From assembly GCA_004298155.1 (NCBI GenBank), contig SCRD01000019.1, positions 1 through 64,000 on the forward strand: a stretch of DNA of 64,000 bases. The letters are read 5' to 3'. Shown piece by piece: positions 1 to 64,000 of this stretch. Each line of letters begins with the position of its first letter. Within the stretch, counting starts at the first letter, position 1. Under the pieces are notes generated by a model. That model searched no databases. It was not told the DNA's origin and was given only the letters and a program-made list of their open reading frames with translations. This DNA is from Acidobacteriota bacterium. Its GTDB lineage: Bacteria > Acidobacteriota > Terriglobia > UBA7540. A program made the translations under genes and the position numbers.

Positions 1-1
1 G

Positions 2-2506
2 GGCCATCCGCTCAAGCCGGGCCAGATGCTCGATCTGGCCATCGAGATGGCCGACGCGCTCGATGCCGCGCACCAGAAAGGCATCATCCATCGCGACATC
101 AAGCCGGCCAATATTTTTGTAACGACGCGAGGCCAGGCCAAGATTCTGGATTTCGGTCTGGCCAAACTAATGCCCTCCATTTCTTCCCAACCCTCGCCCT
201 CCGGGAGAGGGCGGTCCCGCGAGGGACCGGGTGAGGGGCTGGCCGACGCTCCCACGGCCACCTTCGACCGTGAGAACCTCACCAGCCCGGGGGCGACGGT
301 TGGGACGGTGGCTTACATGAGCCCCGAGCAGGCGCGCGGAGAAGCGCTTGATGCGCGGACCGATCTCTTCAGCTTTGGCGCGGTGCTTTATGAAATGGCG
401 ACGGGCCGCCAGGCGTTCAGCGGGGAAACGACGGCGGTGATCTTTCACAAGCTCCTTGGTGATGATCCTGCGCCGGCCACGAGCATCAATCCCGGTCTGC
501 CGTCTGAGCTCGACCGAATCGTCGCCAAGTGCCTGGAGAAAGACCGCGATCTGCGTTATCAGCACGCGTCGGAAATCCGGGCCGACCTCAAGCGCCTGAA
601 GCGCGACGCGGGGTCCGGGCGTGGCACGGCCGTCCCAGCCGTGCCCTCCGTAGCACACGGGCAGGCCCACCCTGAGCGAAGCGAACAGGATGCCCGAGCC
701 ACGTTCCCGGCCATTGCCACGGGCGAGACGCCCGTGCCACAGGGCGCTCCCACGGCCGGCCACATCAGCTCCGATTCGCAGATGGTCGCGGCACTGGTCA
801 AACGCCACAAGCAGACCCTATTTGGCGGCCTGGCAGTGGTTGTTGTGATAGCTGCGGCGCTGGTTTACTGGCTCAGGCCGCTTCTTCCGCCGCCAACGGT
901 TTCGGGCTATCTGCAGCTCACTAGTGATGCGGCCTCCAAGTCTTTGTATGGCACGGACGGCTCACGCCTATATTTAGTTGAGGATTCCATTGGCGCTGCG
1001 CAGATGTCGGTGAGCGGAGGGAGCCTGGCACCAATCCCCAGACCTCCCGGCCTGGAGGGTATGCTGGGGATCGAGAGCGTTTCTCCGGATGGATCCAAAC
1101 TGCTCGCTCGGCAGATGAGCGGGCTGAGTGGTGCACCCACGCCGCTGTGGGCCGTTCCGACCATGGGAGGCTCGCCCGTTCGGCTGGCGGACATTCAGGG
1201 CTCCGATGGTGCGTGGTCGCCCGACGGCCAGAAGTTGGTTTACACAAGCGACAACGCCCTTTACATTTCGAATTCGGACGGCAGCGCCTCCCGCAAGCTG
1301 GCGGACCTTCCGGGTCCGGGTGCAGGCGGGATGCGAGGCGGCACCTCGCCTGTCTGGTCGCCCGACGGACAGGAAATTGCCTTGAACCGCCTGGACTCCA
1401 GGAATACCAGCCATCTTTGGGAGCTTTCTGCGGACGGCAGGAATCTGCATGAAATGTTTCCAGGCTGGCACGTGCAGGCCGGCGAATGCTGCGGCCAGTG
1501 GATGCCGGACGGTAATTATTTTGTCTTGCAGTCTCAAGGCCAGATCTGGGCGGCGCGGCGGACCAGTAGTTTACTGCACAAGGTGAACCGCCAACCCGTG
1601 CAAATCACCGCCGGGACCGTTTCTTACAATTATCCCGTTCCCAGTAAAGACGGCAAGACGCTTTTCGCCGTTGCTGGATTCCGGCGTGGTGAGCTTGAAC
1701 GTTACGACGCCAAAACGAAAGCCTTCGAGCCCTTTCTGGGCGGCATCTCAGCGCAAGACGTTTCCTTCTCACAAGATGGCCAATGGATTGCTTACGTTAC
1801 TTATCCCGAAGGCGTCCTCTGGCGAAGCAAATTGGATGGCAGCGATAAGCTCCAGCTCAACTCGCTGCCGGTTTATGCCATGCTGCCGGAATGGTCGCCG
1901 GACGGAAAACAAATTGTGTTTCACGCCCTCCAGCGCGGCAAGCCCGCCCGCATTTATGAAGTTCCGGCTGCGGGCGGAGCGACGCAGGAATTGATGCCCA
2001 GCCAACCCGGAAATCAGACCGACGCCTCATGGTCGCCGGATGGCGGTCGGCTGGTTTTTAGCGGCGTAGCGAACGCCGGCCCGACCCCGATTCACATCCT
2101 GGATATGAAAGCGCGCCAAATCACCACCCTCCCGAATTCCAACGGGCTGTTTTCTCCCCGCTGGTCGCCCGATGGCCGATACCTCGTCGCCCTGCCTTCG
2201 GATTCGAGCGGTCTCAGGCTCTTTGATTTCAACACACAAAAATGGTCGGTGCTGGTAAAGGAAATTGTCAGCTACCCGTGCTGGTCGCATGACGGGCGCT
2301 TTGTCTATTTCACGCTTTTCACTGGAAAAGGGGTAGAGCGCGTCGCCGTTCCCGGCGGCAAAGTAGAGCACGTTGCGAGCTTGAACGGAATCCGTCAAAC
2401 AGGCGTTTACAGCCATTGGCTCGGACTCACGCCGGATGGCTCGCTGCTGATCCTCAAGGACGCCGGCAGCCAGGAAATTGTCAGCATGGCCTGGCACGAG
2501 CCGTAA
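2..2506 (+). CDS. Ser/Thr protein kinase with TolB/PD40 propeller (5' end outside window)
   Basis: Receptor-type Hanks kinase. The reading frame is open at the left edge, so the N-lobe (glycine loop and VAIK lysine) lies outside the window. Visible in order: HRDIKPANI catalytic loop, DFG, an activation segment ending in MSPEQARG (APE motif), the kinase C-lobe, a low-complexity linker, one membrane helix near bases 815-875, then about 540 residues of SPDG-type PD40/TolB blades forming a predicted periplasmic propeller. The kinase half is nearly identical to that of the next gene, while the propeller differs. The activation segment carries an in-frame palindromic repeat at 191-238, and the linker holds more repeat-derived sequence (about 610-765). 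Ligand and substrates cannot be told from the sequence. Confidence 0.93.
191..238 (+). repeat. In-frame REP-like palindromic repeat, copy 1
   Basis: A 48-base element inside the kinase activation segment. It contains two adjacent hairpins: CGCCCTC/GAGGGCG with a 5-base loop, and GGTCCC/GGGACC with loop GCGA. It is flanked by CCCTC and GAGGGG arms. Translated, it gives an [13 protein letters not shown]-type stretch unlike kinase sequence. A copy with a single base difference lies at 3109-3156. Confidence 0.8.
612..765 (+). repeat. Repeat-derived linker of kinase 1
   Basis: The segment between the kinase C-lobe and the membrane helix contains several palindromes that are kept in frame: GGCACGGC/GCCGTGCC near 622-644 and CACGGGCG/CGCCCGTG near 718-738. 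The 16-base string CCCTGAGCGAAGCGAA at 670-685 occurs as its reverse complement in the same linker of kinase 2 (3591-3606). This fits insertion of dispersed repeats into a tolerant linker. Confidence 0.65.
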
Positions 2507-2588
2507 GCCATCTCGGATTTTAAATTGCCGAAGGCCGCGAGCGGCAAATGCGCTGAACTTCCCGCAACCTGCTCGCCCGCAGCACGCG

Positions 2589-2626
2589 AGTCGAGCCATG
2601 TGGTGCTGATCAGAAACTTTCAGTGA
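2589..2626 (+). pseudogene. Fossil 3' end of a lost kinase gene
   Basis: These 38 bases match the last 38 bases of kinase 2 (5465-5502) at 34 positions. They read as [11 protein letters not shown]-stop, against [11 protein letters not shown]-stop at the end of kinase 2. The stop TGA at 2624-2626 overlaps the ATG at 2626 as TGATG. The simplest reading is a former tandem kinase whose body was deleted, leaving its stop fused to the start of the next gene. Confidence 0.65.
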
Positions 2627-5502
2627 TGAAGGAAAAGGTGTCCCATTATCGGATTCTCGACGAGCTCGGTGGCGGGGGGATGGGTGTCGTTTATAAAGCG
2701 GAGGACACCACACTGGGCCGGTTTGTGGCGCTGAAATTTCTGCCCGAAGAATTCTCAAAGGATCCCCAGAAACTCGAACGCTTCCAGCGCGAAGCTCGCG
2801 CTGCCGCAGCGCTGAATCATCCCAACATCTGCACCATTTACGAAATCGGCGAGCACGAAGGCCAGCCGTTCATTGCCATGGAGTTGCTGGAAGGCGCGAC
2901 GCTGAAGCATCGCATCGAGGGCCATCCGATCAAGCCGGGCCAGATGCTCGACCTGGCCATCGAGATGGCCGACGCGCTCGATGCCGCGCACCAGAAAGGC
3001 ATCATTCATCGCGACATCAAACCCGCGAATATTTTTGTGACCAGCCGAGGCCAGGCCAAGATTCTGGATTTCGGTCTGGCCAAACTAATGCCCTCCATTT
3101 CTTCCCAACCCTCGCCCTCCGGGAGAGGGCGGTCCCGCGATGGACCGGGTGAGGGGCTGGCCGACGCTCCCACGGCCACCTTCGACCGTGAGAACCTCAC
3201 CAGTCCGGGGGCGACGGTGGGCACGGTAGCTTACATGAGCCCGGAGCAGGCGCGGGGCGAAGCGCTCGATGCGCGGACCGATCTGTTCAGCTTCGGCGCG
3301 GTGCTCTATGAGATGGCCACGGGCCGCCAGGCGTTCAGCGGGGAAACCACGGCGGTGATCTTTCACAAAATTCTTGGTGATGATCCTGCACCAGTCACGA
3401 GTATCAATGCGGACCTGCCGCCTGAACTCGACCGCATCATCACCAAGTGCCTGGAGAAAGACCGCGAACTTCGCTATCAGCACGCATCGGAAATTCGCAC
3501 GGACCTCAAGCGCCTGAAGCGCGACGCGGGGTCCGGGCGTGGCACGGCCGTCCCGGCCGTGGCTTCCGTAGAGCAGGGGCAGACCGACCCTTCGCTTCGC
3601 TCAGGGGAAGCTCTGAAGGTTGGCGCTACGTCTGCCGTAGAGGCGGGTTTATCCCGCCATGATGAAAATGGCAGCGCAAAGCCGCCGCTACAGGGCAGCG
3701 CCTCCGACATCGAGCACGGCAGCTCCGACTCGCAAATCATTGCCGACCTCGCCCGACGCCATAAGAAGGGCCTGCTGGCAGGCCTTGCTGCTGCAATCAT
3801 CCTGGGCGCTGTCGCCGTCTGGTTTTTCGTCTATTCTCGCAAGCCGACGGAGACCTTCCACGTCGGGGAAATCGAGCGGCTGACGAATTTCGGCGACGTA
3901 CAAACTGCCGCCATTTCGCCCGACGGCCGCTACGTTGCCTATGTGCGCGGCGCGCCGGGCGGGCAGAGCATCTGGCTGCGCCAGACGGCAACGGGCAGCG
4001 ACGCTCCGATTCTTCCCACGGCGCCGGCCAAATACTCGGGCCTGGCCTTCACACCGGATGGGAACTTCATCTACTACGTCTCCGGCGTGGTTGGAACATC
4101 CTCAGACGATCTCTATCGCATTCCGTCGCTGGGCGGCAACTCCAGGAAGGTCGTCGAGGATGTCGGCGGCAGGGTTGCCGTTTCCCCCGATGGAGAGCAA
4201 ATAGCGTTTGTGCGCTGGAATCCGGCAACTGGTGAAACTGCCCTGGTTGTGGCAAACTCCGACGGCAGCGGCCAGCGTCCAATCGCCTCCAGAAAGCTTC
4301 CACAGGAAGAGCTCACTCCTGACCCGGCATGGTCCCCCGACGGGAAGGTGATTGCGCTGTCTGATGAGTCCTACGTCGGCGCCTACGCTCGTTCTATCAT
4401 TGCCATGACGCCCACGGGAGACCATCAGAGAGTGGTAGCGCGTACTGACCTCTGGCTGCTGTCCCTGGTTTGGCTCCCGGACGGCAGCGGACTTATCCTG
4501 GCCGCCGGGAACCAAAGCCAGATGCTCCAGTCGCAGCTCTGGCAGGTTTCGTATCCTTCCGGAGCCATGCGCCAGGTCACGCGCGACTTGAACTCTTACC
4601 TGATGCCGACACTGACGGCGAACGGAAAAGCCCTGAGTGTCGTTCAATCGCAACTGGACTCTAATCTCTGGATTGCGCCCAAGGGCAATTCGGGGGATGC
4701 GCGGCAGATTACTTCGACCGCCGAGGGCACCGAAGGGTTGAGCGCGATGGATTGGCCGCCGGGCAACCAGATTTTTTACTCCTCGGGGGATAGCGGCCCG
4801 ATCGCAGCCTGGAGCATGAACACGGACGGCAGCCACCGGGAAAACATCACCAATCCTAAAGACGCCACCGACGCGGATTTTTCCGCCTGCCCTGCCGGGC
4901 AATACCTTGTCTTCGATTCGGACCGCCAGGGCGGGGTGAATCTTTGGCGAATCAATCGCGACGGCACAGACCTTACGCACTTGACCCATGGCAGCTATGA
5001 GGAATTGCCCTCTTGCTCGCCCGATGGCAAGTGGGTCATTTTTACTTCACGCGGCCCCGGCGGCCCCAAACTTTGGAGCGTTTCCATCCAGGGCGGACAA
5101 GGCAAAAAGATAAGTGACCAGACTTGCGAGGGCCCCTCGGTCTCCCCCGATGGCAAATGGATCGCGTGTGTCGCGCCGGAAGCCGGCCAGCCGGAGATTG
5201 CGGTGGTGCCCTTCACCGGCGGGCCCGCGGCCAGGAAGTTCCCGGTACTCGAGGGCGTTCGACTACTGCACTCGGACACGAAAATCCAATGGACTCCCGA
5301 CAGCCGCGGCATCGCTTACGTCAAGACAGAGAACGGCGTGTCAAACATCTGGACGCAGCCGCTTGCGGGCGGCCCGCCAAAACAAGTGACTCATTTCACC
5401 TCCGGCAATCTCTTCAATTTTGCCTGGTCGCCCGAGGGCGACCTGGCGCTGGCCCGCGGCACCCAGTCGAGCGACGTGGTGCTGATCAGGAACTTACAGT
5501 GA
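2626..5502 (+). CDS. Ser/Thr protein kinase with TolB/PD40 propeller sensor
   Basis: Complete 958-residue receptor kinase. Seen: glycine loop [13 protein letters not shown] lysine K37 (VALKFL), catalytic D130 in [12 protein letters not shown] at D148, and APE as MSPEQ, so all residues needed for activity are present (RD type). A membrane helix follows at about residues 382-403, then SPDG-rich PD40 blades predicted to be periplasmic. ATG 2626 is preferred over the GTG one codon upstream, because the ATG forms a TGATG junction with the fossil stop. An in-frame palindromic repeat lies at about residues 162-177, and the linker at about 300-370 is built of repeat sequence. It phosphorylates unknown targets in response to an unknown envelope signal. 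Confidence 0.93.
3109..3156 (+). repeat. In-frame REP-like palindromic repeat, copy 2
   Basis: Same element as 191-238, at the same place between DFG and APE. One base change (GAG to GAT) shortens the second hairpin. Flanking coding sequence is also nearly identical to kinase 1, so this copy arose by duplication or gene conversion, not by independent insertion. Confidence 0.8.
3535..3700 (+). repeat. Repeat-derived linker of kinase 2
   Basis: This linker starts with the same GGCACGGCCG palindrome as kinase 1 and then diverges. It contains TTCGCTTCGCTCAGGG (3591-3606), which is inverted relative to kinase 1. It also has a unit running from GTAGAGGCGG to GCCGCCGCTAC at 3637-3691, whose ends match the palindromic element upstream of the GH20 gene (11293-11363). 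Confidence 0.65.
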
Positions 5503-5794
5503 GTGGTGACGACGGACATGTGCTGTGCGGCTGCAGGCCAGCCGGGAGACTTTGTGTATGTTGACTGTAGTAGGCTACATAAAGAATTAGGGATGCTCCA
5601 AATGGGAAGTGTGGGACGTTCGTCCCATAAAATTACAAAAAGTTCAAACCATTGATAATGGTACACATAGTAAATATTTTGTCGATCCAGATCGCCCTCG
5701 AAGCAAAAAGCTGTCACTTTTAGGGACAATGAGTAAAATTTACAATTGCCGCGGCACTGGCATTTGCCATCGCCGCCACGCATGCCCCTCGGGA
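5503..5794. other. AT-richer intergenic stretch with small palindromes
   Basis: No gene seen between kinase 2 and the 3' end of metB. The stretch is clearly lower in GC than its surroundings. It holds the palindrome TGGGACGTTCGTCCCA at 5612-5627, a possible weak terminator, and CCATTGATAATGG further on. Confidence 0.5.
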
Positions 5795-6934
5795 TCAGAT
5801 CTTAGCCAACGCCTGATCGAGATCGGCGATCAGGTCTTCCACGTCCTCGATGCCCACAGAGATCCGGACGATGCCGTCTGTAATGCCCAGCCGCTGCCGT
5901 TCTTCGGGCGGCACGCTGGCGTGAGTCATCGTAGCGGGATGCGAGATCAGCGTTTCAACCCCTCCCAGGCTCTCGGCCAGCGAGCATAGCCGGACGGAGT
6001 TCAAAACGGTCCGCGCATTCGAGATGGAGCCCGTTTCAAACGAGAGCATGCCGCCCGGGCCGCGCATCTGCCTTCTGCCCAGCTCATACTGCGGATGTGA
6101 TGGGAGGCCGGGGTAGTGCACCAGCTTCACCCTGGGATGCCCGGCGAGGAAGTTAGCCACGGCCAGGCCGTTCTCGCTGTGCTGGCGCATTCGCACGGCC
6201 AGCGTCTTGACACCGCGCAGCACCAGCCAGCTATCCATCGGACCGGGCACCGCGCCGGCGGCGTTTTGGAGGAACTTCAGCTTTTCGGCAAGCGCCGCAT
6301 TGTTCATTACTACCGCGCCGCCCACTCCGTCGCTATGTCCGTTCAGATATTTCGTGGTGCTGTGGATGATCACATCGGCGCCCAGTTCGAGCGGCCGTTG
6401 CAGGTAAGGGCTCATAAAGGTATTGTCCACCGCGACTATCAATCCGCGGCGGTGGGCCAACTCTGAAGCCGCTGCAATGTCCGTGATTTCCATGATGGGA
6501 TTGGTGGGTGTTTCCAGAAACAGCAGTCGAGTATTGTCGCGGATGGCTTCTTCGATGCTCGCAAGCCGTGTCGTGTCCACGTAAGTGAATTGGAAGCCGA
6601 AATCCTTGAGCACGCGCTCAAACAGGCGGAACGTTCCGCCGTAAAGATTGCGCCCCGCCACCACGTGATCGCCGCTCTTAAAAAGGGTCAGCACGGTGTT
6701 GATCGCCGCCATGCCCGAAGCAAACGCGAAGCCGAACTGCCCGCCTTCCAGGCGCGCCAGATTGCGTTCGAGCGCAACGCGTGTGGGGTTGGCTGTGCGC
6801 GAATACTCAAAGCCTTTGTGCCTGCCCAGTTCATCCTGCACATAAGTGGAGGTCTGGTAGATCGGAACGATGATGGCTCCGGTGGCGGGATCAGGCTCCT
6901 GGCCAGTGTGAATCGCATCCGTTGAAAATCCCAT
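5795..6934 (-). CDS. metB: Cystathionine gamma-synthase / beta-lyase family PLP enzyme
   Basis: A 379-residue Cys/Met-metabolism PLP enzyme of usual length. It has the N-terminal YSRTANPTR substrate region, the SGMAAI cofactor-phosphate loop, DNTF with the PLP-ring aspartate, and the Schiff-base lysine K195 in STTKYLNGHSD. The family makes cystathionine from an activated homoserine and cysteine, or cleaves cystathionine. The overall sequence suits a MetB-type gamma-synthase best, but MetB, MetC and MGL-type activities cannot be separated reliably by eye. It is monocistronic here. Confidence 0.88.
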   Translation of the reverse strand: MGFSTDAIHTGQEPDPATGAIIVPIYQTSTYVQDELGRHKGFEYSRTANPTRVALERNLARLEGGQFGFAFASGMAAINTVLTLFKSGDHVVAGRNLYGGTFRLFERVLKDFGFQFTYVDTTRLASIEEAIRDNTRLLFLETPTNPIMEITDIAAASELAHRRGLIVAVDNTFMSPYLQRPLELGADVIIHSTTKYLNGHSDGVGGAVVMNNAALAEKLKFLQNAAGAVPGPMDSWLVLRGVKTLAVRMRQHSENGLAVANFLAGHPRVKLVHYPGLPSHPQYELGRRQMRGPGGMLSFETGSISNARTVLNSVRLCSLAESLGGVETLISHPATMTHASVPPEERQRLGITDGIVRISVGIEDVEDLIADLDQALAKI

Positions 6935-7131
6935 GGTGCCTTTCCGGGCTGCTTGCCCATTGCTCTGGTGAACAAATTGTTCCCAGCACTGAAACTATCG
7001 GACTCTCATGGCAGTGTCAATGCCAGCCGGGCGGCGCGCTCTTCGGGATTGGCGCCAGGAGAGCCGTTTGTGATAAAACTTGGGGAAGCATTGGAGCATC
7101 GAATCACAAGCCAGGAAGGAGTGGGGCCGGG

Positions 7132-7530
7132 ATGCGAAGGACACTTTGGAAGCATAGCAGTTGGGTTCGGTTCGGGATGATTCTTACCGCTGCGTTCGCG
7201 CTCTCCATGCCGGCGAGGCTGGCGGCTGCCGAACAGATGACCACCGTACATGTGCAGGTGAACGATGCCAAAACAGGCGACCCCATTTTTCAGGCGCATC
7301 TTACGTTGCGTTACCGCGTGCAGGGTGGGTTCATGCGGCGCACCAGGATTGTCTCCTATACTGCGAAGACTGATAAGGACGGCAAGACCCAGTTTCCGGT
7401 TGTGCCCAGGGGCACTATCACGCTGATGGTGACCGCGCCTGACCACAATACATTCGGTAAAGAGTTCGAAATCACAAGGGACAATCAACTCATCGACGTA
7501 AAACTTCAGAGGCCTCACGAAGTTCTGTAG
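7132..7530 (+). CDS. Secreted carboxypeptidase-regulatory-like (CarboxypepD_reg) protein
   Basis: A 132-residue protein. ATG 7132 is chosen because a GGAAGGAG stretch precedes it at a usable distance and a signal peptide follows directly (hydrophobic MILTAAFALSMPARLAAA). The mature part looks like one beta-sandwich: a VHVQVNDAKTGDPI opening, DKDGKTQFPVVPRGTITL, then TAPDH, typical of CarboxypepD_reg or CNA-B-like folds. It probably sits in the periplasm or on the surface. No catalytic residues are apparent and its partner is unknown. Confidence 0.6.
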   Translation: MRRTLWKHSSWVRFGMILTAAFALSMPARLAAAEQMTTVHVQVNDAKTGDPIFQAHLTLRYRVQGGFMRRTRIVSYTAKTDKDGKTQFPVVPRGTITLMVTAPDHNTFGKEFEITRDNQLIDVKLQRPHEVL

Positions 7531-8001
7531 AGGGCCGAGATCCAAATTTTTTCGTAATGATATCTTCGCGTGACCGTTCAAGAACATTTTCCAATTGATC
7601 GGGAGTCTCGCGATTCTTCCCTATCGCTTCAGCGAAATCCCTAAGGTAGGAACCTGAAAAAGATTCCGAGTTCCGCCAGAAATAGTGTGATTACAGGATC
7701 GCCCGGGAAAATCTATCTGCTGGGCCCCAGGGCGAGTCTCACGGAATGCTCAAGAATGGGGCAAAGAGCAGGAAGTTATTCATTTGCTATGCCTTAGTCT
7801 AACGAAAAAGGCGTTTTCCACAAGCTTTTCAACAAACCTGTTGAAGGTCTGGTCATTGATTCTGCCATGCAAGTTTATGCTCCCATCCCGCTCAGGCAAC
7901 GGATGGTCCGAGGCACGAAGTTAAGCGCAACGCCGTGCGCACGCGTTGGTGGGCCTGCCGCAATCATATCTTGTTAGAGCACCTGACTTGAACCTGCTCA
8001 G
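7531..8001. other. Intergenic, no gene recognised
   Basis: About 470 bases between two convergent genes. The only structure seen is a perfect inverted repeat TTCAACA/TGTTGAA with a 4-base spacer at 7828-7845. It lacks a T tract, so it is a weak candidate for a terminator or operator. Confidence 0.4.
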
Positions 8002-8988
8002 TCAGGGCTGCGCGGGAGTCTTTGGTGTATCGGAGGCGCCTGTTGAAGATGCAGGTTCTTTGAAATAATCCGGGTCCATCCAGATGTTTGCCTTCGCCTT
8101 CATGTCTTCCATTGTCGTGCGCACTTTTTCCTGCCGCAGGTTGTCCTCGATCTGGGGTGCCACCGTTTTCAAGTCCGGCTGGTGTCGTGAAAGCATTTGC
8201 AGCATAACCACCGCTCGCGGCGTTTCCAGGGGCGCGGAGAACTGGTTTGGCTGAAGGTCAAAAGCCGCCTTGTCCAAGGCGGGAATCATCTGCCCTTTGC
8301 GGACTGCCACTGATTTTGGGTCCACCATGACCGTATTGGCAACGTTATATTTCTTTGCGACATCATCCATGCTTGTGCCGGCCTCGACTGCTTTTTGGAT
8401 TTCCGCCAGACGCGTTTTGGCTTCCTCGGCGGAAAGGCCCGGTTCGCCTGCTTTTGCGTCTGCCGCTCTCTTCGTGACTACGAACTCATGGATTTCCGCC
8501 TCTTCGGGGAAATCGCTCTTGTGTGCAGCGTAGTAAGTGTTAACTTCATCCGGGTTGACCTGGATGCCTTGTGCGATTCTCTGATACTCTTCCTGGGCCA
8601 GGATCTGAAGTTTTTCAAACGCGATTTTCCGCTGGATTTCCGGCGCAGTGTCCAGGTGTTCATTCTGCGCTTTCTGGGAAAGCAGGACCATCATGGCATA
8701 CTCATCGCCCACAGGCTTTCGCCCCTGGGTTGCCACGGCCTGCCGGACCTGGGGGTTGAGGTTGCCAATGAGGAAATCGACGTCCGCCTGGGTAACCTTG
8801 GAATCTCCCACTTTGAGCACCACCTTCTGCGGCGATGATGCCTGAGCGGGGGTTGTGCTCTGGGCTGCGGGATTGCCCGCTGGCTTTGGCGTGGGCGAAG
8901 TCTGCGCAAACGAGACCATCGCTCCCAAAGCTCCAGCCATAAGACTGCTTGAAATCATGATTGCCGTTTTCCGGCGACGAATTTCCAT
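8002..8988 (-). CDS. Secreted PpiC-type peptidyl-prolyl isomerase / SurA-like chaperone
   Basis: A 328-residue protein. A signal peptide (hydrophobic run ending in VSFAQ) is followed by a Pro/Thr/Ala-rich spacer, a SurA-N-like helical segment (VLKVGDSKVTQADVDFLI), then a parvulin-like region with EEAEIHEFVV, DDVAKKYN, AFDLQPNQFSAPLETPRA and VVMLQML. This order is that of periplasmic PpiC/SurA folding factors for outer-membrane proteins. The parvulin core looks degenerate, so the role may be chaperone more than isomerase. The C-terminus is again Pro/Ser/Thr-rich. Confidence 0.8.
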   Translation of the reverse strand: MEIRRRKTAIMISSSLMAGALGAMVSFAQTSPTPKPAGNPAAQSTTPAQASSPQKVVLKVGDSKVTQADVDFLIGNLNPQVRQAVATQGRKPVGDEYAMMVLLSQKAQNEHLDTAPEIQRKIAFEKLQILAQEEYQRIAQGIQVNPDEVNTYYAAHKSDFPEEAEIHEFVVTKRAADAKAGEPGLSAEEAKTRLAEIQKAVEAGTSMDDVAKKYNVANTVMVDPKSVAVRKGQMIPALDKAAFDLQPNQFSAPLETPRAVVMLQMLSRHQPDLKTVAPQIEDNLRQEKVRTTMEDMKAKANIWMDPDYFKEPASSTGASDTPKTPAQP

Positions 8989-9068
8989 ACTGCATAACTC
9001 CTTGTTTAAACCGGCCTCGAAGCCAAATCACCCCATCTTACCACACCGATAGCCGCCCCGCCCGCACT

Positions 9069-11231
9069 TCAATGCCCTGCATCCTTAAGCAGACCCAGCG
9101 ATTCCGCTGAAGGGAGCGGCTGCCCGTCGTAGAATCCGTAACGGATGCCTGAGAACTTTGCAATGAGCTCCTGCCACAGGTCGCTATTGTGCTTGTAGAG
9201 CTGGAGCATGTTCGGCATCCAGGTTGGCATGTTTTCACTCAGCCAGAGCTGGCGGTATAGCTCTGTCAAACGGGTTGTGTAGTCGCGCAAGTCTTCCAGC
9301 CGCCCGTTGGTCGACTGGATATCCTCGAGATCGGCGGAGGCCATCTGGCGATTTTTCCCGCCTGCGTGGGCCACGGCGTCGGCGTACCGGTCAGAAATTT
9401 CCCGGGCGAACTGGTAACGCATTGCGAGAGCGTCAATGCGCAGAGCGGCAAACTTCATGCTCTCGAGCGTGTCGGCGTTCCTCGTGGCGCGGCTGGAGCT
9501 GTTTGCGAAGACGTTGTAGGCATTTTCCGCGGCGCGGCGGACCAGCGACGCCACAGGAAGAATCCGCTCGGCATCGTTGTGGCCGGTTGGTGAGAAGGGA
9601 CCGTGCCAGAACAGAGCGTCACTCGCTCCGCCGTATCCCATGTCAAAAGTTTCAACCGATTTGCCTGCCCGCATGATTTCATTCACGTGGCCCAGGCCCA
9701 TCAGGGCGTCGGCAAAGCGATGGTCAGTGTTGCGGTAGAAAGCCCAGTCGTACTTCTGGTTGAACTCTTTCACATCGGTCAGGCCGGGTTCCCACGCGCA
9801 GGCGGCCCCATAAACAATGGACCACCAGCCGGGCGAGTAGAGCGTTTCGCCGTCGTCGTTCCAGACGGTGATAATGGTGCCAATGGCGCCTGTTTTCTTG
9901 CCGTCCGTCAGGAAATGCTCGATGTTGTAAGCAGCTTCCTCGTAATCAGGAACCATGACGCTGGTGTTTCCCACCCAGGGGCAAACAAAAATCTTCATGC
10001 CCTGGCCTTCAAACGGCTGCAGCCACTTCATATAACTCTGGTGCGCGCCGTATTCCCAGCTGGCAACAATCAGGTTTTTTGGCAGGCTGGAAATCATTTC
10101 AGGATGTTCGGTGGCGATGTCTCCCCAGAACATCACCTGCTTGTTGTAGCTCTCGAGAAGTTTGCTCACGCGAACCAGGTTGTCCACGTAGACTTTGCCG
10201 TAGCCTTCCCTGTCCACAAGGTCCTTGCTGCGTCCTTTTCCCAGCTCAACGGTTTCGTCGCACCCGATGTTGTAGATCGATGAAGGAAACACCGGCAGCA
10301 TCTGTTCATACATGCTGTTCAGGAAGTCGAGCATGTGAGGGTCCTCGACAGCCAGGCTGTGCCCGTGCGGGCGCTCGGCCAGCCCGCTGTATTGCTCAAA
10401 CCGCAGCACCTTGTGCATGTGCCCGCAGGCCTCGGTGGAGGGAATAATCTCCACGTGATAGCGGGCTGCGTAATCCACCAGCTCGGCCCATTCGGGGCGC
10501 GAAAGCGTGTCGCTCAGGATGCCCCACAGCGGCTGCCCATTGAGGCGATAGGAATCTTCGATATACATGTAAAGCTGGTTCATCTTGAACTGGGCAATGG
10601 TGCGGACGATTTTCTTGAGATAGCTGAGCTTGGGTACCGGGCCGCGGCTCATGTCCACTTGCGTTCCGCGATACTCGAGCGCGGGCCAGTCGCGGACCTG
10701 CACGCCAAGGATTCTGGCCTCCTTTCCCACCGGAACCACGAGCTGGCGCAACGTTTGCGCGCCGTAATAGAGCCCTGCGCCGTCTTTGCCAGCGACAACG
10801 ATGGTGTTGGGCTGGACGTCCAGAACGTAGCCCTGGTCGCCAACGCCATCGGTGCTGAGATTGCGCGCCGAAAGAAGATTGTGCATCGCCGGCTGACCAA
10901 AGCGTCCCATGATGACGGCCGGCACTTCTTGCGGCGGTTGGGGCAAGCCCACAATGGGAAACACCTGGCCCGTTACCAGCTTCAGCTCCTCCTGCACGCT
11001 CTCGGCAGCCGCGCGGTCCCCGGTCTCGATCGGCGTAAGCAGAACAATTTGCAGGTTTGAATTCACCTGGAAGGATTGCGTCCTGGCCTGGACTTCCCTG
11101 GGCTGCGGGATCAGCATGGGCTGCTGGGCGGAAAGATTTATTGGCAAAGAAGGAACGCAGGCTGCGAAAGCCAACAGCAAAAACCATTGGACCGGCCGAA
11201 GCTGCCGGCTGGATGAATTTGAATTGTTCAT
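9069..11231 (-). CDS. GH20 family beta-N-acetylhexosaminidase-like glycoside hydrolase
   Basis: A 720-residue secreted enzyme. The start at 11231 is fixed by GAGGAGG five bases upstream and by the signal peptide after it (WFLLLAFAACVPSLPINLSAQQ). An N-terminal GH20b-like domain begins LIPQPREVQ. The TIM barrel opens with YRGTQVDMSRGP, and the catalytic Asp-Glu pair is D325-E326 in NIGCDET. The family removes terminal GlcNAc or GalNAc by substrate-assisted catalysis. The barrel has aromatic residues such as PSTEACGH and SWEYGAH. Substrate is unknown; chitin, peptidoglycan or glycoprotein sugars are possible. A palindromic element lies about 45 bases upstream of the start. Confidence 0.82.
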   Translation of the reverse strand: MNNSNSSSRQLRPVQWFLLLAFAACVPSLPINLSAQQPMLIPQPREVQARTQSFQVNSNLQIVLLTPIETGDRAAAESVQEELKLVTGQVFPIVGLPQPPQEVPAVIMGRFGQPAMHNLLSARNLSTDGVGDQGYVLDVQPNTIVVAGKDGAGLYYGAQTLRQLVVPVGKEARILGVQVRDWPALEYRGTQVDMSRGPVPKLSYLKKIVRTIAQFKMNQLYMYIEDSYRLNGQPLWGILSDTLSRPEWAELVDYAARYHVEIIPSTEACGHMHKVLRFEQYSGLAERPHGHSLAVEDPHMLDFLNSMYEQMLPVFPSSIYNIGCDETVELGKGRSKDLVDREGYGKVYVDNLVRVSKLLESYNKQVMFWGDIATEHPEMISSLPKNLIVASWEYGAHQSYMKWLQPFEGQGMKIFVCPWVGNTSVMVPDYEEAAYNIEHFLTDGKKTGAIGTIITVWNDDGETLYSPGWWSIVYGAACAWEPGLTDVKEFNQKYDWAFYRNTDHRFADALMGLGHVNEIMRAGKSVETFDMGYGGASDALFWHGPFSPTGHNDAERILPVASLVRRAAENAYNVFANSSSRATRNADTLESMKFAALRIDALAMRYQFAREISDRYADAVAHAGGKNRQMASADLEDIQSTNGRLEDLRDYTTRLTELYRQLWLSENMPTWMPNMLQLYKHNSDLWQELIAKFSGIRYGFYDGQPLPSAESLGLLKDAGH

Positions 11232-11275
11232 GAAGACCTCCTCAGAGATCGATAACTCCGCGTGCGCTTTTCGCA

Positions 11276-11391
11276 GGTTGCTGGAAAAGGCTGTAGAGGC
11301 GGTTTTACGCCGCCACACTGTGCCGCAAACGCCGGGCTTGTGGCGGGGTGAACCCGCCGCTACGCCCCCTGCGATTGGCCTTTCAGCAACC
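11276..11391. repeat. MITE-like palindromic element upstream of the GH20 gene
   Basis: A 116-base unit bounded by imperfect terminal inverted repeats: GGTTGCTGGAAAAGGC on the left and, as reverse complement, GGTTGCTGAAAGGCC on the right. Inside is a second, larger palindrome from GTAGAGGCGG (11293) to CCGCCGCTAC (11363). No open frame is present. It lies in the likely promoter or leader region of the GH20 gene. Confidence 0.65.
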
Positions 11392-11627
11392 GGACAGTGC
11401 CTTCCGGGTTGAGGGAAGGGAATACAGGCCAGTTGTGACAGGCGCGCGGAAATTTGAAGTGTATTGACCCCGCGAAGTGATTGTCAAGCTGCGCCTCGCC
11501 AGATTCCAGCGCAGGAAACATGTAAAGGCCTCAGGCGGCTGCGCTCCTTGGAAGACAAGCGGTTGGGTCGGTGAATAGCTGACAGAGGAAGTCGAGTGAA
11601 TGGCAAAACAGGCTAGCGATGCTGCAT
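11392..11627. other. Intergenic, no gene recognised
   Basis: Sequence between the palindromic element and the repeat array. No start with a ribosome site and no coding pattern was seen on either strand. Confidence 0.4.
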
Positions 11628-11885
11628 TCATTTACCTGGACTCGTTCTGGTTCGTTTTTTCAGCTGCCCTGTATTTTCAATGACATGGCCAGCTTCGTTT
11701 CCGGTTCGTTTTTTCAGCCCTCTAGTGTTTTCAACAACTTCCCCGCTTCGTTTTCCGGTTCGTTCCGGTTCGTTTTTTGGACCCGATCCTGTGTTTTCAA
11801 CAACTTCTCCGGTTCGTTTTTCAAAAAACGAATTTTTTTGTCCCATTCGTCTCATTTGTCCCGGAAAATCGCCCCTCGCAGGCAC
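11628..11885 (-). repeat. EVVEN/KNEP repeat array, copy A
   Basis: On the minus strand, units of the form AAAAACGAACCGGAA... alternate with GAAGTTGTTGAAAACA. Units recur after 66 and then 54 bases, both multiples of three. One frame stays open for 85 codons and reads EVVEN and KNEPER-like motifs. The outer edge carries a palindrome TTCGTTTTT/AAAAAACGAA (11813-11832). A homologous array lies at 41998-42255 on the other strand. It may be a dispersed non-coding repeat or a low-complexity small gene; the substitution pattern favours the former. Confidence 0.7.
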
Positions 11886-12084
11886 TGGAAGAAGACTACC
11901 ACGCTAGGCCAGAGGAGTCAAGGAAAATCGGCGCCGATGTCGCTGCAAAGTGAGAAGTTCCGGTATGAGCAAAGTAGGAAGTTCCGATGGTCGCGGTTGG
12001 CGCATATATTCCGAACTATAGAATGTATGCGACGGGTTGGCTCAATAGAGGAGTGATTTTTGTGGTGAGAACCCTTCACACTAC

Positions 12085-12245
12085 GAGGTCGCACACATCG
12101 CAAAAGGCGTGACGTTTGCGCTACGCCGCCTCCGGACAGTCCCAGAAAGCGGATTCCTCGCTTCGCTCGGAATGGCGGGAGCGGCTGGAAACGACAAGCG
12201 CAGCCCTGCCTTACTCGCCTCGACGGAGGCGTCGCTGCGGGTTGC
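12085..12245. repeat. Dispersed repeat upstream of uvrB
   Basis: Contains GGATTCCTCGCTTCGCTCGG followed by AATGG, and further on the self-complementary CGCCTCGACGGAGGCG. It resembles the CATTCCGA...TCGGAATG element at 14391-14487. It is not coding and ends about 50 bases before the uvrB start. Confidence 0.5.
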
Positions 12246-12296
12246 GGGATATAATAAATCTTTCAGGCCTAACGACCTCCGGAATCCAGAAGCGAT

Positions 12297-14324
12297 ATGG
12301 ACTTCAAGCTTGTTTCCGATTACAAGCCGCGCGGCGATCAGGTGACCGCCATTGACCAACTGGTGCGCGGGATTGAAGATGGAGCGCAGCACCAGGTGTT
12401 GCTGGGAGTCACCGGCTCCGGCAAGACTTACACCGTTGCCAAGGTGATTGAGGCGATCAACCGGCCGGCGCTGATTCTCGCCCACAACAAAACGCTTGCG
12501 GCGCAGCTCTACCATGAGTTCAAGGGGTTTTTTCCCCGGAACGCCATCGAATATTTTGTGAGCTACTACGACTATTACCAGCCCGAAGCCTACATTCCCT
12601 CCGGCGACGTCTATATCGAAAAGGAAGCCACCATCAATGACGAGCTCGACAAGCTGCGCATGAGCGCCACGCGCTCGCTTTTTGAGCGCCGCGACTGCCT
12701 GATTGTGGCCAGCGTGAGCTGCATCTACGGCATCGGCTCACCGGAAGCCTACTACGGCATGCTGCTGCTTCTCGAAAAAGGCATGAAGGTGAGGCGGCAG
12801 GACGTGCTTCGGAAGCTGGTGGAAATCCAGTACGAGCGGAATGACATTGATTTCCGCCGAGGCACCTTCCGCGTGCGCGGCGACGTGATTGAGGTTTTCC
12901 CTACCTACGAGGACAACGCCTATCGCATCGAGCTTTGGGGAGACGAGGTTGATTCTCTTGCGCAGATCGATCCGCTGCTCGGGCAGGTGAAAGAGAACCT
13001 GGTGCGCCTGCCGATTTATCCCCGCACGCACTACGTGATGCCGCCTGAGCAGCGTGAACGGGCCATTGAGGGCATCCTGAGCGAGCTCGAATGGTGGCGC
13101 GGGGAACTCGAAAAGCAGGTGAAGATGGTGGAGGCGCAGCGGGTCCACCAGCGGACCATGTTCGACGTGGAAATGATGAAGGAGCTGGGCTACTGCCACG
13201 GCATCGAGAATTACTCTCGCCACCTTTCCGGCCGCCTGCCCGGCGAGCCTCCGCCCACGCTGCTCGATTACCTGCCACACGATGCGCTGATGTTCATCGA
13301 CGAGAGCCATCAGACCATTCCGCAGCTTCACGGCATGTTCAAAGGGGACCGCTCACGTAAGCAGACCCTGGTGGAATACGGGTTCCGGCTGCCGTCTGCG
13401 CTCGACAACCGGCCGCTGACGTTTGAAGAGTTCGAGCACCGGGCCCGGCAGACCGTCTACATTTCTGCAACGCCGGGGCCTTACGAGCTGACGAAAGCCG
13501 GAGGCGAAGTCATCGAACAGATCATCCGGCCCACGGGGCTGGTGGACCCGGAAATCGAAGTCCGGCCCACCCGCAAACAGGTGGATGACCTTCTGGATGA
13601 AATCCGCAAACGCGCCGAGGCGAATGAGCGCGTCCTGGTAACAACACTGACCAAGCGCATGGCGGAAGACCTGGCGGAATATTACGCTGAGGTCGGAGTC
13701 AAATGCCGTTACCTCCATTCGGAAATCGAGACGCTGGAGCGCGTAAAGATCCTTCGCAGCTTGCGGCGCGGCGAGTTCGATGTGCTGATCGGCATCAATC
13801 TGCTGCGCGAGGGCCTGGACCTGCCGGAGGTTTCGCTGGTGGCCATTCTGGACGCCGACAAGGAGGGCTATCTGCGCTCGGCGGGCGCCCTGATTCAGAC
13901 CATGGGACGCGCTGCGCGGCATTTGCACGGCCGGGCCATTCTTTACGCCGACCGGATGACGGACTCCATGCGGCAGGCCATCGCGGAAACCGATCGGCGG
14001 CGTGCCAGGCAGATCCAGTACAACGAGGAGAACGGGATCACTCCGGAAAGCATTATCAAGCCTGTCGATATGGCCCTGGCCAAAATTGTCGAGGCGGACT
14101 ACCTGACGGTTCCAGTCGAGGCTGATGCGGAAGAGATTACTTCGCAGGTCCAGTTGGAGGAAATGATCCGCAGCCTGGAAAACCAGATGCGCGAAGCGGC
14201 AAAAGAATTTGAATTTGAGAAGGCCGCGAAATTACGCGACCGGGTAAAGGCCCTGCGCGAAAAAGAAGCAGGATTTGTTCCGGCCGTGGGAGAAGAAGCC
14301 GCCGGGAAAGGCCGGGAAGCATAA
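12297..14324 (+). CDS. uvrB: Excinuclease ABC subunit B
   Basis: A 675-residue UvrB of usual length, the damage-verifying helicase of nucleotide excision repair acting with UvrA and UvrC. Seen: Walker [11 protein letters not shown] near residue 40, the beta-hairpin region [15 protein letters not shown], the DEx motif MFIDESHQ, helicase motifs such as [24 protein letters not shown] and QTMGRAARH, and a C-terminal UVR motif ([17 protein letters not shown]) for UvrC contact. It stands alone, with repeat elements on both sides. No LexA-type box was recognised upstream. Confidence 0.98.
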
Positions 14325-14390
14325 GCGGGACTCCGTCCTCGGCGGATTGATCTTCGAGTGTGGCGTTTGCGTAATTGTTTACCATACGCC

Positions 14391-14487
14391 ATCATTCCGA
14401 GGGCCGGCGCTGTCCCGGCCCGAGAAATCTGCTTCTCGGCCAGGGCAAATGCAGGTTCCTCTCCCGCTCTTCGGGATCGGAATGACG
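14391..14487. repeat. CATTCCGA-bounded palindromic repeat
   Basis: About 97 bases with ends CATTCCGA (14393-14400) and TCGGAATG (14477-14484), and an inner hairpin GAGAA/TTCTC. The frame of the next gene is open through it, but translation there is unlike its family, so the repeat is taken as non-coding leader. Confidence 0.6.
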
Positions 14488-14510
14488 GCGCAGCGTCATG
14501 GGGCGAAACC

Positions 14511-15419
14511 ATGCGAGCTCGGCTGGAACCAACGGTTGCAATTGTAGGGCCGGGAAGGCTGGGGCAGGCCCTGGGCAGGCTGCTTTTCGGCGCCGGCGTG
14601 AGGATCGAATTTGTAGCCGCCCGGCAGTTTTCGCGAGCGAGGAAGGCCGCACGGTTCATCGGCGGCGGCAGGGCGCTCACATTGAAGGACCGCCATCTGG
14701 CGAATGCCGGCGTCATTCTGATGGCAGTTTCAGACGCCGCGATCGCTCCGGCCGCTCGCAAGCTTTCGAGCTTTCGCAAAGACTGGTCAGGGCAGATTGT
14801 TCTTCACACCTGCGGCTCACTGCCGGCATCCGTCCTTGACCCTTTCAAGAAGCGTGGCGCCGCCATCGGCTCGCTCCACCCCTATCAGACCATTCCAAGC
14901 CCTTCAGCGGGTGTACGAAATCTTCCCGGTTGTTTCTGGGCCGTGGAGGGTGGCAGTCAGGCCATTGCAATAGCCCGGCGATGGGTGAAGTTCCTGGGTG
15001 GAAAATCGTTCACTATCGCGCCTGAAGTTAAGGCGCTCTACCACCTCAGCGCGTTCCTGGTATGCCCGACGGTGGTTACGCTGATGGATTGCTCGGAGAG
15101 GCTGCTGCGCGAGGCCGGCGTGCCAAAGAAGATCATCAGGCCAATGCTTGGGAAATTTGTTGCGGAAACAGTAAACAACTTTGTTGAATTCGGCGGCCGC
15201 AAATCTTTAACGGGTCCTGCTGTGCGCGGAGACTGGACGACCCTCCAACGACACATCGCCGAGCTGGAGCGCTTCGCGCCGGAAGTGATTCCGGCGTATG
15301 TTGAGCTGGTTGATTTAATGCTCAAGGTTGCGGGCAGGGCTCCTGGACAAGGCAAAAAGACGCGCCGGGCCAAAGCCAGCAGCACCCAAGGCCGCGCAGC
15401 CATGCGCCGCGCAAAATAA
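14511..15419 (+). CDS. Rossmann-fold and DUF2520 domain protein (dehydrogenase-like)
   Basis: A 302-residue protein. The N-terminal NAD(P)-binding fold opens with VAIVGPGRLGQALGRLL, followed by the Rossmann strand LMAVSDAAI and SLHPYQTIPSP. The C-terminal half is all-helical as in DUF2520 (ALYHLSAFLVCPTVVTL; GPAVRGDW). The layout resembles 6-phosphogluconate or ketopantoate dehydrogenases, but the substrate is not known for this family. ATG 14511 is used although the frame is open 51 codons further upstream, because that extension is dispersed-repeat sequence. The tail is Lys/Arg-rich. It converges on groEL across a shared terminator. Confidence 0.78.
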   Translation: MRARLEPTVAIVGPGRLGQALGRLLFGAGVRIEFVAARQFSRARKAARFIGGGRALTLKDRHLANAGVILMAVSDAAIAPAARKLSSFRKDWSGQIVLHTCGSLPASVLDPFKKRGAAIGSLHPYQTIPSPSAGVRNLPGCFWAVEGGSQAIAIARRWVKFLGGKSFTIAPEVKALYHLSAFLVCPTVVTLMDCSERLLREAGVPKKIIRPMLGKFVAETVNNFVEFGGRKSLTGPAVRGDWTTLQRHIAELERFAPEVIPAYVELVDLMLKVAGRAPGQGKKTRRAKASSTQGRAAMRRAK

Positions 15420-15420
15420 G

Positions 15421-15457
15421 AAGGGCGGGGAATTGCTCCCCGCCCTTGGGTTTTCTT
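15421..15457. terminator. Terminator hairpin between convergent genes
   Basis: Perfect 11-base stem AAGGGCGGGGA/TCCCCGCCCTT with loop ATTGC (15421-15447), followed by GGGTTTTCTT on the plus strand. It directly follows the stop of the DUF2520 gene. It may also serve groEL from the other side, though the T tract is only on the plus strand. Confidence 0.85.
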
Positions 15458-15501
15458 CCTCGGTCAACTGACCACTAACCACTAGTCGCTGACCACTGTT
15501 C

Positions 15502-17187
<1,686 letters not shown>

Positions 17188-17282
17188 TTAAATTCCTCCA
17201 GATTTTGCGTCCGCCCGGCGGTTCAAGCCTGTCAGCGGAGTTTTCATGTTCCTTTCTGCAAGTTTATCCACAATGGGATTGC

Positions 17283-17597
17283 TTACTTCTTGCCTGCCGC
17301 AGCTTTCGCGGTATCGAGAACACCCAGTATCTCCTCCTCACGAAGGATCAGGTATTCCTGTTCGTCGATCTTGATATCGTTGCCGGAATATTTTCCGAAA
17401 AGAACGCGGTCGCCCACCTTCACATCCAGCGGAATCACCTTGCCGTCTTCGGTCTTTTTTCCATGACCGATGGCGACCACTTCGCCTTCCTGGGGCTTTT
17501 CTTTTGCCGTGTCGGGGATAATGATTCCACCTTTCACGGTTTCTTTCTCTTCAACACGCTTGATCAAGATTCGATCTTGCAATGGCCGTAACTTCAT
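17283..17597 (-). CDS. groES: Co-chaperonin GroES
   Basis: A 104-residue co-chaperonin, the heptameric lid for Gro[21 protein letters not shown] opens the beta-barrel, and the mobile loop region ([18 protein letters not shown]) is intact. Start 17597 is supported by AAGGAGAAGG upstream and by family length; the frame is open further upstream but without family sequence. Confidence 0.98.
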
Positions 17598-17763
17598 TGT
17601 GCACCTTCTCCTTTCCTTATTTGCCTTTATTTCTGGAAGCCAACATCCGCCGGGCTCTGGCCTCGAGGTATTGCATGAGACCGAGTTAGCGATGGCCAAC
17701 CCAGCTTCTGTTAATGATTGAAGCAAAAAGACTTACATTGCGATTGCCAAGGCAACCTGATAA

Positions 17764-17790
17764 TTAGCACTCTGAGTCCAAGAGTGCTAA
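17764..17790 (-). promoter_or_regulatory. CIRCE operator (HrcA binding site)
   Basis: TTAGCACTC, nine bases, GAGTGCTAA: a perfect match to the CIRCE inverted repeat bound by the heat-shock repressor HrcA. It overlaps the likely transcription start of groES-groEL and lies about 165 bases before the groES start codon. Confidence 0.97.
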
Positions 17791-17817
17791 TTTATAACTT
17801 CGATCCGTTTCTGTCAA
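17791..17817 (-). promoter_or_regulatory. Sigma-70 type promoter of groES-groEL
   Basis: On the minus strand, a perfect -35 TTGACA (17812-17817), 15 bases, then -10 TATAAA (17791-17796). The CIRCE element follows at once, as in HrcA-controlled heat-shock promoters. The spacer is slightly short. Confidence 0.8.
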
Positions 17818-17898
17818 GTCCCTAATGGAATCAAAATCTGTATTTGAGCCTTTGAGACAGAAGGCTATAATGGCCGTCTAAGGGAGGGAATGTCCTGA

Positions 17899-19104
17899 TT
17901 GTCGCGCACCCAGTCCTTTCGCTGTGAATTCTTGAACTACTCCTTCAAGAACATCTGTCGGACAAAATGCATCGCCCTTTTCATGCTGGCGGTCCAGGCT
18001 GTTTTGGCTTTTCCGGCTGCCGGTCAAGCCCGGGCTAACGGTGAGCTGGTTCCGTCATCTGCTCCTGCCACGACGGCGGCCCCCCAATCGGAGATCGCTC
18101 AGGAAACCGGCTCCGCGGCATTCACTCCCGGTCTCGCGGCGATTCAGAAAGCCATTGCCGGCGTTCGTTCGCCCGATCTGCAGGGGCTGGCGGGAGCGCT
18201 GGGCTTGAGTCACGCGCAAGTCGGCCAGAGGGCTTTTGACAATTCCACGATTGGAATGGAGGCAATCACCGGGCTTGAGCGCGGTGGTATTTCTGCGATG
18301 GCCGTTAAATGGCAATCTGCCGACGAGGGGCGGCCGCAGGAGGGCGAGCCGAAACTCTATCTGCTTTCCTGGACTGGCGAAGGCTGGCTGGCGTCTTACC
18401 TGATGGAGGCGGCTGACGCCCTTACGCTCGAAGTTTTGCCGGGGCAGGAAAATACTGCGCCGCTTTTCGCGGTGATTATCTATCGCGGCACAACCGCGGT
18501 TCCATACCCGGTGATTTTCCGGCTTCAAAACCACCATGCCTCGCTCGCCTGGGACGGACGGTCCGACGCCGCTTCTTATGCAGGTTACGGCTTCGGATCG
18601 ATTCAGTTTGAAAAAACGCCCGGCGGCAATGTTCCCGTCATGATCACGGAGGGGCAGGCTGATCCTGGGCTGTTGGTATTCCCTGTTTCCCAGGAGCAGA
18701 CCGGCCGGGGCTTTCAGGCGGCTACTGCCTACCTCTGGAAAAGCGACGGCTATGTTCCGTTCCGGACCGAATATACGCACAACCGTGACTACATTCTCTA
18801 CCGGTTTATTGCCGTTCTGCACCTGCACGACTTTAAGACGGCATATTCCTTGATTGATCCCGCCCAGTTTCTCAAAACGAAAGAGCCCACTCTCGACCTT
18901 TTCCGTGAGCGAATTCAGAACGACTGGCCGGAGTTTATTGACGACCGGATTTTTGAGGTCCTCGCGCGGCCGGAAATTGACCCGGAAGGCCATGAATTTA
19001 TCCTGAGGACCGGGGGCGGGAGGATAAACGTCTACCACCCCACCTTCTCAGCAAGCCCCAGCTTCCGCCTGACAGGCCTCGAGCGGTCTGAACGGAGCGA
19101 ATAA
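17899..19104 (+). CDS. Secreted protein of unknown function
   Basis: A 401-residue protein, not recognised. A TTG start at 17899 with AGGGAGG 11 bases upstream leads into a basic stretch and a hydrophobic segment (IALFMLAVQAVLAFPAAGQA), a probable signal peptide. The mature part is soluble, with many beta-type stretches (VMITEGQADPGLLVFPV) and aromatic-rich strands, and it has no known catalytic motif. It diverges from groES across about 300 bases that hold the CIRCE promoter. It probably acts in the periplasm or outside the cell. Confidence 0.65.
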   Translation: MSRTQSFRCEFLNYSFKNICRTKCIALFMLAVQAVLAFPAAGQARANGELVPSSAPATTAAPQSEIAQETGSAAFTPGLAAIQKAIAGVRSPDLQGLAGALGLSHAQVGQRAFDNSTIGMEAITGLERGGISAMAVKWQSADEGRPQEGEPKLYLLSWTGEGWLASYLMEAADALTLEVLPGQENTAPLFAVIIYRGTTAVPYPVIFRLQNHHASLAWDGRSDAASYAGYGFGSIQFEKTPGGNVPVMITEGQADPGLLVFPVSQEQTGRGFQAATAYLWKSDGYVPFRTEYTHNRDYILYRFIAVLHLHDFKTAYSLIDPAQFLKTKEPTLDLFRERIQNDWPEFIDDRIFEVLARPEIDPEGHEFILRTGGGRINVYHPTFSASPSFRLTGLERSERSE

Positions 19105-19165
19105 CAGTTTAGGGTGATTTCTCCAGGCCGACGCCTGTGATCGTGAAGCGGGCGGGCATCCCTTG

Positions 19166-20536
19166 TTACTGGCTAGCTGTCCTGGAGGCGGCCGGCGCTT
19201 TGAACGATGCCTGCTCGATGCCTTCCTTATGGCTGCGCAGAGTTGCCAGCTCCTGCAGCATTCGATCGCGCACCTTTGCAAACTCACGCCAGTCATCGCC
19301 GGAAACGGAGCGAGCGGGCGGAAGCTTGAGCGCCAGGAAATTCCGAAACTGGCCGCGCTGCTCGATCCTGAAATCGAGATGCGGACCTGTAGCGAGGCCC
19401 GAGCGGCCGCTCAGAGCGATGGTTTGTCCCTGCTGGACGCGCTCGCCGCCATGCACCAGAATCCGGGACAGGTGAAGATAGAAAGTTTCATACCCCATGG
19501 CGTGCCGTATCTTGACTTCACGGCCGCCGCCTCCGCCCCAGCCGGCAAAAATCACCGTTCCCTCGCCCACCGACTGTACTTTCGTTCCAACCGGCACGCC
19601 GTAGTCAATACCAAGGTGAGGACGGTAGCGCTTCAGGATGGGATGGAAACGGTGATAACTGAAGTGCGACGTGATGGGCGCCGCAAACCTCAAAGGGGAC
19701 CGCAGGAAGGCTTTCTTCACGGCCTTGCCGTCGGGCGCATAATAGGCTGGCTCACCGGCGGGACTACGGAACAGCACGGCCTGGTAGTTGTGCTTGCCGC
19801 TGTCATACTCCGCCGCCAGAATCTTTCCGTAGGCGGCAAACTGGCCATTCAGAAATTTCTTTTCAACGATAACTTCAAAGCGGTCGCCATCCTGCGTGTC
19901 GCTGTTAAAATCGAAATCCCACGCAAAAATGTCGGCAAAATTAAGAGCAAGCTGGTCCTGCTCGCCCTGGTCTTCGACCGCGTTAAACAGCGAGCTGTGA
20001 ACCTCTCCCGACAAATGGGCCACTCTTGTGGCGAAGGGTATTTCCGTCACGCTGGCGCCGAAGCCGGGTGACTGCCTCCGGATCCACAGCACATGCTCCG
20101 GATCAATTTCGTAGCTGATCTCCTTGAGGCCTTCCTGTTCGGTGGTGATCAGTGTAACCTGGTTTCCGGCGCGGACCTTTGACAGGTTGTAGACCGGGCG
20201 AACATCCTCAACCATTTCATGGATCGTGTTCGCCTCGAGCCCTTGCCCGGAAAGAAAATCACTGAAGGTCGTCTTCGGAGGAATTTCACGAATCAGGCGT
20301 ACCTCGCGCTTCAATGCGATGACCCTGGCCTCGCCAGCAGCAAGGACCTGCTCTTGCGCGAGAGTATTTTCGGCAACGCGGCGGTGGTGAATGATGACCG
20401 CCAGGGCTGCGATTTCGGCGATGATGACGACAGCCGCCAGGATGGTCAGCGGCTTGTGCAAGTTGGTGATCTGGATGAATTTCAAGTTGATCTTCGGTAT
20501 CCGGGTCCGCCAATTCATACTGCCCGAATTTACCAC
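19166..20536 (-). CDS. M23 family metallopeptidase (MepM/NlpD-like)
   Basis: A 456-residue membrane-anchored murein hydrolase candidate. One N-terminal helix (LTILAAVVIIAEIAALAVII) is followed by a LysM/OapA-like central region (TFSDFLSGQGLEANTIHEM) as in MepM, then a C-terminal LytM domain. The zinc motifs are present: HLGIDYG, FYLHLS, and PHLDFRI at the third site. The family cuts peptide cross-links in peptidoglycan or activates amidases. An alternative start six codons downstream (MNWRTRIP) is possible. Confidence 0.87.
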   Translation of the reverse strand: MVNSGSMNWRTRIPKINLKFIQITNLHKPLTILAAVVIIAEIAALAVIIHHRRVAENTLAQEQVLAAGEARVIALKREVRLIREIPPKTTFSDFLSGQGLEANTIHEMVEDVRPVYNLSKVRAGNQVTLITTEQEGLKEISYEIDPEHVLWIRRQSPGFGASVTEIPFATRVAHLSGEVHSSLFNAVEDQGEQDQLALNFADIFAWDFDFNSDTQDGDRFEVIVEKKFLNGQFAAYGKILAAEYDSGKHNYQAVLFRSPAGEPAYYAPDGKAVKKAFLRSPLRFAAPITSHFSYHRFHPILKRYRPHLGIDYGVPVGTKVQSVGEGTVIFAGWGGGGGREVKIRHAMGYETFYLHLSRILVHGGERVQQGQTIALSGRSGLATGPHLDFRIEQRGQFRNFLALKLPPARSVSGDDWREFAKVRDRMLQELATLRSHKEGIEQASFKAPAASRTASQ

Positions 20537-20706
20537 AAGTATTTATAATCTCAACCCTTTTTGTGATCCGGGGTGGCTTCCCAGGAAACGCGGTGACACG
20601 TTCGAGGCCGTGTGTTTTCGAGTTCCCGTGGCAGAATACCCTGTATTTTGTATAAAATACGCTGGTCGAAGGGACCATCATCCAGGGAGCAGACAGGAAA
20701 GCAGAT

Positions 20707-21363
20707 TTGCCCTCGGTTCCAGACCACCCAATGTATTCCATCCGGTTCGTTGATTTGACGGGTTTTGTGCTTGCCGGAGGGGCCAGCCGGCGTATGGGCC
20801 GCGCGAAGGCGTCTCTTCAGCTTGATGGGCGATCCATGCTGGAGCGGCAGATTCGGCTGCTTCGTTCGGTGGCGCGGCGGGCAGTTGTTGTGGGAGGGCC
20901 TCCAGGCTACCTGGACGAATACGACGCAGCTTGTGTTCCTGACGCTATCGCAGGCCGCGGCCCTTTGGGTGGAATCTACACCGCCCTGCTTGGAAGCCGG
21001 ACCGAATATAGCCTGGTTCTCGGATGCGATCTGCCTTTCGTGACCCGCAACCTGGTGACGTATCTGGCGCTCCGTGCCATGGCAGAGGGGAACGACGCCA
21101 CCGTGCCGTGTTCCCGTGACGGGCGCCTTCAGCCGCTTTGCGCCGTCTACCGTCGGAGGGCGCTTTACGCCGTTCGGACGAGGCTGGGGCTGCGCGAAAA
21201 CAAGCTCAGCGGTTTCTTCCCAATGGTCCACTGCGTCACAATCCCATGGCGGGAACTGGCTGAGGCCGGATTCCGTACGACGGTTTTCGACAACATGAAT
21301 ACTCCGGAAGACTATGAATACACCAGAAAGACGGTCGAGGCGCGAGGAGCGGTGTTTAACTAA
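20707..21363 (+). CDS. mobA: Molybdenum cofactor guanylyltransferase
   Basis: A 218-residue NTP-transferase fold protein. The signature LAGGASRRMGRAKASL binds GTP, and GRGPLGGIYTAL and LGCDLPFV (metal-binding Asp) follow, as in MobA. It links GMP to molybdopterin to make the bis-MGD cofactor. The TTG start has AGGAAAG upstream; an ATG eight codons later is an alternative. No other molybdenum gene is in the window, so the user enzyme lies elsewhere. Related nucleotidyltransferases such as MocA are a less likely reading. Confidence 0.85.
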   Translation: MPSVPDHPMYSIRFVDLTGFVLAGGASRRMGRAKASLQLDGRSMLERQIRLLRSVARRAVVVGGPPGYLDEYDAACVPDAIAGRGPLGGIYTALLGSRTEYSLVLGCDLPFVTRNLVTYLALRAMAEGNDATVPCSRDGRLQPLCAVYRRRALYAVRTRLGLRENKLSGFFPMVHCVTIPWRELAEAGFRTTVFDNMNTPEDYEYTRKTVEARGAVFN

Positions 21364-21438
21364 GGGATTGGACCCTGTTCCCGGCGATTTTGGGGCTAAA
21401 CTGAAACGAGTGCTGATGGTGAAGGGTCCTGAGGAATA

Positions 21439-22242
21439 ATGGCTGAATACGACTCGAACGAAGGTAAGGGGCAGCCCTACATCCAGTTTCTGAACGTGTA
21501 TAAGGCATTTGATGAACTATCTGTGCTGATTGACGTTAGTTTTGAGGTCGAGCGTGGAGAAATGGTTGTTGTGCTGGGGCGCAGCGGCGTGGGCAAGAGT
21601 GTCACGCTTAAGCATATTCTTGGGTTTCTTCAACCCGACGCCGGCCGGGTGCTGGTTGGCGGCAGGGAAGTCTCAGCTATGAAGGAGGAAGAGCTTTTTG
21701 AGGTACGCCGCCACGTAACCATGGTTTTTCAATCAGGAGCGCTTTTTGACTCTTTGACAGCGGGCGAGAATGTCGCTTACCCGATGCGGGAACGCATGGC
21801 CCGCGGCGAGCGCCTGGATGAAAACGACATCCAGAGCCGAGTGGACAAGCTGCTGTCACTAGTGGACCTGAATGAGGTCCGTGATTTGATGCCTTCAGAT
21901 TTGAGCACGGGCATGAAGCGCGCCGTTGCTATTGCGCGTTCGTTAGCGGCCGAGCCCGAAGCCATCCTGTATGACGAGCCGACTACGATGGTGGACCCGC
22001 TGATGGCCGAGACGATTGGAGACTTGATCCTGAAACTCAAGAGGCAGACCGGCCTGACTTCCGTTGTTGTGACCCACGACATGAAATTGGCCCGCAAGCT
22101 GGCAGACCGCGTCGTCTTCCTGGTGGATGGCCACGTGGCTTACTTTGGTCCGATGAGCAGGCTTGGCGAATCTCACGAGAATGTAATTCAGGATTTCATC
22201 CGACTTGACGAAGTATCTCTCCTGCCAGAGACCTCGCCATAG
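21439..22242 (+). CDS. ABC transporter ATP-binding protein, MlaF-like
   Basis: A 267-residue ATPase. Walker A is GRSGVGKSVT, the Q-loop VFQSGALFDSLT is the form usual in MlaF/Ttg2A-type proteins, and Walker B is AILYDEPTTMVDP with switch histidine in VVTHD. The signature is LSTGMKR where LSGGMxRR is usual, a departure in a key motif. The family drives phospholipid traffic between the two membranes with MlaE and MlaD. No permease or MCE gene is adjacent, so its partners must be elsewhere. Confidence 0.82.
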   Translation: MAEYDSNEGKGQPYIQFLNVYKAFDELSVLIDVSFEVERGEMVVVLGRSGVGKSVTLKHILGFLQPDAGRVLVGGREVSAMKEEELFEVRRHVTMVFQSGALFDSLTAGENVAYPMRERMARGERLDENDIQSRVDKLLSLVDLNEVRDLMPSDLSTGMKRAVAIARSLAAEPEAILYDEPTTMVDPLMAETIGDLILKLKRQTGLTSVVVTHDMKLARKLADRVVFLVDGHVAYFGPMSRLGESHENVIQDFIRLDEVSLLPETSP

Positions 22243-22453
22243 GCCGCCTGTTTCCAATCCTTCAAACGATAGCAACAACTTCATTGTTTGATCCGCAAGG
22301 CGCAATCTCGCCTGGCTCGATTGGGGAAAGATCCTGAGCGCAAAGGGCCATTCATCCATTCCAAAGCAGATCATTCCACGGGGGTAAGGTTATTGAAAAA
22401 CAGAGATGAGACAGGTATCGCTTATCCGTTTGGTCAGCTGCCCTGGTAGACCT

Positions 22454-23278
22454 TTAATTCTCCACTGCAGGAATACTGGCCGAGGCGGGCATCGGCTTTG
22501 CCGTGACGCTTCGGTCGACAACAAAGGTCAGGTGCGTTCCCTGCAGAAGGACCAGCGGTTTTTCATGTTTGAGGACGTTATAGATGAGAGCTGCACCGGC
22601 GCCAATCGCAGCGCCATACCCGACGTCGGCCCCGAAACTGGGTCCGCCGCAATTGCCGTAATAATTGCATTCAATTTCATGCCCCATCCCGACGGTGGCC
22701 CCCGCGCCGGCTCCCATGGCCCCGGCGATGGCCGCGCCTTTCAGCGCGTCCTTGCCGCTCTTGCCGCATCCCTTAAGGGTCCCCTCAGAATCACTTGCCG
22801 TTTTGGCGCAGGGGCTGCCCTGTGCTTCTTCGAGCGATCCATTCAGGAGAAACTCGTCACCATTCTCGGTGGTAATATCATCCAGGACGATGCGCATCTG
22901 GCCGACGCCCTTGACGCGCTTCGAGTTCTTGACCATCACGATGTGGCCATCGACCAGGCTGCCCACCGGAACAATTTCCTTGCCGTTCGCGATCACAGGC
23001 TGTTCGACGTAACCAGTAAACTTATCGCCAGTTTTATTGGTTTTTGAGGTTAACGTAGTTTGCAGCCTGACGTGCAGCGAACTGCCAGCCGGCAAGAGAG
23101 CAACGGAGGGCTTGTCCTTTGATGTGGTGGCACTGGGGGCTGGGGCCGTAGTGTCAGGCGCAGCCACACCAGGAGCCCTGCGGAGAACGGGAGGATTATC
23201 CTGCGCGGCTAGGGCCAGACACGGCAAAGCCGCAGCCAAAAGGAGATTTGCGGCCAATGTTTTCTTTAGTCGGGTCAT
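22454..23278 (-). CDS. Secreted glycine-zipper protein of unknown function
   Basis: A 274-residue protein. A signal peptide (LLLAAALPCLALAA) is followed by a Pro/Ala/Thr-rich spacer, a TrbI/VirB10-like beta region (LPAGSSLHVRLQTTLTSKT...GDKFTGYV), and a glycine-zipper segment (GAAIAGAMGAGAGATVG) near a Cys-containing stretch. The beta region resembles domains seen in envelope-spanning proteins, but this gene is not in a secretion cluster. It probably sits in the periplasm or outer membrane, perhaps as a stress or lipoprotein-like factor. Function is not known. Confidence 0.65.
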   Translation of the reverse strand: MTRLKKTLAANLLLAAALPCLALAAQDNPPVLRRAPGVAAPDTTAPAPSATTSKDKPSVALLPAGSSLHVRLQTTLTSKTNKTGDKFTGYVEQPVIANGKEIVPVGSLVDGHIVMVKNSKRVKGVGQMRIVLDDITTENGDEFLLNGSLEEAQGSPCAKTASDSEGTLKGCGKSGKDALKGAAIAGAMGAGAGATVGMGHEIECNYYGNCGGPSFGADVGYGAAIGAGAALIYNVLKHEKPLVLLQGTHLTFVVDRSVTAKPMPASASIPAVEN

Positions 23279-23581
23279 AAAGATCCCTCCACCGGCCCAG
23301 TCTGGAGCCGCGAGTGGCCTCCTCGCGAACTCTGACCACCTCTATACCCCAATATGCTCTCAAAGCAGCTTCTTTGCAAGAATGCCTTCAGCACATTTGA
23401 TTCATCTCAAAGGCCTCAGGTTGCACTTTTGATTTGTTAAATCAGCGATCCATCAGGCTGGCCAATCAGGCTGTTTCTGCCGCGATCCTGGTTCGGAAAG
23501 CTATCCGGAATAGGGTCCAGAAGTTAGAGTCTTCTGGCCTTCCTACTGTTTTGCCCGCCGCCTTCGCACTGGTGTTGTCTG
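23279..23581. other. Intergenic, no gene recognised
   Basis: About 300 bases between the start of the glycine-zipper gene and the stop of ftsY. No coding region, hairpin with T tract or repeat was recognised. Confidence 0.4.
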
Positions 23582-24550
23582 CTACGCGCCGAACAGGGAT
23601 GCAACAAAGTCGCGAGGATTGAAAGGAATCAGATCGTCAATCCTCTCCCCGACGCCCACAAACTGGATGGGTAACGCCAGCTCGCGGGCAATGGCAATAA
23701 CAACCCCGCCTTTGGCCGTTCCGTCGAGTTTTGTCAGGATGATGCCTGTTGCTCCCGCATGTTCAGTGAACTGGCGGGCCTGGGAAAGGCCGTTCTGCCC
23801 CGTGGTGGCGTCAATCACCAGCAGGACCTGGTGGGGAGCGCCGGGCACTTCTCGCGAGGCGATGCGGCACATTTTGCTGAGCTCTGCCATCAGATTGTGC
23901 TTGGTGTGCAGGCGTCCGGCGGTGTCCACTATGACGGGATCAAAGTCCCCTGACCGCGCTGCCTTCAGGCCGTCAAAGACCACGGCGGAAGGGTCGGCCC
24001 CGGCTTTCTGCTTGACGATTTGCATTTCCAGGCGAGTAGCCCAGATGTCAAGCTGTTCGATTGCGGCTGCACGAAAGGTGTCCGCGGCTACCAGTAGGGG
24101 CTTGCGGCCCTGGTCCTTGTAGTAGCGCGCCAGCTTGGCGATGCTGGTGGTCTTGCCGACCCCGTTCACGCCCACCACGAGCATGACTTCCGGCTGGCCT
24201 TTGGCCGGTTTTCCTGGCACTACGCGGCTGCCGGCGTTCTCTGGAAGCTCGAGAATCCTGAGGATCTCCTGTTCCACCGCGCCACGGATTTCGCTCGCAT
24301 TTTTCAGACTTCCACGGCGTGTCTGTTCTCGCAGGCCGGTCAGAATATCGCTGGAGGTTTCTACTCCCAGGTCGGCCATGATCAATGTAGCCTCCAGGTC
24401 ATCCAGAAGAGCGGGATCGATGGTTTCCCTGCCTTCCGTCACCTGGTCAAGCCGCGCGACCAACTGGCCCTTTGTTGAAGCTACAGCCTGTTTTAATCGC
24501 TTGAAGAGGTTGCTCTTTTGTTCCTGTGGGCCGAATAGTGTTTGCACCAT
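23582..24550 (-). CDS. ftsY: Signal recognition particle receptor FtsY
   Basis: A 322-residue SRP GTPase. The helical N domain (LFKRLKQAVASTKGQLVARL) is followed by the G domain: P-loop GVNGVGKTT, the insertion-box DTFRAAAIEQL, DTAGR, TKLDGTAKGG, and the C-terminal VGVGERIDDLIPF. It receives SRP-bound ribosomes at the inner membrane. It lacks the long acidic A domain of E. coli FtsY, as is common outside enterics. An HD-GYP gene lies just upstream on the same strand. Confidence 0.97.
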   Translation of the reverse strand: MVQTLFGPQEQKSNLFKRLKQAVASTKGQLVARLDQVTEGRETIDPALLDDLEATLIMADLGVETSSDILTGLREQTRRGSLKNASEIRGAVEQEILRILELPENAGSRVVPGKPAKGQPEVMLVVGVNGVGKTTSIAKLARYYKDQGRKPLLVAADTFRAAAIEQLDIWATRLEMQIVKQKAGADPSAVVFDGLKAARSGDFDPVIVDTAGRLHTKHNLMAELSKMCRIASREVPGAPHQVLLVIDATTGQNGLSQARQFTEHAGATGIILTKLDGTAKGGVVIAIARELALPIQFVGVGERIDDLIPFNPRDFVASLFGA

Positions 24551-24582
24551 GGGCCTTTATTGTAGCGCAAACGAGGGCAGGG

Positions 24583-26370
24583 TCAGGAGTTGATCTCAAC
24601 AACGGGAACCTGGGAGCGGCGCGCCTTTTCAAATTTCTGCAGATATCCCTTGGCGTAAGCCAAATGCAGCGCGTCCACGACGATAGGATCGTAGCGGATC
24701 CCGGCATGCTTTTTCAGGATGTCCAGCGCGGAAGGGAAATCGCTGCCTGACTGGTAGGGCCGGTCCGTGGTGATGGCGTCGAAGGTGTCCGCAACGGCGA
24801 TGATCCTGACCAGCAGCGGAATCTCATCGCCCCTGATGCCGTCCGGGTAGCCGGAGCCGTCGAGCGATTCGTGGTGCCAGCGGATTCCCGGCAGCGTATC
24901 GGCAAGCTGTTGCACCTGGCGGACAATTTCAAATCCTATAATCGTGTGGCGTTTCATGAGTTCGAATTCTTCATCGCTCAGCACTCCGGGCTTTCGCAGC
25001 ACCTCATCGTCCACGCCGATTTTCCCTACGTCATGCAGCGTGGCGGAATCGCGTACCAGTTCAACTTCCTGTTCATCCAGGCCGATTTCTTTCGCCAGAA
25101 TCACGGAGTACTGGGATACGCGGCTCGAGTGGCCTTTGGTGTAAGGGTCCTTGGCATCAACCGCGGCGGCAATCATCTCGATGGAGTCGATGAACAGTTG
25201 CCGGTTTTCGTCTGAGGCACGCTTCAGATTGCTGATGTATTGCTGGATGTCTTCGGCCATGATGTTGAAGCCCTGGGCCAGTTCGCCAATTTCTGTGCGG
25301 TTGCGAACGTCGGCGCGAACGCTGAAGTCTCTCGCCGCAATGGCGCGGGCAATGTGGGCCAGATGGGCAATGGGGCGCGTGACCGACTTGGACGCGAACA
25401 CGGCAACAATCAGGCTGATGATGATAACCAGCAGCCCCAGCCGGATGGTGGCGTCGCGCATCTCGACGACGGTCATAAAGGCATCACTCTTTTTCTTTTG
25501 CAGGATCACTCCCCACCGTCCGCTGAGCGTCGCTGAATAGGTCCCGAGCATGGGGACAGTTCTGCCGTTGCGGACCAGGTTGTATTCTGAAGTTTCTGTG
25601 AGATGGGCACGGCCGCGCCACGCCAGGAATTTCTGCACGATGGGATCGCTCACCATGTCCATGCCGGCAACGTTCTGGTCAGGATTGTTGGAAGCCACGG
25701 TGCGGCCGGAGTTATCCACGATGTAGGCCTCGAGCCCCAGCCTTCTCGACTCTTCGAGCTCGTCGGCCAGCGGCCGGAGTGTTACGACGGCTGCGATCAT
25801 GCCTAGAAAATCGGTCTGATGCTGAATGGGTTCGGCAATCACCATCACAAGTTCGCTGCCGTGCGGCCCCACCGTGGTCAGGGGGTTGCTCTCATACCGC
25901 TGCCCCTGGCGGGCCGCCAGAAAGGCCGCCTCCAGCGTTTTGCGCACAAAAGTATCGGAGCCGGCGTTGAATCCGCTGGCCTGGGTGGCCTGGGCGCCAC
26001 GCCCCCGGGCCTCAGCGTTCAGGACACTCACGTAAATGACGCTCGGCTGATCTGCCAGCGAATCTTCCAGGACACGCTCCATGCGCGGATTATTTTCGTA
26101 TGTTGAGTTTCGCACCTGAACTGCCAGCGGAGTGACCGCGTCAAAGAGCTCTTTTACCTGCTGCCGCACGTTTTCCATGTAGAGCTGAATCTGTTGAGCG
26201 AGCGATTTGGAAAGCGTCGTCTGAAGCACTTTTTCCTGGGTCTCCAGCCGCCCCTTATTTATTCTGACCATTTGTGAACCGAAGAACCACAGAGGCAGGA
26301 CGCTGACGCTGACCAGAATCAGCAGCAGGATGTACTGGATTTTTATCCGCCTGGGCAGCATCTGTTTCAT
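24583..26370 (-). CDS. Membrane HD-GYP domain phosphodiesterase with dCache and HAMP
   Basis: About 595 residues. An N-terminal helix (IQYILLLILVSVSVLPLWFF) leads into a large periplasmic sensor of Cache type (SDFxxG-like LGLEAYIVDNSGRTVASN), then a second helix, HAMP (ASKSVTRPIAHLAHIARAI), a short coiled coil and a C-terminal HD-GYP domain. Metal ligands are visible: HSSRVSQY, LHDVGKIG, KRHTIIG, HHE and ADTFDAITTDRPY. The signature reads HHESLDGSGYPDG, a variant of HHExxDGxGYP. It is predicted to degrade cyclic di-GMP in response to an external ligand. The start is uncertain; a GTG at 26451 is also open. Confidence 0.87.
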   Translation of the reverse strand: MKQMLPRRIKIQYILLLILVSVSVLPLWFFGSQMVRINKGRLETQEKVLQTTLSKSLAQQIQLYMENVRQQVKELFDAVTPLAVQVRNSTYENNPRMERVLEDSLADQPSVIYVSVLNAEARGRGAQATQASGFNAGSDTFVRKTLEAAFLAARQGQRYESNPLTTVGPHGSELVMVIAEPIQHQTDFLGMIAAVVTLRPLADELEESRRLGLEAYIVDNSGRTVASNNPDQNVAGMDMVSDPIVQKFLAWRGRAHLTETSEYNLVRNGRTVPMLGTYSATLSGRWGVILQKKKSDAFMTVVEMRDATIRLGLLVIIISLIVAVFASKSVTRPIAHLAHIARAIAARDFSVRADVRNRTEIGELAQGFNIMAEDIQQYISNLKRASDENRQLFIDSIEMIAAAVDAKDPYTKGHSSRVSQYSVILAKEIGLDEQEVELVRDSATLHDVGKIGVDDEVLRKPGVLSDEEFELMKRHTIIGFEIVRQVQQLADTLPGIRWHHESLDGSGYPDGIRGDEIPLLVRIIAVADTFDAITTDRPYQSGSDFPSALDILKKHAGIRYDPIVVDALHLAYAKGYLQKFEKARRSQVPVVEINS

Positions 26371-26451
26371 CTGTTCTATGCTCACTCTTCCTTTGTAAAC
26401 CTCGGCTTCAGACCGATAAAACTTGAGCGCACAACGGCCGGGCCAGTCCAC

Positions 26452-26620
26452 TTGCCTGACGTGATCTTCTGCGGTTGAGGACCGATTTGCTGGCCGGCGT
26501 GTCGATTCCTACTACGTCTACAGTGAAGATGGACGAATGTCAGGTATTGATTACAATGCACTAAGCAGGCAGAGGATGGTCAGGAGAAGGCCCTATGTTA
26601 ACAATCAGGGTAACACCCTA
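26452..26620. other. Intergenic, no gene recognised
   Basis: Divergent region between the HD-GYP gene and the Cys-rich secreted protein. Apart from the promoter and leader that follow, nothing was recognised. Confidence 0.35.
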
Positions 26621-26649
26621 TTGACATCTTCTGCGCATTGCTTTAGATT
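26621..26649 (+). promoter_or_regulatory. Sigma-70 type promoter
   Basis: Perfect -35 TTGACA (26621-26626), 17 bases, then -10 TAGATT (26644-26649). It would give a leader of about 175 bases before the secreted-protein ATG at 26832. No known riboswitch fold was recognised in that leader. Confidence 0.65.
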
Positions 26650-26831
26650 CGCCCCCTACTGCTGGTGGGGGACCGGCCTCAAGTCAAAACCTGAAGGTGC
26701 AAAAACTTCGCATTCCTGCGGGCAGGGTCGCTGGTATCCAATGCGGGTGGCAGCTCTTCAGTAAGTCAATGACTACCTTTCTGTAAGCGACAAGTCGACG
26801 CGAAAGTTCAAAACCCAAGGAGGAAGCTCTC

Positions 26832-27641
26832 ATGCAAAGGATTGCAATCGGCCTCTCTCTCGCGGTATTTTCGCTCTTTCTGCTGGCAAGCATGGCAGCA
26901 GCTCAAAGTAGCGGTAACTTCAGCGCCTCAGTGGATCACAGCGTTTGTATGCTCAATTCCTCGACCGGCGCGCTCACCCCAGGGTGTACGCCTACGGCAA
27001 ATGGCACCAACTGTGCTTCACTCTCCGACCCGATCAAAGTCCCCGGCGGCAACGGAGTTGTGCTTCTGGTAACGCCTTCGATGGTTACCGGTCTGTTCAC
27101 TGACACTAAAATCAATTCACAGTTCCAGAGCTCGTCGGCCGACGTGGGCATTCAGGTTTGCGTAGACGTCAAAGACGGCAATGGCAATACGGTTTCAAAC
27201 GCCGTATTTGGCGGCGACAGCAATGGATGTGTGGTCTACGATCAGCGCTTCCAGCAGATCAGCAGCGGCCTCTTCAATCAGATAAGCTCGTGCGTGCCGA
27301 CGGTCACGGCCACGGCTTGCACGACGGATGCTGATTGCAGCGCTCTCAACACCGGTGGCAACACCGCCTTCTGCAACAACCCCACGGGAGGCGCGGGCGC
27401 TGGACTCTGTGAAACCTTCCCTTCGACCTGCAACTTCGAGCTGATCCTGAGCACTCTTTCAGCGCATGCTTACAACTTTATCGTCGTCCCGCCCGCACAG
27501 GGGACGTATTCCATTTCGGCAAACTGGTCGCTTATCGGCGTCAACACGTCCGGTAGCGCCAATGTGGCCGCCTGCACCGGCCCTGGCACCCTCACAGCTT
27601 TACAAGCCAAGGTGTTCAACAATAGCGGCTCTCTGCCTTAA
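26832..27641 (+). CDS. Secreted Cys-rich protein of unknown function
   Basis: A 269-residue protein with a clear signal peptide (LSLAVFSLFLLASMAAAQ) and a strong ribosome site (AAGGAGG). The mature chain is rich in Ser, Thr, Asn and Gly with about ten cysteines, including the cluster TACTTDADCSALNTGG and CNNPTGGAGAGLC. That stretch resembles the disulfide-rich Dickkopf-like segments found in some surface proteins. The rest looks like a beta-sandwich. Family not recognised. It has its own promoter and terminator, so it is expressed alone, possibly at high level. Confidence 0.75.
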   Translation: MQRIAIGLSLAVFSLFLLASMAAAQSSGNFSASVDHSVCMLNSSTGALTPGCTPTANGTNCASLSDPIKVPGGNGVVLLVTPSMVTGLFTDTKINSQFQSSSADVGIQVCVDVKDGNGNTVSNAVFGGDSNGCVVYDQRFQQISSGLFNQISSCVPTVTATACTTDADCSALNTGGNTAFCNNPTGGAGAGLCETFPSTCNFELILSTLSAHAYNFIVVPPAQGTYSISANWSLIGVNTSGSANVAACTGPGTLTALQAKVFNNSGSLP

Positions 27642-27673
27642 TAACCTACAGGCAGCAACAACACCGCTTGCTT

Positions 27674-27718
27674 GGGCCAGCCCCTGCGCTGCCCCGCCGG
27701 GGGCTGGGCCTTCTTTTT
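27674..27718 (+). terminator. Rho-independent terminator
   Basis: A GC-rich stem with one mismatch, pairing GGGCCAGCCCC (27674-27684) with GGGGCTGGGCC (27700-27710), is followed by TTCTTTTT. It lies about 30 bases after the Cys-rich secreted gene. Confidence 0.85.
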
Positions 27719-27777
27719 GATCACAATGTCCGGGTTCTGACTGGCACGAGCCACCCCAAGGGAGATAAACAGGAACA

Positions 27778-28878
27778 ATGAAATTACGATATCTGGGAAC
27801 TGCATTTTGCGTGAGCGCGGCCCTTGCCTGCTCGGCGTGGGGGTTCGCTCAAGATGGCGCCGCCAGGAACAGCGTGGCGGGCGAGCGCTCGTCCTCTAGT
27901 CCTGCGACGTGCCCCGTGCCCGCGTCGGGCGCGGAAAGCAAAGCCGACCAACCGATCGCTGTTGTCGCCGGAAAACCCGTTTACCGTCACGACTTGTCGG
28001 GGAATGCAGCCGCACAAATGCTCCAAATCCGGCAGCAGGAGTACAAGATTCAAAGTGACGCCCTGGATGCGCTGATTCGCCAGAAGGTGGTGGAGGAGGA
28101 AGCGGAAAAGCAGGGAATTTCCGTTGATAAGCTGTATGAGAAGGAGGTGGACTCGAGGGTTCCTGATCCCTCGAAAGCCGAGGTCAGGGGTTACTATCTC
28201 GCGGTCGGGCACCAGGTCAACCAGCCATTCGAGAAGGCCGAGCCGCAGCTTGCGAAAGTTGTGAAGACGCTTGAAATCCAGCAGGCCCGGGAAAATTACG
28301 CGGATTCTCTCCGTTCAAGGGCCGATGTCGCCATTCTCCTTCAGCCTCCGACCGTCGAGACTGGCAGGAACGATCCCTTGAGAGTTGAGGGGAATCCACA
28401 CGCGCCAATTACAATCGTGGAATTTGCCGATTATCAATGCCCGTTTTGCGGCCGGGCGGAGTCTACGGTCACGGACCTCCTGAAAAAATACAATGGCAAG
28501 GTGAACCTTGCTTTCCGCGACTTCCCGCTTTCAACCATTCATCCTTACGCTGCCGGGGCGGCGGAAGCCTCCCGCTGCGCCGAAGCGCAGGGCAAGTTCT
28601 GGCCCATGCATGACGCGATGTACGCCGATCAGTCAAAGCTCACTGAAGCCGACGTGCTGGAAACCGCCGTGCGCCTTGGCATGGATCGGAGCTCTTTCGC
28701 CGCCTGCCTGAAGTCAGACAGATATAAAGCCGCAATCCAGGAGGACGTCGAAGCCGGGCAGCAAGCCGGCGTGACGGGAACACCGGCGTTCTTCATTAAC
28801 GGGCGTTTCCTGAACGGATCGGTCCCGGAGGCGCAGTTCGAGCAAATCATCAAGGCAGAACTTGCCGCTTTTAAATAA
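27778..28878 (+). CDS. SurA-like / DsbA-like thioredoxin fusion, periplasmic
   Basis: A 366-residue protein. A signal peptide (ACSAWGFAQ) is followed by a SurA-N-like helical segment at about 58-185 (PIAVVAGKPVYRHDLSG... ALIRQKVVEEEAEKQG). A DsbA-family thioredoxin domain follows at about 195-366, with active site C221-P-F-C224 in ADYQCPFCGRAES and the cis-proline loop TGTPAFFING. Likely role: thiol oxidation or isomerisation of exported proteins, with the N-terminal part binding clients. The parvulin domain of SurA is absent. No DsbB partner is adjacent. Confidence 0.85.
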   Translation: MKLRYLGTAFCVSAALACSAWGFAQDGAARNSVAGERSSSSPATCPVPASGAESKADQPIAVVAGKPVYRHDLSGNAAAQMLQIRQQEYKIQSDALDALIRQKVVEEEAEKQGISVDKLYEKEVDSRVPDPSKAEVRGYYLAVGHQVNQPFEKAEPQLAKVVKTLEIQQARENYADSLRSRADVAILLQPPTVETGRNDPLRVEGNPHAPITIVEFADYQCPFCGRAESTVTDLLKKYNGKVNLAFRDFPLSTIHPYAAGAAEASRCAEAQGKFWPMHDAMYADQSKLTEADVLETAVRLGMDRSSFAACLKSDRYKAAIQEDVEAGQQAGVTGTPAFFINGRFLNGSVPEAQFEQIIKAELAAFK

Positions 28879-28956
28879 AAACGAGGGAAAGCGCGACTGG
28901 CGGCCCGCCGACGAAGCAGTATCAACACGATAGTTGATTGTTCTTTTGAGGGGCAG

Positions 28957-29502
28957 CTACGGAAAGCGCGCAACCTTACGGTATTCAGATCCTCCCGTCA
29001 GCAGGCGGCTCTCCCAGAGGAAGAATTCTGAGACTTCAAAGGACCCCAGAAGCGGGTTTTCATGGACGGCCACAAACGCCTCAAGCCTTTGTTGCGGGCG
29101 GGGCGTCTTGAAGCGCGCGAGAGTCAGGTGGGGTCTAAAGGGACGCCCTTCCGGCGGGAACCCGAGAGGCGCCATCGCGTTCTCGACTTCCATCGCCAGC
29201 CGGGCAAGGCCAGGCGAAGCCTCAAGGCCGGCCCAGAATACCTTGGGTTGGCGGGCGTCCGGAAAAAATCCGAAACCGTGGATCCCGAGAATAAATTTCT
29301 CAAACCGTTCCATCTGGCTGAGCGCCTCCTTCACCTGGGCTTCCTGCATGTCAGAAATATCGCCCAGGAATTTTAGAGTCAGATGGATCCCTTCGGGCCG
29401 TGTCCAACGGGCGTCCATGCACAACGTGCGAAAGCGGGCCTGCTCGCGCGCCAGCGCGTCGCGGATGAAATCCGGCAACTCTATCGCAATGAATGCTCGC
29501 AT
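28957..29502 (-). CDS. thpR: RNA 2',3'-cyclic phosphodiesterase (2H family)
   Basis: A 181-residue 2H phosphoesterase. Both HxTx motifs are present: HLTLKFLG near residue 40 and HLTLARF near residue 130. MRAFIAIELP at the start is typical. The family opens 2',3'-cyclic phosphates on RNA ends. It is last in the run rimO-yacG-pgpA-TIG/NHL-cinA-thpR; a cinA-thpR neighbourhood is common in bacteria, often followed by recA, which is not seen here. Confidence 0.9.
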   Translation of the reverse strand: MRAFIAIELPDFIRDALAREQARFRTLCMDARWTRPEGIHLTLKFLGDISDMQEAQVKEALSQMERFEKFILGIHGFGFFPDARQPKVFWAGLEASPGLARLAMEVENAMAPLGFPPEGRPFRPHLTLARFKTPRPQQRLEAFVAVHENPLLGSFEVSEFFLWESRLLTGGSEYRKVARFP

Positions 29503-29547
29503 GTCTTGACCTGGATTCAAAAGAACAGAACAGAGGGCAGAATGTTG

Positions 29548-30783
29548 CTATTTTCTGATTCTGCGCCGAAGCATCTCCAAAGCAAACTGCGAGGAAAGCA
29601 GCCGGACGCGTTCACGGTCGCCGGGAAAGCGGAATTCGCGCACTTCTGTCCCGCGCTCATCGGCGACGGCGATGAAGACCATGCCAACGGGCTTTTCCTC
29701 GGTCCCACCCCCAGGCCCGGCGACGCCGGTGATTCCGACGCCGATGGATGAATTGGTCTTGCGCCGGATTCCTTCCGCCAGCGCCTGCGCGACGGGTTTG
29801 GAAACTGCTCCATAGGTTTCCAGCAGCCTTGGGGATACCGCTGCAAATTTGGTCTTGAGCGCATTGCTGTAGCAGACCGTCCCACCGAGGTAATACTCGG
29901 AGCTTCCCGCGACGCGCGTAATCCTTTCGCCCAGCAGCCCGCCCGTGCAGCTTTCGGCGGTGGCAAGGGTTTTCTGCCTCATCACCAGATACATTCCTAC
30001 CACCTCTTCCAGCGTCTCGCCTCTGGTAGAAAAAATATGGTCGCCCAGCGCAGGCTCGATTTTTTCCGTGAGCTCATCCAGCAGGCCGTCCGCTTCCTCC
30101 TGCGTTGCAGCGTGAGCGCTCAGGTGGACTTCAATGGCCGCGCCTGTGGAGAGGATAGTGGTTGAAGGGTTGCTGTAAGGCTTGTAAATCGGCGAGATCC
30201 GCTCGTCCACTTCAGATTCCGGCAGTCCGGCCACTTTAAGGACGCGGGTCCGAATCTGACTGCCCGGCACGCGGTTCCTGAGGCGTGGTATACACTGATC
30301 GTCAAACATTGCCTCCAGTTCACGCGGCGGCCCGGGAAGCATGATGATTATTTTGCCTTCATGCTCGATCCAGATTCCCGGAGCAGTGCCTTTTTGGTTG
30401 GGCAGCCATTCGGCTCCTTCCGGCACAAGAGCCTGGCGCGCGTTGTTGGCCGGCATTTTGCGGCCTGTGCGAGCGTAGCGCGCGGCGATGCTTTGCATGA
30501 TTTCCGGGACTTCGTGAAGCACGAGACCCAGTACGTTTGCGGCAACCTGGCGGTTGATGTCGTCCTCGGTGGGGCCAAGCCCTCCTACCAGGATGACCAG
30601 TTTGCTGCGCTCGAGCGCTGTGCGGAAGGCGGAACCAAGCCGGCGGGCGTCATCGCCCACAACGGTTTTGAACCGAACCTCGATGCCGAGAGAATTCAGC
30701 TTGCCGGTAAGATAGAGGGAGTCTGTATCATGGCGATAAGGAGTAAGCAGCTCCGAGCCGACGGCAATGATTTCTGCATCCAT
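29548..30783 (-). CDS. cinA: CinA-family nicotinamide-nucleotide amidohydrolase / pyrophosphatase
   Basis: A 411-residue two-domain protein of usual length. The N-terminal MoCF-like domain (AEIIAVGSELL; VILVGGLGPTEDD) hydrolyses ADP-ribose-type pyrophosphates. The C-terminal CinA domain (AESCTGGLLGERITRVAGSSEYYLGG; GITGVAGPGG) deamidates NMN to NaMN. Together they recycle pyridine nucleotides. The gene is 45 bases upstream of thpR and follows the TIG/NHL gene. Confidence 0.95.
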   Translation of the reverse strand: MDAEIIAVGSELLTPYRHDTDSLYLTGKLNSLGIEVRFKTVVGDDARRLGSAFRTALERSKLVILVGGLGPTEDDINRQVAANVLGLVLHEVPEIMQSIAARYARTGRKMPANNARQALVPEGAEWLPNQKGTAPGIWIEHEGKIIIMLPGPPRELEAMFDDQCIPRLRNRVPGSQIRTRVLKVAGLPESEVDERISPIYKPYSNPSTTILSTGAAIEVHLSAHAATQEEADGLLDELTEKIEPALGDHIFSTRGETLEEVVGMYLVMRQKTLATAESCTGGLLGERITRVAGSSEYYLGGTVCYSNALKTKFAAVSPRLLETYGAVSKPVAQALAEGIRRKTNSSIGVGITGVAGPGGGTEEKPVGMVFIAVADERGTEVREFRFPGDRERVRLLSSQFALEMLRRRIRK

Positions 30784-30864
30784 TCTGGGTTAGCGAAGAG
30801 CGGCCGGAAGCAACCGACGGTCCGTCGGATACAAGATTGCATGGGCCACACCGGGTTGTCCTTG

Positions 30865-31953
30865 TCAATTCCCGCTCGGCTTCAGTAAAGGCAGGCCTTC
30901 GATTCCCATGAACAACTCCACCAGAGAGTTGTTTGTGGCCACAATCATCGTCCGGCGCGGTGTAAAGGCGAGCCCTACGATGTTGTATCCGGAGACACAC
31001 AGCTCGGCCTTACCCTCGGGCGTGATTCGCACGACTCCTCTTTGCCCTGAAAGTGACGCCGCAACGTAGAGATTGCCGGAGGCGTCAAAGGCCATTCCCT
31101 GGGGGCGCCCCAGGCCGCGGTAGAACCGGGTGACCGCGCCGGCGGGTGATACACAGTAGATGCTGTCAAAGCTTGATGTCGTAGGGCCTGTGATGTACAG
31201 GTTGCTCTCCGGTCCGAATGCCAGATGATAGGCAGAAACGCTCGGCTCGAGAGTTGCGAACACAAAAATCTGCCGGTCAGGGCTGATCTTAAAAATCGTG
31301 CCGGTACGGTCGCCCGCGTAGAGATTACCGAGCTTGTCGAACGCCAGGCCCGTTGCTACACCCATACCCTCCGCGTAGGTGGTGACTTCGCCTTCCGGAT
31401 TAACCTGATAGATGGTGCCTTCCATGCGGCTGGAGATGTAGAGCAGGCCGTCACGGCCAAATGCCAGCCCCGTCGGGTTCAACATTTCGCTGACGAAAGG
31501 CTTAACGACATGCTGGTTTGTGATTTTGAAGACTGAAACAGGGACTTTCTGTCCGCGGCTGCCGCTGAAAGTGGAAAAGATATTTCCCTCTTCATCGACT
31601 GCCGGGTTGGCGACAGGATGAAGCACGTCGGTGAGAAGTATGCCCACGGCCACCGTCGTCGGAGGAGTTGTGGCGCTTCCCGTGTCAATGGTGAGTTCGC
31701 CGCTTACTACGCCGTCAGGTACGCGCACCACCAGGCGGCTTGGAGAACTCAGCAACAAGCTTCCGGATTGGTCACCGAACCGGACGGTGGGACGGCTGTT
31801 GCCGTTCGAGATGAATCCCTTGCCGCGGATTGAAATTTCGCCCCCGGGAATTGCCGCCTGCGGCGTTACACGTTCGACCAGAGGTTTGGCTGCGGGTCTG
31901 TGCGCCTTGCCCGTAACACGGCCGGATTTAGTGCCCTTATTCCACAAGGTCAT
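30865..31953 (-). CDS. IPT/TIG domain plus NHL/SMP-30-like beta-propeller protein
   Basis: A 362-residue protein. An IPT/TIG immunoglobulin-like domain at about 28-105 (VTPQAAIPGGEISIRGKGF... VRFGDQSG) is followed by a six-bladed propeller of NHL type (NPTGLAFGRDGLLYISS; GLAFDKLGNLYAGDR; QGMAFDASGNLYVA). No clear signal peptide or membrane helix was seen, which is unusual for this architecture. Its ATG overlaps the stop of pgpA as ATGA, implying translational coupling. Likely role is ligand or sugar binding; enzyme activity is not apparent. Confidence 0.78.
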   Translation of the reverse strand: MTLWNKGTKSGRVTGKAHRPAAKPLVERVTPQAAIPGGEISIRGKGFISNGNSRPTVRFGDQSGSLLLSSPSRLVVRVPDGVVSGELTIDTGSATTPPTTVAVGILLTDVLHPVANPAVDEEGNIFSTFSGSRGQKVPVSVFKITNQHVVKPFVSEMLNPTGLAFGRDGLLYISSRMEGTIYQVNPEGEVTTYAEGMGVATGLAFDKLGNLYAGDRTGTIFKISPDRQIFVFATLEPSVSAYHLAFGPESNLYITGPTTSSFDSIYCVSPAGAVTRFYRGLGRPQGMAFDASGNLYVAASLSGQRGVVRITPEGKAELCVSGYNIVGLAFTPRRTMIVATNNSLVELFMGIEGLPLLKPSGN

Positions 31954-32435
31954 CGCACTATGTAACCTAAAAGCGCGAGCGCCAACATTGCATATACGCC
32001 CGCAAAAACATCATCTACCATGATACCCCAACCACCGGGCAAACGCTCTGCCCGGCTAACTGGAAACGGCTTTGTAACGTCAAAAACTCTGAACAGCCCA
32101 AACCCGGCGAGGAGTAATTTCCAGGAGGCATGCGGAACCAGAAGAAACGTCACCATCTGTCCCACGACTTCATCGATCACTACGTGCCCGGGGTCTGTCC
32201 GTCCAAAAAACTTTTCACTCTGCCCAGCCGCCCACACGCCGACGATAAAAATGAGGGCCGCTGCCAGGACCAGCAGCGTATTGCGCCCTTTGTTCGTTAC
32301 CGGCATTCCATCCAATGCCGCCACGATGGCGATGCCCACGGCAGATCCAACGGTGCCCGGCGCAAAAGGAAAATAACCAATGCCTGCCACCGATGCGACC
32401 CAAACAGCCGGAGTCAACTTCTTCTCAGTGGTCAT
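31950..32435 (-). CDS. pgpA: Phosphatidylglycerophosphatase A
   Basis: A 161-residue membrane protein. Motifs are IGYFPFAPGTVGSAVG, the catalytic-type acidic stretch DPGHVVIDEVVGQMV, and FRVFDVTKPFPVSRAERLPGGWGIMVDDVFAG. It removes the phosphate of phosphatidylglycerophosphate to give phosphatidylglycerol in the inner membrane. Start 32435 is chosen from family alignment; it lies inside the last codons of yacG. Its stop overlaps the next start by four bases. Confidence 0.93.
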   Translation of the reverse strand: MTTEKKLTPAVWVASVAGIGYFPFAPGTVGSAVGIAIVAALDGMPVTNKGRNTLLVLAAALIFIVGVWAAGQSEKFFGRTDPGHVVIDEVVGQMVTFLLVPHASWKLLLAGFGLFRVFDVTKPFPVSRAERLPGGWGIMVDDVFAGVYAMLALALLGYIVR

Positions 32436-32628
32436 TTCCGTTGTCACCGTTGTCGTTGTCCTCTGCGGCAGGTTCGCGGCGGTCCTGCGGCCCGCTGCTG
32501 GCGTCAGGAACGCGGTACCGGCCCTCCAGCCAGTTGTCAAGGTCAATGAGCTTGCATCGCTCGCTGCAGAAAGGCCGGAAGGGGTTCCCTGCGTATGGGA
32601 CTTCCTGTTTACAGATGGGGCACCGCAT
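32425..32628 (-). CDS. yacG: YacG-type zinc-binding protein (DNA gyrase inhibitor family)
   Basis: A 67-residue zinc ribbon. Pattern CPIC...FCSERC (C-x2-C, then C-x3-C) plus KLIDLDNWLEGRYRVP is the family signature. E. coli YacG binds GyrB and inhibits gyrase. The tail is acidic (EDNDNGDNGND). The start lies within the 3' end of rimO, and the stop lies past the start of pgpA, so three genes overlap in series. Confidence 0.88.
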   Translation of the reverse strand: MRCPICKQEVPYAGNPFRPFCSERCKLIDLDNWLEGRYRVPDASSGPQDRREPAAEDNDNGDNGNDH

Positions 32629-34060
32629 GACCCCTCGTTGAAACACGTTCGACGGGCGGTCCGATCTGGACCAGGTCCCGTCGCGTCAAATTGCCTGCTG
32701 TTGCATCGTCGGGGGCGGCGAGGACGGTTTCTTCAAGCCGCGCCACCAGATCATAATCACAGCTCTCGGTGATCGTGGCCCAGCGGAATTGTCCGGCCCT
32801 CGGTTCAGGTCCGACAAAATCGTTGATGTAAACCTGGCCGTCAATGCCGGGCGCCTGGGCTTCCAGCCGCCCCTGGAACAGCCATTCGGATTCTTCCGAA
32901 ATTCCTTCCACCAGGACGGGCAAAACCTCTCCCACTTTTTCGCGCATCCTGCGGCGCGAAATCCTGCGCTGCGCCGCCATCAACTTTTTCCGCCTGCGCC
33001 GCGCGACTGCCGCCGGGACCTGCTGAGGGTAGTTGCAGGAACCGCACGTCTCCTCATTCGAGTAGAGGAAAACGCCGAGATGGTCAAACTCAGCTTCCGT
33101 GACAAAATCCAACACGTCCTGGAAATCTTCCTCGGTCTCTCCCGGGAACCCAACAATCAGGGAAGTGCGCAATGCTGCTTCAGGGACCGCCGAGCGGATT
33201 TTCTCCAGCATTTTCAGGAAATGTTTTCCGCTTGAACCGCGCCGCATCTCCTTCAGCACCTTCCGGCTGGCATGCTGAAGCGGGATGTCAAAATATTTCG
33301 CCACTTTGGGCGTCTGCGCAACGGCCTCGATCAGCGCATCGGTTACGCGGTTGGGATAGCAATAGAGAAAGCGCACCCAGACCAGTCCCGGAATTCGGCC
33401 CAGTTCCCGCAGCAGCAGCGGCAATCCATCGCGGATTCCCAGGTCCTCGCCATAGCTGGTGGTGTCCTGTCCCACCAGGGTGATTTCTCTCACACCCTGC
33501 GCGGCAAGCTGCCCGGCCTCACGCACCACGGATTCAAACCGCCGTGAGCGGAAGCGGCCCCGCATTTGCGGAATCACGCAGAATGAGCAGGGGTGATCGC
33601 AGCCCTCGGCGATCTTGATGTAAGCGGAGTACGACGGCGTAGTAAGAATTCTCGGGGTGAATTCGTGGTAAAGGTACGGCCCGGCATCCTGCTGCGATTC
33701 GCGTCCTTCGCCGTCCAGTTGGCAGGCTTCAAGGACGCGCTCCAGTTCATTCGTGCCGATCACAAAATCAACTTCCGGGATTTCTTTCAGGATCTGCTGC
33801 CGATAGCGTTCCACAAGGCATCCGGCCACCACAAGTTTTTTTGCCTCTCCCGATTTCTTGTGCTCCGCCATCTCCAGAATCGTGTTGATGGATTCCTGCT
33901 TGGCGGGCTCTATAAAGCTGCAGGTGTTGACCACCAGGATGTCGGCATCCTCAGCGCGCGGAGTCAGTTCGTATCCCTGCCGCGCAAGCAATCCCAGCAT
34001 CACTTCGCTATCAACCAGGTTCTTGGGGCAGCCCAGGCTGACCATTCCTACTTTTGGCAT
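32609..34060 (-). CDS. rimO: Ribosomal protein S12 methylthiotransferase
   Basis: About 483 residues. Radical SAM methylthiotransferase with an N-terminal UPF0004 domain (VGMVSLGCPKNLVDSE; VVNTCSFIEPAKQES), the SAM cluster site CDHPCSFC near residue 150, and a C-terminal TRAM domain. It adds a methylthio group to an aspartate of ribosomal protein S12. CPKNLVDSE separates RimO from MiaB. The start is placed at MPKVGMVSLG. It is first in the overlapping minus-strand run. The last 40 residues past the TRAM region are unusual in composition. Confidence 0.95.
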   Translation of the reverse strand: MPKVGMVSLGCPKNLVDSEVMLGLLARQGYELTPRAEDADILVVNTCSFIEPAKQESINTILEMAEHKKSGEAKKLVVAGCLVERYRQQILKEIPEVDFVIGTNELERVLEACQLDGEGRESQQDAGPYLYHEFTPRILTTPSYSAYIKIAEGCDHPCSFCVIPQMRGRFRSRRFESVVREAGQLAAQGVREITLVGQDTTSYGEDLGIRDGLPLLLRELGRIPGLVWVRFLYCYPNRVTDALIEAVAQTPKVAKYFDIPLQHASRKVLKEMRRGSSGKHFLKMLEKIRSAVPEAALRTSLIVGFPGETEEDFQDVLDFVTEAEFDHLGVFLYSNEETCGSCNYPQQVPAAVARRRRKKLMAAQRRISRRRMREKVGEVLPVLVEGISEESEWLFQGRLEAQAPGIDGQVYINDFVGPEPRAGQFRWATITESCDYDLVARLEETVLAAPDDATAGNLTRRDLVQIGPPVERVSTRGHAVPHL

Positions 34061-34129
34061 AATATGTTTGGGACCCTGCCTCAAAACGTTATCGAGATAA
34101 CAAAAATTTTATCACATCTCGGCAGCGGG

Positions 34130-35251
34130 CTAAGGCCCTGTGGGAGTCTTCTTCCAGATTAGAACGTTCCGGTCGGTGGTGGCCGCCACGTAGTTTCCGT
34201 CAGGCGAAAAGCAGACGGTATTGATCGGTGAACGGCTTTCGCTGAGCGTCTGGATGGCCTTGCCGCCATCGACGGACCAGATCCGCACCGTCTGGTCTTC
34301 TCCTCCTGACACCACCCATCGAGCGTCCGGCGAAAATTCCGCCCAGCGCACAGGGCCCTTGTGGCCGGAGAGCGTCTCAAGCAATTTCCAATCCGGGACT
34401 GACCATATCCTGACCACCCCGTCTTCGCTGGCAGTCACCACCCGTTTGCCGTCTGTTGAAAATCGTATGCAAAGAACGGTGTCCTGGAACCCGGAGAGGA
34501 CATCGACAAACTTCTGCTCGTTTAGTTGCACCACGATGGGGTTCGGAGAGCCGCCTCCGGCAATCTGCGCCAGCAGCAGCCAGTGCCCGTCGGGGGAAAA
34601 GGCGTAGAGGTGCGGCTCCCGGGTTAGTTCCGGTACTTTAACCTCGATCGCCTTGCTGCTGATCGGGCTCCAGAGTATAAATGAACTGTCTTTGTACATC
34701 CCCACATGTTTGATTTGAGGAAAATATCGCGGACGCCCAAAACCTCCGCCCGATCCGAAAGTAACAGCCTTCCCGTCCAGCGCGTCCTGCTGAATGTTCC
34801 ACCTGAATCCGAGCAGAGGGGTCGGATAATCTTCCCCCTTCTTCCCCCGGAAAATTCCCGTACCGAGCAGTAGCAGCGTGTTGGCGTCCAGGAAGCTTGC
34901 CGACTGAATATCCAGGTCGTGAAGGTCCTTGATCGCGGGGCGGAGTACTTTGTCGATGCTGATGTTTCCTCCGGCCAGGTTATCCACCACAACCTTTTCT
35001 TTGTTGACCAGAGCGAGGGCCGTACTGTCAGGCGAAAAAGCACCTGCTGGAGAAGAGTTCAAGGTGAGATGCCCTTCTACGTTTCCGACGTTCACCCATA
35101 CGTAGTTCTCCTGGGATGACGGCACCATTTCAACCTGGCTGCCGCGTGGGCGGGCGTGCAACGTCGATATGTTATAGAAAAGAGCTGCGAGGGCAAGGAC
35201 GCCGGCAGCGCTGGCCCGGGCTCTGGTGATGGAGCGGTGTGTGGCGGTCAA
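34130..35251 (-). CDS. WD40 repeat protein, exported or membrane-anchored
   Basis: A 373-residue protein. An N-terminal hydrophobic segment (AAGVLALAALFYNIS) is followed by a propeller. The clearest WD40 blades are near the C-terminus: VRIWSVPDWKLLETLSGHKG, then FSPDARWVVSGGEDQ and TVRIWSVDGGKAIQTL. Earlier blades are degenerate. The TTG start overlaps the stop of the Nudix gene as TTGA, so the two are coupled. The propeller is probably a periplasmic binding scaffold; partner unknown. Confidence 0.78.
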   Translation of the reverse strand: MTATHRSITRARASAAGVLALAALFYNISTLHARPRGSQVEMVPSSQENYVWVNVGNVEGHLTLNSSPAGAFSPDSTALALVNKEKVVVDNLAGGNISIDKVLRPAIKDLHDLDIQSASFLDANTLLLLGTGIFRGKKGEDYPTPLLGFRWNIQQDALDGKAVTFGSGGGFGRPRYFPQIKHVGMYKDSSFILWSPISSKAIEVKVPELTREPHLYAFSPDGHWLLLAQIAGGGSPNPIVVQLNEQKFVDVLSGFQDTVLCIRFSTDGKRVVTASEDGVVRIWSVPDWKLLETLSGHKGPVRWAEFSPDARWVVSGGEDQTVRIWSVDGGKAIQTLSESRSPINTVCFSPDGNYVAATTDRNVLIWKKTPTGP

Positions 35252-35652
35252 ACGACGGCTCCTTCGGAAATCCTTCCGACCAGTTCGCGGTCAGCCTCAA
35301 GAAAATTGTACGCGGCCAGTTCCCCGCGCGGGACCCATTCGATAGATTCGAAAACCCGGTTGGCTATGTCTCCACGATAAGAGTCAATGCGAAAAAAAAT
35401 GACCTCGACATAGCGGTCGGGATAGCGATGCCGCAGGCGGTAGACTTCCGCGCCAACCTTGGCATCGATTCCCAGTTCCTCGCGTAGTTCGCGTTCGAGA
35501 GAGGCTCCCAGTTCTTCGCTGTCCTTGACTTTCCCGCCGGGGAATTCCCACTGCAACCCGTATGGATCTGAGCGGTGACGCTGGCAGATCAGGATTTCCT
35601 GCCCTCGCACCAATATCCCCGCTGTTACCAGAATAGGCTTTCGGTCGCTCAT
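35248..35652 (-). CDS. Nudix hydrolase, MutT-like
   Basis: A 134-residue enzyme with a full Nudix box, GGKVKDSEELGASLEREL followed by REELGI, preceded by LQWEFPGGK, as in 8-oxo-dGTP diphosphatases. It probably cleans oxidised nucleotides. It is followed at once by the WD40 gene with a four-base overlap. Other (d)NTP substrates are possible. Confidence 0.85.
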   Translation of the reverse strand: MSDRKPILVTAGILVRGQEILICQRHRSDPYGLQWEFPGGKVKDSEELGASLERELREELGIDAKVGAEVYRLRHRYPDRYVEVIFFRIDSYRGDIANRVFESIEWVPRGELAAYNFLEADRELVGRISEGAVV

Positions 35653-35982
35653 GAAAGAAATTCCATTTTATCAGTTTCGCCGGCCAGGCCTTGATGCCAG
35701 GAGATGGGCGCAAGCAGTATTTCCGCCTATAGTGGCGGGATAATATCGCCGCTGCGCGCCTCAGGATTACGCAACGCCGTCACTCCGCGTTCAGTTTCTT
35801 GCCCCGCACGCTACGTTTTGACAATCCACCCATCATAGACTTAGATGCGCGGCCTGCGCCACCCGCGGGCCTCACCGCCCGAATCTGCCCGGGCGCGCGG
35901 GTGTATACTTTTCTACGGGACAAAATCCTGATTCGCATTTTCGAAACAGCCACCCTTCATCGCGGAAAGGAGACCGTTCAAC

Positions 35983-36189
35983 ATGTCAGGCGTATACAAA
36001 ATCACCGAACTGGTTGGAACATCACCCCAAAGTTTTGCTGAAGCGACAAGAGCCGCCGTTGCCGAAGCCGCCAAGAGCGTCCGCCACATGGACTGGCTTG
36101 AGGTGATTGGCCAGAGCGCCCGCATCAAAGAAGGGAAGATCGAAGAGTTTCAGGTCAAAGTCAAGATCGGCTTTAAGATCGAGCGTTAA
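35983..36189 (+). CDS. Dodecin family flavin-binding protein
   Basis: A 68-residue protein with the dodecin pattern: VYKITELVGTSPQSFAEATR, AAVAEAAKSVRHMDWLEV and the strand KIEEFQVKVKIGFKIE. Dodecins form 12-mers that store flavin or its breakdown products. The key Trp of the flavin site is in MDWLEV. An AAGGAG site precedes the ATG. Monocistronic. Confidence 0.93.
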   Translation: MSGVYKITELVGTSPQSFAEATRAAVAEAAKSVRHMDWLEVIGQSARIKEGKIEEFQVKVKIGFKIER

Positions 36190-36538
36190 ATCTCAAACCA
36201 CGGCCCCGGTAAAGACACGGTAAATGGCTGTCGAAAAGCTTCTTCCATGGCCATGTCTGTGGTGTGTTTGCAAGAGGTCCATGCATTTTCCACAGGCGGC
36301 GGCATGGCAAAGGCATCGTTCCAATGAGGAAGGAACGCATTGAGCCTGGCTTGCCTTCGTCGGAAGCTGTCGGCCGTGGACGCATTCTCCGTCCAAAACT
36401 CTGCCAACTGAGTCCAAATTGTGCATCACTTGGAGGGCGAGTGTCAGCATTCGGGGACTGTTTATCAACTAGGTTACTATTAAGTATACGCTTAGAAAAG
36501 ACCTATGTGTTTTCGATTGTGCGGGATGCGCTAAACGG
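36190..36538. other. Intergenic, no gene recognised
   Basis: About 350 bases after the dodecin gene. Open frames exist on the minus strand but without a ribosome site or recognisable protein. Confidence 0.4.
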
Positions 36539-36567
36539 TTGGACTTTGGCGGAAGGATTGCTATAAA
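36539..36567 (+). promoter_or_regulatory. Candidate sigma-70 promoter before a hairpin leader
   Basis: A partial -35 TTGGAC (36539-36544), 17 bases, then a good -10 TATAAA (36562-36567). Transcription would begin close to 36574, at the first arm of the large inverted repeat that follows. Confidence 0.5.
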
Positions 36568-36570
36568 CAA

Positions 36571-36660
36571 TGCCGGACCCTGAATTCGGGGGGCGAGTAC
36601 TTTGGGATCGGTCCTGAAGTCCTAATGCCTGACCAGCAACTCGCTCCCCGAAACCCGGCA
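36571..36660 (+). promoter_or_regulatory. Large imperfect hairpin, likely 5' leader
   Basis: Nested arms TGCCGG/CCGGCA (outer) and TTCGGGGGGCGAGT/ACTCGCTCCCCGAA (inner, 13 of 14 paired, 36585-36598 with 36639-36652) enclose a 40-base loop. It ends four bases before an AGAGG site and the start of a small gene, so it may control that gene's translation, or it may be a mobile palindrome. Confidence 0.55.
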
Positions 36661-36673
36661 TTTAGAGGTTTTC

Positions 36674-36820
36674 ATGGACCCGAAAACCGACACCATTGAA
36701 ACCAGGGTTTATCGCCGCGGACGGAACCGTGATGTTCTCTGCCGCTTGACCTATCACATCACACCTTATCGCGAAGGCCTGGTACGCTGGTTCCTGGTCG
36801 CCATCGAGGAACTGGAATAG
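36674..36820 (+). CDS. Small hypothetical protein (48 residues)
   Basis: ATG 36674 has AGAGG five bases upstream. The product is basic and then hydrophobic/aromatic (MDPKTDTIETRVYRRG ... YREGLVRWFLVAIEELE). It is soluble by composition, and no family was recognised. It has its own candidate promoter and structured leader. It could be a chance frame, but start, ribosome site and upstream signals agree. Confidence 0.5.
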   Translation: MDPKTDTIETRVYRRGRNRDVLCRLTYHITPYREGLVRWFLVAIEELE

Positions 36821-36883
36821 GTGGGCATCTGTAACCGCCCGGCTTTTCCCGCAGCGATGCTCCATCTGATCATAGCGGTTCAT

Positions 36884-37894
36884 TCACTCCTGCGTCGGGT
36901 TTACTCGCAGTACCGCTGAGCCGCGGATCGCGTCGTTTTTCAGATGGTCAAGGGCGCGGTTCGCGTCTCTCAGCGGAAAAACTTCTACTTGAGTCCTGAT
37001 GGGAATTTCGGCGGCGATGCGCAGAAAATCTTCGCCGTCCTGCCGCGTGTTGTTGGCTACACTTCGGACCACTCTCTCGTGGTAAAGCAATTCGTAATCA
37101 ATGGGTGGCGTGGGGCTCATGTGGATCCCCGCCAGCACCACCGTCCCGCCCTTTCTCAAAGCTTTGAGGGCCACGGGAATAATCTCTCCAGCCGGGGCAA
37201 AAACGATCGCGGCGTCCATCTTCACTGGTGGCTCGGCAAGCGCTCCGCCTGCCCATTCGGCGCCCAGCTCCATCGCCAGTTTCTGGTGCTCCCCGTTGCG
37301 CGTGGCAGCATATACCTTTACGCCCCAGTGGCGCGCCACCTGGATGGCGACGTGCGCGGCCGACCCAAACCCGTAAAATCCCAGCCTGCCTCCGCGCCCG
37401 ATCCCTGAAAGCCGCAGCGAACGGAAGCCTATGATGCCCGCGCACAGCAGCGGCGCGGCTTGCTCGTCGGGAAAGCCTTCTGGAATCGGGTAGGTGAACT
37501 GCTCGGCTGCCAGCGCGTATTCAGCGTAACCGCCATCGACGGTGTAGCCTGTAAATTTCGCGTTATCGCACAAATTTTCTTTGCCGGCGCGGCAATACTC
37601 ACACGTGCCGTCAGTCTGATGCAGCCAGGCAATGCCCACGCGATCGCCCGGCTTGAACCGCCTCACTCGTTCGCCGGCTTTCTTTACGATGCCCACCACC
37701 TGGTGGCCTGGAATCACCGGCATTTTCCGCTGCAGCAGCTCGCCTTCAATCACATGCAGGTCAGTGCGGCAAACCCCGCAGGCGGAGACCTGCACCAGCA
37801 GTTCATCACCTACGGGCTCGGGCATGGCCACATCGGTCAGCGCCAGCGGGTGGGTTTCAATTTTCCCCGTTGAATTGAGCACGCACGCCTTCAT
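36884..37894 (-). CDS. Zinc-dependent alcohol dehydrogenase family protein (MDR)
   Basis: A 336-residue medium-chain dehydrogenase. Catalytic zinc residues are in [10 protein letters not shown] and GHQVVG, the structural-zinc loop is [14 protein letters not shown], and the cofactor fold is [19 protein letters not shown]. The loop shows three of the four usual cysteines, the first position being a non-Cys residue. It matches the AdhA-like group more than classical ADH. It would oxidise an alcohol or reduce an aldehyde with NAD(P). Substrate unknown. Confidence 0.87.
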
Positions 37895-37992
37895 CTTGCC
37901 TCCTCTGCAACCAGTTTATCGCGGATGGGTGCAAGTGGAGGTACAATTCCGGCGCGCAAAATCCTCGCTCTGCGTTGATCCGGGGAAAGGCC

Positions 37993-38601
37993 TCAGCGGC
38001 TGGCCGTGTGCCCGAGAGCATCCACCGGCAGGAGGTTGGTTTTGAGCCTCAGCTTCTGGTGGGGAACCAGAGTTACTTGCGTATCAAACGTCTGGTAGCC
38101 GGGCAGCGAGACTTTGATTTCGTGTTTTCCAGGCGTCAGCAGCATTCCCTGGCCGAGCCCATTGAACTGGTCAATGTGTCCCACAAACTGCTGGTCCACA
38201 AACACCGCGGCGCGTTCCGGCCGTCCGGAGATTTTTACCTCGGCTGTCTGGATCCCGTAGCGGGCGGTGAGGTCCTTCTGCATCGCAACCGCGACGATCT
38301 GTTTTTGGCCTGGCAACACGTCGACTTCCCGCGTAATCGTCTGGTAGCCGGACTGGCGGACTTCGATCTGATGTTTCCCCGGAAGGAGCAGGATTTTCTT
38401 TGATCCTTTCAGCTCTTTCAGGTAGCCGATATACTGGCCGTCAACCCACACGCCGGAACTCTTGGCCGCCTTGTTCGCAGCGTCAAATTGGATTTGCCCC
38501 AACACCTGGTTCTTTGCCTGAAGTCGCCCGCCAGAAAACAGCGGGGCAAGGAGCAGCAGGCAAGGGAGCAAAGCTTTAACCTGTTTTGTTGAAAGCTTCA
38601 C
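37993..38601 (-). CDS. Secreted protein with two PEGA domains
   Basis: A 202-residue protein. A signal peptide (ALLPCLLLLAPLFSGGRLQA) is followed by two PEGA-type beta repeats: VWVDGQYIGYLKELKG...LLPGKHQIEVRQSGYQ and VFVDQQFVGHIDQFNG...LTPGKHEIKVSLPGYQ. PEGA domains occur in surface proteins and in the outer parts of kinases. It probably acts in the periplasm as a binding module. Monocistronic. Confidence 0.82.
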   Translation of the reverse strand: MKLSTKQVKALLPCLLLLAPLFSGGRLQAKNQVLGQIQFDAANKAAKSSGVWVDGQYIGYLKELKGSKKILLLPGKHQIEVRQSGYQTITREVDVLPGQKQIVAVAMQKDLTARYGIQTAEVKISGRPERAAVFVDQQFVGHIDQFNGLGQGMLLTPGKHEIKVSLPGYQTFDTQVTLVPHQKLRLKTNLLPVDALGHTASR

Positions 38602-39204
38602 AGTTCTCCTCCTTTGGATCGATTAACCCGTCTACTACCCGTTTTGCACGAGGCCAGCCAATGTTGAATGTCAATGTAAGCCATTGAAACGAATATAGAT
38701 GCGAGGATATGATTAATATTCTCTGAGGTAAGTTTTACTGGATGCTGAGCGAAATTTCCCTTGAACGGCCGACGACGTCAACAATAACAATCTGCCGCCT
38801 GCCACCAGCCGCCTCCGAACCGCCGCCGCTCAAAACGCTTTCCAGTCAGGGGCTCCACATATCGAGAGGATGCATGAAGACTTCTGCGCGCAAAAATTTG
38901 CGTGGGCTCGAGCTCCTACGGGCCTTTATGGCCTGAACGATGAAGTCAGACTCTCGCGGTTCGGCAAGCTAAGTCATCGCAAACGAAGGCGCTACCCGTC
39001 CTTCTGCGCATGCCTAACCTCGATTCCGCGTTCACTTGAACGTGGGACGAATTGGAACTTGAAGTGCCTAATGCGTCATTGCTATTATCCTCAAGAGACC
39101 CTGAGCGGGGTAAGACACCCAGGAAATGCACAGTCAACCCTGCCTGGACCTGAGTTGCCCATTTCCGGAAGGGATTCAGGCCCGGTAACGCTGGAGAGCA
39201 CCTG
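38602..39204. other. Intergenic, no gene recognised
   Basis: About 600 bases between two divergent genes. Frames of up to 111 codons occur but lack a ribosome site and look unlike protein. The part near 38690-38740 is AT-rich and could hold promoters, with no clear match to consensus. Confidence 0.4.
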
Positions 39205-40074
39205 ATGGCGAGTAGTTTTATTAACAATAACCTGCACCAGGCGAAATCTGACCAATCCCAGCCTTCAGTGGACGCCTTTTTCCGCGCTCGCTCAGGTTAT
39301 TGGCGCGATGTCTATCAAGAGGACAACAATAGTTTCCTTCCTTCTTACTTTCGTGAGCGCCGGTCTTTAGTGCTTGCGTTGATTGACCGGCTCGGACTGC
39401 CTGAACGGGCTAACATCCTGGAGGTTGGCTGTGGGGCCGGGCTCACTGCAATCGCAATGGCGAAACGCGGATATGCCGTTGATGCCGTCGATACGGTGGA
39501 GGCTATGCTTGACCTCACGCGCCAGGCTGCACGGGATGCCGGGGTTGATGGCCTGGTTAAAACAATCCTGGGCAGCGTCATTGAGACAAACCTCCCGCCA
39601 CAACGCTTCGAGCTGGCCGCGGCCGCAGGTGTTTTGCCCTGGCTTGACCACCCCGCGGAAGCATTGCGGGAGATAAACCGGGTCCTTAAGCCTAGCGGCC
39701 ATGTGGTCCTGACCGCAGCCAACCGATGGTGCCTCAATCGAATGACCGATCCAGTGCGTTTACCGGGTCTGAGAGAGGCCCGGCAGAAGGTAGAGGACGC
39801 GCTGAAAAAGCGCAATCTTTTAACTCTCTCGCAGCCCCGTTTTCACGAACATTCGATAAGGCAGATTGATGAACTTCTCCTGCGAACTGGCTTTCGGAAA
39901 GTGCATGGCATGACCATTGGATTCGGCCCCTTCACATTTTTTAACCAAAGGCTCCTATCGGACCGTCTCGGCATTAAGGTGCATCGTAGACTCCAGGCGC
40001 TTGCAGACAGGCAATTCCCGGGGCTCCGATCAGGTGGCATCGAGTACGTTGTTGTGGCGGCAAAGCCAGCCTGA
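39205..40074 (+). CDS. Class I SAM-dependent methyltransferase
   Basis: A 289-residue enzyme. SAM motif I is ILEVGCGAGLTAIAMAKRGY, the acidic motif II is DAVDTVEAMLDL, and a motif IV-like stretch AAAAGVLPWLDHPAEALREI and post-motif LKPSGHVVLTAANRWCL follow, as in Methyltransf_11/25. The long C-terminal part carries a helical lid. Substrate cannot be assigned; small molecules or ubiquinone-like lipids fit the fold. It starts with GGAGAG upstream. Confidence 0.85.
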   Translation: MASSFINNNLHQAKSDQSQPSVDAFFRARSGYWRDVYQEDNNSFLPSYFRERRSLVLALIDRLGLPERANILEVGCGAGLTAIAMAKRGYAVDAVDTVEAMLDLTRQAARDAGVDGLVKTILGSVIETNLPPQRFELAAAAGVLPWLDHPAEALREINRVLKPSGHVVLTAANRWCLNRMTDPVRLPGLREARQKVEDALKKRNLLTLSQPRFHEHSIRQIDELLLRTGFRKVHGMTIGFGPFTFFNQRLLSDRLGIKVHRRLQALADRQFPGLRSGGIEYVVVAAKPA

Positions 40075-40285
40075 TTTCAAGATACCGGATCACTCCCCTC
40101 TAAAGCGGGCGGCGGGTTCAAGCAAAAAAATCCTTTAGCATGAATGGCGGAGCGTTTTCCAGGGCCGCGCAGGATGCTCTCGGCGTAAGCCAAACGATGC
40201 GCGGCTTGGGGAGTGTGTCATCCGACGATTGCAGCGAGAACATGAGCGGCGGCGCACGGTGCCTACCGGGCACCGCAGCCGCTCG
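40075..40285. other. Intergenic between convergent genes with GC-rich hairpin
   Basis: A hairpin GGTGCC/GGCACC with loop TACCG at 40258-40274 lies between the methyltransferase and PDZ gene ends. It lacks a T tract, so terminator function is uncertain. Confidence 0.35.
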
Positions 40286-41635
40286 CTACCCAGGGCAACT
40301 TTCTGCGGCAGGCCCGTGTTTGGTCATCTTCCTTCCAATCCCCGCCAGTTCTTCTGCATGTGTGGCAGGAGTAATCTTGAAGCTTAGTTGCTTGCCCAGG
40401 CGTTTGATATGCAGGTCAATCGGGGCCCGGTCCGCTGGCAAAAGGAGAGCGCTGATCTTCGCGCGGGTGAGTTGCCTGGATGGGGAGTTGTTGATACTGA
40501 GTATCAAATCACCTGGATGCAGGCCGGCATCAAAAGCGGGTGACGGATAGTCCACACGACTCACCATAGCCCTACCATTGGTGGCATCGAAGAAAACATG
40601 CGCACCGACGAAAAACGAGTGGTTGTCCTGCCTGCCTGCGTAAAAAGGAAGGTAGCTCGTGGGGTTAGATTGCTCCAACTCCTCTGAAGTTTCAGGCATC
40701 ACCTTAACTGTCGTAACTGAGTCACCGCGTTTCACCTTGAGGGTAATTATGGATGGCGCATCCGTCTTTCTGAACAGCGATCTGAATTCGTTTACTCCCA
40801 GGCCGGAAAGAGCATCACCGTTGATTTCGAGCACCTGATCTCCTGGTAGCAGCCCCGCGTGGTAGGCAGGAGAATTGGGTAAAACAATTGAAATAAGCGC
40901 CTGTTCAGGATCCTTTAATGCCATTAGGTAAGCTCCGATCGAATACCTGAAGCCCCCGATCCCAACATTCATGACTGGTGTTCGCGGCCCCATTCCTGAC
41001 CACAGTTGGCGAAGTTCGCGAATTGCGCTCTTAGGAGTCGGTGTTGGTACTGGTTCGAAACCTTCCACCACCTTGTAACCGTAGTGACGGGCAAGGCGCT
41101 TTTCATAAGCCTCCAGGGCCCTGATTTGGTTGTTGCTTTCGTCTTCGGGGACCATCATCAACTGCGAACCAAAACCTACGAATTTCGTGTACCTCTGTTT
41201 GCTGAGACTAATGAGTGCGGTTTCTTTTGCGCGGTCAAGCCTGACCTGCTTTTTTTCCTTTGCCCGCTGAACGGTGAGAGTCACGGGGCCGGGTGAGGTG
41301 GATACCATTTGTTTCAGAATCTGGTCGTTATCGAGCGTGGAGGCCGAAATTCCGTTGAATCCCACAATAATATCGCCGGCGCAGATGCCGCCTTTTTCGG
41401 CCGGCCCCCCCGGCCAGGTGGTATAGACAGCGAAGCCTTTTTTGCTGATTGCGCTCCCGATGACGCCTGGTACGTAAGGATTGCAAGCTCCAAAATAGCT
41501 GGGAGCGACACAGGACTCGAAGGTCTTCGCTTTGGCGGCCGCAACAGCTAACATCGGGAACAAAAATATGAGCAAAAAAGCGATCAATTTTGTTGGGCTG
41601 AAACCGTTTGAAATACCATTAATCGCATGGAGCAT
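40286..41635 (-). CDS. Secreted protein with PDZ domains
   Basis: A 449-residue protein with a signal peptide (LIAFLLIFLFPMLAVAAA). PDZ-like modules are seen at about 45-115 (GFAVYTTWPGGPAEKGGICAGDIIVGFNG), 230-300 (VLPNSPAYHAGLLPGDQVLEINGDAL) and 350-420 (VDYPSPAFDAGLHPGDLILSINN). No trypsin triad is present, so it is not a DegP-type protease. It probably acts as a periplasmic scaffold or substrate-binding factor. The gene is isolated on the minus strand, convergent with the methyltransferase. Confidence 0.85.
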   Translation of the reverse strand: MLHAINGISNGFSPTKLIAFLLIFLFPMLAVAAAKAKTFESCVAPSYFGACNPYVPGVIGSAISKKGFAVYTTWPGGPAEKGGICAGDIIVGFNGISASTLDNDQILKQMVSTSPGPVTLTVQRAKEKKQVRLDRAKETALISLSKQRYTKFVGFGSQLMMVPEDESNNQIRALEAYEKRLARHYGYKVVEGFEPVPTPTPKSAIRELRQLWSGMGPRTPVMNVGIGGFRYSIGAYLMALKDPEQALISIVLPNSPAYHAGLLPGDQVLEINGDALSGLGVNEFRSLFRKTDAPSIITLKVKRGDSVTTVKVMPETSEELEQSNPTSYLPFYAGRQDNHSFFVGAHVFFDATNGRAMVSRVDYPSPAFDAGLHPGDLILSINNSPSRQLTRAKISALLLPADRAPIDLHIKRLGKQLSFKITPATHAEELAGIGRKMTKHGPAAESCPG

Positions 41636-41997
41636 GATATCTCCTCCTTATCCTAAGGCGAAACAAAGCACCGCCTACGGTTTTTTTGCGCGACGATTCT
41701 ATCGCAAATGCAGGTCTGGCTCAATCCGGCCCGTGGTGGAATTTGCTTGACACACCTACGCTACCGTGCTAGCCTTCCAGCTGGTGTAAAGGGCCGGCAT
41801 TGAGAGCTGGTTTCTACGTTCTCAGAATTCTGCGAATGAATGAATGCGGTGTGGGAGGGGCACAGCCGTGGAATATCTTCCGCGCCAAATTGCCGATAGC
41901 AGAGAGGCCCGCAACCTGTGCTGATGTCATCGGGAATAACCAGTCTTGGTGGACTCATTATGTTGTCATAAGCTATTGAAAAGATGGGTCAAAGAGT
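41636..41997. other. Intergenic, no gene recognised
   Basis: About 360 bases between the PDZ gene start and the repeat array. A 65-codon minus-strand frame exists but has no support. Confidence 0.4.
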
Positions 41998-42255
41998 TTG
42001 GCACTAAAATTGTGTGGGACAGAAAACGCGTTTTTTAAAAAACGAACCGAAGAAGTTGTTGAAAACAAAGGATCGCAGCTAAAAAACGAACCGGAACGAA
42101 TCGGAAAACGAAGCGGAGAAGTTGTTGAAAACACGTTCCAGCTGGAAAAACGAACCGGAAACGAACCTGCCGATCTTGCTGAAAATGAAGAGCCGCGAAA
42201 TAGCGAACCGGAGAGAATCCTGACAGCCTTTAGAACCCTTTCATGCCGCCTCTGA
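41998..42255 (+). repeat. EVVEN/KNEP repeat array, copy B
   Basis: Homologous to the array at 11628-11885 and in the opposite orientation. GAAGTTGTTGAAAACA occurs at 42052-42067 and 42118-42133, with a degenerate copy at 42172-42187. It alternates with AAAAACGAACCGGAA-type strings. A perfect 16-base palindrome CGTTTTTTAAAAAACG lies at 42029-42044. The two arrays align without gaps over about 55 codons. Most differences would change the amino acid, which argues against a conserved protein. Confidence 0.7.
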
Positions 42256-42366
42256 GAAGCTGGAAGACCCCCCGCCGGCCTCGCCCTGGCACATCTGCTG
42301 CTCCTGATATAATGGCTGCAGAAATTGACTCACCCAACACGCTTTTGCGCTCGCGGAGAAACGCCC

Positions 42367-43815
42367 TTGCGGCTTGAGAAACACCATCTCGAAAAGCTCG
42401 ACCGCTACCGCTGGCTGGTCCCGCGCGGAGCCAAGGCTGGCATGCTGACCGACGCTCTGATCTATGCAGACGAACATCTGCTGGAAGACCTGCTGAAAGA
42501 CCTGTCGCTTGAGCAGGCCATAAACGTCGCGATGCTGCCCGGCATTGTGGGCCGGTCGCTCGCCATGCCTGACATCCATCAGGGCTACGGATTTCCAATT
42601 GGCGGCGTGGCAGCCACCGACCCCAATGAAGGTGGCGTGGTGTCGCCGGGCGGCGTGGGCTTTGACATCAACTGCGGCGTGCGCCTGCTGGCCAGCACGC
42701 TTACGATAGAGGATGTGCGGCCGAAAATCCGCGAGCTGGTGAATCAGCTTTTCCGCGATATTCCTTCGGGCGCGGGCCGCAAAGGTTCCGTCCAGCTTTC
42801 TTATCAGGACCTGGAGCGAGTGATGGTGGAGGGAGCCGGCTGGATGGCCCGGAACGGATACGGAGAGCCCGCCGATCTGGAACACTGCGAGGAGAACGGA
42901 GCCATCGATGGCGCCGATCCTGCGGCCGTGGGTGACAGGCCCCGACAGCGCGGCCTTGCGCAGGTGGGCACGCTCGGGTCCGGCAATCACTTCCTGGAAG
43001 TGCAATACGTGGAGCGCGTCTTTGAGCCGGAAATCGCCCAGCGGTTAGGACTTTATGAAAATGAGGTCGTGGTGCTGGTCCACTCCGGCTCGCGCGGCTT
43101 CGGACACCAGGTCTGTACGGATTACTTGCGTGACATGGACGCGGCCATGCGCCGCTATAAGCTCGCACTGCCGGACCGCCAGCTTGCCTGCGTGCCTGTC
43201 ACTTCGTCCGAGGGCCAGGCGTATCTGGGGGCCATGCGCGCCGCGGCCAACTTTGCCTGGGCCAACCGCCAGGGCATTACGCATTTCACCCGCGAAGCCT
43301 TCAGGCGCATCTTCGGGCAAAAGGAAATGCTGCGCGTGGTCTATGACGTCTGCCACAACATTGCCAAGCTGGAACGGCATCGCGTGAATGGGCGCGACCG
43401 CCAGGTGCTGGTGCATCGCAAGGGAGCGACGCGCGCGTTCCCGGCGGGCCGGCCGGAAGTTCCCGCAGCCTACAAGGACATCGGCCAGCCGGTGCTGATT
43501 CCGGGCTCGATGGGCACGGCATCGTACGTTCTGGTGGGAGCGAAAGGCTCGCTCGAAGAAACTTTTGGGACCACCTGCCACGGCGCCGGGCGCCTGATGA
43601 GCCGCACCGCCGCCAAAAAATCTTCCTACGCCGCGAATGCCAGGCAGCGCCTGGAAGAGCAGGGAATTATTGTGCGCTCGGAAACGCGCGACGGCATCTC
43701 AGAGGAAATTCCGGAAGCCTATAAAGACGTGGACGCCGTCATCAACGTGGTCCACAACGCCGGGCTCTCCAAACGCGTCGCACGCCTGAAACCGATGGGG
43801 GTGATCAAAGGGTGA
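42367..43815 (+). CDS. rtcB: RNA-splicing ligase RtcB
   Basis: About 482 residues. Motifs DIHQGYGFPIGG, GGVGFDINCGVRL (metal-binding Asp/Cys), GTLGSGNHFLEV, VHSGSRGFGHQV, and the guanylated-histidine region TCHGAGRLMSR are all intact. RtcB joins 2',3'-cyclic phosphate or 3'-phosphate ends to 5'-OH ends with GTP and Mn. TTG 42367 (GGAG nine bases upstream; reads LRLEKHHLEKLDRYRW) fits the family N-terminus better than a TTG at 42325. It lacks an adjacent archease or RtcA gene. Confidence 0.96.
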   Translation: MRLEKHHLEKLDRYRWLVPRGAKAGMLTDALIYADEHLLEDLLKDLSLEQAINVAMLPGIVGRSLAMPDIHQGYGFPIGGVAATDPNEGGVVSPGGVGFDINCGVRLLASTLTIEDVRPKIRELVNQLFRDIPSGAGRKGSVQLSYQDLERVMVEGAGWMARNGYGEPADLEHCEENGAIDGADPAAVGDRPRQRGLAQVGTLGSGNHFLEVQYVERVFEPEIAQRLGLYENEVVVLVHSGSRGFGHQVCTDYLRDMDAAMRRYKLALPDRQLACVPVTSSEGQAYLGAMRAAANFAWANRQGITHFTREAFRRIFGQKEMLRVVYDVCHNIAKLERHRVNGRDRQVLVHRKGATRAFPAGRPEVPAAYKDIGQPVLIPGSMGTASYVLVGAKGSLEETFGTTCHGAGRLMSRTAAKKSSYAANARQRLEEQGIIVRSETRDGISEEIPEAYKDVDAVINVVHNAGLSKRVARLKPMGVIKG

Positions 43816-43918
43816 TGGTTTTTGCAGGCTCTCGATCCAGGGCTATGCGGACGCCGCGGGACTGAACCTTTTGCCTAGGAGTGAATACGTTTGGAGGGTG
43901 CGAGAATCGCAGCAATGT

Positions 43919-44188
43919 TCATTCGAACGAGCGCAGGATGGCATCTCGTTCGACGCCCTTATGGCGCGCCACCAGCCGCAAAATCGTGCTCAGCGTGCCG
44001 ATACGAAGTTGGCGGTGGGCCGGAACGACGATGCGTTGATGAGATGGCTCGGCGGTTTCAAGAACGATGTGGCTGCCTTCCTGGTGGACGACGTGGTAGC
44101 CCCAGCTACGGCTAAGCGCCTTGACCAATGCTTCGCCGCTCAGGTCGCGTGGGTTTTCACGATTAGGCGAGAACCTCGTCCCGGACAT
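43919..44188 (-). CDS. hicA: HicA-like mRNA interferase toxin
   Basis: An 89-residue protein. The HicA double-stranded RNA-binding fold is seen as LSGEALVKALSRSWGYHVVHQ, the catalytic histidine in QEGSHIVLET, and VPAHRQLRIGTLSTILR. Family members are often about 60 residues, so the first 15-20 residues may be extra. It lies downstream of, and overlaps by 26 bases, a HicB-like gene. The antitoxin-first order is the reverse of the common hicA-hicB order. Confidence 0.75.
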   Translation of the reverse strand: MSGTRFSPNRENPRDLSGEALVKALSRSWGYHVVHQEGSHIVLETAEPSHQRIVVPAHRQLRIGTLSTILRLVARHKGVERDAILRSFE

Positions 44189-44369
44189 GATGGAGGCGGA
44201 TTCGGGCGGGCTGGGCAGGTTGGTCGAAATAAAAGGCGGTCACTGCTTCCTTGACGTTCCTGCGAAGTGTGTCCCAGTCATCGGCTTGCGTGACGATACT
44301 TTCGGTCAGGCACTCGGCCACAAAGCCGCCGTCGCCCTCCTGGGTCACTTCAAACACTAGCTCGTCCAT
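44163..44369 (-). CDS. hicB: HicB-like antitoxin
   Basis: A 68-residue protein with the partial RNase H-like fold of HicB: FEVTQEGDGGFVAECL and ADDWDTLRRNVKEAVTAFYF. No DNA-binding helix-turn-helix or ribbon domain follows, so it would be a short HicB form. ATG 44369 (MDELVFEV) is preferred. It is coupled to the toxin-like gene by a 26-base overlap. A single-domain HicB relative outside a TA role cannot be excluded. Confidence 0.68.
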   Translation of the reverse strand: MDELVFEVTQEGDGGFVAECLTESIVTQADDWDTLRRNVKEAVTAFYFDQPAQPARIRLHHVRDEVLA

Positions 44370-44437
44370 GCAGATCAGATTACCGCGTTGGTGCTTTGAT
44401 GGCAAGGTTGCAGAAATGGGTGGCGGATCCAGAGGCA

Positions 44438-44472
44438 GAGAACACCGGCCGCAGGGTTCGACCGGTGTTCTC
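44438..44472. terminator. Perfect hairpin downstream of bacterioferritin gene
   Basis: An 11-base stem GAGAACACCGG/CCGGTGTTCTC with a 13-base loop, about 45 bases past the stop of the ferritin gene. On the gene's own strand no T tract follows; on the plus strand ATTTGATTTTT does. It may be a 3' processing or protection hairpin. Confidence 0.5.
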
Positions 44473-44517
44473 GTTCATTTGATTTTTCTGGAATGCACGG
44501 CGGCAGACGGCGGACGA

Positions 44518-44988
44518 TCAGCCGTGCAATTGCTGGGCGAGGTAGTTTTGCAGGCCCAATTGTTCGATCAAGTCGAGCTGGGCTTCGAGGAAATCAACGT
44601 GCTCTTCCTCGTCTTTAAGGAGAACCTCGAAGAGGTCGGCTGAGGTGTTATCGCCTTCCTTGCGGGCCAGGGCGACGTACTTGTTGTACTCCTCAACGGC
44701 TTCTCGTTCCAGGTTCAGGTCGTTCTGGAGCTGCTGCTGGACGTTTTTCCCGATCCTGAGTTTCGGGAAGTCATTCAGGTTGGGAAGCCCTTCCAGGAAA
44801 ATGATGCGTTCAATGAGGACCTCGGCGTGCTTCATTTCACCGATCGCCTGTTTTTTGATTTCGGCATAGAGCCGCTTGTATCCCCAGTTGCTCTGCATCT
44901 CACCGTGGAGAAAGTACTGGCTGATGGCCATCAACTCTTCGCTCAAAGCTTTTTGGAGAGCGTCGATAACAGATGCTTTTCCCTTCAT
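44518..44988 (-). CDS. bfr: Bacterioferritin
   Basis: A 156-residue iron-storage ferritin. With start 44988 the residues fall on canonical numbers: E18, Y25, E51, H54, E94, E127 and H130 for the diiron site, and M52 as haem ligand. This fixes the start. It forms a 24-subunit shell that oxidises and stores Fe(II). No Bfd gene is adjacent. The frame is open 17 codons further upstream, but that would break the numbering. Confidence 0.96.
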   Translation of the reverse strand: MKGKASVIDALQKALSEELMAISQYFLHGEMQSNWGYKRLYAEIKKQAIGEMKHAEVLIERIIFLEGLPNLNDFPKLRIGKNVQQQLQNDLNLEREAVEEYNKYVALARKEGDNTSADLFEVLLKDEEEHVDFLEAQLDLIEQLGLQNYLAQQLHG

Positions 44989-45080
44989 GTGGCATGTTCT
45001 CCTTTCACACCATAATCTATCAAGTTTTGGAGGGTACATCCAGAGGGTTTCGGCCGCCAGCGTTCAGCGCCGGGCTGCCG

Positions 45081-46067
45081 TCAGGAAGGGGAAATGTCCT
45101 GGTCGCTCTTTTTCTCGTGCACATGGGCAATCAGGTCGCGCACGCTGTTGGCGAGGTCCACCACCTCGCCCTTGCCCTGCACGTCAAACTCGATTTCATA
45201 CTTGCCCGCTGCGGCGTGGTCCACCGCCGCTTTGAGGTCCAGCAACGGCTGCACCACTTCCTTGGGCAGAACGTAGCTGGCCCAGATGCTGATCAGCAGC
45301 GTCAGAAAGGAGACGATGCCCAGCACCCATTCTGCGCGGCGCATCAGCCTCTGCGCGTCACGGTGGTCGCGCTCGACGCGGTTCCAGCTCCGGCTCTCCA
45401 GCCCCGCGGCCTCGCTCAGAAACGAGTTCGCCGATTCCTGAAGCTGTCCGGAAATGGAGATCAGGATGGGGTCCTCGGTTCCAGCGACTGCGATCTCGGA
45501 ATCAAACCGGCTGGTCCGGTCGTGCAGCTCCCGGAGCAGGCCTGCCCTGCCTGGCGGGCGTGCTCCGTGAAGGATGTCGTTCAAATCTTTCTCGTAGGAT
45601 GCTATGGCGCCGCGAAGCCGGTCAATCCGCGGCTGCCCCGCTTCGTTGACGCGCTCGGCCGCCTTACCCATCCCCTGCTGGTAGGTCTCAAGATCAGCCA
45701 GCATTTTTTCGATCGTCAGGGCTTCCTGCGCCTGTGCCCTGCGAAGCGATTGGATCATGTTCCGGAGGTTTTCAATGGTCTGCTGGCTGGATTTGAAGTC
45801 CTGCTGATCGTGGAGCAAAAAGTAGTTCCGCTCACTGCGCTGCGCGTCAAGCATTACGAGAGAAGCGCGCTCTGCCTGCATGGCAACTGCTGCGTCCACA
45901 CTCACAATACGATCAACAATCCAGCCCATTCTGAACAGGTAATAAATGGCCAGCAAGATCACGGGAACCAGAATCAGGCGGACAACGCCGAGGCTGTAGG
46001 CGACCCTGCGGCGCATGGATCTGGACCGGGCAAAAACTCTTGGCAGGCGCTGGCGTCTCCAATCCAT
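45081..46067 (-). CDS. Membrane receptor with HAMP domain and no output domain
   Basis: A 328-residue protein. First membrane helix ILVPVILLAIYYLF, a long helical periplasmic bundle of CHASE3 type (ERNYFLLHDQQDFKSSQQTIENL), second helix VLGIVSFLTLLISIWASYVL, then HAMP (VVQPLLDLKAAVDHAAAGKYEIEF). It ends about 30 residues after HAMP with no kinase, cyclase or methyl-accepting part. It may act through a separate partner, or be a truncated receptor. No signalling gene follows it. Confidence 0.8.
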   Translation of the reverse strand: MDWRRQRLPRVFARSRSMRRRVAYSLGVVRLILVPVILLAIYYLFRMGWIVDRIVSVDAAVAMQAERASLVMLDAQRSERNYFLLHDQQDFKSSQQTIENLRNMIQSLRRAQAQEALTIEKMLADLETYQQGMGKAAERVNEAGQPRIDRLRGAIASYEKDLNDILHGARPPGRAGLLRELHDRTSRFDSEIAVAGTEDPILISISGQLQESANSFLSEAAGLESRSWNRVERDHRDAQRLMRRAEWVLGIVSFLTLLISIWASYVLPKEVVQPLLDLKAAVDHAAAGKYEIEFDVQGKGEVVDLANSVRDLIAHVHEKKSDQDISPS

Positions 46068-46327
46068 ACTGCAGTCTCCCCGGTCCGATCTGTCTATCCA
46101 GCCGATGTTCGGGCCGTTGCGGCCTCATCGAGGAAGGAAGCACTGCTTGGGCCAATCATGTGCATCTTACCTGAAATCACCGCAGGATAGGAAGCGTACG
46201 TGGCTTTTGGTCTTCTGGGGAGCCCAATCTTCGAAAAGGCCGAGGGTTCAAATGGGAACTTTTCATAATCAGCGAGCGTATAATTGATTGTAGGTAGCTT
46301 CCCAACGAAGAATGAAAGGGGCTTGCC

Positions 46328-46648
46328 ATGTTTTGCCCAAAGTGCGGAAAAGAATATTCCCAGGCAGTCAATTTCTGCTCTCAGTGCGGCACTGAAATGC
46401 ATCCGCATGTAAAATCGGCAAGGAAACTCATGCGTTCGCGCACAGACGAAAAGATTGCAGGAGTCTGCGGCGGGTTCGCGGAGTACCTGGAACTTGACTC
46501 GACACTGGTTCGCCTGATCTGGCTGGCTCTGTTGTTCCTTGGCGGATGGGGCCTTATCGCCTATATCGTTGCGTGGATTGTCATGCCGCTGGAGCCTGAG
46601 CCAACAAAGGCCAGCTCTCCGGCGCCAGCCGTCGCCACGGCATCGTAG
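46328..46648 (+). CDS. Zinc-ribbon plus PspC domain membrane protein
   Basis: A 106-residue protein. An N-terminal zinc ribbon CPKCGKEY...FCSQCG is followed by a PspC domain with [20 protein letters not shown] and a hydrophobic hairpin ([26 protein letters not shown]). PspC domains belong to the phage-shock envelope-stress response; the zinc-ribbon form is common outside enterics. The tail is Pro/Ala-rich. Monocistronic. Confidence 0.9.
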
Positions 46649-47043
46649 CCTGCGGCAAATTGGCTGCTTTGTGCCGGCAATAAATTGAAGGGCAGGAAAC
46701 TGATGGGCTTTAGAAGGCGCTGAGTTCTGATTGGCCTTCCGTACTCGTCGGCTCGTTTTCTCGCGGCCTCGGAAATTTGTCGCAGCCGGTCAAGGCCGAA
46801 AAGCCCGGTTATCAATAATTGCTTCCGCTCGCTGCGCTCGGCGCCCAGGAAGTTGCCGGCCCTCTTCTGGTTGGAGAAAATGGTGGCTTGGAATAGCTCG
46901 CAGGCGCCAAGCCGGCTGGCAATCGCTTCCTCGGACGCATCCTTCTTACCTCTGTGCAGAACTCCACGGGTGCCATCGTGACCCAGTCCGGCGCCGAGGG
47001 CCCGATCCGAGTTAGGGTAAGCGCCGCAGCCGGGGCTCGAACA
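46649..47043. other. Intergenic, possible degenerate coding remnant
   Basis: A minus-strand frame near 46735-46830 reads GLDRLRQISEAARKRADEYG, which looks like genuine protein, but it runs into the PspC gene on the other strand and has no clean start. It is probably a remnant or chance frame. The rest is unremarkable. Confidence 0.35.
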
Positions 47044-47499
47044 TCATCTCAGAAGGCGGCGCAGGTCGCGGGCCTGGCCGGGATTCCTGCCCAGTATGAT
47101 CCGCTTCAGGCGGGCGAATTCGTCCCGGTCAATCTTCTGCACGGTGCCGCGGCCACGATGGGGCGTGAATGCCAGAATGTGGTCGAGGTCGGGATGGCGT
47201 TTAAGAGGGTTCCTGAACCGGACGGCCCGTGCCGGCGCGCAGAAATCGATCAGGGATCCCATTCCGACGTCCCGCCCGTTTGAAGCCGCACGCGCTACGC
47301 CGCGCAGCTCCTTCCGGTCGGTCTCGTAGCAGAGGAACAGGTCGCCGCGTTTCACCTCCTCGCGAAGATAGCGGAGGCTGGAGGCGCTCTTGATCCACCC
47401 TTCGTCGCCCATGGGATAGGTGCCCCGGACCCTCGACCGGAAATATTGGTCGAACCGCCAGCCCCGCTTGGTATTGATTTTGAATACCCACACTTTCAT
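47044..47499 (-). CDS. EVE/PUA-like domain protein
   Basis: A 151-residue protein starting MKVWVFKINTKRGWRFD. Features resemble the EVE (PUA-like) fold: VKRGDLFLCYETDRKELRGVARAAS is the typical strand-GD-strand element around the ligand pocket. EVE domains bind modified bases in DNA or RNA. It follows the sugar dehydrogenase gene by four bases and is probably co-transcribed. Assignment is by pattern only, and other PUA-like families are possible. Confidence 0.55.
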   Translation of the reverse strand: MKVWVFKINTKRGWRFDQYFRSRVRGTYPMGDEGWIKSASSLRYLREEVKRGDLFLCYETDRKELRGVARAASNGRDVGMGSLIDFCAPARAVRFRNPLKRHPDLDHILAFTPHRGRGTVQKIDRDEFARLKRIILGRNPGQARDLRRLLR

Positions 47500-47503
47500 A
47501 GGG

Positions 47504-48616
47504 TCAACTCGGTTTACTCCATTCCACCACGGCCTTGATTTCATTATCGGGATGCTTTTCAAGCACTTCAGCGAAGTCCGGGCAGGGGACGACATGGGTA
47601 ATGATCTGCTCCATCGTCTTTCTCCAGGTCTTATAAGCTTTCCCGAGATCTTCCACGGCCATTTCAAAATGCTTCCTGCTGGCGTTTACGCTCCCGATCA
47701 TGACCTGGTTGCGGAGCACAAGCTGGCGCATCAGGGCAGCGCCATCGATTTGTACGGGGCGGTCTCCGCCCGGAATTCCTGTCAAAACGTAAACTCCATT
47801 GATGCCCAGGGCGCCGAGCAAGTCAAACTCCACCCGGGCAATCCCGGTAGCTTCGAAGATCATGTCGATCTGTCCGTAGACGCTGTCCAATGCCGAGGGC
47901 TTGGTCTGGCGTCCATCAACGTATTTACCACCCAGTTGTTGAAGGATCCGAGGCCGCAGAGTGTCCGCGTCAACGACATCCATCCCCAGCACTTCGGCGC
48001 CCCGGAGCCTGAGCGCCACGGCGGCCAGCAGTCCGATTGGCCCCATCCCGGCCACCAGAACCTGCCTGCCTTCCAGCCATTTCCGTGGGTCTGCGAGGCC
48101 CGGGATCCTGGCCGCCTGCACTGAGAGCGCCTCGTCGATAGCCTTTTCGGCAACGGATGTGGGTTCTGAAAGGACTCCCAATGCCGCTTGTTCACTGGGA
48201 ACTCTGACAAAGTATTGCGACTGGTCAACCACCAGCTCGGTTTCGTACCCATCCCGCTGCCTGATGCCGCGTTCTGTGTAGTCGCCGGTTGAGCACATGT
48301 CACTGCGGTTATTCAGGCAGGCGGAGCAGCGGCCGCAGCCTCGCCGGACAGTAAAACATCCGAAGTCGCCCGGCCGGAGCGACTGCACCTGGCTGCCTGC
48401 TTCCACCACCTGCCCAAACATTTCGTGCCCGATCACAAGGTCCTTCTGCCCTGGCGGCGCGTCGGCCCGGCCACCGGATACCTCCTCGCGATCGGTCCCG
48501 CAAATTCCCACCAGCAACACTCTCAACTTGATTTCATCGGGAGTGCTTAGTTCAGGTTCAGGCCGGTCAACGATACGGACTTCCCTGGTTCCGGGTATAA
48601 TCGCGATAGCTTTCAT
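47504..48616 (-). CDS. Glucose/aldose dehydrogenase-like MDR enzyme
   Basis: A 370-residue medium-chain dehydrogenase. Catalytic site CGTDREEV and GHEMFGQV, a full four-Cys structural zinc loop GCGRCSACLNNRSDMC, cofactor fold QVLVAGMGPIGLLAAVALRL, and a C-terminal part like that of glucose dehydrogenases (IGSVNASRKHFEMAVEDL). It probably oxidises an aldose to its lactone. The EVE-like gene follows at four bases. Other sugar or polyol substrates are possible. Confidence 0.85.
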   Translation of the reverse strand: MKAIAIIPGTREVRIVDRPEPELSTPDEIKLRVLLVGICGTDREEVSGGRADAPPGQKDLVIGHEMFGQVVEAGSQVQSLRPGDFGCFTVRRGCGRCSACLNNRSDMCSTGDYTERGIRQRDGYETELVVDQSQYFVRVPSEQAALGVLSEPTSVAEKAIDEALSVQAARIPGLADPRKWLEGRQVLVAGMGPIGLLAAVALRLRGAEVLGMDVVDADTLRPRILQQLGGKYVDGRQTKPSALDSVYGQIDMIFEATGIARVEFDLLGALGINGVYVLTGIPGGDRPVQIDGAALMRQLVLRNQVMIGSVNASRKHFEMAVEDLGKAYKTWRKTMEQIITHVVPCPDFAEVLEKHPDNEIKAVVEWSKPS

Positions 48617-49033
48617 GAATGATTCTTCTCCCTTCGAATAAATAAGGTCATATAGCTTATCAAGGTGGAAAGCGAATTGATGAAGTTTTCGCCGCGCGCG
48701 CCATCGCGAGAACGCCGGAGCTTGATTAAACGAATAAAATTGTTGACAAAGGGGTTACTATGAAAACTCAGAGGATTCGCATTGGATTTGAAGGCAGTGG
48801 ATCCGGCCAAAACCAAGTACCTGAGAGGGCTGTTGGGGGTGATGCTCACCAGACAATCACATATAATCATTGAACTTAGTTCCGGCGTGGGCAGGTCCTT
48901 CGTCCGTATGGAATAGAACGATGCCCCAATTTTGTAATCCTCAGTTAATTACAGCTTCCTAACGTCGCTTCGACGTAAATGGAACCAACAGCCCATTGCA
49001 TGTTTTGTTACAAGCCGGTTAGATTGTTCTGCG
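48617..49033. other. Intergenic, no gene recognised
   Basis: About 420 bases between divergent genes. The only structure seen is ACGTCG/CGACGT with a 3-base spacer at 48962-48976. Confidence 0.4.
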
Positions 49034-49594
49034 ATGAAGCAGGCAAATTCTCTAGACACGGCAGCGGACCATCTCCTCACCGAACACCCAGAGCAAAAGC
49101 GTTCGGGGTGGTGGAAATGGGCGCTCATTCTGGCGCTCGCTGGAATGTTTGTTTACCGCTCGACGCGCCCGGCTATGCGCTTGTCCGCTGAGCCGCCGCC
49201 GTCATTTTACGATTACAACAAGAACTGGGGCCAGCAACAGATACAACAAGAGAGGTTCCTTGCACGGGCTTACTGGGCCGTGGCTGTTCAGCGGATCCAG
49301 ACAAATTATTCGCCAGGCCGGCCGTTGCCCGCCGACCCTCCCTCCCAATTTCAAATCTCTGACGCCGCGAACCTGGAATCAGGAATGGTTACTGCCCGAA
49401 ACCGCTACTGGTACAAGCTGCGGGAAGTGTGGAGCCAGCGCGACGCCTGGGTTGTCTCCTACGGGTGGAATACCGATTGGGTTGAGAGTACCCTGAATTC
49501 TCTTCCCCAATACCTGCCAAGAGGGGTGAAGGCCGCGTTCCAGAGCCTTGTTGACCTCTTTCATAACATTGCGCAAAAGATAGCGGTCCCCTGA
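49034..49594 (+). CDS. Hypothetical single-pass membrane protein
   Basis: A 186-residue protein. A charged N-terminus (about 25 residues) is followed by one membrane helix (WKWALILALAGMFVY) and a hydrophilic, aromatic-rich outer part (NRYWYKLREVWSQRDAWVVSYGWN). No family recognised. Topology suggests N-in with a periplasmic domain. It lies before, and separate from, the M48 protease gene. Confidence 0.65.
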   Translation: MKQANSLDTAADHLLTEHPEQKRSGWWKWALILALAGMFVYRSTRPAMRLSAEPPPSFYDYNKNWGQQQIQQERFLARAYWAVAVQRIQTNYSPGRPLPADPPSQFQISDAANLESGMVTARNRYWYKLREVWSQRDAWVVSYGWNTDWVESTLNSLPQYLPRGVKAAFQSLVDLFHNIAQKIAVP

Positions 49595-49740
49595 GAAGAC
49601 GCTGAACCGCGTCTTCCAGGCTGGCACCTGTTTAATTTACGCTCGCAGGTCGTTCAGGTCTGAATTTGTGATTTCGCTCCAGCCCTTCCTCAGGAGGTCC
49701 CGTTTCCCCCTAAGCTAGTGTAATACACACAGACCGGCGG

Positions 49741-49857
49741 ATGTGGGACCTGGATTCCATGGCCTCAGAGGCCCCGGAAATCATGCAGTTTCCGGACGGA
49801 GTTGAAAAGCCGCCAGATAACCCTGAAGGGCGATTGATCATCAGAGCAAAAGGGTAA
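49741..49857 (+). CDS. Possible 38-residue leader ORF before M48 gene
   Basis: ATG 49741 with GGCGG immediately upstream encodes an acidic peptide (MWDLDSMASEAPEIMQFPDG) ending 11 bases before the M48 start. Composition looks protein-like, but the ribosome site is too close. It could be a coupled leader peptide or a chance frame. Confidence 0.3.
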   Translation: MWDLDSMASEAPEIMQFPDGVEKPPDNPEGRLIIRAKG

Positions 49858-49868
49858 ACGAGGGCGGG

Positions 49869-50903
49869 ATGTTATCCATAAAAAGATTTCGCATTGCATT
49901 TTTCGGTATGGCAGCTTTCCTTGTGTTCGGAATGATTACGGTATTCGCGGACACTGCGGCTGTGAGGCCCTGTTCGGATGCCAGAAATAAAATGGACGAC
50001 GTCTATTGCATCGGGCAGAGAAATGTCGCTCATCACAGCATCATCTCCGAACAGAAAGAGGTTGCAATCGGTCAGAAGTACGCTGAAGAAATTAACCGCA
50101 CCGCCAAGCTTGTAAAAGATCCTGTCGTCACGGAGTACGTAAACCGGGTAGAGCAAAACATTGCTCGAAGCTCCGATGCCAAGATTCCCATAACCGTAAG
50201 GGTCATAGACTCACCGGAAATTAACGCGTTTACTCTGCCCGGAGGGTTCATTTACGTCAACACCGGGCTGCTGCATGCGGCAGGAGGTGAAGCACAGCTG
50301 GCGGGCGTACTGGCGCATGAGACGGCCCATGTGGCGTGCCGCCATTGGGCCTCAGACGCGACCAAGCAAACCCTGCTTCAGTATGCCATGATTCCACTGA
50401 TTTTTACGCCGATGTCCTATCCCGTGTACATCGGAATCTCAGAAGGTCTCAACCTGGGGATTCCACTCGCGTTCCTCAAATTCAGCCGCGGGGACGAGCA
50501 GCAGGCAGACTTCCTTGGGCTGCAATATATGTGGAAAGCCGGATATGACCCTGATGCCTACCTTGCCATGTTTGCAAAAATCATTCAGCAGGGACGCAGC
50601 ACTCCGGGCAGTGTGGCTGGTGTCTTCATGGACCATCCGCCGACACAAGAACGCATCATCAATGCGGAAAAAGAGATCAAGACCATCCTTCCGGAGCGTT
50701 CGGAATACCTCTTGTCGGATTCGGAATTTCAGAGCGTTCAGGAACGGTTGAATGACTTTCTCGGCAGAACGAAGAAGATTGAATCGACCAGCAATAAGCC
50801 GACTCTTGAAAAGCGTGAACCGAAATCCGGCCAGCCTGGAGACACGAGTAGAGGCCAGACCTCGGCAGACGATAAGCCTCCTGTCCTGAAACGGCGGGAT
50901 TAG
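49869..50903 (+). CDS. M48 family metalloprotease, exported (BepA/LoiP-like)
   Basis: A 344-residue protein. A signal peptide (AFFGMAAFLVFGMITVFA) is followed by the M48 domain: INAFTLPGGFIYVNTGLL, zinc site H150-E-T-A-H154, and the third-ligand region FSRGDEQQADFLG. The C-terminus is hydrophilic (about 60 residues rich in Lys, Pro, Ser). The family degrades misassembled outer-membrane proteins. A second, different M48 gene lies at 61859-63400. Confidence 0.92.
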   Translation: MLSIKRFRIAFFGMAAFLVFGMITVFADTAAVRPCSDARNKMDDVYCIGQRNVAHHSIISEQKEVAIGQKYAEEINRTAKLVKDPVVTEYVNRVEQNIARSSDAKIPITVRVIDSPEINAFTLPGGFIYVNTGLLHAAGGEAQLAGVLAHETAHVACRHWASDATKQTLLQYAMIPLIFTPMSYPVYIGISEGLNLGIPLAFLKFSRGDEQQADFLGLQYMWKAGYDPDAYLAMFAKIIQQGRSTPGSVAGVFMDHPPTQERIINAEKEIKTILPERSEYLLSDSEFQSVQERLNDFLGRTKKIESTSNKPTLEKREPKSGQPGDTSRGQTSADDKPPVLKRRD

Positions 50904-50943
50904 CGTTCCATGGCCGCTGCCATCGAAGCTGGAAACCGTATTC

Positions 50944-51414
50944 TTAATTCTGTTCGTGGATGGTTAGGACCGAACGGATCTCGAACTCGCGAACCCCGTT
51001 TGGCGTTCTCACAGTGATTTCGTCACCAGCCTTCTTGCCCATCAGGCTGTGGCCGATGGGAGAGGTCGTGGAAATCCACCCCTTGCTGACGTCGGATTCC
51101 TCGCTTGTGACCAGCCGGTAATTGATCTCGACATCCCGGTCAATGTCATATAGAACGACCTGAGAGCCAAAGGCAATCCGGTCCTTTGGAATGTTATTGA
51201 CATTGACCAGTGAAAGGTCGGCCATGCGTTTCTTGAGCTGGGCTAGCCGCGCGCCTACATAGTCCTGCCGCTGTTTGGCCATGATATACTCGGCGTTCTC
51301 ACTGAGATCGCCATGCGCACGGGCCTTTTTCAATTCCTGAGGCAGCTCGTGGTTGAGTTCGTGCTCCAAAGCTTGAATTTCCTGCTGTAATTTCTGAACG
51401 ATTGATGAATGCAT
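50944..51414 (-). CDS. greA: Transcription elongation factor GreA
   Basis: A 156-residue protein of usual length. The N-terminal coiled coil has the tip acidic residues in GDLSENAEY, which stimulate RNA cleavage by backtracked polymerase. The C-terminal FKBP-like domain contains STTSPIGHSLMGKKAGDEI and VRTPNGVREFEI. It diverges from the TPR gene. Confidence 0.96.
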   Translation of the reverse strand: MHSSIVQKLQQEIQALEHELNHELPQELKKARAHGDLSENAEYIMAKQRQDYVGARLAQLKKRMADLSLVNVNNIPKDRIAFGSQVVLYDIDRDVEINYRLVTSEESDVSKGWISTTSPIGHSLMGKKAGDEITVRTPNGVREFEIRSVLTIHEQN

Positions 51415-51658
51415 GTGGATTACATCCTATACTTCGCCCCTTGTGACATATTATAAAGAAAAACAGATAACAAACGCAACTGACGGAAAATACACGAAGG
51501 TTCCGCGCCGTCTCATCCTGGAGAAGTAGTATAATCGACACAAACATAAGTATTTACTTAATTTCTTCTGCGCTGCCTTATGGCCCTGATTCGTTGACTT
51601 CGAAGGTGCCCTATGCTAGTTTCAGGGAAGTAATAAGTTCTTTTGAGGGCCCGTCTCA

Positions 51659-54187
51659 ATGGCTTTTGACAAAGCCAAAGCACTGCAGGAAGCTCACAAA
51701 TATGTAGCGCAGGGAAAGACCGGGAAAGCTATCAAGCAATATGAATGGCTTGTTGAAAATGACCCCGGCGACCTCATTCTGCTCAATGTCATTGGCGACC
51801 TCTATGCCGGGGAAAACAATGTCCCGGAAGCGCTTAAGTATTTTTATAGGCTTGCGGACGCTTATACCCGCGACGGCTACAGGGTTAAAGCGATCGCTAT
51901 CTATAAGAAAATCGCTAAATTAGACCGAGGCAGTGCGGATCCTTTGTTGCGGCTGGCCGAACTCAACTCTGCCCAGGGACTGGCGCGAGAGGCCCGAGAA
52001 TATTATAAGGGTGCCTTAGATTTTTTTGAGAGAAGGGGCCAACAAGAGCCTGCATTGGAGATTCTTCGCAAGCTTTCCCGGCTGGATCCCAAGGACCACG
52101 GCTTACGCCTTAATTTGGCGCAAGCTGCTGAACGCGCTGGGAAAAGCCGCGAAGCGGCGGACGCCTATCTTGGTGCGGCAGTCCTGGCCCGCGAAATCGG
52201 AGACCCTGCGGCTTGCAGAAGTGCTTTGGAAAAAGCCTCAGAACTGGCCCCAGAGAACGCTGAAGTTCATCTTCTCCGAGCCCGCCAGGCTTTGGCTGAC
52301 CAGAAGCCCGAAGAAATTGGCGAGATTCTGGGTACTGTTCCTGCACTGCAGGGCAGCCCGGAGGCGAAGCGGCTACTGCTGGAATCCTGCCTGGCCACCA
52401 ACAATCTGGATGCGGCGCGGGGATTCCTCCTCGAAGTCCTGGAATTAAATCCATCGAATTTTGCACCCACCGCTGATTTCATATCGCGCTGCATCGAGAA
52501 GGGGGAATATGAATCGGCACTGCAGGTCCTGAAGGACGCCGCTCCGGTCCTTATCGCCCGTGGTGAAACCGGGCCTTTCATCGAGACCCTGCGCCGGCTT
52601 TGGAAGACTAGCCCGGAAAGCATCGATGTTCTCGAGTTTAGCTATCAAGTAGCGGAAAAGACGGCCGACGAAGCAACGATTCCTGAGGTACTTTTGCTCC
52701 TAGGAAGTGCTTACGTCCAGTCGGACCAATTCGAAAAGGCGGAGCAGGCCTACGCCCGACTGGCAGCGCGTGAGCCAGAAAATGAAACCTGTAAAGATTT
52801 GTTAAGGAACGTTCTCGAAAAACAAGGCAAGGTGTTTGTACCGCTCAGCCAGACGCCGCTGATGAGCGCAGATATAGGTCTCGAATCTACAGCCCTCCCC
52901 TCGCAGTTCGTGGGCGCTACGGGCTTGTCGTCGAGCGATAAACAGGCAGCGGATGAGTTGGCTCGGGTCCCTGAGGAGCACGGGGAAGCGAACAACGGAA
53001 CGCGATTTCGCGAGGAAGTTCTGGAGCCGGGGCAGCCTGCCGCGGGATTCGAGTTGCCACTCCGGACACTTGAATTTAATCTTTCGAAGACTGATGATGG
53101 CGGCGCTAGCGTGCAGGAGTCGGAGCTTCCTCCCCCGAAGGAGATTTCTCTCGATTTCCAGTCTACGCAGGAGGATAAATCATACACCGGCGGCTCCGGA
53201 ATCACCCGCGAGCGCAGCTCGGCCGAAAAGCTCCCGCAACTGAGGTCCGCAGAACAAGCACAGGCTTCGAAGCTCCCGCCTTTCAACTATGAGGAGAGCC
53301 GCGAGGAAATTGAGTTCTACCTTCGCCACGGGTTTTACAATGAGGCACAAAAGGCCCTCGATGAACTCGAGAGAGAATATCCGGAGGAGGGCCGGGTGTC
53401 AGAGCTCCGCCAGCGGGTCGACCATGCGGCTCAGGAATCAAGCCTGCGGGAAGGGACCCGGGGTGGTCCGGCAAGGAGCGTGCAGTCAGGGCAGGAGACA
53501 GGACCGGACCTCCCGACTTCCTTTTTCGATTCTGCCCTTGCGGCTGGTCCGGCCCAGGGAAACCGGACACCTGCTGTATCCGGAACAGGGAGTGGCAGGA
53601 TTGATCTCATCCAGGACCTGGCGGGCCAACTGAATTCAAAGTTTGAGGAGCTTTATGATCCGGCGATGCCTTCAGGCTCTTCTGCCGCGCAACGCGGGCA
53701 GAATAGCGGTCCAGACTCCGCACCTGATGCTTCAGAGGAACTGAGCTCATTGCTTGACGAACTCGAAGACGAAAATGAATCTGTAGATCAATCGGCAGAT
53801 GACGAGCAAACGCATTATAATCTTGGTGTGGCATTTCGGGAGATGGGCCTGCTCGATGAAGCCATTGGAGAATTCCAGAAGGTAGTGAATGTGACGTGCC
53901 CGAAGCACCCTGGCCACCACTTCCTTCAGGGATGCACGCTGCTTGCATCCTGCTTCATGGACAAAGAGATGCCAGCCATCGCCGCAAAGTGGTACTTGCG
54001 CGCGCTTGACGCGCCCGGCCTGGACTATGAAGGCACACTTGCTCTCTATTACGATCTGGGCACCGCCTTCGAAAGAGCCGGGGACACAGCGGCTGCGCTG
54101 GAGAAATTTACTGAGGTCTACAGTCAGAACATCGATTATCGGGACGTCGCAGACAAAATCCGCATCCTCCGGCAGACATCCCGCTGA
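51659..54187 (+). CDS. Large TPR-repeat protein
   Basis: An 842-residue protein with no signal peptide, so probably cytoplasmic. N-terminal TPR units cover about 1-390 (GKTGKAIKQYEWLVENDPGD; NNVPEALKYFYRLADAYTRD), a long polar disordered part covers about 400-690, and further TPR units at about 710-842 include THYNLGVAFREMGLLDEAIG. A helical segment REEIEFYLRHGFYNEAQKAL at about 540-570 resembles a repeat in bacterial secretion/gliding scaffolds. Likely an assembly scaffold; partners unknown. It diverges from greA. Confidence 0.85.
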   Translation: MAFDKAKALQEAHKYVAQGKTGKAIKQYEWLVENDPGDLILLNVIGDLYAGENNVPEALKYFYRLADAYTRDGYRVKAIAIYKKIAKLDRGSADPLLRLAELNSAQGLAREAREYYKGALDFFERRGQQEPALEILRKLSRLDPKDHGLRLNLAQAAERAGKSREAADAYLGAAVLAREIGDPAACRSALEKASELAPENAEVHLLRARQALADQKPEEIGEILGTVPALQGSPEAKRLLLESCLATNNLDAARGFLLEVLELNPSNFAPTADFISRCIEKGEYESALQVLKDAAPVLIARGETGPFIETLRRLWKTSPESIDVLEFSYQVAEKTADEATIPEVLLLLGSAYVQSDQFEKAEQAYARLAAREPENETCKDLLRNVLEKQGKVFVPLSQTPLMSADIGLESTALPSQFVGATGLSSSDKQAADELARVPEEHGEANNGTRFREEVLEPGQPAAGFELPLRTLEFNLSKTDDGGASVQESELPPPKEISLDFQSTQEDKSYTGGSGITRERSSAEKLPQLRSAEQAQASKLPPFNYEESREEIEFYLRHGFYNEAQKALDELEREYPEEGRVSELRQRVDHAAQESSLREGTRGGPARSVQSGQETGPDLPTSFFDSALAAGPAQGNRTPAVSGTGSGRIDLIQDLAGQLNSKFEELYDPAMPSGSSAAQRGQNSGPDSAPDASEELSSLLDELEDENESVDQSADDEQTHYNLGVAFREMGLLDEAIGEFQKVVNVTCPKHPGHHFLQGCTLLASCFMDKEMPAIAAKWYLRALDAPGLDYEGTLALYYDLGTAFERAGDTAAALEKFTEVYSQNIDYRDVADKIRILRQTSR

Positions 54188-54272
54188 ACGGCCTGATGGG
54201 ATCGTTGTAGAAGCTCAGACGGACCCTGAGGCTGGAACATGTTCCGCTGGCTCCCCCTCGCAAGAACCGCGC

Positions 54273-54515
54273 ATGAACCGCTGGCTGGCTATCCTTTATG
54301 TAGTGATCTGTTTTGAGATGGGGGCGTCCCTTTTCCTCTTCCCATGGGTCCCGATCTGGAGCCAGAACTTTTTTGTAGGACACTACCCGTGGGTCTACGC
54401 AGTTACCCGGAACTATTATATTCGTGGCGGCATCTCGGGTCTGGGGCTCATTGACGTGTTCATGGCCTTTCATGAAGTCTGGCGGCTGCGGCGATCCATT
54501 GGATTGGTCCAATAG
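54273..54515 (+). CDS. Small membrane protein (80 residues)
   Basis: ATG 54273. Two hydrophobic segments are seen: WLAILYVVICFEMGASLFLF and a weaker one at ISGLGLIDVFMAFHEV, with a polar RNYYIRGG between. It probably sits in the inner membrane. No family recognised. It lies 85 bases after the TPR gene on the same strand and could share its transcript. Confidence 0.65.
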   Translation: MNRWLAILYVVICFEMGASLFLFPWVPIWSQNFFVGHYPWVYAVTRNYYIRGGISGLGLIDVFMAFHEVWRLRRSIGLVQ

Positions 54516-54623
54516 GGTCTGGCTCAGCAGGCCTGGATACCGGCCGGTCTGAATTCTTCGGGCTCGCTTCGCCTTGTGCTTCCATCATTCATGCCGCCGG
54601 GTCTTGAACTCAAGCCTTCAAAA

Positions 54624-55244
54624 ATGCCTGCCCTATTCCATCTTTGCTACATCACTGACCGCCACGGGCTTGGCTCCAACCCGCTGGCTTGGCATCTCCA
54701 GGCTGCCATCGAGGCGGGAGTGGACTTGATCCAGCTCAGGGAGAAAGACCTCGCTTGCCGCGAGTTGTTAAGCCTGGCGAAGGTAGCCGTCGATTTCTCT
54801 CGGGGGTCGAAAACCTGGATTGTGGTCAACGACCGGCTGGATATTGCCCTGGCTGCTGGTGCGCATGGCGTCCATCTCGGAGGACAATCTGCGCCGCCCA
54901 AAGCTGTGCGCAGGCACGTCGATAAAGATTTCCTGGTGGGGGTTTCCTGCCACTCGCTAGACGAAGCGTTGAGGGCGGAAGCGGGTAGAGCCGATTACGT
55001 CCTGCTGGGGCCCATTTTCGATACTCCCTCCAAGCGCCCCTATGGGCCGCCGCTCGGCCTGGACAAATTGTCTGAAGTTACAAATCGCATTAGAATTCCT
55101 GTCCTGGCGCTGGGCGGCGTCACAGTTGGGAGAGTCAAGCCCTGCCTTGAAGCCGGCGCGATCGGGATTGCCGGAATCCGGTTGTTCCAAGTGGGCCCAC
55201 ACATTGCAGATCGCGTTCGTGAGTTGCGCGAGCAATTCCTTTAG
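54624..55244 (+). CDS. thiE: Thiamine-phosphate synthase
   Basis: About 206 residues, TIM barrel. CYITDRHGLG, GVDLIQLREKDL, IVVNDRLDIALAAGAHGVHLGG and GPIFDTPSK are the family motifs for pyrophosphate and thiazole binding. It joins HMP-PP and HET-P to make thiamine phosphate. ATG 54624 matches the usual N-terminus; earlier starts (GTG 54576, ATG 54591) are open but add residues without family match. No other thiamine gene is in the window. Confidence 0.92.
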   Translation: MPALFHLCYITDRHGLGSNPLAWHLQAAIEAGVDLIQLREKDLACRELLSLAKVAVDFSRGSKTWIVVNDRLDIALAAGAHGVHLGGQSAPPKAVRRHVDKDFLVGVSCHSLDEALRAEAGRADYVLLGPIFDTPSKRPYGPPLGLDKLSEVTNRIRIPVLALGGVTVGRVKPCLEAGAIGIAGIRLFQVGPHIADRVRELREQFL

Positions 55245-55326
55245 GAGCCAGAGCATTTAGGCTTCAGTGGCGGGAACCCGTGCCTCATTATCCTGGCGAG
55301 GCAGCTTGCAGCAAGGAGGCGCGAAG

Positions 55327-56919
55327 ATGAAAAAGAACTCTGTTTCTCGGCGAGACTTTCTTGCCGCCTCCGGCGCGTCCGTGGCAGCAGGGCTGGCCAG
55401 TGCGAGTTCTGCTGTGGATAAACCACCGGCAAATCCTGTACCGAAGCCCAACCTCGTATTCTTCATGCCTGACGAACTGCGGGCGGAGAGCATCGCCTGT
55501 TATGGCAACGCAGTCGTGAAGACTCCCAACATGGACCGCCTGGCGCGCGAGGGCACGCGCTTCAGCCACTGCTATGTCCAGAACCCCGTGTGCGGCCCGT
55601 CGCGCTGTTCGTTGATGACGGGATGGCCGGTGCATGTTCACGGCCATCGCAGCCTTTATTATTTCCTACGGCCTGAAGAGCCCAATCTGTTCCGCTATCT
55701 GAAAGAGAATGGTTACGACGTTTTCTGGTATGGCAAGAACGATCTGCTGGCCAGTCAAACCTTTACTGGAAGTGTAACGGAGTGGGGATCATTTCCGGGG
55801 CGGGGAAGGCAGCGCTCGGGAACGATAAATCCCTGGCAGCTAAACGATCCTCGTTACTATTCTTTTCTCTACGAGGAAGGAGGGGACCGTCGCGATTACG
55901 ACGACTTCGGCAACGTGGAGGCTGCAATCCGAATCCTGGAGCGCGACACCGGCAAGCCGTTCTGTATTTTCCTTCCGCTCACTTCTCCGCATCCGCCTTA
56001 CTCTGCTCCCCTGGGCTTTCACAATCTGTATGACCCGGCGAAGCTTCCGGCCCTGCGTCCGATCAACCTTTCCGGCAAGCCAAACTTCTATGAGGCCATT
56101 CGCAAGAGCTACCATCTGGAGCCACTGGGCGAAGACGTTTTCAGAAAAATCCAGGCGGTATACCTCGGGAAGGTGAGCTACACAGACTGGCTGCTCGGTG
56201 AACTGATGGCTGCGATGGAGAAGACCGGGCACGTGGATGACACTGCCGTTTTTCTCTTTTCTGACCATGGCGACTGGGCCGGAGATTACGGACTGGTGGA
56301 AAAATGGCCGAGCGCACTCGATGACGTTCTCACCCACATTCCTCTCATCGTGCGGTTGCCAGGCGGGGCGCAAAACCATGTGTCCCACGAGATTGTGGAA
56401 CTCTACGACGTGATGGCGACTTCTCTGGAGCTTGGCGGGATCGAGGCCCGGCACACCCATTTTGCCCGGAGCCTGACGCCCCAACTTCACGGCCAGGCCG
56501 GTGACCCAGGACGCGCTGCCTTTTCAGAAGGCGGCTACAATATCTATGAGCCGCAATGCTTCGAGCCGGCGGACCGCACGCCGCGTGAAATCTATTACGT
56601 GAAAGAGCAACTGGAAGTGGACCAACCGGAAACAGTGTGCCGTGCGGCGATGATCAAGACGCTGGAGCACAAGCTGGTCATGCGCCCCGGCGGGCAGAGT
56701 GAGTTATACGACGTGGCAAAGGATCCGCGTGAACTTCATAATGTATACGGAGACCGCTCCTACGCTGGCGCACAGGACAACCTGCTGGAACGCCTGCTGC
56801 AATGGTACGTCCTGACTGCGGACGTGGCTCCTCGTGACAAGGACCCGCGCGGTTCGCCGCCTTATTACCCCATGGCTCGCTTCAAGGAAGGCGACTGGCA
56901 GAAGAAGATTCTTGGCTGA
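55327..56919 (+). CDS. Exported type I sulfatase (alkaline phosphatase superfamily)
   Basis: A 530-residue enzyme. A twin-arginine signal SRRDFLAASGASVAAGLA marks Tat export. The catalytic formylglycine site is C89-G-P-S-R in NPVCGPSRCSLMTG, and metal ligands are seen in MPDELRAES and FSDHGDWAGDYG. Start 55327 has AAGGAGG seven bases upstream. It would remove sulfate from an organic ester such as a sulfated glycan. No sulfatase-maturating enzyme gene is nearby, so it depends on one elsewhere. Confidence 0.92.
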   Translation: MKKNSVSRRDFLAASGASVAAGLASASSAVDKPPANPVPKPNLVFFMPDELRAESIACYGNAVVKTPNMDRLAREGTRFSHCYVQNPVCGPSRCSLMTGWPVHVHGHRSLYYFLRPEEPNLFRYLKENGYDVFWYGKNDLLASQTFTGSVTEWGSFPGRGRQRSGTINPWQLNDPRYYSFLYEEGGDRRDYDDFGNVEAAIRILERDTGKPFCIFLPLTSPHPPYSAPLGFHNLYDPAKLPALRPINLSGKPNFYEAIRKSYHLEPLGEDVFRKIQAVYLGKVSYTDWLLGELMAAMEKTGHVDDTAVFLFSDHGDWAGDYGLVEKWPSALDDVLTHIPLIVRLPGGAQNHVSHEIVELYDVMATSLELGGIEARHTHFARSLTPQLHGQAGDPGRAAFSEGGYNIYEPQCFEPADRTPREIYYVKEQLEVDQPETVCRAAMIKTLEHKLVMRPGGQSELYDVAKDPRELHNVYGDRSYAGAQDNLLERLLQWYVLTADVAPRDKDPRGSPPYYPMARFKEGDWQKKILG

Positions 56920-56961
56920 ACGGAAGTTCAGCCACAATTGATCTCCGGTCTTGAAGCCTGA

Positions 56962-57783
56962 CTAATAGAGCGGTTGCGTTTTGGATTTGACGCCGGTTTT
57001 TCCCAGAGGCTCCAGGAACTGCTGGGCGCCGGCAGCCATCAGCCGCAAGTCGGTGCTCGCCTGAAAGAAGAGAATTCCCTGCTGCATGTATTTTTTGACC
57101 TGCTCAGGATTGCCAACCGGAACGCCGACTACCTTCTTGTACTTCTGCGCAGCGCCCACAATTTCATGAAGCGCTTCTTCCACTCGCGGATGGTCCTGTT
57201 TGCCACGGAACCCCAGCGAAAAGGCCAGATCACTGGTGCCGACAAACAGCACGTCCAGGCCTTCCGTCGAAGCGATGGCGTCAATGTTTTCAACTGCTCT
57301 GGCCTCTTCGATGTTGGCGATCACCATTACATTCCTGTCGGCAAAGTCGTAGTAACCTTCGGGGGCAGGCCATCGGAACGTGGCCAGTCCTGCGCCCGAG
57401 CCGCGGCCACCCAGCGGGGGATACTTGCACGCCGCCACCGCCTGTCGCGCCAGTTCGGGCGTGCTGGTGAAGGGAAAGATCACGCCGAGCACTCCGGAAT
57501 CCAGCACGCGCTTCGCCGTCCACAATTCGTTCACGGGGACGCGGGCAAACGGCACTGCCTTCAGCCCCCTTGTGGCCAGCACCATATTTCGTAGCGACTC
57601 CAGCGTGGTCGGGCTGTGTTCCATCTCGATCCAGAGAAAATCAAAGCCCAGGCTGGCCCCCTGCGCTGCCACTTCCACACTGGGGACCGTGATGGTCAGT
57701 CCAAAAACCGGCTTGCCCTCAGCCAAAGATTTCTTGACAGGATTTTCCCACGCTGGCTCCAACTCAATGTCTGCTGGTGACAT
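56962..57783 (-). CDS. HpcH/HpaI aldolase family protein
   Basis: A 273-residue metal-dependent class II pyruvate aldolase fold. Motifs: GFDFLWIEMEHSPT, VPVNELWTAKRVLDSGVLGVIFPF, ANIEEARAVENIDAIA and DVLFVGTSDLAFSLG, the site that holds the metal and pyruvate. The family cleaves 4-hydroxy-2-oxo acids. Start 57783 has AAAGGA upstream. Substrate unknown. It converges with the sulfatase gene. Confidence 0.88.
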   Translation of the reverse strand: MSPADIELEPAWENPVKKSLAEGKPVFGLTITVPSVEVAAQGASLGFDFLWIEMEHSPTTLESLRNMVLATRGLKAVPFARVPVNELWTAKRVLDSGVLGVIFPFTSTPELARQAVAACKYPPLGGRGSGAGLATFRWPAPEGYYDFADRNVMVIANIEEARAVENIDAIASTEGLDVLFVGTSDLAFSLGFRGKQDHPRVEEALHEIVGAAQKYKKVVGVPVGNPEQVKKYMQQGILFFQASTDLRLMAAGAQQFLEPLGKTGVKSKTQPLY

Positions 57784-57931
57784 ATTGGACGGTTCCTTTT
57801 GAGCGAGATTCCCTCCCAACCACGAGCTGGGAGAAAGCAATTATAAGGGGATTGGCTGCTGCACGGGGAAACATTCAGACGAGTGGGCGCGCGAGAACGC
57901 CAGTGATGATTACGAAACGCCGGGAACAGGA

Positions 57932-59839
57932 TTACGCAGGCTGCGGACGTTCCCGGCCCGGAACGGTTGGTGACGGTTGAGGCTTCAGGACTTCCGTTGT
58001 CTCCTCTTCAGCGGGCTTGGGAAGCACGGGCCGGACCAGTTCTGGAAGCGGCTTGCCTTCAATCAATAGCTTCACCTCACTGCCATCGAGACTTTCGCGC
58101 TCCAGAAGCGCCTCGGCAATGCGAGTCATAATCTCTCGATGATTACTCAGAATGTCTTTGGCGCGCTGATAACCTGTGGTGACAAACTTCTTCACTTCCT
58201 GGTCGATCTTAATAGCTGTGTCTTCACTGAAATCGCGCTGCGTGGCCAGGTCGCGTCCCAGGAAGATTTCCTGCTGGTTTTTGCCGAAAGCCAGCGGGCC
58301 AAGGTCTGACATGCCAAACTCGCACACCATGCGGCGCGCGATGCCCGTGGCCTGTTCAATGTCATTGCCGGCGCCGGTGGTGATGTGGTTGAGGAAGATT
58401 TCTTCCGCCACGCGCCCGCCCATCATGATGGCCAGCTGGGCTTCCAGAAAATCACGCGTGTAAGTGTGTTTGTCGTCGAGCGGTAATTGCATGGTGACGC
58501 CAAGCGCCATCCCGCGCGGGATGATGGTGACTTTGTGGAGCGGGTCCGCGTTGGGCAACATCGATGCCACCAGCGCGTGTCCGGCTTCGTGAAAAGCGGT
58601 GTTGCGCTTTTCTTCGTCCGAGAGGATCATCGACCGCCGCTCCGGTCCCATCAGCACCTTGTCCTTGGCGGTTTCCATGTCCAGCATGCTCACCTGTTTG
58701 CGGTTCTGGCGAGCCGCCAGCAATGCGCCTTCATTCACCAGGTTGGCTAGGTCGGCGCCGGAAAAGCCTGGCGTCCCACGCGCCAGCACGGGCAGGTCAA
58801 CGTCTTCGGCCAGCGGAATCTTCTTGGTGTGGACTTTCAGAATGGCTTCGCGGCCCTTGACGTCAGGGCGCGGGACAACGACGCGCCGGTCAAAGCGGCC
58901 GGGGCGTAGCAGAGCAGGATCCAGAACATCGGGCCGGTTGGTGGCCGCGATCAGTATTACACCTTCGTTTGATTCAAACCCATCCATTTCAACCAGCAAC
59001 TGGTTCAGGGTCTGTTCGCGTTCGTCATGGCCGCCGCCAAGCCCGGCGCCGCGATGACGGCCGACAGCGTCAATTTCGTCAATGAATATAATGCAAGGAG
59101 CGTTTTTCTTGCCCTGTTCAAAAAGGTCGCGAACGCGCGAAGCGCCCACGCCGACAAACATCTCCACAAAATCCGAACCGGATATCGAGAAGAACGGAAC
59201 GTTTGCTTCTCCGGCAATGGCGCGCGCCAGCAAGGTCTTTCCCGTTCCGGGCGGACCCACCAGGAGGACGCCCTTCGGGATGCGGCCTCCCAATTTCTGG
59301 AATTTCTGCGGCTCGCGCAGGAAGTCGATGATTTCCTGGAGTTCTTCCTTGGCCTCCTGCACGCCCGCAACGTCCTTAAAGGTAATCTTTTTGTGCTGGG
59401 TTGAAAGCAGTCGCGCGCGGCTCTTTCCGAAAGAGAGAGCTTTGTTGCCGCCGCTTTGCATCTGCCGCATGAAGAAAATCCAGAGGCCGATCAGTAGAAT
59501 CAGTGGAAGGCCGTTGGCCAACCAGGTCATCCACGAGCCTCCGGACTCGCTTTTCACTGTCACCTTGACATCTTTGCCCAGGAGGTCTTTGTACAGGTCA
59601 GGATAGTTGGAAGGGATCGTGGTCTTGAATTTCTGGCTGTCCTTTTTGAGGACGCCTGTAACATCAGTGCCAGAAATGGTGACTTCCTGCACATTGCCAC
59701 CATCAACCTGGTTGACGAACTGCGTAAAAGTATAATTGCTGACCCGTTCGCCGGTGCTTGACCGTACGACCGCCCAGATCAAGAGAGCGGTGACGACCAT
59801 CACCACCCAGAATATGATGTTCTTGACCGCCGAATTCAC
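57932..59839 (-). CDS. ftsH: ATP-dependent zinc metalloprotease FtsH
   Basis: A 635-residue membrane AAA protease. Two N-terminal helices flank a periplasmic domain. The AAA module has Walker A GPPGTGKT near residue 200, the pore motif [16 protein letters not shown], Walker [10 protein letters not shown] and the arginine finger region RPGRFDRR. The zinc site HEAGH is near residue 420. It degrades misfolded membrane proteins and short-lived regulators. It lies downstream of tilS on the same strand, as in many genomes. Confidence 0.98.
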
Positions 59840-59982
59840 GATATTACCTCCCGTCCCACTGCCGGGAAGAGCGCTACTTGCCTGCTCGCCTTATACTTTG
59901 GATGCGTCAGGCGTCTTTAGCGATGCCGCCCGACCTCTTACCCCACCGTCATCATCATACGAAACCCACGCGAGTTCGTGAA

Positions 59983-61392
59983 TCAATCCATGGGAGTTTC
60001 GTGGATGACGACAACTCGATCACACTCTTTCTTCGCTGTCGCCCATGCGGCTGCTGGCAAACCGCGAGCGCACACAATCCCCGCCTCGCTATCCAGAACC
60101 GGCCAGCATGCCCTTTGGTTGAGAGGTACACGATGCCGGCGGAAAAGCTCCTTTACTTTGACGGGTTTCTGTGAGCCCGATGGGCAGTATCGGTCTCCCT
60201 GGCGCCAGTTCCGAAGGACCAAACGTGCCGGCATTCTTAGCGGGTCCAACTTCGGCCATTCCGTACCATTATATCTCCAATCAGCATCTTCGCAGCCAAC
60301 AATTTTGAACGTCACGCTCCGGCTGATTTCACTGGCCCAAATTGTACCCGGGATGACAACGTTGTAGATGAATTCCAAAGGACTTACTCTACTCCCTGCC
60401 TTCGCGAGTATCAGCCAGTCAAATTCGCTCCGTGCCGCAAGCCCCCATGGCAATTGCAGCCTCTTGCCGCTTTGTGACTCCAGCGCAAGATGGTAAAGGG
60501 CTTCGATATGCCGGTGCGTGAAGCCGGCCAGGCCGCCTCCCACTTCCGCCAGCATCTGGCGCAGCACCCGCCGGGCAAGCGCGGGCGGCATATTACGCAA
60601 GGCAGCACGTGAAATTTTTTCAGCGCCATCTTCGCGCAGCCGCCAGGCCCCGGCACGTTCCCGGGCCTGCTGGTCGAGAAAGGCTTCGTCCTCGCGGGAC
60701 CTCGCGGCGAGTTCACTTAGCAGGCGTTTAATCTCCGGGTTGTACTCCCTTTCGAGCATCGGCAAAAGTTCCTTACGAACTTTGTTGCGGCGGAACCGTG
60801 TCTCGAGATTGGTGGAATCCACGCGAAACGTAAGATTCCGTTGGCTGATGTCTGCCTCGATCTCCGCGCGTGTCAGGCTCAGAAAAGGGCGAACGACTCT
60901 GTTCTGAAGATTGGAATGAATACCTGCCAGACCTCGCGTTCCTGTTCCTCTCAGAATATGCAGAAGGACGGTCTCAGCCTGGTCGTCGAGCGTGTGGGCG
61001 GTTGCCACTTTGTCCAGTTTCCCCTGGCGGATGAGCCCCAGGAAAAACCTGTAACGGTATTCGCGCGCCGTGGCCTCGATGTTCCGGCGGCGCTTGCGTG
61101 CTTCTTCCGCCACGCGGGCTTCCCCACGAAGAAAAGGGACGTCATATCGCCTTGCAAGACTTTGGACGAAGCCCTCATCCTCGTTCGATTCCGCGCCGCG
61201 CAGGTGGTGGTTGAAGTGGACGACCGCCAGTTGGAACCCGATTTCGCCAGCCATGCGGGCCAAAAATTCCAGCATCAGGACCGAATCCGGCCCGCCAGAA
61301 ACGGCTGCCCCAATTCGCTCTCCTGCATGGGCAAAGGGGTGCTTTCGAGTTTTGGTAAACCAGCGGTGATAAAGGTCCGTCGAGGTCCCCAT
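59983..61392 (-). CDS. tilS: tRNA(Ile)-lysidine synthase
   Basis: About 469 residues. The N-terminal PP-loop ATPase shows AAVSGGPDSVLML, HFNHHLRGAES and TAHTLDDQAET, and the C-terminal half contains the TilS substrate-binding and C-terminal domains (RNWRQGDRYCPSGSQKPVKVKELF). It modifies C34 of tRNA-Ile(CAU) with lysine, making the tRNA read AUA. A start at 61419 is equally open; neither has a strong ribosome site. ftsH follows. Confidence 0.95.
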   Translation of the reverse strand: MGTSTDLYHRWFTKTRKHPFAHAGERIGAAVSGGPDSVLMLEFLARMAGEIGFQLAVVHFNHHLRGAESNEDEGFVQSLARRYDVPFLRGEARVAEEARKRRRNIEATAREYRYRFFLGLIRQGKLDKVATAHTLDDQAETVLLHILRGTGTRGLAGIHSNLQNRVVRPFLSLTRAEIEADISQRNLTFRVDSTNLETRFRRNKVRKELLPMLEREYNPEIKRLLSELAARSREDEAFLDQQARERAGAWRLREDGAEKISRAALRNMPPALARRVLRQMLAEVGGGLAGFTHRHIEALYHLALESQSGKRLQLPWGLAARSEFDWLILAKAGSRVSPLEFIYNVVIPGTIWASEISRSVTFKIVGCEDADWRYNGTEWPKLDPLRMPARLVLRNWRQGDRYCPSGSQKPVKVKELFRRHRVPLNQRACWPVLDSEAGIVCARGLPAAAWATAKKECDRVVVIHETPMD

Positions 61393-61858
61393 GAAATTAC
61401 GCTGCAGCAATTGTAGCATTACAGGCCGATGTCCGCGCCAGATTCAAGACCTCAGGCGCTCAAAGCCGGGCAGATGGAGTTTGGAACAGCGAAATTTTAT
61501 GGTGGGCCGTGGTGCAGATGCGCGCATTGTAGCGGCTGCGACCTCACGAAGCATGAGGGTTCGTCTACGCGAGCGGCGCTGGTAACCCTGCCATGCGGGT
61601 GCTAGACTAAACACATCGAGCACATAGAGAAGCCGGCCTTGGTGGAGAGCAACCTTGCCGAAGGATGACCCGGTGGAAATTCATCAAGTACGATGGACCA
61701 CTGTCTCGACTGTAGTGCATCAATCATTCATCCCATTCGATCAGGTTTCGTCTTGCCCTGAAGACTCCCTCCGCGCAGCGGCGCAGCTTCGGGTGTCGAA
61801 AAACGGCGGCTTTCCGCGACGCTGGCCTGTGATGAGCCGGCGAAGAAAGGTGGTCATC

Positions 61859-63400
61859 ATGACGCGCTGCGTTTCCGGACTCCGCTCACCCCACGTGCGC
61901 CGTATGCCGGCAAGGCAACTGTTGTATTTGGTTGTGCTGTTGCTGGCGGCCAATGCCTACCCGCAATCTGCGGGCCCTGTGTTTCCCGACCCTGGCAAAG
62001 CCCCCTTCTCCCGTGAAGATCAGCGCGCGCTCGGCTTGAAAGTCGCCGCTGAAGTCTACAAACAGATGCCGATCCTGCCTGACAGCAGCCCCGAAACACA
62101 ATACATTCAGAACCTCGGCCGCCGGCTTGTAGCCACCATTCCGTCGCAATACAGTTGGCCTTTTGAATTCCATGTGGTCGCCCAGAAGGAGATCAACGCG
62201 TTTGCCTTGCCTGGCGGTCCCATGTTCGTCAACCTCGGGACCATCACCGCCGCCGCAAACGAAGCCCAGCTTGCCGGCGTCATGGCGCACGAAATGTCAC
62301 ACGTTTACATGCAGCACTCTGCCAAGCAGGCAGCAAAGGCGCAGACCACGGGCATGCTCGCCGGGCTTGCCGGGGCCATCCTCGGCGGGACCGTGGGAGA
62401 AAAGGCGGGCGGATTGGTGGGGCAACTGGGACAGATGGGAATTCAAATGGGGGCCCAGGGCGTCATGATGAAGTACTCTCGCACCGACGAATCGCAGGCC
62501 GATAACGTGGGCGCCATCATCCTGTACAAAGCAGGCTACAATCCGCAGGCCATGGCCGATTTTTTCAAGACCCTCCAGGCACAAGGCGGTCAGTCACCTC
62601 CCCAATGGCTCAGCGATCATCCGAATCCCGGCAATCGCGAGAATGCTATCCAGCAGGAAATCAGCAACTGGCCGGCGCAGAAGTATGCCCTCGATAGCCC
62701 GGCTTTTCAGCAGGTGCGCCAGCAAGCCATGGGAGTGAAGGTTTACACCGGCCAGGAGATCGCGCAGGGAGCAAAGTCCGGCCAATGGGCTGCGCTCAAT
62801 AAGAAGAATGGGGCAATTTTTACTCCAGCCGGTGGAAAGGCGCTGCCCACAAGCGCATCGGCAACTGCCGCCGGTTCGCCCCCTAATGTGGCTGCGCCCT
62901 CATTGCAGAGCGTACTCCCCAGCCGGCGCATGCTCGCTGCGAACCTTGGTACCGTAACGATTCCTTATCCTGAAAACTGGCAGGTCACGCTGCCAGAGAA
63001 GCAGGGACAATATGTCACCATCGCTCCCCGCGCCGGGGTCACGGACAATGGTGTGGGGTATGGCGTGCTTCTCAACGGTGTTTCGCCGCGTGAACGCATG
63101 AACATCGACCAGATCACGGGCCAGCTCATCCAGGACATGCAGCAGAATAACGGCCTCAAGCTGATGGGCAAAGCGCAGCCGTTCATGGTGAATGGTATCG
63201 AGGGCCGCTCTGCCATGTTCCAATCCACTTCACCGTTCCCGGCCGCCAACGGTCAGCCACAGGTGGAGCAGGACTGGCTGGTAACTGTTCCAAAGCCTGA
63301 CGGCGCCGTCGTCTTCATGGTCTTTGTGGCGCCGCAATCAGAGTTCAACCGTTTCCGGCCAACCTACCAGTCGATGCTGAAGAGCGTGCAGGTCCGGTGA
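61859..63400 (+). CDS. M48 family metalloprotease with C-terminal extension
   Basis: A 513-residue protein. ATG 61859 is supported by AAAGGTGG five bases upstream. A signal or anchor segment (LLYLVVLLLAANAYPQS) leads to the M48 domain with zinc site H144-E-M-S-H148, INAFALPGGPMFVNLGTI before it and SRTDESQADNVGA after it. A Gly/Ala-rich helical insert (GMLAGLAGAILGGTVGEKAGG) may contact the membrane. A separate C-terminal beta domain of about 150 residues (TIPYPENWQVTLP) is not recognised. Longer starts at 61655 and 61832 are open. Confidence 0.88.
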   Translation: MTRCVSGLRSPHVRRMPARQLLYLVVLLLAANAYPQSAGPVFPDPGKAPFSREDQRALGLKVAAEVYKQMPILPDSSPETQYIQNLGRRLVATIPSQYSWPFEFHVVAQKEINAFALPGGPMFVNLGTITAAANEAQLAGVMAHEMSHVYMQHSAKQAAKAQTTGMLAGLAGAILGGTVGEKAGGLVGQLGQMGIQMGAQGVMMKYSRTDESQADNVGAIILYKAGYNPQAMADFFKTLQAQGGQSPPQWLSDHPNPGNRENAIQQEISNWPAQKYALDSPAFQQVRQQAMGVKVYTGQEIAQGAKSGQWAALNKKNGAIFTPAGGKALPTSASATAAGSPPNVAAPSLQSVLPSRRMLAANLGTVTIPYPENWQVTLPEKQGQYVTIAPRAGVTDNGVGYGVLLNGVSPRERMNIDQITGQLIQDMQQNNGLKLMGKAQPFMVNGIEGRSAMFQSTSPFPAANGQPQVEQDWLVTVPKPDGAVVFMVFVAPQSEFNRFRPTYQSMLKSVQVR

Positions 63401-63694
63401 CTACTCGCTCACAACTTCATCTGGCCAATCCTACACGAGCGCCGCGTAACAGGCTATCTGCCGGGGAGACTGCCCCAGGCGTTGCGGCTCGAAATTTTAC
63501 GCGGATTAGTTCTCGGGTCCCGCTGATTGAGATCTGGACCGCTCGGCGGCGCAGATGCTCGCCTTGTAGCGTGCGATTACGCGAGGCGAGAGACACTGGT
63601 ATTTTTTCGCTCCGCCACTCAGAACAAAGCACCAGGATTTTCCGCTTGGCTCCGCCGTCCTCTTCATAGATGCGCCACCCGCCCTGGGACACAA
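63401..63694. other. Repeat-like intergenic DNA
   Basis: Contains a segment (63551-63591) similar to 61514-61556 on the other side of the M48 gene, both starting GCAGATGC and including TTGTAGCG. Frames cross it in several phases without recognisable protein. Confidence 0.35.
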
Positions 63695-64000
63695 TCACTC
63701 TGAAGCGGCAGTTGTTGGAGGATCCAGCAGGGACAAGCGGTCCCACGGGCCGACCCACTCGCATGGTCTGCCTTTGGTGCGGAAAGACGTCAAGTCATCT
63801 GCCACGGACAGGCTGACATAAGTATCGACGCCCTTGAACGTATCGACCCCTGCGGGCCCGGAGCTGTGCCAGCAGAGCGTTGCAGCATGTGGCACAAGAT
63901 TGGCCGGAACTTTGCGGCCCTCTACCTCGATAAAGTCGTGCCGGCTTCCCGACTGGTCGTAGATGAAATGCGACCTGCGCCACGCCTGCACCATGTCGAC
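63695..64000 (-). CDS. Hypothetical protein, 5' end outside window
   Basis: The frame is open to the right edge. The visible 101 residues (e.g. RRSHFIYDQSGSRHDFIEVEG, CWHSSGPAGVDTFKG, DDLTSFRTKGRPCEWVG) look like genuine protein with a mixed alpha/beta character. No family recognised. The start is not in the window. Confidence 0.4.
   Translation of the reverse strand, partial: VDMVQAWRRSHFIYDQSGSRHDFIEVEGRKVPANLVPHAATLCWHSSGPAGVDTFKGVDTYVSLSVADDLTSFRTKGRPCEWVGPWDRLSLLDPPTTAASE

Follow-up and report, generated by a model that had tools for sequence, protein, structure and literature searches.

A dispersed family of promoter-linked noncoding repeat arrays in an Acidobacteriota genome

The Acidobacteriota genome that contains the window (G000), the 64,000-nt stretch of DNA analysed here, carries about 39 copies of a noncoding repeat array (41 match rows in a whole-genome search), spread over many contigs and present in both orientations. 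Most copies are preceded on their own strand by a sigma-70-like promoter box. The arrays keep their positions within the genus, lack RNA structure and change in sequence together. As the leading reading, we tentatively favour a noncoding RNA family that offers a linear binding motif to a trans-acting factor, a reading that overlaps with the alternatives weighed below.

Two of the arrays, W42 near 42 kb and W11 near 11.8 kb, are located in the window. In W42, on the plus strand, the promoter-like box (41747–41775, TTGACACACCTACGCTACCGTGCTAGCCT) combines the -35 element TTGACA with the extended -10 element TGCTAGCCT and a dyad, GCTA-N6-TAGC. The following leader (41776–42029) is largely unconserved; its conserved part comprises a small hairpin-like stretch and unit 0 at about 41940–41984, and GTGTGGGACA is found near 42012. 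The repeat array itself (42030–42215) is built from AACGAA[CG]C[GT] direct repeats and three GTTRTTGAAAAYA core units, located at 42055–42067, 42121–42133 and 42175–42187, the third being degenerate. The next gene on the 3' side is rtcB, encoding an RNA ligase, which shares the strand of the array (42325–43815, plus strand). W11 is placed on the minus strand, with the box at 11893–11921 (TTGACTCCTCTGGCCTAGCGTGGTAGTCT), GGGACAAATGAGACGAATGGGAC leader repeats at 11840–11864 and the array at 11645–11840, with cores at 11792–11804, 11726–11738 and about 11672–11684. A CTAGCC mark common to most short-leader copies lies 3' of the W11 array, at 11611–11616. The strict promoter pattern has exactly two matches in the window, at 41747 (plus strand) and 11893 (minus strand), and each precedes an array. 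Two serine/threonine kinases that carry WD40-like PD40 repeats lie side by side at positions 26–5502 and have no relation to the arrays.

An earlier note on this DNA had described a gap-free alignment of the two window copies over about 55 codons, with few silent and mostly residue-changing differences. Both observations hold. Segments 41998–42255 (plus strand) and 11628–11885 (minus strand) align over 176 bases without gaps (E 6.7e-51), and the 55 codons of the shared frame contain 4.7 silent and 24.3 replacement differences. The Nei-Gojobori method gives dN 0.224 and dS 0.129 for the pair, a dN/dS of 1.7, in agreement with the note's view that protein constraint is absent. Its statement that the frame is kept proved to be an accident of these two copies. 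Among all copies, the spacing from the first core unit to the second is 65 or 66 bases and the next is 53–66, not always a multiple of three, and the array frame is broken by a stop in 28 of the 35 testable copies. Because the spacing shifts by single bases and stops are this frequent, the frame shared by W42 and W11 is accidental. An 85-aa open frame is present in both window copies and could be taken for a small protein gene or its remnant. Given the dN/dS (1.73 for the W42 frame, 41998–42255, plus strand), the spacing and the stops, we regard this frame as a non-gene and give the protein reading next to no probability. Leader peptides starting from a TTG inside each unit were rejected as well, since stops, judged by eye, are inconsistent among copies. 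In the absence of protein constraint, any function should lie at the DNA or RNA level.

The G000 copies match W42 with 74–88% identity over roughly 60–215 matched bases and sit between genes predicted by a simple gene finder. Along the array strand, a typical copy starts with the promoter-like box, followed by a leader of about 80–350 bases that varies in size and sequence, then TTCGTTTTTTGAAAAACGAA or a weaker form of it, and then the core units. Many leaders contain GGGACAAATGAGACGAATGGGAC; others contain a small hairpin-like stretch, an extra core unit and TTGTGTGGGACAAAA. The A-rich arrays are direct repeats of two short motifs, of the AACGAACCGG and GTTRTTGAAAAYA types, with two to four GTTRTTGAAAAYA core units spaced by AACGAA[CG]C[GT] repeats. 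In most short-leader copies, CTAGCC lies about 60 bases past the last unit; the mark is present in 42 of 68 copies of all kinds, compared with 13.5% in shuffles.

Some copies form subfamilies that share additional flanks, namely the L059 group and the pair of W11 and L077. The likeness between W11 (window 11638–11845) and L077 (G000:C19:149673) runs roughly 100 bases past the 3' mark, which suggests a fairly recent duplication that would have included the flanks. A second dispersed element, made of REP-like hairpins (CCACGGTCAGTGCTTTTCTGACCGTGG, CCACGGACAGGAAAGCGTTGTCCGTGG), is situated directly 5' of the promoter box in a subgroup of copies (L059, L064, L069, L081, L084, L086 and L087). A lone core motif, GTTATTGAAAACA, was found at L204 (G000:C21:251) between what appear by eye to be the C-terminus of a tyrosine integrase and the 3' end of a tRNA, an apparent attachment site. 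Arrays occupy the ends of G000 contigs (C13:1, C15:6, C18:392556 and C22:27032) and of several G001 contigs, which indicates that they break assemblies; near-identical array pairs at contig ends may be assembly-limited.

The strict box is defined as TTGAC-N15/16-TGnTAGnCT, also written with the extended -10 TGnTAGYCT. It has a spacing of 17–18 bases, is of the extended -10 type and is always aimed at the array. It lies upstream of the array, on the same strand, in 29 of 36 testable G000 copies, and in two genomes of the same genus in 13 of 14 (G001) and 13 of 16 (G002); no strict box was found on the opposite strand or downstream of the arrays in any of the three. Four of the seven misses in G000 are accounted for by near-matches, and several copies have no recognisable promoter (L065, L074, L076). 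In G014, which belongs to another genus, 5 of 15 copies have the strict box. A slightly narrower pattern gives 32 matches in the G000 genome against 0 in the control, all but about three of them at arrays. Boxes without an array are seen at L198 (G000:C10:38950), L199 (G000:C1:80271) and L200 (G000:C25:75605), and at the first of these an open frame starts about 200 bases 3' of the box. A dyad, GGCTA-N6-TAGCC or the rarer variant GCTA-N6-TAGC, covers the -10 element and could be an operator.

Promoter and array are thus kept in order and orientation over variable intervening DNA, as would be expected of an array that is transcribed in its own right. We infer from this arrangement that the arrays are probably transcribed. 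Since the repeats are direct and share one direction with respect to the promoter, action as RNA is favoured over action as DNA. It is also conceivable that the arrays are sites on the DNA for a binding protein involved in nucleoid structure, looping or chromosome organisation, with the box as a second binding site. The dyad in the box, the missing RNA structure and the spacing of some AACGAA direct repeats by 10–12 bases, near one helical turn, are compatible with such sites. An extended -10 promoter match that is always aimed at the array would be needless for them, however, and we consider this explanation quite unlikely.

The arrays show no sign of folding. The mean folding z-score in 35 copies is -0.04 for the arrays and 0.24 for longer transcripts, fold energies thus equalling those of shuffles, and in 63 aligned copies RNAalifold gave no consensus structure (energy about 0) and no covariation was detected. 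A structured RNA was rejected on these grounds. Covariation had been proposed in the earlier note as a check for RNA structure, one of several functions it offered at the DNA or RNA level; that part of its proposal falls away, and protein binding is retained as the best guess. The array, if it acts at all, would act as a linear sequence. No Rfam covariance model matched at the cut-off, so a known Rfam family was discarded, and no intrinsic terminator was found 3' of 38 of the 39 arrays, a search restricted to the intrinsic type, which the host may not use. A discrete small RNA therefore lacks support.

The missing terminators would also suit a role of the arrays in cis, as 5' leaders or promoter modules that control whichever gene follows. 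In 25 of 37 cases this gene shares the orientation of the array, and many next genes are housekeeping genes. Those with Pfam matches are diverse (Lon, IMPDH, dihydropteroate synthase, biotin carboxylase, RuvC, SHMT, EF-G, MnmG, RtcB, fumarase and ThiI, among others), and the gene names among them include fusA, mnmG, rtcB, lon, guaB, glyA, folP and ruvC. The rtcB array, moreover, is kept in two genera. Against this, co-oriented genes are only marginally in excess (binomial p about 0.05), the next genes have no functional theme and the arrays no structure. The next gene is convergent in the remaining 12 of 37 cases, and such copies also occur at orthologous positions (L061, L072, L078, L081). 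Control of the downstream gene in cis is therefore an unlikely role for the arrays. Type III toxin-antitoxin systems consist of a repeat RNA followed by a toxin gene; this possibility was rejected because the next genes are mutually unrelated and mostly metabolic or housekeeping.

The positions of the arrays were compared at 34 same-genus loci with flanks (16 in G002 and 18 in G001), with neighbours judged from protein matches. Neighbours matching those of a G000 array flank about 13 of the 16 G002 loci and about 9 of the 18 G001 loci, and the array orientation is the same at every matched same-genus locus, including loci with a convergent next gene. G014 gave one clear positional match among 18 loci. 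The array upstream of rtcB is found in G014 and in G002 as well. No rtcB was found in G001, where the contig stops short of the rtcB end. The fusA array is common to G000 and G001, and the G002 contig ends at fusA; in five other genera (G003, G014, G016, G019, G041), the fusA loci yielded no array. Judged from these neighbours, arrays hold their positions within the genus, whereas from one genus to another most positions change.

The same relatives bear on the suggestion, made in the earlier note, that the inverted pair in the window could mediate inversion of the 30 kb between W11 and W42. On G002 contig C116, the window is collinear from 22.5 kb to the W42 array, with the same orientation relative to the W42 ortholog. 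The stretch at 22.5–38.7 kb is likewise collinear on G001 contig C51, its orientation with respect to the W11 ortholog unchanged. No sign of inversion was seen in either genome; in neither of them does a single contig span the full segment together with the two arrays. The inversion was rejected, the segment being collinear in both relatives as far as it could be followed. With about 39 copies in the genome, an inverted pair within the window is expected by chance.

At these conserved positions the array sequences do not follow their loci. Array identity averages 0.721 between orthologs and 0.728 between non-orthologs, with a weak locus signal kept in the leaders (0.60 vs 0.54) and 3' flanks (0.545 vs 0.50). 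The G000 motif AACGAACCG corresponds to AACGAACCC in most G002 loci. The third motif letter is C in 65 of 90 motif copies in G002 and in 1 of 231 in G000 (CCC/GCC), and CCGGA has become CCCGA or CCCAA in most G002 repeats. Nearly all repeats within one G002 element carry the motif change at once. In G001, the AACAAACCG form is present in half of the loci, with 58 of 133 motif copies compared with 6 of 231 in G000; some of the G001 copies are at the ends of contigs, and assembly may blur copies there. The W42 locus differs in array motif from its G002 ortholog, the array before rtcB, although the two share leader pieces and the rare promoter variant. Sequence comparison thus shows dispersed arrays that evolve in concert while their sites stay fixed. 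A shared trans-acting binder can account for it, as can gene conversion between copies, which could produce concerted change without any factor; the data fit both.

The concerted change of about 39 intergenic copies would also be compatible with a promoter-bearing, non-autonomous interspersed repeat of the Correia or BOX kind, which spread at an earlier time, now hardly moves and has no host function, its copies being homogenised by gene conversion or slow replicative spread. We regard this as a real possibility, short of our preferred one. Subfamilies with shared extra flanks (the L059 group, W11/L077), the turnover of positions between genera and the common CTAGCC mark at the 3' side of the arrays are consistent with such an origin, as are the sigma-70-like promoters of Correia elements (PMC10969869). 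Terminal inverted repeats are absent, however: a search of four elements returned chiefly internal TTCGTTTTTT/AAAAAACGAA pairs and no shared bounding pair, and the ends of the element could not be placed exactly. The conservation of promoter and array around 80–350 variable bases is unlike an element that moves as one block. Within the genus, the arrays keep their place and direction, and a G002 element changes in nearly all of its repeats together.

Of 39 genomes of the family, roughly half are enriched in the core 13-mer (at least 8 sites, with 0 or 1 in the control), and several have no arrays. None of 296 other sampled genomes of the phylum has a comparable excess; the top count was 9, with 3 in the control. 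No array match was found in viral contigs or plasmids, and an origin from either was discarded for this reason. A search for published work on motif strings or Acidobacteria repeats returned nothing relevant.

In the RNA-family reading that we favour, each genome would contain a dispersed family of about 39 noncoding transcription units. A dedicated sigma-70-like promoter in most copies would drive an A-rich, unfolded array 80–350 bases downstream on the same strand, and the array RNA would serve as a sponge or binding platform by presenting several copies of a linear motif to a putative trans-acting factor. The shifting specificity of this factor, or homogenisation among copies, would change all arrays of a genome together. 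The pattern suggests that a partner molecule reads the arrays; we infer that this is a trans-acting factor and that it probably meets them as RNA rather than DNA. It is possible, if somewhat unlikely, that the family represents a lineage-specific, multi-locus class of noncoding RNA, in which dozens of orthologous promoter-driven loci with unstructured motifs co-evolve with one trans-acting binder as an undescribed titration or platform system.

Interspersed repeats are usually regarded as parasitic. In this family, the promoter and the array persist, in the same positions and orientation, as the array sequence drifts in step over dozens of loci. The arrays thus offer a natural experiment on how a binder and its sites co-evolve in bacteria, or on bacterial gene conversion, and they mark a possible regulator in a poorly studied phylum, with a motif that is easy to recognise.

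To our knowledge, no family with such a promoter-leader-array architecture has been described. The sponge RNAs CsrB and RsmZ are noncoding and repeat a short motif many times, as binding sites for a single RNA-binding protein, with GGA in hairpin loops. Many copies of a short motif are present in the arrays as well, distributed here over about 39 loci, but conserved hairpins are absent and GGA is lost from most motif copies in G002; a CsrA-type GGA motif, not conserved in that genome, was rejected. REP and REPIN systems pair a short palindrome with a RAYT transposase encoded by the same genome; the arrays contain no palindromic unit. As a kind of interspersed promoter-bearing noncoding repeat, the arrays have their nearest known counterparts in BOX and Correia elements. 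The BOX elements of Streptococcus pneumoniae are interspersed intergenic repeats, several of which are transcribed, with low-rate movement and extensive secondary structure (PMC3049150). The arrays share the interspersed intergenic arrangement, but they fold like shuffles, show no covariation and lack the stable, conserved structure expected of a BOX-type repeat; the dedicated upstream promoter is a feature of the arrays. Correia elements in Neisseria are dispersed MITEs with terminal inverted repeats and sigma-70-like promoters, often found upstream of genes (PMC10969869). Many intergenic copies and a sigma-70-like promoter are common to both families. While the Correia promoters read into neighbouring genes, the predicted promoters described here read into a direct-repeat array.
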